Assembly: GCA_021738405.1 (NCBI GenBank)
Contig: JAIPCC010000017.1
Span: forward strand, 1 to 35,766
DNA: 35,766 nt
Source: Crocinitomicaceae bacterium
GTDB lineage: Bacteria > Bacteroidota > Bacteroidia > Flavobacteriales_D > Crocinitomicaceae
Direction of reading: 5' to 3'
In this document: one piece after another, positions 1 through 35,766 of the stretch
How the letters are laid out: every line of letters begins with the position of its first letter
Position numbering within the stretch: the stretch's first letter is position 1
The notes under the pieces: model-generated
What the model was told of the DNA's origin: nothing
The model's input: only the letters and a program-made list of their open reading frames with translations
Database searches by the model: none
Made by a program: the position numbers and the translations under genes

Positions 1-1070
1 GCTTTGAAGTATTTGTGATCTTCTGGTTCACAGAAAATAACCGATCTGCCTTCGCGGCCAGCTCGGCCCGTTCGGCCAATGCGGTGCACGTAGGTTTCGG
101 CTACAGTTGGCACATCCGTATTGATGACCAAATCTAGACCTGAAATATCGATTCCTCTGGCAGCAATATCAGTAGCTACCAAAATACGGATCTTGCCTTC
201 TTTGAAATGGTTGAGCGCCATTTGACGCGCATTTTGAGATTTGTTGCCGTGAATGGCGAGTGCTTCTAACTTGTTTTTACCCAACATGCGCACAAGTTTG
301 TCGGCGCCGTGTTTGGTGCGCGAAAATACTAAGACGCTTTCTGCTGGATCTTTTTTGAGTAAGTCCACCAAAGAAGATTCTTTGTGCTTGCGGTCTGCAA
401 CGTGATACATGCATTGGTCTATGCGCTCAACTGTAGAAGAAACCGGCGTAACCGTCACTTCTATTGGTTGTTGCAACAAGCCCTGCGCTAAGCTCTTGAC
501 TTCATTTGGCATCGTAGCCGAAAAAAGTAAAGTCTGGCGTTCTCTAGGCAATAGTTTCACAATGCGCTTGACGTCGTGGATAAATCCCATATCGAGCATG
601 CGGTCTGCTTCGTCTAAAACAAAAATAGAAAGCTGCTTGAGGTTGACAAAGCCTTGTTGGTGTAAATCGAGCAAACGACCAGGCGTAGCGATCAGAATAG
701 CTGGCTTTTGCTTGAGGGTCTGAATTTGTGAGTGCGCTTTGACGCCCCCAAAAATGACCAACGAGCGCAAACCGAGGTGTTTGCCATATTCTTTGAAGTT
801 GTCGGCAATTTGGATAGCGAGCTCGCGGGTGGGCGTTACAATAAGCGCTTGAATACCGCCATCGAGCGGTTTCTTAGCGTGTAGTAATTGCAGAATAGGG
901 ATGGCAAAAGCAGCAGTTTTTCCTGTTCCGGTTTGGGCTAGACCAATGAGGTCGCGTTGTTCGAGAATAGGTGGAATGGCTTTTTCTTGGATCGGGGTTG
1001 CGTTTGTATAGCCTTTTTCAGCAATGGCTTGAAGGAGCTTCGGCTCCAGGGGTAATTCATTAAATAACAT
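1..1070 (-). CDS. DEAD-box ATP-dependent RNA helicase, RhlE-like (partial, C-terminus off the window)
   Basis: ATP-dependent RNA helicase, probably acting in ribosome assembly or RNA turnover. On the minus strand the translation shows the Q-motif region ([12 protein letters not shown]), Walker A (AQTGTGKT), the DEAD box ([13 protein letters not shown]), motif III (FSATMP) and motif VI ([11 protein letters not shown]), in the expected order. The frame is open to base 1, so the C-terminal tail that separates RhlE, DbpA and CshA types is missing. I chose the ATG at 1070 because it gives the usual family N-terminus ([13 protein letters not shown]). An in-frame ATG at 1103 would add 11 residues, and the promoter elements at 1125-1142 allow either. 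cutC lies upstream on the same strand with about 50 bases between. Confidence 0.9.
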
Positions 1071-1124
1071 GTAAGCTTCAATTTCGAACGCGGTAAACAA
1101 CATTTTTTACCCGACGAAGTTGTG

Positions 1125-1142
1125 CAAAGGTACGCAAATATA
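1125..1142 (-). promoter_or_regulatory. Tandem -7 elements upstream of the DEAD-box helicase
   Basis: On the minus strand two exact matches to the Bacteroidota -7 consensus TAnnTTTG lie two bases apart: TATATTTG (1142-1135) and TACCTTTG (1132-1125). They sit in the short gap between cutC and the helicase and would give a short leader. No convincing -33 TTTG was found at normal spacing. Confidence 0.5.
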
Positions 1143-1153
1143 TCGGAGCTACC

Positions 1154-1855
1154 TCAAATTGACGCAAGTATGCGCTTGAGTCGGTTTTCATTGACCTTCA
1201 AAATAGTCTCTGAAAAAGCAGAATCTTCATCGAGGAGCTCTTTTTGGGTAGCAGAAAAATGAATGGCCGCCAACTGCTCAATTTGAGCCAATTTGTGGAT
1301 ATTTCCGGCATTGACGCCTCCGCCAGCCATGATTTCAATGCGCCCATTGGCATACTGACTCATTTGCGCGAGTATAGGCATTCCGAGCTCTACATTTGAG
1401 GCAAAACCCGAGGTGAGCACGCGCTTGAACCCAAGTGAAATAAGTATATCGAGCGAGCGCTTCCAATCGACGCTTTCGTCGAAGGCACGGTGGAAGGTCC
1501 AGTCGAGCTGCGGTGCCATTTGAAGCAAATCTTGCAGCTGTGCTTTGTCTATTTCAAAATTGGCTTGAAGCAAACCCACCACAACGCCTTGCACACCTAG
1601 TTGGGAACAAAATGCGATATCGCGTTTGATCAACTCCATTTCTGCCGCATTGTAATGAAAGCCGCCTGCTCTCGGCCTGATCAATACATGGGTATGTAAA
1701 CCAAGCGCTAGAGCAGTCTCTATGAGGCCAGCTGAAGGCGTTAAGCCACCTTGTTCTAGATTCTGACAAAGTTCTATGCGTGCAAAAGCATGTGTCTTTG
1801 CCAACTGAAGGGCCTCCAGAGAGGCTGCGCATAATTCAAGTTCTACGGGATTCAT
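1154..1855 (-). CDS. cutC: CutC family protein
   Basis: Member of the CutC TIM-barrel family, historically linked to copper homeostasis; its biochemical role remains uncertain. Family marks are visible: the start (M)NPVELELCAAS, RIELCQNLEQGGLTPS, the VLIRPRAGGFHY segment, DWTFHRAFD and MAGGGVNAGNI near the C-terminus. About 233 residues, close to normal for the family. The frame stays open to 1918, but the start at 1855 matches the family. The longer version would run into the promoter of the divergent E1 gene and would begin with 21 residues unlike CutC. The helicase follows on the same strand with its own promoter. Confidence 0.85.
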   Translation of the reverse strand: MNPVELELCAASLEALQLAKTHAFARIELCQNLEQGGLTPSAGLIETALALGLHTHVLIRPRAGGFHYNAAEMELIKRDIAFCSQLGVQGVVVGLLQANFEIDKAQLQDLLQMAPQLDWTFHRAFDESVDWKRSLDILISLGFKRVLTSGFASNVELGMPILAQMSQYANGRIEIMAGGGVNAGNIHKLAQIEQLAAIHFSATQKELLDEDSAFSETILKVNENRLKRILASI

Positions 1856-1903
1856 CAGGGGCAAAATTGCACATTTTAGGACAAAAATGAGGTCTAAATT
1901 CCG

Positions 1904-1911
1904 TATATTTG
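1904..1911 (+). promoter_or_regulatory. -7 promoter element (TATATTTG) for the E1 gene
   Basis: Exact TAnnTTTG match ending 17 bases before the ATG at 1929. It lies inside the longer open frame that begins at 1887, so it argues that translation starts at 1929. No clear -33 partner. Confidence 0.5.
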
Positions 1912-1928
1912 TCTGCAATCAACAAAAA

Positions 1929-4376
1929 ATGGCCAAAGACAAAGCGACCCCAACAAACGAGCAACTCGACTTCAACACCTTCAAGCAACAAGTCCTGCTC
2001 GACTACCAACTTGCCTGCGAATCCAGAGAAGCCTCACTTTTAGGCCGAAAAGAGGTGCTCACGGGCAAAGCTAAATTTGGCATTTTCGGCGACGGAAAAG
2101 AGCTCGCTCAGATCGCACTCGCCAAACAGTTTCAAAACGGAGACTTCCGTTCTGGCTACTACCGCGACCAAACGCTCATGATGGCGATTTCAGCCCTCAC
2201 CATAGAACAATATTTTGCGGGCTTGTATGCCCACACCGACGTCGCCATTGAGCCGCAATCAGCTGGTCGACAAATGGGCGGGCACTACGCCACCCGCAAC
2301 CTAGATGCGCAGGGCCAATGGAAAGACCTCATGTCACAGAAGAACAGCTCTGCAGACATCTCCCCTACCGCCGGGCAAATGCCGCGCTTACTCGGCCTCG
2401 CTCAAGCCTCTAAAATATACCGCGAACACCCTACACTCAAAGAACTCGAAGCGTTCAAAAAATTTACCAACGGCGGCAATGAAGTCGCTTTTGGCACCAT
2501 CGGCGATGCCTCTACCTCAGAAGGCCCATTCTGGGAAACCATGAACGCCGCTGGGGTTTTGCAAGTACCAATGGTGATGTCTGTCTGGGACGACGGCTAC
2601 GGGATTTCTGTCCCTCGCGAACTCCAGACCACCAAAGGCAGTATCTCCGACGCCCTCGCCGGATTCCAACGCAACGCCGATCAAAAAGGATTTGAAATAT
2701 TGGTTACCAAAGGCTGGGATTACCCTCACCTTTGTGAAACCTACGAAAAAGCAGTTCAAATTGCCCGCAATGAACACGTGCCGGTCTTGGTGCATGTCAA
2801 AGAAGTAAACCAGCCACAAGGGCACTCTACTTCGGGCTCACACGAGCGCTACAAATCTGAAGAGCGCCTCGCTTGGGAATCCGAATACGATTGCATTGCC
2901 AAATTCAAAGAATGGATCCTTTCTTTTGCACAAAAAGGCCTCGTACTCGCTACTGAAGAAGAACTCGACGCCATCTCAAGCGCAGCCAAAGAAAGCATCA
3001 GAAATGCGAAGAACAGTGCGTGGACCGCTTTCACCAACGACATTATACAAGACAAACAAGAGTTGCTCGAACTCTTAAACAGATTCGATGCCAACCACCC
3101 TCTTCATGCACGCGCTACAGCCTTGCACCAACAACTCAGCAAAGAAAAAGACAGCATCCGTCGAGACCTCCTTTCGGCCGCTCGCCTTCTTTTGCGCCAA
3201 AGTTTGCAAGTCCAAAGCCCTGAACGCTATGCGCTCGCCAATTGGGTAGGTCGCATTCAACTCAAAGCCCAAGACCGCTACAGCTCGTATTTGTATTCTG
3301 CCTCTGAGCAAAATATTGCGAGCATCTCTAAAGTCCCGGTTGCCTACGCCTCCGAAAACCAAATGGAAGACGGTCGCATCATTTTGCGTGAAAACTACCG
3401 CAAAATTCTAGAAACACGTCCAGAAGTACTCGTTTTTGGCGAAGACGCCGGAAAAATTGGTGGCGTTAACCAGAGTTTAGAAGGCTTACAAGAACAATTT
3501 GGCAATTTGCGCGTCTCCGACACAGGTATCCGCGAGTGCACCATTATTGGACAAGGCATCGGAATGGCCATGCGTGGCTTGCGCCCCATTGCCGAAATTC
3601 AATACCTAGATTATTTGCTTTACGGCATTCAAATTATGTCCGACGACCTCGCAACGGTTCAGTATCGCACCAAAGGCGGACAAAAAGCACCACTCATTAT
3701 TTCTACCCGCGGCCACCGCTTAGAAGGCATTTGGCACAGCGGATCTCCAATGGGTATGATCATCAATTCGCTACGCGGTGTTCACGTTTGTGTACCGCGC
3801 AACATGACCAAAGCCGCAGCTTTTTACAACACGCTACTTCAGGCCGACGAACCTGCATTGGTCATTGAGCCACTGAACGGTTACCGCAGCAAAGAGCGCA
3901 TGCCGCTTAATTTCGGCGAATTCACTGAGCCATTAGGCGTTCCTGAAATCGTGCAAGAAGGGATCGACCTCACCCTTGTTTCTTATGGCTCCACATTTAA
4001 TATCTGCGAACAAGCCGTCGCACAACTCGCAGACTTCGGTGTTTCTGTTGAACTCATCGATGCGCAAACCTTGCTTCCGTTTGACATCCATCACGTCATT
4101 GGCCAATCTTTAGCCAAGACCAACGCGCTCTTAATTGTAGACGAAGATGTCAGCAGCGGTGCGAGTGCCTTTATGCTCGATCAAATTTTAGTCAAGCAAA
4201 ACGGCTACCAACACCTCGATCTCGCGCCACAAACCATGGCAGCCAAAGACCACCGTCCTGCCTATGGCTCCGACGGCGATTACTTCAGCAAGCCCAACCT
4301 CGACGACATCATCGAAAAGGTCCTGGACATGATGCACGACCTCGACCCAGAAAGTTTTCCGAAGATTTATGAATAG
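1929..4376 (+). CDS. Fused 2-oxoacid dehydrogenase E1, alpha and beta subunits in one chain
   Basis: Thiamine-diphosphate-dependent decarboxylase (E1) of a 2-oxoacid dehydrogenase complex, probably branched-chain (2-oxoisovalerate) or a broad 2-oxoacid type. 815 residues. The alpha half (about 1-330) carries the ThDP region GDASTSEGPFWETMNAAG near 192 and WDDGYGISVP near 220, a variant of the classical GDG...NN motif. The beta half (about 480-815) carries VLVFGEDAGKIGG, DTGIREC, AEIQYLDYLLYG and a C-terminal transketolase domain (LVSYGSTFNIC, DAQTLLPFD, IVDEDVSSGASAF). Such fusions are common in Bacteroidota. No E2 or E3 gene is nearby, so those subunits must come from elsewhere. The 14 in-frame codons upstream of 1929 are rejected because the promoter lies within them. 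Confidence 0.9.
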   Translation: MAKDKATPTNEQLDFNTFKQQVLLDYQLACESREASLLGRKEVLTGKAKFGIFGDGKELAQIALAKQFQNGDFRSGYYRDQTLMMAISALTIEQYFAGLYAHTDVAIEPQSAGRQMGGHYATRNLDAQGQWKDLMSQKNSSADISPTAGQMPRLLGLAQASKIYREHPTLKELEAFKKFTNGGNEVAFGTIGDASTSEGPFWETMNAAGVLQVPMVMSVWDDGYGISVPRELQTTKGSISDALAGFQRNADQKGFEILVTKGWDYPHLCETYEKAVQIARNEHVPVLVHVKEVNQPQGHSTSGSHERYKSEERLAWESEYDCIAKFKEWILSFAQKGLVLATEEELDAISSAAKESIRNAKNSAWTAFTNDIIQDKQELLELLNRFDANHPLHARATALHQQLSKEKDSIRRDLLSAARLLLRQSLQVQSPERYALANWVGRIQLKAQDRYSSYLYSASEQNIASISKVPVAYASENQMEDGRIILRENYRKILETRPEVLVFGEDAGKIGGVNQSLEGLQEQFGNLRVSDTGIRECTIIGQGIGMAMRGLRPIAEIQYLDYLLYGIQIMSDDLATVQYRTKGGQKAPLIISTRGHRLEGIWHSGSPMGMIINSLRGVHVCVPRNMTKAAAFYNTLLQADEPALVIEPLNGYRSKERMPLNFGEFTEPLGVPEIVQEGIDLTLVSYGSTFNICEQAVAQLADFGVSVELIDAQTLLPFDIHHVIGQSLAKTNALLIVDEDVSSGASAFMLDQILVKQNGYQHLDLAPQTMAAKDHRPAYGSDGDYFSKPNLDDIIEKVLDMMHDLDPESFPKIYE

Positions 4377-4392
4377 GCGCAAAAGGAATTTG

Positions 4393-4400
4393 TAATTTTG
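4393..4400 (+). promoter_or_regulatory. -7 element (TAATTTTG) ahead of the copper-type operon
   Basis: Exact TAnnTTTG match 13 bases before the GTG at 4414, in the 37-base gap after the E1 gene. It would drive the four-gene unit 4414-7546. No good -33 sequence is visible. Confidence 0.4.
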
Positions 4401-4413
4401 TAAAAAAAAACAA

Positions 4414-4815
4414 GTGCTCAGAAGTCTTTTTAGTCTTTTACTGGTCGCCTTATTCATCTCAAAGCTTGTGTATGGTTTGATTTGGCAAGTCCATTATGAG
4501 CTCAATAAAGCTGAAATCACCGCGCGTTATTGTGAAAACAAAAACAGACCTGAACTCCATTGTAACGGTCAATGCTATCTCGCAAAGCAACTTCAAAAAG
4601 CTGATTCCGCTCTCCAAGCCAAAGAGCAAGAGCAACAAAATCATCTCGATCTTGGTGCTAAAATCATTTCAGAACAATTCTATATACTGAATGAAGCTCA
4701 ATTTTCAGTTTTGCAAGCTCCATTAGTTCAAGCACAGAAAGAAACCCTGAGTAAAGCAGCTCATTATTCCTATAACTATATTCAAAACTGTTTTCATCCA
4801 CCTTGTATCGCTTGA
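4414..4815 (+). CDS. Small membrane-anchored Cys-rich protein, first gene of MbnP/MbnH-like operon
   Basis: 133 residues; no assigned function. The N-terminus is one hydrophobic segment (LRSLFSLLLVALFISKLVYGLIW) acting as an uncleaved anchor or signal. The exported part carries five Cys: C40, the pair C50/C54 in LHCNGQCYLAKQL, and C126/C131 in the tail NCFHPPCIA. The HCNGxCYL motif and FHPP tail belong to a small family I associate with metal-related gene clusters in Bacteroidota; that association is from memory, not a search. The start is GTG, with a -7 element just upstream. The next gene follows after 33 bases. A metal-binding or redox role in copper delivery is an inference from the neighbours. 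Confidence 0.7.
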   Translation: MLRSLFSLLLVALFISKLVYGLIWQVHYELNKAEITARYCENKNRPELHCNGQCYLAKQLQKADSALQAKEQEQQNHLDLGAKIISEQFYILNEAQFSVLQAPLVQAQKETLSKAAHYSYNYIQNCFHPPCIA

Positions 4816-4848
4816 TTGAATTCCTATTCATCAATATAAATACAAATC

Positions 4849-5754
4849 ATGAAAAATATCAGTTTAATGCTGCTACTGGCACTTTCTAGTAGCACGTGGG
4901 CTTGTGATATATGCGGAGGTGTGCATGCCAATAGTTCAATCGGACTTTTTGCAGCAAACCGCTTCCATACACTTGGCCTCAGTACACAATACAGAAATTA
5001 CCAAAGCTACGATAACGAACAATTACATTCTAAGGAGGAATTCCTACTCAATAGCTTGCAATTGCGTTTTCAACTGAGCCCTAAACTTCAAATTTACGGC
5101 CAGCTTCCGTATCAAGTTGGCAAACAAAGCCTTGATGGTGAAGTGAGTACGAAGTATGGTCTAGGCGACATGCAAGGCTTGGTCAACTATATTTTGCTGC
5201 AACAAAAAGATTCAGTGGGTATTACCCAGCACTTTTTAAGTGCAGCAGGAGGCGTAAAAGTTCCAACTGGTTATTTTGTTTCGCCGTCCAACTTGCAACA
5301 AAACATGTACCCGGGCACCGGATCTTGGGATTACAGCTTGTTGCTGAACGGTTACAAAAGACTCTCCACTCTATGGGGAATGCAAGCTGAGCTGAGTCAG
5401 ACATTGAAAGGAAAAAACACCTATGCCTTTCGCTACGGCGCCTCAAGTCAGGCCTCGACTGTTCTGGTCTATAATTATAAAGTCAGTTCTTACCGCTTGT
5501 TGGCTTCTGCAGGTATTCAAATCGATTATTTTGCCGCAAATCATTGGGATTGGGAAACCCTTTCAGATGAAAGTTTACATCAGGGCCTATTGGTGCAAGT
5601 TAAATCGAGTGTCAACTTGCTGACCTATTCATGGCTATATAGCCTTCAAGCACAGCTGCCAGTTTGGCAAAACATCAATCGTGGTGCCCTTAACTTTGGC
5701 CCACAAGTTCAAATTTCTATCCAATATTTAATTCAACAAAAAAAACAATCATGA
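4849..5754 (+). CDS. Outer-membrane barrel-like protein with N-terminal CxxC
   Basis: 301 residues with a signal peptide ending near residue 18 (MKNISLMLLLALSSSTWA), so the mature chain begins at or next to C19 in CDICGG. The rest alternates short hydrophobic and polar strands with aromatic ends (for example LQIYGQLPYQVG and LNFGPQVQISIQYLI), as expected for an outer-membrane beta-barrel or porin-like transporter. The chain ends near the last strand, apart from a short KKQS tail. Proteins starting with CDxCG and followed by such a barrel occur beside MbnP-like and cytochrome peroxidase genes in Bacteroidota (my recollection). A role in moving metal or a metal complex across the outer membrane is inference. 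Its stop overlaps the next start (ATGA). Confidence 0.65.
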   Translation: MKNISLMLLLALSSSTWACDICGGVHANSSIGLFAANRFHTLGLSTQYRNYQSYDNEQLHSKEEFLLNSLQLRFQLSPKLQIYGQLPYQVGKQSLDGEVSTKYGLGDMQGLVNYILLQQKDSVGITQHFLSAAGGVKVPTGYFVSPSNLQQNMYPGTGSWDYSLLLNGYKRLSTLWGMQAELSQTLKGKNTYAFRYGASSQASTVLVYNYKVSSYRLLASAGIQIDYFAANHWDWETLSDESLHQGLLVQVKSSVNLLTYSWLYSLQAQLPVWQNINRGALNFGPQVQISIQYLIQQKKQS

Positions 5755-6500
5755 AAAATATCTTTTCAATTTTAAGCATCGTTCTCGTTATTTTATTCGG
5801 AGCTACTTCTTGTGATAAAAACAAGCAAAAAGCAACTGGTGAGCTCGAAATCGCTTTTGAACACGTTTGGGGCATGGACGAAACAGCTTTTAGTCTCAAT
5901 ACAGATTATGTGCATCCTATGAACAGCGAAGCCCTCAATTTCAGCACTTTCAAATATTACGTTTCGAATATCATCCTCACTAAAGAAGATGGCACACTAT
6001 GGAAAGACTCCAACAGCTATTATTTAATTGACCTTAGTAAACCAAGCTCACTGAACCTCGCTTTAAGCCATGTACCTGTCGGGACTTACAAATCCATGAC
6101 CTACACGCTAGGTGTCGATAGCCTTCGCAATGTTTCTGGAGCTCAAACCGGAGCGCTTTCAACCGCGAATGGTATGTTCTGGAATTGGAATTCAGGTTAT
6201 ATCATGCTGAAGGCAGAGGGAACAAGCCCTGCATCGAGCTCAGGAAGCTTTGCGTATCATTTAGGTGGTTTTAGTGGCCAGTACAATATCGTCACAACCA
6301 AAACGGTCAATTTTGACACTGAGAAACTCATGATCAACAATGACCACGCTTGTGAAATTCATATGAAGGCAAGCCCATCTTATTTACTTTGTAATGATGC
6401 TGTTGCAAACGGTGCTAATGTCATGATGCCCGGGGCAAGAGCAAAATCTCTAGCGTTAGATTTTTATAGTTCTGTCGTTTTTGAACACTTACACAATTAA
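5751..6500 (+). CDS. MbnP-like copper-binding lipoprotein
   Basis: 249 residues with a lipoprotein signal (…LFGATSC, lipid Cys 21), so it should be membrane-anchored. The body fits the MbnP-like family: FKYYVSNI in the N-terminal half, then VPVGTYKSMTYTLGVDSL, the hallmark GMFWNWNSGYIMLKAEG (143-157) and YHLGGFSG. In characterised methanotroph MbnP, copper binding depends on oxidation of a Trp to kynurenine by the partner peroxidase MbnH. Candidate residues here are W144 or W146 in FWNW with H170 nearby; I cannot say which is modified. It overlaps the barrel gene by four bases, and the peroxidase starts five bases downstream, as expected for a working pair. No methanobactin genes are visible. 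Confidence 0.75.
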   Translation: MKNIFSILSIVLVILFGATSCDKNKQKATGELEIAFEHVWGMDETAFSLNTDYVHPMNSEALNFSTFKYYVSNIILTKEDGTLWKDSNSYYLIDLSKPSSLNLALSHVPVGTYKSMTYTLGVDSLRNVSGAQTGALSTANGMFWNWNSGYIMLKAEGTSPASSSGSFAYHLGGFSGQYNIVTTKTVNFDTEKLMINNDHACEIHMKASPSYLLCNDAVANGANVMMPGARAKSLALDFYSSVVFEHLHN

Positions 6501-6505
6501 TAACA

Positions 6506-7546
6506 ATGGGTTTGCTTTACCAAAGTGAACTTGATCAAATTTGGAGCCGCCTATTTGTGGCGGCTCCTTTTTTCGCTTGGCTATTCATCAGTTCTTGTAC
6601 AAAGGAAAATGTTTCAGATTTTCAAGCGCAAGTTCCTGTTTATTTCCCAAAACCCAATTACACAAAACATGTTCAAGACTTCACGAAAGGTCGTTTTGAA
6701 CTTGGTAAACAACTCTTTTTTGACCCTCTTCTTTCTACAGATCATAGCACCTCCTGCGCGAGTTGCCACAGCCAAACACATGGTTTTGCGGATCACAATG
6801 TGCGTTTCAGCTCAGGAATATACGGCAGAAAAGGCGTTCGCAATACGCCAAGTATTGCCAATATGATTTGGTATCCAGCATTTGGATGGGATGGCGGCGT
6901 CAATCATTTAGAGATTTTTCATTTAGGACCACTCACCAATGAGTTGGAGATGGGTACGGATATGAATGGCGTTTTAAACCGTCTGAACCACAATCAAAAC
7001 TACCGTAATTTGTTTAAAACGCACTATGGGGTTGAGCAAATCAGTGATTATGAATTATTCAAAGTGCTTACATTGTATATTTCTCAAATTCAATCTTTTC
7101 AAAGTAAATACGATCAATATCGGCAAGGAAAAGTGAACTTTAGTTTAGAAGAGCAAAAAGGGTACGCTTTATTTAAAAGTCATTGTGCAAGTTGTCATAG
7201 TGAACCACTCTTTAGCAATTTCAGTTATCAAAATAATGGACTTGACAGCGTATTTGCCGATAGCGGAAGAGGAAAGATCACCAAAGAAATTACGGACTAT
7301 GGAAAATTTAGAGTGCCTTCGTTGAGAAATGTTTCGCTCACCTACCCTTACATGCACGACGGCCGATTTTGGAACTTGAACGAAGTTCTTGAGCATTACA
7401 GCAATGGCATTGTTGAGAACAGTCAAAACCTCAGTCCTGATTTGAAAAAAGGAATGAACTTATCCGCAGCACAGAAACAGCAACTCATTGCGTTTTTAAA
7501 TACGCTCACCGATTATAAATTACTGAGCGATAAACGATTTTATTAA
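6506..7546 (+). CDS. MbnH-like di-heme cytochrome c peroxidase (MauG/CCP family)
   Basis: 346 residues with two c-heme motifs, CASCH at 84-88 and 227-231, and the C-terminal MauG/CCP signature PYMHDGRFWNLNEVLEHYSNG (281-301). The GVRNTPSIANMIWYPAFGWDGG stretch after the first heme is also typical. A lipid-type Cys (FISSC, C31) suggests a lipoprotein facing the periplasm. The likely role, by analogy with MbnH, is oxidative modification of the MbnP-like neighbour. The start is uncertain: ATG 6506 gives an odd signal region with acidic residues, and bases 6543-6573 form a perfect terminator-like hairpin inside this reading frame. GTG 6557 is an in-frame alternative that still keeps the lipid Cys. 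Confidence 0.85.
   Translation: MGLLYQSELDQIWSRLFVAAPFFAWLFISSCTKENVSDFQAQVPVYFPKPNYTKHVQDFTKGRFELGKQLFFDPLLSTDHSTSCASCHSQTHGFADHNVRFSSGIYGRKGVRNTPSIANMIWYPAFGWDGGVNHLEIFHLGPLTNELEMGTDMNGVLNRLNHNQNYRNLFKTHYGVEQISDYELFKVLTLYISQIQSFQSKYDQYRQGKVNFSLEEQKGYALFKSHCASCHSEPLFSNFSYQNNGLDSVFADSGRGKITKEITDYGKFRVPSLRNVSLTYPYMHDGRFWNLNEVLEHYSNGIVENSQNLSPDLKKGMNLSAAQKQQLIAFLNTLTDYKLLSDKRFY
6543..6573 (+). terminator. Terminator-like hairpin inside the 5' end of the peroxidase gene
   Basis: Perfect 9-base stem GGAGCCGCC (6543-6551) and GGCGGCTCC (6559-6567), 7-base loop, then six T (6568-6573). It has every property of a Rho-independent terminator, yet it lies between the MbnP-like gene and most of the peroxidase coding sequence. 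It could limit peroxidase expression relative to the upstream genes. Confidence 0.6.
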
Positions 7547-7549
7547 GAC

Positions 7550-7578
7550 AAAAAAAGGGGAGCCGAAGCTCCCCTTTT
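7550..7578. terminator. Bidirectional terminator between peroxidase and proteorhodopsin
   Basis: Stem GGGGAGC (7557-7563) and GCTCCCC (7568-7574) with a CGAA loop, flanked by seven A on the left and TTTT on the right. It serves the convergent genes ending at 7546 (+) and 7601 (-). Confidence 0.85.
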
Positions 7579-7600
7579 CAATTATAGGTATTGGGTAATC

Positions 7601-8350
7601 TTATGCTTTAGAATCAGATTTAGCCAAAGCGTAGATGACCAAACCGAAACCGATTTTGTTCACGGCGTCACCGATGTTGTACACAACATCCATCCAAGGG
7701 TTTGGACCAGCGCTACCGAAAGCACCGAACAATCCGCCTGGTGTACCAATGATGTAACCTAATGGATAGATAGCCCATCCAACAAGTACGAACCATGCCA
7801 AGATGCGTGTTGCTTTTGCAACTGCAGGACCTGCAGATTCAGCCAATTTAGCCACTTCACCAAACCATACAAGGTAAGCGATGTAGAAATAAGCTGCACC
7901 TGAAAGAACACCCCACATAACGCTGTTGTCACGGTCTACAGACTCACCGAAGTAACCTGTTACGAGCATCACTACAGAAGCGAAGATGAGTTTCCAAAGT
8001 AAGCTGGTTTTAGCACCTGCTTTTTTGGTGATCAAATAAAACTCTACACACATCAATGGAACTGTCAACATCCAGTCTACGTAACGGAAGAACGTAGGTG
8101 AAGTTGAAGTTGCAGTGAAATAATCACGCATGTAGTAATAATGGACCGCGGCGATGAAGGTGATGAGTCCGGAAACTAAAATGGATGTTCTCCATTTCTC
8201 TTCCATGTTGCGCATTTCCATAAAGAAGAATGCTGCTGCAGCCATCATGGCCATCGTTCCAATGAAGAAGGTAAACGCTGTGTAAGTGTACACATCTCCT
8301 TTTTCAAATAGTGCTTGCACGTTAAGTGCATTAGATAAAGAAAATAACAT
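7601..8350 (-). CDS. Proteorhodopsin, green-type light-driven proton pump
   Basis: Seven-helix retinal protein, 249 residues. Key residues are all present: H70 (VHYYYMRDYF), R89, D92 as Schiff base counter-ion, T96, E103 as proton donor (DTE pattern in RYVDWMLTVPLMCVEFYLI), D228 and the retinal lysine K232 (GDAVNKIGFG). This is the pattern of an outward proton pump rather than a sodium (NDQ) or chloride (NTQ) pump. The tuning site is M100, seen in Bacteroidota green-absorbing forms. It lies 172 bases downstream of sppA on the same strand and ends at a strong bidirectional terminator. No retinal synthesis gene (blh, crt) is in the window, so the chromophore pathway must be elsewhere. Confidence 0.95.
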   Translation of the reverse strand: MLFSLSNALNVQALFEKGDVYTYTAFTFFIGTMAMMAAAAFFFMEMRNMEEKWRTSILVSGLITFIAAVHYYYMRDYFTATSTSPTFFRYVDWMLTVPLMCVEFYLITKKAGAKTSLLWKLIFASVVMLVTGYFGESVDRDNSVMWGVLSGAAYFYIAYLVWFGEVAKLAESAGPAVAKATRILAWFVLVGWAIYPLGYIIGTPGGLFGAFGSAGPNPWMDVVYNIGDAVNKIGFGLVIYALAKSDSKA

Positions 8351-8401
8351 AAATAGATAGGTTTAGTTTTTCCTACTCTTTTGTGGCTTTTCGGATACCG
8401 C

Positions 8402-8499
8402 CAATAACTTATTGAATAACAATGATAAACAATTATTGTTTAACAATTGATAAAATTTATTCAACAAAATGGCAAACACTTATCTAATTAATTGTCAAT
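8402..8499. repeat. Cluster of AT-rich inverted repeats upstream of proteorhodopsin
   Basis: Within about 100 bases are several perfect small palindromes sharing CAAT/ATTG halves: CAATAA-c-TTATTG (8402-8414), TAAACAAT-t-ATTGTTTA (8426-8442), ATTGTT-t-AACAAT (8435-8447, overlapping the previous one) and ATTG-t-CAAT (8491-8499). No exact TAnnTTTG is found on the minus strand here. They may be operator sites or simply AT-rich spacer. Confidence 0.45.
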
Positions 8500-8522
8500 A
8501 TCTTAGCTGAAGCCCAGTAAAA

Positions 8523-10313
8523 TCAATAGAAACGGTAGCTAAATGGCAGGCGCATTTGTAGGCCTTTCATTTTCTTAATCTGTGAAAATTTTTGATAATA
8601 AGCTAAAAATTCTGCCGAAATCTCGATTTTCGAACTGCTTTTTTCTCCCTCGAGTTCTTCGTCAAGAAGTGCTAAGAAGGTATTGAAAGTACTTTCCTCT
8701 TTTTTAGGATAATAAACCACCTCCTTAACGCCAATTTCTTTACCCAGGGATTTGATGCAGCTATTGAGGCCACCTAGCACATCGACGAGGCCAACGCTTT
8801 TCGCAGCACTACCCGTCCAGACTCTCCCGCGCGCCACGCGCTGCACCGCTTTTTTACTGAGTTTGCGACCTTCCTTGACACGGTCGAGGAATTGTGTATA
8901 AATGGCATCTACTTCAGTTTGCATGAATGCGTATTCTTCCGGACTCAGTTTGTGGGTAAGTGAGAGCGGGCCAAAACGATGTGTTCTGACTTCGTCTGTG
9001 GTGACACCAATTTTGTTCTGAAGAAAATCACCAGCGTAAGGAACCACACCGAAAACGCCAATAGAACCGGTTATGGTCATGGGGCTTGCAAAAATTTTGA
9101 CCGCAGGCATGGCAATGTAATAGCCTCCAGACGCTGCGTAGTCACCCATCGAGACATAAAGCGGCTTTTTGGCGGCCGTTAACGAGACTTCTTTCCAGAT
9201 TTCTTCACTGGCCAACGCAGAACCTCCCGGGCTATTGATGCGCAGCACTACACCTTTGACGTCGTCGTCGTCGCGGACCTGACGCAGCATTTTAGCCATG
9301 CGCTCTGTACTCACGCCCTCTCCTTGGGTCGCTACATCGCCTTCGGCTAAAAGTACAGCAATGTGGCGCTCTTGTCTGGCGAGTAGTTGGTTGTCGTGAT
9401 AGGTGTCGCGGGCATATTTGGTAAAACCTTGTAGGCGCAAAGGTGTATTTTCATCGATGCCCACTTTTTTCTTAAGCAATGTGAGTACTTCGTGTCTGTA
9501 AAGGGTTTTGTCGATCATTTTTTGGGCGGCAGCGTGGGTCAGGTTGCGGACGGCAAATGCATTGACTAGCGAGTCGAGTGCGAGTGTGTCGATGGGTCTA
9601 CTTTGCGAGATTTCATTGCGCGTTTGTAGCCACAGCCCTCCAATTAATGTTTGCATTTGCATGCGGCTCGAGTCTGACATCTCGGTGCGGTAGAAGGGCT
9701 CTACGGCACTTTTGAAGTCGTTTTCTTTACCGCGCACGACCATGACACCAATTTGTAAGTCGTCTAATAAATTCTTGAAGAAATAACTCTCGGCGTGCAA
9801 ACCACTCCATAAAAAAGTGGAGCCCTGCATGCCGTAAATTTCTTTGCACACGCTACTTACATAATAATCTGTCTGGCTGATTTCTTCGCCTGCTAAATAG
9901 GCGACGACAAACTTTCCTGATTTCTGAAAGGCTTGAATGGCTTCGCGCAGCTCTTCAGCAGTGGCCATACCCATACTTGGGCTTTTCATTTCCAAGAATA
10001 CACCTTTGATTTTAGAATCTTGCGCAGCTTCTTTCAAGCCCACCAAGATTTCAGGCAAGCCCAAGGTGCGGTTGAGGCGCAGTGCGGTTGGATCAAAGGC
10101 CTCTTCGGACACATCTTGAATGGTGCCAGCTAACTTGAGGTGCAGGACGGTTTTGTCTTGCAAGGCCAGCGGCGCGGGGCCGAAATCTCCAAAAGACCCG
10201 ATAATGCCCCCCAAAATGAGAAAAAAGAAAACCATGCCGACCAAGCCAGCAACAAAAACTGCTAAAAAACTCGGCCAAAATAGCTTACCAAATGAAAGGC
10301 GATTCTCTGACAT
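8523..10313 (-). CDS. sppA: Signal peptide peptidase SppA (67K type)
   Basis: Membrane-bound Ser-Lys protease that clears signal peptides after secretion. 596 residues with one N-terminal transmembrane segment (about 10-38) and two tandem ClpP-like domains, as in the long SppA form. The catalytic pair is visible: K201 in DFKSAVEPFYR and S395 in DYAASGGYYIA, matching the E. coli Lys209/Ser409 context. LRINSPGGSALASEEIW (about 357-373) is the second-domain signature. The start follows the stop of the M1 peptidase by one base (TAA-T-ATG), so the two are almost certainly translated from one message. Confidence 0.95.
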   Translation of the reverse strand: MSENRLSFGKLFWPSFLAVFVAGLVGMVFFFLILGGIIGSFGDFGPAPLALQDKTVLHLKLAGTIQDVSEEAFDPTALRLNRTLGLPEILVGLKEAAQDSKIKGVFLEMKSPSMGMATAEELREAIQAFQKSGKFVVAYLAGEEISQTDYYVSSVCKEIYGMQGSTFLWSGLHAESYFFKNLLDDLQIGVMVVRGKENDFKSAVEPFYRTEMSDSSRMQMQTLIGGLWLQTRNEISQSRPIDTLALDSLVNAFAVRNLTHAAAQKMIDKTLYRHEVLTLLKKKVGIDENTPLRLQGFTKYARDTYHDNQLLARQERHIAVLLAEGDVATQGEGVSTERMAKMLRQVRDDDDVKGVVLRINSPGGSALASEEIWKEVSLTAAKKPLYVSMGDYAASGGYYIAMPAVKIFASPMTITGSIGVFGVVPYAGDFLQNKIGVTTDEVRTHRFGPLSLTHKLSPEEYAFMQTEVDAIYTQFLDRVKEGRKLSKKAVQRVARGRVWTGSAAKSVGLVDVLGGLNSCIKSLGKEIGVKEVVYYPKKEESTFNTFLALLDEELEGEKSSSKIEISAEFLAYYQKFSQIKKMKGLQMRLPFSYRFY

Positions 10314-10314
10314 A

Positions 10315-13281
10315 TTAAGAATTTAAAAGGGTGTGCAAGCTCAAGCGATTGACTGGATTGATGCGCAAGGTAAAGCGAATGTTTTGTGCATAGTTGGTGA
10401 AGAGGTCTCCGGAGATGTTATTGCTGCCGTATACCAATGGGAAATAAACGCCAAATACTTTTCCGAGACGCAGTGCCATACCCGCATTGTAATACATGTC
10501 TACTGTTTGAAAGGTGCCACGCCCAGCTCCAAAATCGGCAAAAACACCAACCAAATTAGGCTTGATAGGCAATTGCGCGTAAACAGTAGCTGTAGTGAGC
10601 CAATTGATGTTACTTCCGGCTGCATTACCCGTGTGGAACTGCCCATGGCGATCCATGCGCTGCTGCGACCAGATACCAGAAACATCAGAACGACCAAAGT
10701 TGTAGTCTTCCAAAAATAAGTCTTGCTGACCTTGTAAACCGTTCATGGCCCAGAAAAAGCGGTCTCCACTCAAGTTTGAATATTGATGATTGAATGTATA
10801 TCCACCAAAAAGATTCAAAGTAACATTGCGGTCCATTTTACCCACTGAATAATTGAAGTTTTGGTTGAGATTGGTCCAGATACGCGAAACGAATTCTTCT
10901 CCAGTTTTGAAATACTCATAACGATTGGTCCATTGCGCTTGATATACTGGTTTCTTGTAATTTGTTATGTGTTGTACAAAGATACCTTGGTCGTTGTAGG
11001 AGATGTTGTTGCCAAGTATATTCTTTTTGTAAATTCCTTGGATCAATAGATCATGATGAAATGCATGACGGGCTTTGCGATCGCCAAAATTGATGGAGAC
11101 ATAAGGATTGAAAGCAACGAAATAGCTGTTGGCGGCATCGCGCTGAGTTCCAAAAGATTTGAGAGACAAACCAAGGCGCATGAGTTCGATGGCTTTTGTC
11201 GGTAAAATTTGGTAAGAAAACTCAGCAATACCGGCAGGGCGTAATCTGGCGGTAGAGAGCATTGGGCTCACTAAATAGGTGAACTTTTTCGGAGCCAAAC
11301 CGATGTTGTGGAGCGTTACTCCAGCCATAAGGCCATCGTAGGCATTGCCACCGAGCATTGGCGTCCAGAAAATCGTACTACTATTTTTTTCGTGGTCTCC
11401 GAACAAGAGTTCAAAACGCAATGGCTCTACTTTTTTGAAAACCTGATCCTTGACCCAAAGGTTGTTTTGGCGCTTGAGTTCAGGGATGTTGTTGCCGTTA
11501 TCAATAACCACTTTGTCTATGTCGTTGAACGGGGTAATAAAAGACAAACTCGTTTGCCCTGGTTCGGCCCACTTGGTCTCGAGTACTTGTCCGTTTTGCA
11601 ACAAACTCACGCCAATTGGTCCGTTGACTTGACCTTTATTGGAAAGATCGACCGTTGTACCGGAGTGAGCTGTATGAACGCCTTTGATTTTGTAGTCGAG
11701 GTGCTTGGTGGTTTGGATGAGGTCTTTGAACAACCAGCTGAGGTCTTTGCCGGTTTGGGTTTCTAAGGTTTTTTGTAAGTCGGCAGGTTGTGGATGCTTG
11801 AACTTCCATTGTTGGTAATAGGCTGACATGGCTGCATCGAATTTTTCTGCGCCGAGGTAATCCATGAGGTAGAAGAATACGACGCCCGTTTTTTGGTACA
11901 TAATGGCACCATAATTCAAACTTGAAAAATCATCGGAATGTGTTTCCAAAGGTTGGTCTAGGCCAAAGCTAGCCAAAGTGCGGTAAGTGATGTCGCCGGA
12001 GTCGTGGTGATCTAGGTCATTGAGGTGAAAGCGACCGCCGGCAACCATGTCAGAAAAACGCGTGTTGTCTGGGTATTTGGTTTGCACGTAGCGCATTTCA
12101 TTTAGCGTATTTAAACCTTCGTCCATCCAGCCGTGGACGCGCTCATTGGAACCGAGGATACCATAAAACCAGTTGTGCCCGACTTCGTGGACAATTACTA
12201 CTTCCAATTCTTCTTTCGAGCTGGAATTGCCAATAACGGTGATCATCGGGTATTCCATGCCGCCACCCGCACTGATGGTGCCGTCGATGGCCGTAACGTG
12301 CTTGTATGGATAATCTCCGTTCCAGAGTGAATAGTAATAAGTACCATCGTGAAGGTATTCGAGCGCATTGGCCCAAAGCTTCGCGTTTTGAGGCGTAAAC
12401 ATGGCCCAAGTGGTAACGGTTTCTTTGGAATGCGGCAAGACCACCTCCCCTTTCAAGACCAAAAAGCGCTTGTCGGCAAACCAAGCAAAATCATGCACGC
12501 GGTCTTGCTTGTATTGCAGTGTTTTCCATTCGCTTGCAGACTCTGGGAAAGTTTTAGAGCGTTCTGTTTCGGTATTGAGCAACTTCTCGAGTTTCTTTTT
12601 GCTCTCCTCTACTTTTTGATTCAAATAAGCGATTTCGCTTGCTGTTTGAAGTTCGCCTGTAGCGCCAACAACATAATTGGCAGGCACCGTGATTTTGACA
12701 TCAAAACTACCGAACTCCGAATAAAACTCACCCTGATTCAAGTACGGCATGGCATTCCAACCGTTTTGATCGTATACAGCAGGCTTGGGGTACCATTGTG
12801 TAATTTGATAGGATTGACCGATATGCCCCAAGCGCGAGAGGCTACCAGAAGGGATTTTCACTTTAAATGGAGTGGAGATTTGAATGGCTTCACCAGATTT
12901 TAAAGGCGAAGCAAGTTTGAGTACGACGATATCTTGGTGTTCTGGCGTATAAGACCATTGAACAGCAGCGCCATTGACTTTGAAATCGAGCGAATCGATG
13001 TAACCCAAATCTTTAGGGTCGGCCTTGGCCAGTTTGTTGCCCTCGTTGCGCTTGAGTTGCTGCGCGAGTGCCGTTTCTTTGTTTTTATAGGCGTTAGGCC
13101 AAACGTGCATGTAAATTTCCGTCAATGTTTGAGGCGAATTATTCTTGTAGGTAAGTGTCTCAAAGCCACTTAAAAAATGATTTTTATCGTCGAGCTTCAC
13201 CTCAATTTGATAACTGACATCTTGCTGAAAATATTGACTAAAGGCTGAAAAAGGAAGCAGTAGAAATAATAATTTTTTCAT
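10315..13281 (-). CDS. M1-family metallopeptidase with C-terminal barrel-like domain
   Basis: Zinc peptidase of the gluzincin M1 family, 988 residues, with signal peptide MKKLLFLLLPFSAFSQ. The N-terminal beta domain is followed by the exopeptidase-type motif GGGMEYP (339-345) and the zinc site HEVGH (365-369) with E388, giving the correct HExxH-18-E spacing. After about residue 620 the chain changes to long amphipathic strands with many aromatic residues (for example FSYQIL, VSINFGD, YAQWTNRYEYF-like segments), which looks like an outer-membrane barrel of about 350 residues. This would tether the peptidase to the outer membrane; it is an inference. The frame extends to 13320, but the extra codons overlap the upstream gene's terminator, so 13281 is chosen. 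Confidence 0.85.
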   Translation of the reverse strand: MKKLLFLLLPFSAFSQYFQQDVSYQIEVKLDDKNHFLSGFETLTYKNNSPQTLTEIYMHVWPNAYKNKETALAQQLKRNEGNKLAKADPKDLGYIDSLDFKVNGAAVQWSYTPEHQDIVVLKLASPLKSGEAIQISTPFKVKIPSGSLSRLGHIGQSYQITQWYPKPAVYDQNGWNAMPYLNQGEFYSEFGSFDVKITVPANYVVGATGELQTASEIAYLNQKVEESKKKLEKLLNTETERSKTFPESASEWKTLQYKQDRVHDFAWFADKRFLVLKGEVVLPHSKETVTTWAMFTPQNAKLWANALEYLHDGTYYYSLWNGDYPYKHVTAIDGTISAGGGMEYPMITVIGNSSSKEELEVVIVHEVGHNWFYGILGSNERVHGWMDEGLNTLNEMRYVQTKYPDNTRFSDMVAGGRFHLNDLDHHDSGDITYRTLASFGLDQPLETHSDDFSSLNYGAIMYQKTGVVFFYLMDYLGAEKFDAAMSAYYQQWKFKHPQPADLQKTLETQTGKDLSWLFKDLIQTTKHLDYKIKGVHTAHSGTTVDLSNKGQVNGPIGVSLLQNGQVLETKWAEPGQTSLSFITPFNDIDKVVIDNGNNIPELKRQNNLWVKDQVFKKVEPLRFELLFGDHEKNSSTIFWTPMLGGNAYDGLMAGVTLHNIGLAPKKFTYLVSPMLSTARLRPAGIAEFSYQILPTKAIELMRLGLSLKSFGTQRDAANSYFVAFNPYVSINFGDRKARHAFHHDLLIQGIYKKNILGNNISYNDQGIFVQHITNYKKPVYQAQWTNRYEYFKTGEEFVSRIWTNLNQNFNYSVGKMDRNVTLNLFGGYTFNHQYSNLSGDRFFWAMNGLQGQQDLFLEDYNFGRSDVSGIWSQQRMDRHGQFHTGNAAGSNINWLTTATVYAQLPIKPNLVGVFADFGAGRGTFQTVDMYYNAGMALRLGKVFGVYFPLVYGSNNISGDLFTNYAQNIRFTLRINPVNRLSLHTLLNS

Positions 13282-13320
13282 GTAAACAGATTTGAAATAA
13301 AAGTACAAAGAATTGGGCAT

Positions 13321-13344
13321 AAAAAAGCCACCCGAAGGTGGCTT
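13321..13344 (-). terminator. Terminator of the MopE-repeat gene
   Basis: Read on the minus strand: stem AAGCCACC (13344-13337), TTCG loop, GGTGGCTT (13332-13325) merging into a run of T to 13321. It lies between the gene ending at 13386 and the M1 peptidase start. Confidence 0.85.
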
Positions 13345-13385
13345 AATGATTCTTGACGAAATGTAGCGAAAAATGTTACAAGTAC

Positions 13386-16070
13386 TTAAAGCTTGACAAT
13401 TCGCTGGATGTTTTCATTGATTTGAACAAGGTAAGTACCCGGTTTTAAATTGGTAAGATCTAGTGAGTGGCTTGAACCATTTACATTGGCCACTTGCAGC
13501 ACTTTACCATTCAAGTCTGTGAGGCGAAGCTCGCAAGAGATTACTTGACTAAACACAAGCTCTACCTTACCATTTGTTGGATTCGGCGCAATTATCGCCG
13601 TAAAATCTAAAGAGGTTAGCCCTAAGACGCCATCAACGCCGTCGCAGTTCTCATCGATGCCGTTACCTTCAGTGTCTGCAGCACCTGGAAAAGCGCTGTT
13701 GTTGCTGTCGTCGCAGTCTCCGTTTTGGGTAGCGAAACCCGCAATCGGTGAACAAGAAACAGTAGGATTGCCAATACCGAAACCATCGCTGTCGCCATCG
13801 AAGTAGTAGTTCAAGAACGTAAGACCTTCGTCTTCTTGACCGTCGCAGTTGTTGTCAATGCCGTCGCATACTTCAGAGGCGCCTGGGTTTACTGCGTTGT
13901 TGTTGTCATCGCAGTCTCCGCCAATGGCGATCATGTTCACTGGCGCTTGGCAAAACAATACGCCTGTTGCGTCGTCGCCGAAGCCATCTTGATCGTTATC
14001 TGAGTAATACATCGTTGGTGCAACAATTGAGGCATTGGTATCGTCGCAATCGCCATTGGCTAATACATAGCCTGCAGGCTGAACACATGCTGTTTGCGAT
14101 ACTGCAGAATTTCCAACTTGGTCGTTGTCTGCATCTTGGTACCAAACGGTATTCGGATTGACCAACGCATCGGTATCATTGCAATCGGTGTTGTTCACCA
14201 CGTAGCCAGCTGGCGCATTGCAAAGGAGCGTATCCATTGCTGGATCTCCAAAACCGTCGCCATCTGTATCTGCATAAAACAAAGATGGTGTAATCGTGAT
14301 GGTGTTACCCCAAACAGAAACGTTGTCCATTCTCAAGGTGGAGGTATTCGTTGCTTGATTGATCACGTAGAATCTAAAGGTTACCGCAGCCACATTGGCA
14401 AAAGCAGCAGGTAAAATAATGGTGTCGGCAAATACAATATTGCCATTCCAACCAGAAGCAAGTGTATCGAGGTTGACCGTGTAGTTATCCAAGCTCGAAC
14501 GCACAAAAATTGTTGGTGTTCCGCCTGTCGTACTCGTGCGGTGATTGAGCGCTAATTTCGCTAAATTCAGGTTGCTACAGTTTGCACCAGTAATGGTAAA
14601 CTCGTTGTATTGCGCTGCATCAAAAAGTGCAGTTTGATTCCAGCCACTGCGGTTGAAAACACCACCTCCTGAGGCACAAGTTGAGCCTTGCGCAGTAAAA
14701 TCAGAGAAAGTCCAGTTGGCGCTGGTATTGGTTGCGGCAACATCTTGAGTGGCACAATCCACAGTTCCTGCAAATTGATAAATACCGAGTTGCAAAGGCG
14801 CATCAATGCCGTTGCAATCTTCATCGATGCCGTTTCCTGGCACATCAACTGCACCTGGGTAAATCGCGTTGTTGTTGTCGTTACAATCCGAACTGTTGGT
14901 TACGTATCCGGCAATTGAAGCACAACCCGATTGAGACACCGCTGCATTTCCAAAACCATCGTTGTCTAAATCTTGATAGTAAGTGAGTGAACCAACAATG
15001 CTGAGGTTGAGCGTAATGGTGCTGTCGCAACCTGCAATGTTTTGAGTCAATTGCGTGTAGGTTCCAGACGCGCTGTAGGTTTGGTTATTTAACGTATAGG
15101 GGCCACAATTCGTAACATTGAGTGTAGACGCATTGGCGCTGTTGATCGTCAAATTTAAATTGATAATAGAGTCACAACCCGCTGCATTGGCATTAGTGAG
15201 TGTCTGAATATAAGTTCCAGAGGTTGTGTAGGTTTGGTTGTTCAGACTATAGGTATTACAAGCGCTAGCTACAATTGTATTATAAGTAACACATGATGCA
15301 GTTGCCCCAGGCGTAACTGAAGCCCAAGTTTCACCCGCACGAATTTCGTCGATTTCGTAATTACCAGTGCCGGTTGCTTGACGCAAATACACAGACTGAA
15401 TACCGTTGGCTGGCCAAGAACTTGTACCTCCTGAGTTGGTTACCCCAGCAGCAGGTTCAGCTGCTCCTGGAATTGGATTCACCCATAATGAAGCAGTAAT
15501 GGCCCCAGCTACTGCAGGAGCACTTGCTTTGGCAACCACTAGCATGGTTGTACCAGGTGTATATTCTGTCGGAAGATAAGTAGCCACAGCACCTGCGCCA
15601 CCTGTTGTATTCAAAATACCTAACTGAAAGGTGTTGGGCGTAGCGCCTAATTTGATGAACAAGCGCGGAAAATAAATGGTAACGCTTGCACCAGCAGTAC
15701 CACCAAAACCAATGAAGTAAGCGCCACCCGCCGTTAGGCCGGTTGTGTTGGTGACGTTCAATAAAAAGGAAAAGTAGCCCGTTGGCAGTGTTGTGGTGAA
15801 GGCTTTATTGATATCCTCTGAAGCAGTGGAAGAACCAGCAACAAGCGCCATGCGGTTTGCTGCAGAAGCAGCTAAGCCCGTGTAAGAAAGCGAAGCACCA
15901 CTTTGAGAAGGTGTAGTGAGGGCAACCAATTGACCTTCTTGGCCAGCAGTTACACTATGGGTTGTCCAGCCGTTGGCATTGGCAGAACCCGTAAAGTTGA
16001 AAGATTCAAAAGCTTGCGCGAACACATTGAGGCTCAGAATAGTGAGTATAAAAAGTAAACCTTTTTTCAT
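13386..16070 (-). CDS. T9SS surface protein with five MopE-type metal-binding repeats
   Basis: 894 residues, signal peptide ending near residue 19 (MKKGLLFILTILSLNVFAQ). Order: jelly-roll-like domain (about 20-255); two repeats of the form YSLNNQTYTTSGTYIQTL…GCDS (271-309 and 322-358); a MopE-type repeat (363-424); a second jelly-roll-like domain (428-596); four more MopE-type repeats (598-641, 642-686, 687-749, 754-814); and a T9SS type A tail (about 821-894). The MopE-type unit reads YxDxDxDGFG…GDCDDxNxxxxPGAxExCDGxDNxCDG and is rich in Asp in the style of calcium-binding loops. The cargo should be exported by T9SS and held on the cell surface. Function is unknown; adhesion or matrix binding is plausible. 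It is transcribed alone, ending at the terminator at 13321. Confidence 0.85.
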   Translation of the reverse strand: MKKGLLFILTILSLNVFAQAFESFNFTGSANANGWTTHSVTAGQEGQLVALTTPSQSGASLSYTGLAASAANRMALVAGSSTASEDINKAFTTTLPTGYFSFLLNVTNTTGLTAGGAYFIGFGGTAGASVTIYFPRLFIKLGATPNTFQLGILNTTGGAGAVATYLPTEYTPGTTMLVVAKASAPAVAGAITASLWVNPIPGAAEPAAGVTNSGGTSSWPANGIQSVYLRQATGTGNYEIDEIRAGETWASVTPGATASCVTYNTIVASACNTYSLNNQTYTTSGTYIQTLTNANAAGCDSIINLNLTINSANASTLNVTNCGPYTLNNQTYSASGTYTQLTQNIAGCDSTITLNLSIVGSLTYYQDLDNDGFGNAAVSQSGCASIAGYVTNSSDCNDNNNAIYPGAVDVPGNGIDEDCNGIDAPLQLGIYQFAGTVDCATQDVAATNTSANWTFSDFTAQGSTCASGGGVFNRSGWNQTALFDAAQYNEFTITGANCSNLNLAKLALNHRTSTTGGTPTIFVRSSLDNYTVNLDTLASGWNGNIVFADTIILPAAFANVAAVTFRFYVINQATNTSTLRMDNVSVWGNTITITPSLFYADTDGDGFGDPAMDTLLCNAPAGYVVNNTDCNDTDALVNPNTVWYQDADNDQVGNSAVSQTACVQPAGYVLANGDCDDTNASIVAPTMYYSDNDQDGFGDDATGVLFCQAPVNMIAIGGDCDDNNNAVNPGASEVCDGIDNNCDGQEDEGLTFLNYYFDGDSDGFGIGNPTVSCSPIAGFATQNGDCDDSNNSAFPGAADTEGNGIDENCDGVDGVLGLTSLDFTAIIAPNPTNGKVELVFSQVISCELRLTDLNGKVLQVANVNGSSHSLDLTNLKPGTYLVQINENIQRIVKL

Positions 16071-16161
16071 AAAAATATTTTTGGTTGAGTAAAATTACAA
16101 CTTTGTAAGTTAACATGCGGAAACTTCAGATGAACACGCTGTTAATTTGAGGTCTGTGCAC

Positions 16162-16190
16162 AAAAAAAGGCGAAGTTTCCCTCGCCTTTT
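16162..16190 (-). terminator. Terminator of pnp
   Basis: Stem AAAAGGCGA (16165-16173) and TCGCCTTTT (16182-16190) with an 8-base loop; on the minus strand the stem runs into seven T (16168-16162). It follows the pnp stop at 16212. Confidence 0.85.
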
Positions 16191-16211
16191 CTGAATAATT
16201 GGCTGTAAAAA

Positions 16212-18362
16212 TTATTCTGCAGCAGTTGGCTCTGTAGCCGGACGCTCAGGGCGTGGCAACAAAACTTTGCGAGATAATTTCCATTTTTTGGTTTTTGGAT
16301 CTTTGCCAATGACTTTGAAAGTAAGCATTTCGCCTTCCTTCACGACATCTTCCATTTTTGCTGTTTTTTCCCAAGCAAATTCAGAGATGTGGATCAGGCC
16401 GTCTGTTCCGGGAACGATTTCTACGAAGCAACCGAATTCTTTTACAGACTTCACTTTACCTTCATAAGTTGCACCTTCGTCTACTTGCGGCGGGAATGCA
16501 ATTTGGCGGATCAAGCGGATGGCTTCAGCCATGTCGTTGCCATTGTTGGAAAGTACTTGAACGCGTCCTTCACCGTTTGGTAATTCTTCGATGGTGATGG
16601 TGGTTTTGGTTTCTTTCTGCAAACCTTGGATGATTTTTCCTCCAGGTCCGATGATGGCACCGATCATTTCGTTCGGCACGTTGAGTGCTTCCAAACGCGG
16701 TGTTTGTGGCTTGAGCTCCGGACGCGGTGCAGCCATTGTTTCGGTGATTTTACCGAGGATGTGCAAACGACCTGCGCGAGATTGCTCTAGTGCTTGTGTC
16801 AAGACTTCGTATGGCAAACCATCTACTTTGATATCCATCTGACAAGCAGTGATACCATTGGCAGTTCCGGTTACTTTGAAGTCCATGTCGCCGAGGTGGT
16901 CTTCATCGCCGAGGATGTCAGACAATACTGCAAATTTACCTTCGTCGGCAACCAAGCCCATAGCGATACCAGAAACTGGTGATTTGATCGGCACACCGCC
17001 ATCCATGAGGGCGAGGGTTCCGGCACAAACTGTAGCCATTGAAGACGAACCATTTGATTCTAAAATGTCAGAGACAATACGAACTGCATATGGGTAGTCG
17101 TCTGGCATCACTGGCTTAAGGGCGCGAAGTGCCAAGTTTCCGTGACCGATTTCACGACGAGAAGTTCCACGAAGTGGTTTGGCTTCACCTGTAGAGAATG
17201 GTGGAAAGTTGTAGTGTAATAAGAATTTTTCGGTGCCTTGGAAAGTAGCGCCGTCGATCATTTGCTCGTCCATTTTACCACCGAGGGTAAGTGTGGTGAG
17301 TGATTGTGTTTCTCCGCGTGTAAATACAGCCGAACCGTGAACCATTGGAAGGTAATCTACCTCTGCCCAAATTGGACGGATTTCGTCGAACTGACGACCA
17401 TCTAAGCGCGCGCGCTCATTGAGCATGACCCAACGAACTGCTTTTTTCTTCACTTCTGAGAAGTATACAGAAATAAATTTGGCAGCGTGCTCGAGTTCTT
17501 CTTCAGAAAAACCTGCTTTCACTTCTGCTTTAATGGCATCGAAGAGCTCGGTGCGTTTTGCCTTGTTGGCAAGACCCATGCGCGCTACATCTTTACATTT
17601 TTCCATGGCCAATTCGAAAACTTTAGCGCGAACGTCAGCGTCGTGAGACTCGTGGGAGTATTCGCGTTTTGGATTGGCAGTAGGGATTTCTGCAGCGAGT
17701 GCTAATTGGAAGTTACATTGTTCAATAATGGCAGCGTGTGCAAGTTTGATGACCTCAACCAATTCGGCTTCGGAGATTTCTTGCATTTCGCCTTCAACCA
17801 TGTTGACGTCTTTTGCGGTTCCTGCTACCATTACATCGATATCAGAAAGGGTCATTTCTGCCATTGTTGGGTTGATGATGAACTCACCATTGATGCGTCC
17901 GACGCGTACTTCAGACATTGGGCCATTGAACGGAATGTTCGATACCGCAATTGCAGAAGATGCTGCCAAACCGCACAAAGCGTCTGGGTTGTGGACACCG
18001 TCGTAAGACATGAGTTGGATCATGACCTGTACTTCGGCATGGTAATCGTCTGGGAAGAGCGGACGCAAAGCGCGGTCTACCAAACGCATTACTAAAATTT
18101 CAGTTTCGGAAGGGCGTGCCTCACGACGGAAGAAACCGCCTGGAAAACGACCAGCTGCCGAATACTTTTCACGGTAATCTACCGTAAGTGGAAGAAAATC
18201 TACGCCTTCCTTTGCGTCTTGTGCTGCCACAACAGTAGCGAGCAACATGGTGTCGCCCATGCGCACCACAACAGAACCATCTGCCTGTTTTGCCAACTTC
18301 CCGGTCTCTACAAGGATTTCCTTGCCGCCGGTCATGATTGACTTTCTTGTTCCTATATTCAT
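16212..18362 (-). CDS. pnp: Polyribonucleotide nucleotidyltransferase (PNPase)
   Basis: 3'-to-5' phosphorolytic exoribonuclease of mRNA decay, 716 residues. Two RNase PH-like domains: the first has [12 protein letters not shown] and [21 protein letters not shown], the second has [26 protein letters not shown] and the catalytic-site segment [20 protein letters not shown] domain follows with [13 protein letters not shown], then an S1 domain ([19 protein letters not shown]). It follows rpsO with 92 bases between that contain a hairpin, a gene order found in many bacteria. The start at 18362 gives [21 protein letters not shown], normal for the family. Confidence 0.98.
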
Positions 18363-18386
18363 CTCTATTTATTTACAACTTTAAAA

Positions 18387-18420
18387 CAAAAGAAGGGGCT
18401 ATCGATGTTATCGAAGCCCC
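18387..18420 (-). terminator. Hairpin between rpsO and pnp, probable terminator or processing site
   Basis: Stem GGGGCT (18395-18400) with AGCCCC (18415-18420), extended inside by TCGAT (18402-18406) and ATCGA (18410-18414) with one bulged A. On the minus strand it is followed by TTCTTTTGTTTT. It could end the rpsO message or act as a processing point in an rpsO-pnp transcript, as known in E. coli. Confidence 0.65.
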
Positions 18421-18454
18421 CTCTCCCATAAAATTTTCCGAGTTGACCTCAGAA

Positions 18455-18724
18455 TTAACGACGAAGTCCTAATTCTTTGATCAAGGCACGGTATTTCTCG
18501 ATATCGTTTGCCTTTAGGTAGTCAAGAAGGCTACGACGCTTACCAACTAACAACTGAAGTGCGCGTTGGGTACCGTAGTCTTTGCGGTTCTTTTTCAAGT
18601 GCTCAGTGAGGTGAGCAATGCGAAAAGTAAACAAGGCCACTTGGCCTTCTGTAGAACCGGTGTTGGTTTCTGAACCACCGTGTTTGGCGAAGATCTCTTT
18701 CTTCTTTGCTGAATCTAAATACAT
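18455..18724 (-). CDS. rpsO: 30S ribosomal protein S15
   Basis: 89 residues, the normal S15 length. It shows the family blocks FAKHGGSETNTGSTEGQVALFTFRI, LTEHLKKNRKDYGTQRAL and LVGKRRSLLDYLK. S15 binds 16S rRNA early in small-subunit assembly. It has a near-perfect promoter on the minus strand (18813-18782) and a leader of about 50 bases containing a small hairpin. pnp is the next gene. Confidence 0.98.
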   Translation of the reverse strand: MYLDSAKKKEIFAKHGGSETNTGSTEGQVALFTFRIAHLTEHLKKNRKDYGTQRALQLLVGKRRSLLDYLKANDIEKYRALIKELGLRR

Positions 18725-18757
18725 GCTAATATTTGTGTAAATGATTATTATGTAGAC

Positions 18758-18772
18758 TGACCACCTTGGTCA
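18758..18772 (-). promoter_or_regulatory. Inverted repeat in the rpsO leader
   Basis: TGACCA (18758-18763) and TGGTCA (18767-18772) around three bases form a perfect 6-base stem in the rpsO 5' leader. Ribosomal protein S15 often controls its own mRNA through leader structures, so this is a candidate site; the short loop makes that uncertain. Confidence 0.35.
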
Positions 18773-18781
18773 ATACGGCTG

Positions 18782-18813
18782 CAAAGATAAGAACTCTTTT
18801 TGATACGCACAAA
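18782..18813 (-). promoter_or_regulatory. rpsO promoter with -33 and -7 elements
   Basis: On the minus strand TTTG (18813-18810), a 20-base spacer and TATCTTTG (18789-18782) match the Bacteroidota -33/-7 promoter. This is the most complete promoter in the window. It is divergent from the riboswitch promoter. Confidence 0.8.
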
Positions 18814-18833
18814 AGCTAACCCGCATTTATTGT

Positions 18834-18841
18834 TATCTTTG
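18834..18841 (+). promoter_or_regulatory. -7 element (TATCTTTG) for the cobalamin-riboswitch transcript
   Basis: Exact TAnnTTTG match just before the riboswitch body. The -33 partner is weak. Transcription would begin near 18847 and include the whole aptamer. Confidence 0.6.
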
Positions 18842-18846
18842 CTGCG

Positions 18847-19030
18847 TTCTTAGGTGTTCGCTCGTCGAACTTAATAAGGAATCCGGTTAGAATCCGGAGC
18901 TGTATCTGCAGCTGTAAGTGTCTAAAAAGTTGCTTTCACAAGGCCACTGCGCAAGCGGGAAGGCAAAGCAACAACAGGCATGAGCCAGAAGACTTGCCCT
19001 CGAACAGCGTGAAGACTTCAGATCAAGGTC
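18847..19030 (+). ncRNA. Cobalamin riboswitch aptamer
   Basis: The conserved parts are in order. First comes AAGGAATCCGGTTAGAATCC (18875-18894) followed by GGAGCTGTATCTGCAGCTGTAA. Next is a long helix GTTGCTTT (18930-18937) pairing with AAAGCAAC (18965-18972). Inside that helix is GGCCACTG…GCGGGAAGGC, and after it comes the B12 box AGCCAGAAGACTTGCC (18983-18998). These are the hallmarks of the widespread adenosylcobalamin-type riboswitch that represses B12 uptake or synthesis genes when cobalamin is plentiful. It stands between rpsO (divergent) and a single secreted propeller gene. Confidence 0.92.
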
Positions 19031-19074
19031 GGTATCGCCAAGGGCTTCGTATACCCTTGCCGCTCCACTTTTTT
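19031..19074 (+). terminator. Probable expression platform of the cobalamin riboswitch
   Basis: Two mutually exclusive pairings are visible: GGTAT (19031-19035) with ATACC (19051-19055), or CAAGGG (19039-19044) with CCCTTG (19054-19059). Six T follow at 19069-19074, about ten bases after the second stem. This suits a switch by termination, although the gap to the T run is longer than usual. Confidence 0.4.
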
Positions 19075-19111
19075 CCGTGTCCTTGTTTAATTTTTTATAA
19101 ATTTTCAAAAC

Positions 19112-20365
19112 ATGAAAAAAGGATTATTTTTAGTTGCTGCACTCACCAGTGCAAGTTTGTACGCCCAGCAATACGTACACCAAGTGCTCATCGCCAACGA
19201 AGGTTTTTTTGATTTTCAAACCAACGCAATCATCGAGCCCGCCACCATCGGATCTTACAATCCGCAAACCCAAGCTTACGCAGTTGTTGACACCCTTGAT
19301 GGGCAACGTTTCAGCTCAGACTTGGTCATCGATGGCAATTTTTATTTTGTCGCAGCCGACACCAAAATTTTCAAATACAACCTCAATACCCACCAAGAAG
19401 TAGGCAGCATTAACCTTCCGGGCGTGCGCAACCTCGCTATTGCCGGTGACAAACTCATCGCAACGCGCGGCGAGTACATGCAAACGTTCGACTCCTACCT
19501 TCAGGTTTTTGACAAAAACACCTTGCAACTCATCGCTGCACTAGACACCAACAACGGCCCGAAATGGGCAACCCAAAACATTGTGGTTGTCAATAACACC
19601 GCTTACGTTGCTGTCAACAACGCATATGAGTGGGGCAACGAAAAAGGCCTCATCGGTCAGCTAGACCTCAGCACTTTGCAGTACGGTTCTGAAATCGACC
19701 TCGGCGCAGAAGGTAAAAACCCAGACAACATGTTCTTGTTCAACAACGAACTCTACACGGTCAACAACAAAGATTGGTCGGGTGCTTCTGTTTCAAAAGT
19801 AAGCCTCAACGGCGCAGTGAATACACAAAACTTGGCCAATGCCGTAACAGGTTGCGGTACCTCTGCCCTGCGCGACGACAAACTCGTTTACCAAATTTCC
19901 ATGGAAAACACCCTCAACGACTACAGCCTACTCAATATGGCATTAGTTGGTCCGGTTGCAGGCATCACCAACAACTTCTACGACCTCGCTCAAGAACCCA
20001 TCAGCGGCAACCTTTACGCTTCAGCAACAGACTTCTTTTCTACAGGAAGCGTGAGCATTTTTGACAACGCCAATAACCTCGTTGATCAATTTGCAGCTGG
20101 CGTATCTCCGGGCACTATTGTTTTTGATGTGCGCGCTAGCGTTGGCCTCAATGAACTCAACACTACGATCGGCGTTTATCCAAACCCGTCAAACGGCGTT
20201 TTCCAAATTGCTGGCCTCACAGCAGGCGACACCTATCAAATCACGAACGCCACCGGCCAATTCATTTTTGAAGGACAAACTAATACAATTGACTTGCGTC
20301 ATTTTGATGCTGGTGTCTATCTGATCCAAACACAAAAAGGCCAGGCACGCGTCTTGAAATATTAA
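19112..20365 (+). CDS. BtuG-like beta-propeller with T9SS sorting tail, cobalamin-riboswitch controlled
   Basis: 417 residues. Signal peptide MKKGLFLVAALTSASLYA with Gln-Gln after the cut and no lipobox. The body (about 20-340) is a YncE-like propeller. Its opening VLIANEGFFD…IGSYNPQTQ, followed by repeats such as DLVIDGNFYFVAADTKIFKYN and NLAIAGDKLIATRG, resembles the DUF5074/BtuG family. Bacteroides BtuG is a surface lipoprotein that binds cobalamin very tightly and hands it to BtuB. Residues about 350-417 are a T9SS type A tail (VYPNPSNGVFQI…LRHFDAGVYLIQTQKG…VLKY). It is the only gene between the riboswitch and the terminator at 20382, so it should be made when B12 is scarce. Function as a B12 scavenger is inferred from fold and riboswitch; no btuB is in the window. 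Confidence 0.75.
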   Translation: MKKGLFLVAALTSASLYAQQYVHQVLIANEGFFDFQTNAIIEPATIGSYNPQTQAYAVVDTLDGQRFSSDLVIDGNFYFVAADTKIFKYNLNTHQEVGSINLPGVRNLAIAGDKLIATRGEYMQTFDSYLQVFDKNTLQLIAALDTNNGPKWATQNIVVVNNTAYVAVNNAYEWGNEKGLIGQLDLSTLQYGSEIDLGAEGKNPDNMFLFNNELYTVNNKDWSGASVSKVSLNGAVNTQNLANAVTGCGTSALRDDKLVYQISMENTLNDYSLLNMALVGPVAGITNNFYDLAQEPISGNLYASATDFFSTGSVSIFDNANNLVDQFAAGVSPGTIVFDVRASVGLNELNTTIGVYPNPSNGVFQIAGLTAGDTYQITNATGQFIFEGQTNTIDLRHFDAGVYLIQTQKGQARVLKY

Positions 20366-20381
20366 TATTTCTCAACTCCTT

Positions 20382-20413
20382 AAAAAAGGCTGTTCGTTTG
20401 AGCAGCCTTTTTT
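20382..20413 (+). terminator. Terminator of the BtuG-like gene
   Basis: Stem GGCTG (20388-20392) and CAGCC (20403-20407), extended by flanking A and T runs, followed by six T (20408-20413). It isolates the riboswitch-controlled gene from the next operon. Confidence 0.85.
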
Positions 20414-20430
20414 GTGTTTGCTTATCTTTG
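20397..20430 (+). promoter_or_regulatory. Promoter of the PyrR-like operon, overlapping the upstream terminator
   Basis: TATCTTTG (20423-20430) ends four bases before the ATG at 20435. A TTTG at 20397-20400, in the loop of the terminator hairpin, lies 22 bases upstream as a possible -33. The transcript would be leaderless or nearly so. Confidence 0.6.
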
Positions 20431-20434
20431 TTCT

Positions 20435-20929
20435 ATGCAAACAATACTCAATCAGCAGCAAATTCAGCAAAAAATAACGCGTTTGGGGCATCAGCTCATC
20501 GAAGTTGCGTTTGACCAAGAGGTGATTTACCTAGGCGGCATTGTCGGAAACGGCTACGTTTTGGCACAATTGCTTGCCGCTGTGATTGCTCAAAACAGCG
20601 CCCTCAAAGTAGTGTGTTTTGAAATTCGCCTCAATAAAGACGAACCCTGGAATGAAGCCATTACGTTTTCTATCGACCAAAAGGACTTGAAAAACTCCTA
20701 CATCGTTTTAATAGACGACGTCGTGAACAGCGGCAAAACCATGCAATACGCACTGCTCAAATTCTTAGAGCAAGCCACCAAAGCCATCAAAACTGTGGCC
20801 CTCATTGACCGCCAGCACAGACGCTACCCCATCAAAACAGATTTTGCCGGGCTCAGCCTCTCCACTACCCTTAAAAACCACGTCGAGGTAGACCTCAGCC
20901 CCACCGACGGCAAAGTATTCCTGTACTAA
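20435..20929 (+). CDS. PyrR-like phosphoribosyltransferase
   Basis: 164 residues. The type I phosphoribosyltransferase PRPP loop is clear in VLIDDVVNSGKTMQYAL, preceded by YLGGIVGNGYVLAQLLA. The stretch VALIDRQHRRYPIKTDFAGL matches PyrR, which regulates pyrimidine genes and can have uracil phosphoribosyltransferase activity. The earlier part is diverged, so true PyrR function is not certain. ATG 20435 is preferred over the in-frame GTG at 20414, because the promoter lies between them. It begins a four-gene unit in which each gene touches the next; its stop overlaps the murQ start by one base (TAATG). Confidence 0.75.
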   Translation: MQTILNQQQIQQKITRLGHQLIEVAFDQEVIYLGGIVGNGYVLAQLLAAVIAQNSALKVVCFEIRLNKDEPWNEAITFSIDQKDLKNSYIVLIDDVVNSGKTMQYALLKFLEQATKAIKTVALIDRQHRRYPIKTDFAGLSLSTTLKNHVEVDLSPTDGKVFLY

Positions 20930-21747
20930 TGGAAAAAATCACCGAAGCCAGCTCGAATTACAACAATTTAGAGCAGTTCAGTACCCGCGCACTGCTCGAG
21001 GGCATCAATGCACAAGATCAACTCGTGCCGCAGGCCATCGCCCAAATTACAGACCAACTCGAAAACTTCATCGAGGCCTGTTTTGAACGCATGCAGCAAG
21101 GCGGTAGGCTCATTTACATTGGCGCAGGTACCAGCGGGCGCTTAGGCATTGTAGATGCCAGCGAATGCCCCCCTACTTTTGGCGTAGACGCCGGACGCGT
21201 TATTGGCCTCATTGCAGGCGGCGACAGCGCCATCCGCAAAGCGGTCGAATTTGCCGAAGACGACGCCCAACAAGGTTGGAAAGACATTTTAGCCCACCAA
21301 CCCACTGCACTCGACACCATTGTCGGTATTGCCGCCTCAGGAACCACACCCTACGTATTGGGTGCCATCCAAGCGGCCAACGAAAACGGTTTACTCACCG
21401 CCGGCTTGTCTTGCAATCCGGGTTCTCCGCTCTCCGCGCTGGCCCAGCATGCCCTCACGCCTGTTGTAGGGCCCGAATTTGTAACGGGCAGCACACGCAT
21501 GAAATCGGGCACCGCCCAAAAATTGGTCTTGAACATGATTTCGACTAGCCTCATGATCAAACTCGGGCATGTGAAAGGTAACCGCATGGTAGACATGCAG
21601 CTCTCCAACGAAAAATTAGTAGACCGCGGCGCCAAAATGGTAGCCGCCGAATTGAATATTGAAACCGAAGAAGCCCAAAAATGGCTCCTCCAATTTGGCT
21701 CGGTGCGCAAAGCCGTCGAAGCCTTTCAAAACCAACACAAACAATGA
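20929..21747 (+). CDS. murQ: N-acetylmuramic acid 6-phosphate etherase
   Basis: Cleaves the lactyl ether of MurNAc-6-phosphate to give GlcNAc-6-phosphate, a step of peptidoglycan recycling. 272 residues, SIS fold: YIGAGTSGRLGIVDASECPPTFG (63-85), GLIAGGDSAIRKAVEFAEDD, VGIAASGTTPYVLGA and the GSTRMKSGTAQKLVLNMIST block. E79 and E110 match the spacing of the catalytic Glu residues of E. coli MurQ (83 and 114). Slightly shorter than the E. coli enzyme at the C-terminus. It overlaps the agmatinase-family gene by four bases (ATGA). Confidence 0.95.
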   Translation: MEKITEASSNYNNLEQFSTRALLEGINAQDQLVPQAIAQITDQLENFIEACFERMQQGGRLIYIGAGTSGRLGIVDASECPPTFGVDAGRVIGLIAGGDSAIRKAVEFAEDDAQQGWKDILAHQPTALDTIVGIAASGTTPYVLGAIQAANENGLLTAGLSCNPGSPLSALAQHALTPVVGPEFVTGSTRMKSGTAQKLVLNMISTSLMIKLGHVKGNRMVDMQLSNEKLVDRGAKMVAAELNIETEEAQKWLLQFGSVRKAVEAFQNQHKQ

Positions 21748-22787
21748 GTACATTTGATCCAAACGGCGTAGGTATCGCCAACGGCAATATTTTTGGCTTT
21801 CCTTATACAGAAGCAGAAGCCGACATCGTATTGATACCTGTACCCTGGGACGCAACAGCATCTTACGGAAAAGGCACCAGCAAAGGCCCTCAAGCCATTC
21901 TAGACGCCTCTACCCAACTCGATTTCTATCATCCAGCACTAGACCGCGCTTATGAAACCAAAATTTTCATGCCGGCTGTTTCCAGTGAATGGAAAGAAAT
22001 CAATGACCGCCTCTGCGAAGCTGGTCAGCAATATATCGCACACATCGAAGTGGCCGGAGAAGAAGCAGCACAAAGCATCTACGGCGCTACCCTTTCTGAA
22101 ATCAATGAAGCGCACAACGCACTGCGCGCCAATCTCAAGGAGCGCTGCTTGCAATTACTGCAAGCAGGTAAAATGCCTTGTGTATTAGGCGGCGAACACT
22201 CTACGCCACTTGGCTTGCTACAAGCCTTCGACGCACATTACGACGGTTTTGGCATTCTACAAATCGATGCACATGCCGATTTGCGCGACGCTTACGAAGG
22301 TTTTGAGCAGTCGCATGCGAGCATCATGTTCAACGCGCTCAAAGAACTCAAAAACCTTCAAAAGCTTACCCAAGTAGGCATCAGAGATATCTCTGAAAAA
22401 GAAGTCGAGCTTTCTGCTCAAGATCCACGCGTACACACCTTTTACGACTGGGACCTCAAAAACGCGGCATACACAGGCACTAGCTGGTCTGAGCAGGTGC
22501 AGCAAATCATTGCCACCTTACCACAAAAGGTTTATGTCTCTTTTGACATCGACGGGCTGATCCCGAGCTTGTGTCCGCATACGGGCACACCCGTGGCAGG
22601 TGGCTTTGAGCTACAAGAAATCGCATTTTTATTGTTTGAACTCGTTGAATCGGGGCGCCAAATCATTGGCTTTGACCTCAATGAAGTAGCCCCGGGCCCA
22701 GACGGAGACTGGGATGCCAATGTAGGCGCGCGTGCCCTTTGGCACCTCGTTTGCGCCACAGAACTTAGCCGCAGAAAACACGCATGA
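21744..22787 (+). CDS. Agmatinase/arginase-family ureohydrolase
   Basis: Manganese-dependent ureohydrolase, 347 residues. The metal-binding motifs are all present: GGEHS (H152), DAHADLRDAYEG (D175, H177, D179), SHASI (190-194) and SFDIDGLIPSLCPHTGTPVAGG (D268, D270). The GTPxxGG ending resembles agmatinase more than arginase, but formimidoylglutamase or guanidinobutyrase-type activities cannot be excluded. It is longer than E. coli SpeB because of an insert around residues 85-135. ATG 21744 is chosen over the upstream frame because it starts the recognisable domain and overlaps the murQ stop. The next gene also overlaps it (ATGA at 22784). Confidence 0.85.
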   Translation: MSTFDPNGVGIANGNIFGFPYTEAEADIVLIPVPWDATASYGKGTSKGPQAILDASTQLDFYHPALDRAYETKIFMPAVSSEWKEINDRLCEAGQQYIAHIEVAGEEAAQSIYGATLSEINEAHNALRANLKERCLQLLQAGKMPCVLGGEHSTPLGLLQAFDAHYDGFGILQIDAHADLRDAYEGFEQSHASIMFNALKELKNLQKLTQVGIRDISEKEVELSAQDPRVHTFYDWDLKNAAYTGTSWSEQVQQIIATLPQKVYVSFDIDGLIPSLCPHTGTPVAGGFELQEIAFLLFELVESGRQIIGFDLNEVAPGPDGDWDANVGARALWHLVCATELSRRKHA

Positions 22788-23305
22788 AAATCAAGCAACC
22801 ACAAGTTTTATCGGGGCTCGCCATCAGTTTTGGCTTACTGAGTTTATTTAGCATTTGGAATGTCTACAATTGGGATATCCTCGGCTGGGGAACCAAGCTC
22901 TTCTTGTTTCCTTTCCTCGCAGCGATCAGTTTCTTAGCCAAACTCACACCCGACAAACCCGCTATTTTTGTTCGCATTCAAATGGGGCTATTGGTTTTAC
23001 ACACCGCGCTTTACTTCTTGGTATTCAATTTTCAGGATCCGCATGCGCCAAACTTATTGCTTTTGTTGCTCGGCTTTTTGTTGGCAAGTGTCCTCTTGAT
23101 TTTTGCAAAAGTTCAAGGGCTAGAAACGGGAAAAAAACAAGGTAAGTCTGCTTCATTTCAAAAACAAAGTAAAGTGCTTTTGCTTATTGCTGCTGGTTTC
23201 TACCTGAGTATGGGCTTATTTGCACACGCAGATTTGTTGCTGCCAGGCATCATTTTTGAGCTCGCAGCCCTCATTCTGTATTTCTATCACTTGATGCGGC
23301 CGTAG
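22784..23305 (+). CDS. Multi-pass membrane protein of unknown function
   Basis: 173 residues with about five hydrophobic segments: LSGLAISFGLLSLFSIWNVY, LFLFPFLAAISFLA, IQMGLLVLHTALYFLVF, LLLLLLGFLLASVLLIFA and a C-terminal LLLPGIIFELAALILYFYHL. No family motif was recognised and there is no signal peptidase site. It is the last gene of the PyrR-like/murQ/ureohydrolase unit. It ends in a 19-base convergent overlap with the NlpC/P60 gene on the other strand. Confidence 0.7.
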   Translation: MKIKQPQVLSGLAISFGLLSLFSIWNVYNWDILGWGTKLFLFPFLAAISFLAKLTPDKPAIFVRIQMGLLVLHTALYFLVFNFQDPHAPNLLLLLLGFLLASVLLIFAKVQGLETGKKQGKSASFQKQSKVLLLIAAGFYLSMGLFAHADLLLPGIIFELAALILYFYHLMRP

Positions 23306-23991
23306 CCAGCAACCTTAGGCTTCCAGTAGGCAGAGGTTTCTAACTCAACGATGGAGATGCCGAGCGAAGAACTCGAATGGATCATTTGCTTGATCGCTCC
23401 CTTTTCAGAGATCAAAATACCCACGTGATTGATTTGCGTGCCGTTCGAAAAGAAAACTAAATCGCCCGCATGGGCTTCTTCTGGATCAATTTTCTGGCAA
23501 AATGTGTATTGATCTGCAGCACGACGCGGCAAACTCACGCCATTTTGCTCAAAAACATAACAAGTAAAACCACTGCAGTCAAAACCAGTTGGATCGATTC
23601 CAGCTTCTTTATACGGAACTCCTAGGTGTTTTTGCGCTTCGTTGAGCAGTTTTTGTGTCTTTGCGGAACTTTGTGTTCCTTGCTTTATTCCAGTATTTAC
23701 TGCCGTATTTTCTGTAGTGCGCGGCATCCATTCTAACTCTAAGGCATGGCGCTTGGCCCAAATAGGATTTTTCGCAAGTTCTTGCGCGGCTAATTGACGG
23801 TATTTTGCGGGTACATTACTCTGGTCGTAGGCCGGGTTTTGTGCCAATCTTTTGGCTTTGCGGTAAACTAATTTGTAGTGACCTTGCGAAAGCAATACAT
23901 CGAGTTTCTGCTCCATGGATTTTTGGGCCTGCAGAGAGAAGGAAAGGCTAGCAATCAGAAAAAATAAAAGATAAAAGCGCTTAGTTGGCAT
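23287..23991 (-). CDS. Secreted NlpC/P60 cell-wall hydrolase
   Basis: 234 residues with a signal peptide (MPTKRFYLLFFLIASLSFSLQAQ). An Ala/Lys/Gln-rich helical region (about 25-105) leads to an NlpC/P60 peptidase domain with the catalytic Cys in GFDCSGFTCYVF (C139), His in INHVGILI (H189) and a third residue in QMIHSSSS (H205). GDLVFFSNG is also typical. This family cuts D-Glu-meso-Dap bonds in peptide stems of peptidoglycan. An in-frame ATG at 24003 is possible; 23991 is preferred for the signal peptide. Either start overlaps the end of the upstream repeat-protein gene, so the two are likely coupled. Confidence 0.85.
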   Translation of the reverse strand: MPTKRFYLLFFLIASLSFSLQAQKSMEQKLDVLLSQGHYKLVYRKAKRLAQNPAYDQSNVPAKYRQLAAQELAKNPIWAKRHALELEWMPRTTENTAVNTGIKQGTQSSAKTQKLLNEAQKHLGVPYKEAGIDPTGFDCSGFTCYVFEQNGVSLPRRAADQYTFCQKIDPEEAHAGDLVFFSNGTQINHVGILISEKGAIKQMIHSSSSLGISIVELETSAYWKPKVAGYGRIK

Positions 23992-25072
23992 AGAGTTTAC
24001 CATTCATGAACACGACAGAGGTTTGGTTGGGTAACTTAACCAGAACTTTAGAGCCATAGATCTCAAAATCGGCTTGTGGAAAATTGGTGATCTCTTGCGA
24101 AACGCCATCGACGAGCGCACTGACGCCTCCGATGATATTGCGGTACACCAACACATTGTTCTTGAGTAAATAAGCCTGCGGTTGATACGTTGCAACCTGG
24201 ACGCGTTGGCCGTTCGTGTAAGCGAAAAAATAAGAGTTTTCCATCCAGACACAGATGTCGTCTTTGACATCCCAGAGCTCGGAAGAAAAATTGGAAAGGG
24301 CCGTTTTTTGACCGTTTTGATAGTGCCAAAGATTGCCATTCATGTCTTCGTAGACCACAAAGCCTCGGCCTGCCTTGTATTTTTTGATCGGAAAAGACTC
24401 TAACTCTAAAAAGTTGCCTTGGTCAAAAACATAAAACGATTGTGTGTAGGGGTCTTTGAAACACATGACGTCGGTTCCGAGCTGAAAATCCAGGACTTCT
24501 TCGTTGTAAGTACCGATTTCAAACTTCTGACCATGCCAATACACAAAATAGGTGTTGCTGTTGTCTTTGTACACCACTAAGTTTTCACCCACACTTGCAT
24601 TCATCGAGACGCCGTTGGTAATGGTGACCAAACTCTCTACTTTTTGATTCCAGTAGACGTTGAGTGCTTGGTAGCGGATGTCTTCAAAAACAATAATGCT
24701 GTCCTTGACGACAAACTCGCGGCCAAAGTTGGTGAGTACCGTGAATTTACCTGCGTCCCACATGCGCAAACCTTGTGCAATGCGATAAGCCATGAGGTGA
24801 TCTGACACTTGGTAAACGACGTTGAGGGTGGTGACGTCTATGCGCTCCTTGCCGTCGTAAATTTTGAGGTTGCCGCGCGTATCGATGTAAGCAACGATTT
24901 CGTCGCCGGCTTTGTAACTGACAATTGGTTGAATCTCAATGGGTCTGAAAAAACCGTCCTGAAAAGAAACAAAATAATTATTGAAGTCTAGGGTGGGTAC
25001 AATTCCTTGCGCACTAGCGCTGAGTGCAGACAAACTTAGACAAAGAAAAAAGGCAATTCTTTTGAACGACAT
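23981..25072 (-). CDS. Secreted repeat protein of unknown function, propeller-like
   Basis: 363 residues, signal peptide MSFKRIAFFLCLSLSALSASAQ, no lipobox and no T9SS tail. The body consists of about seven to eight imperfect units of roughly 40-45 residues with the pattern hydrophobic-Y-x-D-x-x-G-N-x-x-x-Y-x-x-G (for example IVAYIDTRGNLKIYDGKE, FVVYEDMNGNLWHYQNGQ and LVVYKDNSNTYFVYWHGQ). This suggests a beta-propeller. I do not recognise the family. It overlaps the NlpC/P60 gene by 11 bases and is divergent from the M16 pair. A TAACTTTG element ends four bases before its ATG. Confidence 0.75.
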   Translation of the reverse strand: MSFKRIAFFLCLSLSALSASAQGIVPTLDFNNYFVSFQDGFFRPIEIQPIVSYKAGDEIVAYIDTRGNLKIYDGKERIDVTTLNVVYQVSDHLMAYRIAQGLRMWDAGKFTVLTNFGREFVVKDSIIVFEDIRYQALNVYWNQKVESLVTITNGVSMNASVGENLVVYKDNSNTYFVYWHGQKFEIGTYNEEVLDFQLGTDVMCFKDPYTQSFYVFDQGNFLELESFPIKKYKAGRGFVVYEDMNGNLWHYQNGQKTALSNFSSELWDVKDDICVWMENSYFFAYTNGQRVQVATYQPQAYLLKNNVLVYRNIIGGVSALVDGVSQEITNFPQADFEIYGSKVLVKLPNQTSVVFMNGKLYAN

Positions 25073-25076
25073 TGTC

Positions 25077-25084
25077 CAAAGTTA
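25077..25084 (-). promoter_or_regulatory. -7 element (TAACTTTG) four bases before the ATG at 25072
   Basis: Exact TAnnTTTG on the minus strand with spacing TTTG-N4-ATG, the same geometry as at 20430, 30311 and 34637. No clear -33 sequence. Confidence 0.55.
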
Positions 25085-25134
25085 TCAAAATTTAGACCAA
25101 TAAATGTATCTTCGTGGCGCTTATCTATTTGACT

Positions 25135-26601
25135 ATGAAAAAAACTATTTTTTGCGGTCTTTTTTTGCTAGGAAGCACCTCTTTTTGGGCACAGCAAAAA
25201 ATCACCTATGAAGCTTATGACCTCCCGAACGGGTTGCATGTCATCTTGCATGAAGAACACGCCACTCCTATTGTAGCAGTATCTGTACTCTACCACGTTG
25301 GCTCGAAAAACGAAAACCCAAACCGCACGGGTTTTGCACACTTTTTTGAACACTTGTTGTTTGAAGGATCTGCCAACATTGGCCGTGGCGAATACAGCGA
25401 ACTCGTCGAAAAAAATGGCGGTACGCTCAACGCCAACACCTCCCAAGACCGCACTTATTATTACGAAGTTTTGCCTTCGAATCAGCTAGAGTTAGGGCTT
25501 TGGCTCGAAAGTGAGCGCATGCTCCACGCCAAAGTCGACATCAAAGGCATCGAGACGCAACGCAGCGTGGTCAAAGAAGAAAAAAGACAGCGCGTAGACA
25601 ACCAACCTTACGGGTCTTTCTTCACAGAGATTTTCAAGCGTGTTTTTGAAACGCATCCGTACAATTGGGCGCCAATTGGCAGCATGGAACACCTCGATGC
25701 TGCGCAAGAAGAAGACTACGTCAATTTTTACAAAACGTTCTACGTCCCTTCTAACGCCACGCTTTCAATTGCTGGCGATATCAACATCGAACAAACCAAA
25801 AAATGGATTGCGCAATATTTCGGTTCTATCCCGAAAGGCCAAGCCATCAACCTCTACCGCGACTTCATCAACTTGAGCGACGACGCTTTTCAGGCTAGAT
25901 ACAACATCTCCAAAAGCGAATTTGACCAAAAGAACTTCATGGCTTCTAACTCGCCAGCAGCCAAAAAAATGCTCGCGACCTACCTCAATCAGCCTTGCCA
26001 AATTGAAAGACCGCGCAAAGACAACCAAGCCATTTCCGGACTCATCAAAGACACCATCTACGACAACATCCAGTTACCCGGTCTTTTCATTGGATACAAA
26101 ATGCCAGCGCAAATGCATCCTGATACCTATGCACTTGAATTCTTGAACGAAGTATTGTCGAGCGGTAGCTCTTCGCGCATCAATAAAGAGATTGTGGAAA
26201 AACGTCAGTTGGCGCAATATGCGTTCTCTTTCAACTACGGCCTCGAAGACGCCGGAATTGGTATCATGGCCGCAATTGCACCGCAAGAAGTTTCCTTGGA
26301 TACCCTTTTGGCCGCTCTAGACTCACAAATTGCAGCCATCAAAAGCGCTCTAATTAGCGAAGAAGAATTTCAGAAAGTTCGAAATAAGTTCGAAAACGAC
26401 ATTGCCTCTAGCAATTCAAGTATTGCAGGTATTGCCGAGAACTTGGCAGACAACCATGTCTATTACGGAGACGCCAACCGCGTCAATACGCTGCTTTCCA
26501 ACTACCAAAAAGTGACCAGAGAAGACATCTTAAGAGTAGCCAACACCTACCTTACTCAAGATGCGCGCGTGATCCTTTATTACTTACCTAAAGAAAAATA
26601 A
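25135..26601 (+). CDS. M16-family zinc protease, active subunit
   Basis: 489 residues, signal peptide MKKTIFCGLFLLGSTSFWA. The inverted zinc motif HxxEH is present as HFFEH (69-73), with the distal Glu in KEEKRQ (E149). GFAHFFEHLLFEGS and the preceding YHVGSKNENPNRTG are standard for bacterial peptidasome-type M16B enzymes. Such proteins work as a pair with a catalytically dead partner, which follows here after five bases. An insert of about 70 residues sits around residues 245-320. The in-frame ATG at 25114 would place seven residues before the signal peptide and is not used. Confidence 0.9.
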   Translation: MKKTIFCGLFLLGSTSFWAQQKITYEAYDLPNGLHVILHEEHATPIVAVSVLYHVGSKNENPNRTGFAHFFEHLLFEGSANIGRGEYSELVEKNGGTLNANTSQDRTYYYEVLPSNQLELGLWLESERMLHAKVDIKGIETQRSVVKEEKRQRVDNQPYGSFFTEIFKRVFETHPYNWAPIGSMEHLDAAQEEDYVNFYKTFYVPSNATLSIAGDINIEQTKKWIAQYFGSIPKGQAINLYRDFINLSDDAFQARYNISKSEFDQKNFMASNSPAAKKMLATYLNQPCQIERPRKDNQAISGLIKDTIYDNIQLPGLFIGYKMPAQMHPDTYALEFLNEVLSSGSSSRINKEIVEKRQLAQYAFSFNYGLEDAGIGIMAAIAPQEVSLDTLLAALDSQIAAIKSALISEEEFQKVRNKFENDIASSNSSIAGIAENLADNHVYYGDANRVNTLLSNYQKVTREDILRVANTYLTQDARVILYYLPKEK

Positions 26602-26606
26602 GCCTC

Positions 26607-28688
26607 ATGAAAAGTCTATATCTCCTCCTGATATTGATCCTGACCAACAGTGTTTTTGCACAGCTAGATCGATCGCAAAGACCAGCTGCGGCTGCGGCTC
26701 AGAAAATCAACATCCCTGCCTCACAGGTATTCACCACCGCTAACGGCATCACGGTTATTTTGTCTGAAAATCACAAAATACCAAAGGTATCTATCGAAAT
26801 GAGCCTTGGATCTACTCCACGACTAGAAGGCGAGAAAGCTGGCCTAGCAGATTTCGCTGGTTCCTTATTGATGTCTGGTACGGCTACCCGCTCCAAAGAT
26901 CAGCTCGACCGCGAAATCGACTTTATTGGCGCCAACCTTTCAGCAGGTTCTTCTAGCATGTACTTGAGCTGCCTCACCAAGCATCTCGACAAAGGCCTAG
27001 ACCTCATGACTGACGTCTTGTACAACGCCAATTTCCCAGAAAGTGAAGTCGAGCGCATCCGCAAGCAAAACTTATCTGGCATGCAATCGACCAAAGCAGA
27101 CGCAGGTGAAATGGCAACAAATGCAACTAGAGCAGTCAACTTCCCTGGGCATCCGCTAGGTGAAATCATGACCGAAGCCACGCTACAAAATATATCTCGC
27201 GAAGACCTCATACAGTATTACAAATCGAACTTCACCCCACAAGGCAGTTACCTGGTTGTGGTTGGCGACATCACCAGAGCGCAAACTGAAGCAATGGTGA
27301 CGCGTTATTTTGCTGCATGGCAAGGTGGCCCCGTTTACCAAAGCGATCTTGGCAAAGGGCAATTTGACAAAGGAAACCGCGTCATCTTTGTCAAAAAACC
27401 AGGTGCTGTTCAATCTGTGGTTTATGTCACCTTCCCGATTGATATCCGCGCTGGCCACAAAGACCAACTCGCACTCAATGTATTGAACGGCATTTTGGGT
27501 GGCGGCGGCTTTGGCACACGCCTCATGCAAAACCTCCGCGAAGACAAAGCCTTTACATATGGTTGTTATTCTTCGCTCAACATCACCGAAAACGGCTCTT
27601 GGATGTCGGCAGGTGGTAATTTCAAAAATGCGGTAACGGACTCCGCTATCACGGAAATCCTCAAAGAATTTGCGGATATTATTGAAGCGCAGGTAACCGA
27701 CGAAGAGCTCAGCCTCACTAAAAATAACATGGCGGGTGGTTTTGCGCGTTCTTTAGAGCGCCCTCAGACCGTTGCGCGTTTTGCCCTCAATACCATCAAG
27801 CAAAAATTAGCTCCTGACTACTACCAAAACTACCTTCAACAGCTCGAAGCCATCAGTAAAGAGGATGTCTTGCGTGCGGCCCAACAATATTTTACGGCCA
27901 AAAACTGCCACATTATTGTGGTGGGCAATGAAGAGATCCTACCCAAGCTTTTGGTTTTTGATACCGACGGTAAAATCGAGAAGCTAGATGCATTTGGTGC
28001 GCCAATTAAAGAAACAAAAAACGCTGACATCACTGCAGACCAGCTCATCGAAGCGTATGCAATGGCCATCACCGGAACAACGTCTAAAAAAGCACTTTTG
28101 AAAAAGGTAAAAACCTTGAAATCTTACTCGCGTGAATCAGAAATGAGTTCTGCTCAAATTCCTTTTGTTCTCACCTCCACAGACTATTTTTGGAATGGTG
28201 GCAACGAAGCGAGCAAAATGGAAATGCCGGGTATGGTTTTACAAAAATCGTATTACGATGGTAAATCAGGTTATACATTCAGCATGCAAGGTGGCCGCGA
28301 AGACCTCAAAGCCGAAGAAATCGCTGCCAAGCAAAAAGCGAGTGGCTTTATTCCCGAACTCAATTACAAAGCAAACGGCATGAACTATGAGCTCAAAGGT
28401 ATTGAGAACATCGATGGGCAAGATTGCTACGTGTTGTACACCAACGATGGCATGGCTGAAAACTATGACTTCTACAACGTCCAATCATTCATGAAGGTGC
28501 GTTCAACAAACATCCGTAAAATGGATGAAGAAATCGTAGAAACCACTACCAATTACAGTGATTACAAAGCAGTAGATGGCTTCACGTTTGCACACGCCTT
28601 CAGTATGTCAGTCGGAAAAATGACGCTCAATGGGGTGGTTAAAACCATTTCAGTGAACCCAAAATTGGTTATCACCGAAGATTTTTAA
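26607..28688 (+). CDS. M16-family partner without zinc site, with extra C-terminal domain
   Basis: 693 residues, signal peptide MKSLYLLLILILTNSVFA. The first 450 residues are an M16 fold. The place of HxxEH reads GLADFAGSLLMSGT, so no zinc can bind: it is the inactive half that supplies an Arg/Tyr-type substrate pocket in known heterodimers. The stretch GGGGFGTRLMQNLREDKAFTYG matches the family's conserved R/Y region. Residues about 470-693 form an added domain rich in beta strands (EMPGMVLQKSYYDGKSGYTF, IDGQDCYVLYTNDG) resembling the LolA-like fold of outer-membrane lipoprotein sorting proteins. The gene ends before a terminator at 28710. Confidence 0.88.
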   Translation: MKSLYLLLILILTNSVFAQLDRSQRPAAAAAQKINIPASQVFTTANGITVILSENHKIPKVSIEMSLGSTPRLEGEKAGLADFAGSLLMSGTATRSKDQLDREIDFIGANLSAGSSSMYLSCLTKHLDKGLDLMTDVLYNANFPESEVERIRKQNLSGMQSTKADAGEMATNATRAVNFPGHPLGEIMTEATLQNISREDLIQYYKSNFTPQGSYLVVVGDITRAQTEAMVTRYFAAWQGGPVYQSDLGKGQFDKGNRVIFVKKPGAVQSVVYVTFPIDIRAGHKDQLALNVLNGILGGGGFGTRLMQNLREDKAFTYGCYSSLNITENGSWMSAGGNFKNAVTDSAITEILKEFADIIEAQVTDEELSLTKNNMAGGFARSLERPQTVARFALNTIKQKLAPDYYQNYLQQLEAISKEDVLRAAQQYFTAKNCHIIVVGNEEILPKLLVFDTDGKIEKLDAFGAPIKETKNADITADQLIEAYAMAITGTTSKKALLKKVKTLKSYSRESEMSSAQIPFVLTSTDYFWNGGNEASKMEMPGMVLQKSYYDGKSGYTFSMQGGREDLKAEEIAAKQKASGFIPELNYKANGMNYELKGIENIDGQDCYVLYTNDGMAENYDFYNVQSFMKVRSTNIRKMDEEIVETTTNYSDYKAVDGFTFAHAFSMSVGKMTLNGVVKTISVNPKLVITEDF

Positions 28689-28709
28689 TCCAAATAAAAC
28701 TTCAAAATC

Positions 28710-28734
28710 AAGCAACTTTCGAGTGGCTTTTTTT
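28710..28734 (+). terminator. Terminator of the M16 pair
   Basis: Stem AAGCAACT (28710-28717), TTCG loop, AGTGGCTT (28722-28729) with one A-G mismatch, then T to 28734. It lies immediately before a promoter-like sequence for the next gene. Confidence 0.7.
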
Positions 28735-28735
28735 A

Positions 28736-28743
28736 TACTTTTA
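28736..28743 (+). promoter_or_regulatory. Possible -7 element (TACTTTTA) for the Asp-box gene
   Basis: Seven of eight bases match TAnnTTTG and it ends four bases before ATG 28748, the spacing seen at the exact elements elsewhere. Confidence 0.35.
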
Positions 28744-28747
28744 AAAG

Positions 28748-30259
28748 ATGAAATTGCTTTGTCTCCTACTGCTATTGTTTTCTGTGCGCGCAAATGCACA
28801 AAACATCCTTGTTTCTTCCGGAAATCTCTTTGAAGGAGAGCCTTATTTGGCTGTCGATCCGCAGAACAGCAATCATTTAGTAGCGGCGTGGATGGGCTTT
28901 CAGCTCAATCAAAAAATTGTGATCAAGAGTGTGGTATCCACAGACGGCGGCAGCAGCTGGTCGGCGCCCATTTGGCAAGCGCATCAGCAGGCGGGCAATA
29001 GCAGTGCCGATGTGTCTTTGGGTTTTGACCTCAACGGCAACCTCTACATGGCTTATATCGATTACGACAACGTCAATTTCAGCAACGGCGCCGTGATTTG
29101 CAGAAAATCAACCGACGGTGGCTTGAGCTGGGGTGCGGCGGTGGTAGCCAGATCAATTAGTTCTTGCCCAAACAAACTATGCATTGACCGCCCTTGGATT
29201 GCCGTAGACCCGCTCACCGGTGGGGTCGTGATCACGAGCACGAATGCCAACCAACCGGGTCTCGTACAGGCACCTTTTCATCCGTACATGGCTATATCTG
29301 CCAATCAGGGCGCAAGTTTTAGCTTACAAGAACTCGATAGCGCGCCTTATTTGGCTGGCAATGCCATTACCCAACCGATGCCCTCGCCTGCATTTGCCAA
29401 TGACGGCTTTTTTATGGCTGCTTATCCGAGTTACGACCCCGCTCAAAGTATTTTGCCGCGCATTGTGGAGGTCAATAAATCGGTGGTTTCTTCCTTTTAC
29501 AATTACCAAATTGCGTTTCAAGGGATTGGTTTTGGCACGCAAAACGACACGCTCAAAAGTGGGCCTCACCTTTCCTTAGACCCTGCCAATTCCAATCGCG
29601 CTAATTACGCTTTTATAAGTGAGGTTTATGGAGACCCCGATATCGCGTATATCGAAAAGAGCAACGGCGTTTGGTCTGCACCGGCGCGCCTCAATCAAGA
29701 TACACAGGGCAACGGCGTGATCCAAGATCTCATTTGGTCCGATTACGACACCGATGGCGACTTAGCGGTTTGTTGGCGAGACCGCCGCAATGGCCTACCT
29801 GGCACCTACCAAAGCCCGAGTCAGATTTTCTGTCGCATCCAGAGCAACCAAACATGGGGCACTGAATTTTTGATCAGTCCGTTGGTGGCGCACGACTCCA
29901 TCTTGCTCGAAAATGGCAATGACTTTCTAAATGTGCAATTCAGCAACAACCAACTTTACACCATTTGGGGCGATGTACGCCAGGGTACCCTCAAAATATT
30001 TTTGAATCATTTTGACCAATTGAGCAACTCCAGCAATACCAATCCCATCCCGACTTTTGACCCCGTTTTCCCCAATCCGAGTAAGGGTATCTTCCATATT
30101 GCTCAGGAAATGATTGGCTTGCCTTTTGTTCTATATGCGATGGACGGTCATATCCTGAAAAAAGGCACACTTCTAAATGATTTGGACCTTTCTCAATATG
30201 GCGTAGGCACTTATTTTTTGAAGGTTGAACAATATACCTTTCCACTCATCAAAAATTAG
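28748..30259 (+). CDS. T9SS-exported Asp-box (BNR) beta-propeller
   Basis: 503 residues, signal peptide MKLLCLLLLLFSVRANA. Two Asp-box motifs are clear, STDGGSSW (64-71) and STDGGLSW (121-128), typical of sialidase-like six-bladed propellers. A run of propeller strands continues to about residue 425. The sialidase FRIP motif and catalytic arginine triad were not seen, so glycosidase activity is not claimed. The C-terminal ~70 residues are a T9SS type A tail (VFPNPSKGIFHIAQ…LDLSQYGVGTYFLKVE). It stands alone between a terminator and the dnaX promoter. Confidence 0.82.
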   Translation: MKLLCLLLLLFSVRANAQNILVSSGNLFEGEPYLAVDPQNSNHLVAAWMGFQLNQKIVIKSVVSTDGGSSWSAPIWQAHQQAGNSSADVSLGFDLNGNLYMAYIDYDNVNFSNGAVICRKSTDGGLSWGAAVVARSISSCPNKLCIDRPWIAVDPLTGGVVITSTNANQPGLVQAPFHPYMAISANQGASFSLQELDSAPYLAGNAITQPMPSPAFANDGFFMAAYPSYDPAQSILPRIVEVNKSVVSSFYNYQIAFQGIGFGTQNDTLKSGPHLSLDPANSNRANYAFISEVYGDPDIAYIEKSNGVWSAPARLNQDTQGNGVIQDLIWSDYDTDGDLAVCWRDRRNGLPGTYQSPSQIFCRIQSNQTWGTEFLISPLVAHDSILLENGNDFLNVQFSNNQLYTIWGDVRQGTLKIFLNHFDQLSNSSNTNPIPTFDPVFPNPSKGIFHIAQEMIGLPFVLYAMDGHILKKGTLLNDLDLSQYGVGTYFLKVEQYTFPLIKN

Positions 30260-30303
30260 ACTTTCTGTTGATATCTTAGGGGTGTATTTTTAAAAATAAG
30301 CGG

Positions 30304-30311
30304 TATCTTTG
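30304..30311 (+). promoter_or_regulatory. -7 element (TATCTTTG) for the dnaX operon
   Basis: Exact TAnnTTTG match ending four bases before the dnaX ATG, implying a leaderless or nearly leaderless message. A 14-base palindrome (TATTTTTAAAAATA) lies just upstream at 30285-30298. Confidence 0.55.
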
Positions 30312-30315
30312 AAAC

Positions 30316-31431
30316 ATGAGTGAATTTGTTGTATCGGCTCGCAAATACCGCCCGCAAACCTTTGATACGGTTGTGGGGCAGCAATCTATTACCAACACAC
30401 TCAAAAATGCGATCCAAAACAAACACCTCGCACAGGCTTTTTTGTTCTGCGGTTCAAGAGGTGTCGGCAAAACAACCACGGCGCGTATTTTAGCCAAAAC
30501 CATCAACTGCTTCAATCCTACATCAGCCATTGAAGCCTGCGATCAATGCGATTCCTGTCTTTCTTTTCATACCGGAAACTCTCTCAATATCTATGAGCTA
30601 GATGCCGCCTCCAACAACTCCGTTGACGACATCCGCAACCTCATCGATCAAGTGCGTATTGCGCCGCAACTTGGCAGCCACAAAGTGTATATCATCGATG
30701 AGGTCCACATGCTCTCCGCCAGCGCTTTTAACGCCTTTCTCAAGACCTTAGAAGAACCGCCAAAACATGCCATCTTCATCTTGGCCACCACCGAGAAGCA
30801 TAAAATCATCCCAACCATTCTTTCAAGGTGTCAGATTTTTGACTTCCAAAGAATTCGCGTCAAAGACATCGCCGATCACCTCGGTACAATTGCCACCAAA
30901 GAAGGTGTTTCCGCAGACCCAGAAGCACTGCACCAAATTGCCTTGAAAGCAGATGGCGCCTTGCGCGATGCCCTCTCTATCTTTGATCAATTGGTCACTT
31001 TTGCGGGCAACACACTTACCTACAAAGACGTCCTCGAGAACCTGCACATCCTCGACTACGAATATTATTTCAAAGTCATTGAGGCAACTGAAAAGGAAGA
31101 CATCCCATCTGCCCTACTCATCCTCAACGACATCTATGAAAAAGGCTTTGATGGCCATCAATTCGTCATCGGGCTCGCCGAACACCTCCGCAATATCTTG
31201 GTGTGCAAAGACCCCAGAACAGCCAGTTTACTAGAAGCTCCAGACACCGTCAAGCAGCGCTTTACCCAACAAGCCAACGAAATTGAAGCCCAGCGCTTAT
31301 TGCGCGGCCTTCAGGTGCTCTCCAAAACCGACGTCGAATATAAGGCCTCCAAAAACCAACGCCTGCTCATCGAGGTAGCCCTCATGCAGCTCTGCTCACT
31401 CAAGCAGGAGCAAGAAAAAAAAAAGGCCTAA
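30316..31431 (+). CDS. dnaX: DnaX short (gamma-like) product, zero frame
   Basis: Reading without a shift gives 371 residues ending EQEKKKA and TAA. This keeps the ATPase and oligomerisation domains and loses the tail that would bind polymerase and helicase, exactly what E. coli gamma is. In E. coli the zero frame makes tau and the shift makes gamma; here the logic appears reversed. If the A run is one base longer in the real genome, this product would not exist as a zero-frame ORF. Confidence 0.6.
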   Translation: MSEFVVSARKYRPQTFDTVVGQQSITNTLKNAIQNKHLAQAFLFCGSRGVGKTTTARILAKTINCFNPTSAIEACDQCDSCLSFHTGNSLNIYELDAASNNSVDDIRNLIDQVRIAPQLGSHKVYIIDEVHMLSASAFNAFLKTLEEPPKHAIFILATTEKHKIIPTILSRCQIFDFQRIRVKDIADHLGTIATKEGVSADPEALHQIALKADGALRDALSIFDQLVTFAGNTLTYKDVLENLHILDYEYYFKVIEATEKEDIPSALLILNDIYEKGFDGHQFVIGLAEHLRNILVCKDPRTASLLEAPDTVKQRFTQQANEIEAQRLLRGLQVLSKTDVEYKASKNQRLLIEVALMQLCSLKQEQEKKKA

Positions 31432-32045
31432 CTGAGCGCATCGACATCCTGCCGTCGCCCAAACAAACGCTGCGCAAAACCAACACCAATAAACCTGCAG
31501 CAGATCAAGCAGCAGCAGCTCCAAGCGCCCCACCACAATTACCTGTCAAAGAACCCGCTGCGCAACTGAGCAAGCCTCAGGGCAACGTCAAGGCAAACAT
31601 CATCTCCATCCGCGAGACCCTCGAAAAAGACAAAGCCAGCAACCAGCAGGTGCGTCAAGAAGACCTCCCCCGCGAAGGTTTTCACCTCGATCACGTCAAA
31701 ATGTATTGGAAACAATTTGCGTTTCAAGTCAAGGAAGACGGAATGGAAACCTTCTACAATGCCCTGATCAAGCGCGACCCTATTTTAAAAGGCGACGAAC
31801 TCCTCGAGCTCACCGTAGACAACCTCGTACAGCAGAACTACATCCAAACCCACTTGCTCACTTTCAAAGAATTCATGCGCAAGCAACTCAACAACTTCTA
31901 TTTAGACATCGTTTTGGTCCAGGCTGCTCCCGACGAAGAAGAAGTCAAGTTCCTCACTGGCAAAGACAAATTTGCGGCTTTGGCGCGCAAGAACCCCAAT
32001 CTTCATACGCTCAAGAACCGCTTCAATCTCGACATAGACTACTGA
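30316..32045 (+). CDS. dnaX: DNA polymerase III tau subunit, made by -1 shift at an A10 run
   Basis: Clamp-loader ATPase and polymerase organiser. The zero frame covers the three clamp-loader domains: Walker A GSRGVGKT (46-53), zinc-binding Cys C65/C75/C78/C81, IIDEVHMLS, and the sensor-1 stretch ATTEKHKIIPTILSRCQ. It ends two codons after a run of ten A (31415-31424). The -1 frame then continues without interruption for 206 codons from 31425 to the stop at 32043-32045, through a Pro/Ala/Gln-rich linker and a C-terminal domain (FHLDHVKMYWKQFAFQV…LTFKEFMRKQLNNFYLDI) typical of Bacteroidota DnaX. The joined product is 576 residues. The -1 stop overlaps the menE ATG (TGATG), so normal operon coupling requires the shift. 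Confidence 0.8.
31406..31425 (+). promoter_or_regulatory. dnaX frameshift signal: slippery A run with upstream AGGAG
   Basis: In zero frame the codons are GAA AAA AAA AAG, containing the heptamer A AAA AAG (31419-31425), the same slippery sequence as in E. coli dnaX. AGGAG at 31406-31410 lies eight bases upstream, similar to the stimulatory Shine-Dalgarno-like site of E. coli. The ten-A run (31415-31424) would also allow transcriptional slippage. No strong downstream hairpin was found. Confidence 0.7.
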
Positions 32046-33058
32046 TGCAAGCCAAGTGGTTTTTCATGGACTCAGACGCAGAACTACAAGCAGCTGCCGC
32101 GCGCTTTCTAGAAAACTGGAACACCAATGCGCCTTTTCAAATCAAAAGTTCTGGCACAACTGGCCTACCTCAGTTGCATACTTTCAACAAAACACAGCTG
32201 ACGCATTCAGCCTTAGCTAGCAATACAGCGTTGCAATTAAATGCCCAAACACAATCGCTTCTCTGCTTGCCGCTTTCAAGCGTTGGTGGCCTCATGTTGT
32301 TGGCGCGGTCTGTGGTTGGAAATTTTGAAGTACAACTGCAGCTACCGAGTGCCAGGCCGCTACAAAACCTGCGTCAACAAATAGATTTTGTAGCCATGGT
32401 ACCCACCCAATTACAACAAAGCTTACAGCACGACCTCCAACAACTCAAAGGAATTGCACAAATTTTAGTGGGTGGCGGCCAAATGAGCAGCGAACTCATT
32501 GCAGCTTGTCAAAGTGCTCAACTGGAGGTCTGGCAAAGTTACGGCATGACCGAAACGCTGTCTCATGTGGCACTGCGCAAAGTGAGCCCTATTGAAGAAC
32601 CTTTTTTTAACGCGCTGCCCGGCATTACTTTTTCGAGCAAAAACGACTGTTTGGCGATCTATTATCCAGCGCTCCAAAGCCAGGAGCTCGTGACCAAAGA
32701 CATTGTTGAACTCCACAACCCCAGTACTTTTACCTGGTTAGGACGTGCAGACAACGCGATCAATTCGGGCGGTTTCAAGGTTATTCCAGAAATTTTAGAA
32801 GCGCAACTCGACAAACACCTCGATGCAGCGTTTTTCATCACCTCCTTACCCGATGCTAAATGGGGTCAAATGGTTGCCATTGCAATTGAAGCAAATGAAA
32901 AACCTGTATTTCCAGATTTTCAGCAAATAGGCCTCAAGGCTGCTGAAATACCGCGAAAATATGCGCTCGTGCCGCATTTTAAACGCACCGAAACACAAAA
33001 AATCAAGCGCCAAGAAATACTCCAATCCCTTACCGATGCAGACTGGAGACCCCTATAA
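32045..33058 (+). CDS. menE: o-Succinylbenzoate-CoA ligase-like AMP-forming enzyme
   Basis: 337 residues, a short adenylate-forming ligase as usual for Bacteroidota MenE. The motifs are the ATP loop SSGTTGLPQ (35-43, with Gln where Lys is usual), WQSYGMTETLSHVAL, GRADNAINSGGFKVIPEI and the C-terminal catalytic lysine region TETQKIKRQEI. In menaquinone synthesis it activates o-succinylbenzoate with CoA. No other men genes are in the window, so the substrate is assigned by family. The start overlaps the tau-frame stop of dnaX by one base, and its 3' end overlaps the J-domain gene by 23 bases. Confidence 0.8.
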   Translation: MQAKWFFMDSDAELQAAAARFLENWNTNAPFQIKSSGTTGLPQLHTFNKTQLTHSALASNTALQLNAQTQSLLCLPLSSVGGLMLLARSVVGNFEVQLQLPSARPLQNLRQQIDFVAMVPTQLQQSLQHDLQQLKGIAQILVGGGQMSSELIAACQSAQLEVWQSYGMTETLSHVALRKVSPIEEPFFNALPGITFSSKNDCLAIYYPALQSQELVTKDIVELHNPSTFTWLGRADNAINSGGFKVIPEILEAQLDKHLDAAFFITSLPDAKWGQMVAIAIEANEKPVFPDFQQIGLKAAEIPRKYALVPHFKRTETQKIKRQEILQSLTDADWRPL

Positions 33059-33902
33059 AGTACTCGGATTGAAAGTTGGCGCTAGTCCGGATGAAATCCG
33101 GAGTGCGTATCGCCGCTTGGTAAAAAAATACCATCCCGACCGCAATCCTTCGGCTTCAGCTGCCACTCAGTTTATCGCAGTTCAGACCGCATATGAGCAA
33201 CTGAGCTCAGGACAAAATGCAGCAGCTCCTGATGCGGTGGAGCAACATTACCGCGCGCGGCAAGCACAATACGACCAAGACCTCGAAGCCTACAAGCAAC
33301 AACGCGCGGCGGCCAGAGAAAAAATAAGGCAGCGCAAACAAAATGAGGAAGCCTACAAAATGGCCTATTTGCAAAAGCTCAAAAGCGGAAAAATTGGATT
33401 TTGGCACCGCGCTGTTGCTTGCTTAGGCGCCCTGCTTTTTGTGGTGCTTTGGACCGATTTTTTCTTGCCTGAAAAACAAACGCCAATTCGTGCGGCAGCT
33501 TATGGCCTTCATACTTACAGCAGCGTTGATGGCCACCTGGTGCAATTGTTCAAAAGCACAGATGAGCGCGCATTTTGGGTGGCCGATTACCTGAGCCAAA
33601 ACTTGCAAAAAACACAAAATTTACGCAGCATCGAAACCCCATGGCTGCATCAGGTGAAAGCACTAACTTTTCACGACGGACTATATGAACTGAGCGTTCC
33701 CATTCATTTTAGTTTTTATTGGGCGCAAATCTGGCTCAGCTTGCTATTTTTAATCCCACTGCTTTCTTGGTATTTTGCGAGTGCCGATATCATTTTTGTG
33801 GCGGGTTCTTTTGTGTCGCGGTATGCTATACTCGGCTGCATGCTGTGGTTTTTGCTTAGCGAAAACCGTTTTATTCACCTGCTAAGTTTAGGGCAATTAT
33901 GA
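33036..33902 (+). CDS. Membrane-anchored J-domain protein
   Basis: 288 residues. An N-terminal J domain (about 5-60) has PYKVLGLKVGASPDEIRSAYRRLVKKYHPDRNP with the HPD motif at 33-35, so it should stimulate an Hsp70 (DnaK). A charged, coiled-coil-prone segment (68-115) follows, then a transmembrane helix (122-144), an extramembrane domain (about 145-225) and two C-terminal helices (226-247 and 251-274). There is no DnaJ zinc finger or substrate domain, so it is a specialised co-chaperone rather than DnaJ. ATG 33036 gives the J domain start and overlaps menE; the four-base overlap ATGA joins it to nth. Confidence 0.82.
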   Translation: MQTGDPYKVLGLKVGASPDEIRSAYRRLVKKYHPDRNPSASAATQFIAVQTAYEQLSSGQNAAAPDAVEQHYRARQAQYDQDLEAYKQQRAAAREKIRQRKQNEEAYKMAYLQKLKSGKIGFWHRAVACLGALLFVVLWTDFFLPEKQTPIRAAAYGLHTYSSVDGHLVQLFKSTDERAFWVADYLSQNLQKTQNLRSIETPWLHQVKALTFHDGLYELSVPIHFSFYWAQIWLSLLFLIPLLSWYFASADIIFVAGSFVSRYAILGCMLWFLLSENRFIHLLSLGQL

Positions 33903-34546
33903 GCACCAAAAAAGAAAAGGCAAAATATATCATCGAGACACTCGAAAGACTCTATCCAGAGACGCCCATCCCGCTCGATCACAAAGATCCGTACACGCTT
34001 CTTGTAGCTGTTTTGCTCTCTGCGCAATGTACTGATGCGCGCGTCAATACGGTTACGCCAAGTTTGTTTGCACTTGCAGACAACCCCTTTGATATGGCCA
34101 AGCAACCTGTCGAAAAAATCCAGCAAATCATTCGACCTTGTGGTTTGTCACCCAAAAAAGCAGCTGCTATTTCGCAATTATCGCAAATATTAGTGGAGAA
34201 GTACAATGGTATTGTGCCACAAAGTTTTGAGGCACTTGAAACCCTGCCGGGCGTCGGACACAAAACGGCGTCGGTAGTGATGTCGCAGGCTTTTGGCTTC
34301 GCGGCTTTCCCTGTAGATACGCACATCCATCGCTTGCTTACCCGCTGGGGCATCACGAGCGGAAAAAACGTAGTCCAAACCGAGCTAGATGCCAAGAAAT
34401 TGTTTCCAGAGGCGACCTGGAACAAATTGCATTTGCAAATCATTTTTTATGGCCGCGAGTACTCCCCCGCCCGCTCCCCCAAACGCGAAAAGGATTTCAT
34501 GACCCTACAAATTGGCACCGCCAAAGCCCTCAAAGAACTTTGTTGA
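33899..34546 (+). CDS. nth: Endonuclease III-like DNA glycosylase without the iron-sulfur motif
   Basis: Base-excision repair glycosylase/AP lyase, 215 residues. The helix-hairpin-helix LPGVGHKTASVV with catalytic Lys K122 and the conserved Asp D140 (FPVDTHIHRL) are present, as is LLSAQCTDARVN near the N-terminus. The usual C-terminal C-x6-C-x2-C-x5-C ligands of the 4Fe-4S cluster are absent: the segment reads GREYSPARSPKREKDF, with Ser at the first Cys position, and only one Cys (the last residue) is left. Length is near normal. It is the last gene of the dnaX operon. Confidence 0.9.
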   Translation: MSTKKEKAKYIIETLERLYPETPIPLDHKDPYTLLVAVLLSAQCTDARVNTVTPSLFALADNPFDMAKQPVEKIQQIIRPCGLSPKKAAAISQLSQILVEKYNGIVPQSFEALETLPGVGHKTASVVMSQAFGFAAFPVDTHIHRLLTRWGITSGKNVVQTELDAKKLFPEATWNKLHLQIIFYGREYSPARSPKREKDFMTLQIGTAKALKELC

Positions 34547-34629
34547 TTTCAACAATTGTTCATAACCATCCTTTACAACTTTTTCATAACTAAGCGCTCG
34601 AAGCTTTTCGCTTTGAAGTAGCCTTTAGC

Positions 34630-34637
34630 TATATTTG
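34630..34637 (+). promoter_or_regulatory. -7 element (TATATTTG) for dnaB
   Basis: Exact TAnnTTTG match ending four bases before ATG 34642. The 95-base gap after nth has no clear terminator. A T-rich TTTTCG at 34605-34610 is a weak -33 candidate. Confidence 0.55.
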
Positions 34638-34641
34638 TTCA

Positions 34642-35766
34642 ATGGACGCACCTGACAACAATCGAAAACCTATTGCCCGCATCAAAACCCAAGCTCAGCC
34701 CTTTGCTGAATTGGGTAGAATACCACCTCAAGCAATTGACATTGAACAAGTTGTATTGGGCGCCATGATGCTCGAAAGCCGTGCCATCAACGACACCATC
34801 GATATTCTTTCCGAAAAGACTTTCTACGATGTGCGTCACCAATATATTTTCAAAGCCATACGCGCACTTTTTGCAGCTACCAATCCAATCGACTTGGTAA
34901 CGGTGAGCTCCCAACTTCAAAAAAGTGGTGAGCTCGAACTCGCAGGCGGCGCCTCGTATGTGAGTTCCCTGACTACCCGCGTAGCGAGCGCAGCCCACGT
35001 GCAGCACCACGCGCGCATCTTGGCAGAAAAGTTCATCAAAAGAGAGCTCATCAACGTCAGTTCAAAAATCATCCGCGATGCCTACGACGACACCCGCGAT
35101 GTCTTTGATTTGCTCAACGATGCAGAGTCTGACCTCTTCAGCATTGCCGAGAACAACATGTCCAAGCAAGTGGGCTCGATGTCTTATATTGTTCAGGAAG
35201 CCATCCAGGAAATCGAACTCGCTTCCAAAAACACCGATGGCGTTTCGGGTATTCCTACTGGTTTTCACGACCTCGACAAAGTCACTTCTGGCTGGCAGCG
35301 CTCGGACATGATCGTACTCGCCGCTCGCCCAGGTATGGGTAAAACGGCTTTTGTACTTTCAATGGCACGCAACACCGCCGTAGATTACGGTAAAGGCGTA
35401 GCGGTTTTCTCGTTAGAGATGTCTTCGGTGCAGTTGGTCAAACGACTTATTGCCTCAGAATCCAGAATTTCTGCCGAAAAATTGAGAAAAGGAGACCTCA
35501 AAGAACACGAATTTCAACAACTCCACTCCCGCATTGGCAAGTTAGCCGAAGCGCCTATTTTTATCGACGACACCCCAGGTATCAATATCTTTGACTTTAG
35601 AGCCAAATGCCGCAGGCTCAAGGCCCAGCACAACATCGAGCTGATCATCATCGACTACCTACAGCTCATGAGCGCCAAAGACTCCAAAAGTGGCGGCAAC
35701 CGCGAGCAAGAAATCTCTACTATCTCTCGTTCGATCAAAGAAATCGCCAAAGAACTCAATGTACCC
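34642..35766 (+). CDS. dnaB: Replicative DNA helicase DnaB (partial, C-terminus off the window)
   Basis: 375 codons are present, open to the end of the window. The N-terminal DnaB domain (GRIPPQAIDIEQVVLGAMM) is followed by the RecA-like helicase domain: GIPTGFHDLDKVTSGWQRSDM, Walker A ARPGMGKTAF near residue 228, FSLEMSSVQLVKRL and the Walker B region IIIDYLQLMS. DnaB is the ring helicase that opens the replication fork. The ATG at 34642 is supported by the promoter element just before it. It follows the dnaX operon, so two replisome genes are side by side. Confidence 0.97.
   Translation, partial: MDAPDNNRKPIARIKTQAQPFAELGRIPPQAIDIEQVVLGAMMLESRAINDTIDILSEKTFYDVRHQYIFKAIRALFAATNPIDLVTVSSQLQKSGELELAGGASYVSSLTTRVASAAHVQHHARILAEKFIKRELINVSSKIIRDAYDDTRDVFDLLNDAESDLFSIAENNMSKQVGSMSYIVQEAIQEIELASKNTDGVSGIPTGFHDLDKVTSGWQRSDMIVLAARPGMGKTAFVLSMARNTAVDYGKGVAVFSLEMSSVQLVKRLIASESRISAEKLRKGDLKEHEFQQLHSRIGKLAEAPIFIDDTPGINIFDFRAKCRRLKAQHNIELIIIDYLQLMSAKDSKSGGNREQEISTISRSIKEIAKELNVP

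Follow-up and report, generated by a model that had tools for sequence, protein, structure and literature searches.

Why should a bacterium keep a complete cobalamin riboswitch in front of a single gene, and what might the exported product of that gene do? These questions are raised by a locus in the window, the 35,766-nucleotide stretch of DNA analyzed here, which is the entire contig C89 of a 2.16-Mb genome (G000) that is 99.7% complete. The source bacterium is uncultured and probably aquatic, and B12 is often scarce in water. Capture of B12 in the Bacteroidota is known from gut Bacteroides, in which lipoproteins act as lids on the receptor BtuB. The reading that we favor, and hold to be likely, is that the gene at this locus encodes a T9SS-exported corrinoid-capture protein that is made when B12 is scarce and serves an outer membrane transporter other than canonical BtuB. 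Within that reading, the ligand, the regulation, the location, the partner transporter, and B12 as the cargo of the ABC system are the parts that we infer.

A one-gene unit behind a cobalamin riboswitch

The preliminary description of this locus had claimed a complete B12 riboswitch, then one gene only, then a terminator, and the analysis bore this out. The RF00174 aptamer lies at 18,835–19,015 on the forward strand (cmscan, 87.6 bits, E 1.7e-20, model positions 1–189 of 189), a match above the gathering score of 31.5 across the whole model, and it is the sole cobalamin riboswitch found in G000 (one match in a whole-genome search). The open reading frame at 19,112–20,365 (+) encodes a 417-residue protein with a T9SS export signal that Foldseek, VIA-align, and hhalign identify as a BtuG-like propeller. 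Directly past its stop codon a terminator-like hairpin of 15 pairs with a T-run (20,381–20,414, +) ends the unit; a scan of the region found three such sites against a mean of 2.2 in shuffled sequences, and this one stands out by its 15 pairs and its position. The gene after the terminator encodes a phosphoribosyltransferase according to a Pfam scan, and an S15 leader recognized by Rfam sits on the opposite side of the riboswitch-propeller unit, so the neighboring gene there is presumably rpsO.

The leader has the anatomy of a transcription attenuator, with a switching mechanism suggested by the nucleotide pattern. An anti-terminator-like hairpin in the expression platform (19,014–19,030, +; GACTT paired with AGGTC) is followed by a terminator-like hairpin (19,039–19,074, +; CAAGGG/CCCTTG, with a T-run 9 nt beyond) that may serve as the off-switch. 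In an alignment that took in 39 of the 54 distinct leader segments (18 of the 80 loci from named contigs gave no match to the segment pattern), the order after the aptamer is the same in the relatives: a hairpin of constant sequence, one of variable sequence, and a T-run. The five pairs of the first hairpin are intact in all 39 aligned leaders, with one-sided changes at most, and thus offer little covariation evidence; four stem pairs of the second are maintained by two-sided changes in 10 to 15 of the 39 leaders, and the same four are broken in 4 to 8. The pairing of riboswitch and gene is not due to chance, since in all 31 same-genus genomes that carry the propeller gene the riboswitch lies 93–143 nt upstream on the same strand.

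Elsewhere in the window, a DUF805b RNA motif (8,370–8,404, −; 45.2 bits) is separated by about 20 nt from a following gene at 7,601–8,350 that, judged by eye, encodes a microbial rhodopsin-like protein and is not a DUF805 gene. Positions 4,414–7,546 (+) hold genes for an MbnP-family protein (PF20243), a MauG/MbnH-like diheme enzyme, and a further pair of proteins that match no family, and by its gene content this unit looks like a copper-handling one.

A BtuG-superfamily propeller with a T9SS tail

A signal peptide was read by eye at residues 1–18 of the protein (19,112–19,165, +; MKKGLFLVAALTSASLYAQ, cysteine absent; helix at residues 2–15 in the AF2 model). Residues 19–343 form the propeller (19,166–20,140, +; AF2 model with DSSP), and residues 355–414 form a T9SS type A sorting domain (20,174–20,353, +) that scores above the cut-offs of both PF18962 (36.4 bits against 27, E 6.5e-9) and TIGR04183 (33.2 bits against 23, E 3.8e-8), so that the signal peptide and T9SS tail proposed at the outset are upheld. 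SprA, the only component of the T9SS core that was searched for, is present in G000 (TIGR04189, 2319 bits, G000:C9). A lipobox cysteine is absent, the only cysteine of the protein being residue 248. The propeller has a net charge of −18 (median −20 over 54 relatives), and that of BtuG2 is given as −18e (PMC10404256). Identity to the window protein over 53 relatives averages 63% in the propeller versus 28% in the tail; the closest relatives in named contigs are 92–93% identical proteins from MAGs labeled Crocinitomicaceae or Flavobacteriia.

The AF2 model, built from the 54 sequences of alignment A5 (the window protein and 53 of the 80 loci, with 27 cut or closely similar loci omitted), has a pLDDT of 89 and a pTM of 0.84. 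Foldseek ranks 1–13 are all BtuG (13 chains from 8 PDB entries, E 2.5e-16 to 2.7e-14), followed at rank 14 by the B12-binding BtuK1 (E 5.5e-11), with unrelated propellers starting at 3.3e-10. VIA-align, which covers only the folds in its list, gave Z scores of 31.8–34.9 across 292–300 residues for 11 BtuG entries and 29.5 for the next entry; BtuK1 is at 26.8, under several unrelated propellers. Since BtuG is the best match to the model by both programs, the refutation set beforehand, an unrelated fold, does not apply. An hhalign comparison with 19 operonic BtuG lipoproteins gave a probability of 99.0 (E 4e-18, residues 18–338), and in an hmmsearch of A5 against the PDB, BtuG reached E 3.9e-6, while no other propeller scored better than E 0.009. 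The BtuG-lipoprotein profile matched the window gene alone in G000 (E 6.9e-7, at profile positions 257–336 only) and the G023 orthologue at 6.3e-12 (positions 27–336 of 337). Counting against a role in capture are the low identity to BtuG structures (17–20% by Foldseek and VIA-align), the high VIA-align scores that unrelated propellers too reach against the model, and the fact that the best stretch of most BtuG matches in the hmmsearch is residues 287–339.

The label first given to the domain, YncE/DUF5074-like, thus holds as far as the relation to BtuG goes, by profiles and by structure, and fails for Pfam DUF5074, which gives no match to the window protein. The window propeller belongs to the BtuG superfamily. 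The protein is not a BtuG lipoprotein itself, and we do not file it as BtuG because two defining features of that family, the lipid anchor and the btuB neighbor, are lacking. It probably works like BtuG.

Bacteroides BtuG is a riboswitch-controlled lipoprotein that is encoded beside btuB and forms the lid of BtuB (PMC10404256, PMC6143338). The window protein shares the propeller fold, riboswitch control, several residue positions, and a strong negative charge with BtuG1, BtuG2, and BtuG3 of Bacteroides thetaiotaomicron; whereas these are lipoprotein lids next to btuB, it has no lipobox, bears a T9SS tail, and is encoded alone. BtuK1 of B. thetaiotaomicron (PDB 9s6c) resembles it as a B12-binding propeller, but is a predicted lipoprotein and, by its VIA-align score, more distant. 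DUF4465 proteins of the BtuH/BtuJ kind are comparable as B12 binders outside the cytoplasm, but have a jelly-roll fold rather than a propeller (PMC12751083); T9SS-tailed members come first in the btuB operons of G016 and G038. A further parallel is offered by the T9SS propellers of btuB operons in other families (for example L070, L076, L077, and L267), which have the propeller, the T9SS tail, and the cobalamin riboswitch in common with the window protein, but form a sister clade, have BtuB and usually a BtuG lipoprotein alongside, mostly lack the E30/Y290 residues discussed below, and have no Cys248-type cysteine. A search of open-licence papers turned up no account of export by T9SS, of a riboswitch unit with this gene alone, of the absence of BtuB, or of the cysteine, and an earlier description elsewhere is possible. 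As a separate observation, L077 also encodes (3,147–4,106) a T9SS-tailed protein of about 320 residues with no other Pfam domain; proteins of similar size and sequence recur in several btuB operons and are possibly another B12 operon protein.

Of the pocket-region positions compared, E30, D70, R106, and Y290 of the window protein correspond by alignment to E55, D90, R133, and Y316 of BtuG2. These residues are kept in 32, 30, 33, and 32 of the 33 rows of the solo clade to which the window protein belongs, and in 13, 14, 14, and 13 of 14 BtuG rows, while P204, the counterpart of BtuG2 P220, is found in 33/33 and at least 11 of the 14, respectively. In the operonic T9SS clade, the E55, R133, and Y316 positions are mostly occupied by other residues. 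In BtuG2, Tyr316 narrows the upper-ligand cavity and the loop Asn54–Thr64 holds the ligand (PMC10404256). BtuG2 Trp194 has no counterpart in the window protein and is likewise absent from 18 of the 19 operonic BtuGs. BtuG2 Trp272, which stacks on the adenosyl group (PMC10404256), is replaced: two alignments place Cys248 (codon 19,853–19,855, +) on it and a third is one residue off. Cys248 is present in all 32 readable rows of the solo clade (one more reads X) and in 54/54 rows of A5, and none of the 19 rows of the operonic T9SS clade has a cysteine at this position.

Distribution of the layout and the outer membrane receptors

A search for the same layout, as proposed in the preliminary description, found it in most of the genus and in a supported clade beyond. 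Riboswitch and propeller gene occur together in 31 of the 37 genus genomes (G000 and 36 others), and no second riboswitch is listed in those 31; the riboswitch search of 60 genomes ran with stricter filters. The gene is cut or split by contig ends in at least four genomes (G009, G013, G020, and G030), and internal stops are absent from the listed same-genus matches. Six genomes lack the gene. In four of them (G016, G018, G025, and G026) the riboswitch is instead followed by an operon that encodes BtuB and a BtuG lipoprotein; the Pfam scan, made for G016 only among these four, placed a DUF4465-T9SS protein first and found a fourth protein with a T9SS-like tail below the cut-off. G031 is 66% complete. 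G007, which is 99% complete and has MetH and mutases, yielded neither riboswitch nor gene, and this counts against capture as the role of the propeller.

Of 97 relatives in named genome contigs, 80 were retained as loci, and 75 of these show a sign of the riboswitch upstream (26 confirmed by Rfam, which was run on 29 of the 80, and 49 more that match a B12-box pattern). The five loci with neither an Rfam match nor a B12-box are L181, L206, and L212, near contig edges, and L216 and L217 from Saprospiraceae, where no cobalamin riboswitch was found despite full upstream sequence; the latter two also count against capture. Not every riboswitch unit in the clade is a single gene, as the apparently marine loci L209, L210, L214, and L215 (so judged in part by sample names) illustrate: the T9SS tail is short and degenerate, and the next gene encodes a BtuG-like lipoprotein of 353–385 residues (40–78 bits on the BtuG profile; no Pfam or NCBIfam match in the one tested).

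Class-wide, 36 of about 53 non-genus genomes with a match reaching the propeller were examined, and solo or operonic status was assigned from neighbors within 6 kb, on contigs that are in some cases short. In a tree of 68 propellers, 14 BtuG lipoproteins (98/87) stand apart from the T9SS propellers, most of which fall into either a solo clade of 33 rows (97/91) or its sister clade of 19 (100/98), where 16 rows sit with btuB; long branches make the placements of G170, G236, and G040a unsure. The genus contributes 10 rows to the solo clade and named contigs contribute 4, and 19 non-genus genomes of 14 families supply the rest. A riboswitch lies directly upstream in 16 of these 19 genomes, and G104 has one at the edge of another contig; none was found in G223 and G119, which again counts against capture. 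The layout of riboswitch, propeller, and T9SS tail is that of a clade and not of a single organism. In at least 6 of the 19 genomes a DUF6580 gene directly follows the propeller gene (the domain was tested on seven proteins picked by eye, six of them beside solo-clade genes), and in G246 this gene is followed by a PF01497 binding protein and two PF01902 proteins.

The claim that no btuB lies beside the gene proved correct and, for strong matches, extends to the whole genome. The BtuB profile has no match within the window and no strong match in any of the 31 gene-bearing genus genomes (best 167 bits; 134 in G000), compared with 468–768 bits in 22 of the genomes searched with it, most of which contributed rows to the profile, and 277 in G054. 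Within the genus, E values below 1e-190 occur only in G016, G018, G025, and G026. No BtuB-profile match exceeds 87 bits at any of the 80 named-contig loci, and none at E 1e-25 was found in 18 of the 19 non-genus clade genomes, G178 having one at 169 bits; matches at that level were found in all four examined genomes that belong to neither the clade nor the btuB-linked set (G060, G361, G236, and G170) and in the control G165. The canonical Bacteroidota B12 uptake set of BtuB and a BtuG lipoprotein was not found in G000.

Other receptors were considered. The best BtuB-like protein of G000, a 659-residue receptor on C42 that is syntenic in G002, G014, G023, and G034, has TIGR01779 as its best NCBIfam match (72.9 bits; cut-off 599.7), nearly equaled by a heme-receptor model (72.4 bits), and on TIGR01779 operonic BtuBs reach 100.9 and 75 bits. 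We do not name the C42 receptor BtuB because no BtuB-profile match in the close relative G019 surpasses E 3e-13. Receptors of 816–818 residues upstream of the riboswitch (L183, L184, L185, L192, L193, and L196) and of 762–767 residues some 3 kb upstream (L209, L213, and L214) are weak on the BtuB profile (42–72 bits), and a receptor on the other strand at L211 reaches 87 bits. Among the receptors examined, no outer membrane partner of the propeller was found, which counts against the capture role.

A cobalamin riboswitch before a TonB receptor has been reported in the literature, and a second type of riboswitch-controlled TonB receptor, of 743–766 residues, was observed in G246, G045, and G055 (L290 2,323–4,623, L075 1,748–3,976, and L082 1,831–4,077; families f28/f10). 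The three are 40–46% identical to one another and weak on the BtuB profile, and they are a candidate alternative B12 transporter; no orthologue was found in 20 receptor-match regions of 16 same-genus genomes (best 92 bits).

Possible roles of the exported propeller

A separate branch of the BtuG propeller superfamily carries the signal for a different export route, and its gene is the sole cobalamin-riboswitch target found in many genomes, mostly ones without a strong BtuB match. Two testable questions follow, namely how B12 crosses the outer membrane in these bacteria and whether a vitamin-capturing protein is secreted. In the reading that we favor, scarce cellular cobalamin would lead the riboswitch to let transcription through the attenuator of a one-gene cobalamin regulon. 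The BtuG-family propeller would use Sec to cross the inner membrane and T9SS to cross the outer one, end up attached to the surface or released, and capture cobalamin or other corrinoids for an outer membrane TonB transporter that is encoded elsewhere and is not canonical BtuB. B12 would then be carried by an unlinked BtuFCD-like ABC system and reach methylmalonyl-CoA-mutase-type enzymes.

Enzymes of the latter type use adenosylcobalamin. In G000, C28 carries a PF01642 mutase pair, and a fragment of a second mutase lies at a contig edge on C40; no MetH match was found in G000, and one is present in 52 of 60 relatives. The sole FecCD permease of G000 is in a BtuFCD-like operon whose binding protein falls below the PF01497 cut-off and whose products are 29–42% identical to those of the operon directly upstream of the riboswitch-btuB operon in G041. 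A FecCD match is absent from 4 of the 31 gene-bearing genomes (G004, G006, G015, and G036), which counts against capture. BtuG2 in culture supernatant feeds cells in trans, and in co-culture it acts mainly in cis (PMC6143338). BtuG2 made in E. coli was inactive in trans according to the same paper, with data not shown there, and a non-lipidated form may therefore need something more.

A bolder proposal, possible but in our judgment doubtful, is that the non-lipidated T9SS propeller is a distinct extracellular B12 scavenger that replaces the BtuB-BtuG pair and holds cobalamin outside the cell until its release to a non-BtuB outer membrane transporter. Because Cys248 takes the place of Trp272 beside the upper axial ligand, its thiolate could coordinate cobalt; we put this forward only as a hypothesis, and the invariant cysteine yields a clear biochemical prediction.

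An alternative that we consider unlikely is that the propeller assists B12 uptake without binding B12 itself, its ligand being a protein partner or some other compound. The low identity to BtuG fits this idea, as do the sister-clade T9SS propellers, which coexist with BtuG lipoproteins in btuB operons and mostly have other residues at E55, R133, and Y316, so that T9SS propellers without B12 binding may exist. The solo clade, however, retains the counterparts of those three residues, and the BtuG profile found no BtuG lipoprotein in G000 besides. Very unlikely, in our view, is that the riboswitch uses B12 status as a cue to make a surface protein of other purpose, for example an adhesin or an enzyme. 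T9SS cargo consists mostly of enzymes and adhesins, but the nearest family by structure and sequence is BtuG, on which ground we rejected a generic propeller enzyme, and genes for DUF6580, PF01497, and BtuG-like lipoproteins follow some members of the clade. Least probable of all is a remnant of a lost btuB operon whose first gene stayed under the old riboswitch: although a T9SS propeller is often first after the riboswitch in operons of related families and G000 is small and has no MetH match, we rejected a recent remnant on the higher identity of the propeller than of the tail over 53 relatives, the intact frames (no internal stops among the same-genus matches listed and one broken frame, L218, in the 80 loci), and membership in a clade that is distinct from the operonic one, with 14 further families represented.

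Two other riboswitch loci were observed. In G040, one of two cobalamin riboswitches precedes a DUF5074 protein that stands alone and has a T9SS tail (L099 494–1,792, −). This protein groups with the BtuG lipoproteins (100/98, on a long branch) and may have exchanged its lipid anchor for T9SS export independently. At L292 1,789–1,927 (G257:C18:484788-484926) there is a weak second cobalamin riboswitch (35.7 bits), and the genes that follow it, judged by eye, are class I ribonucleotide reductase-like.
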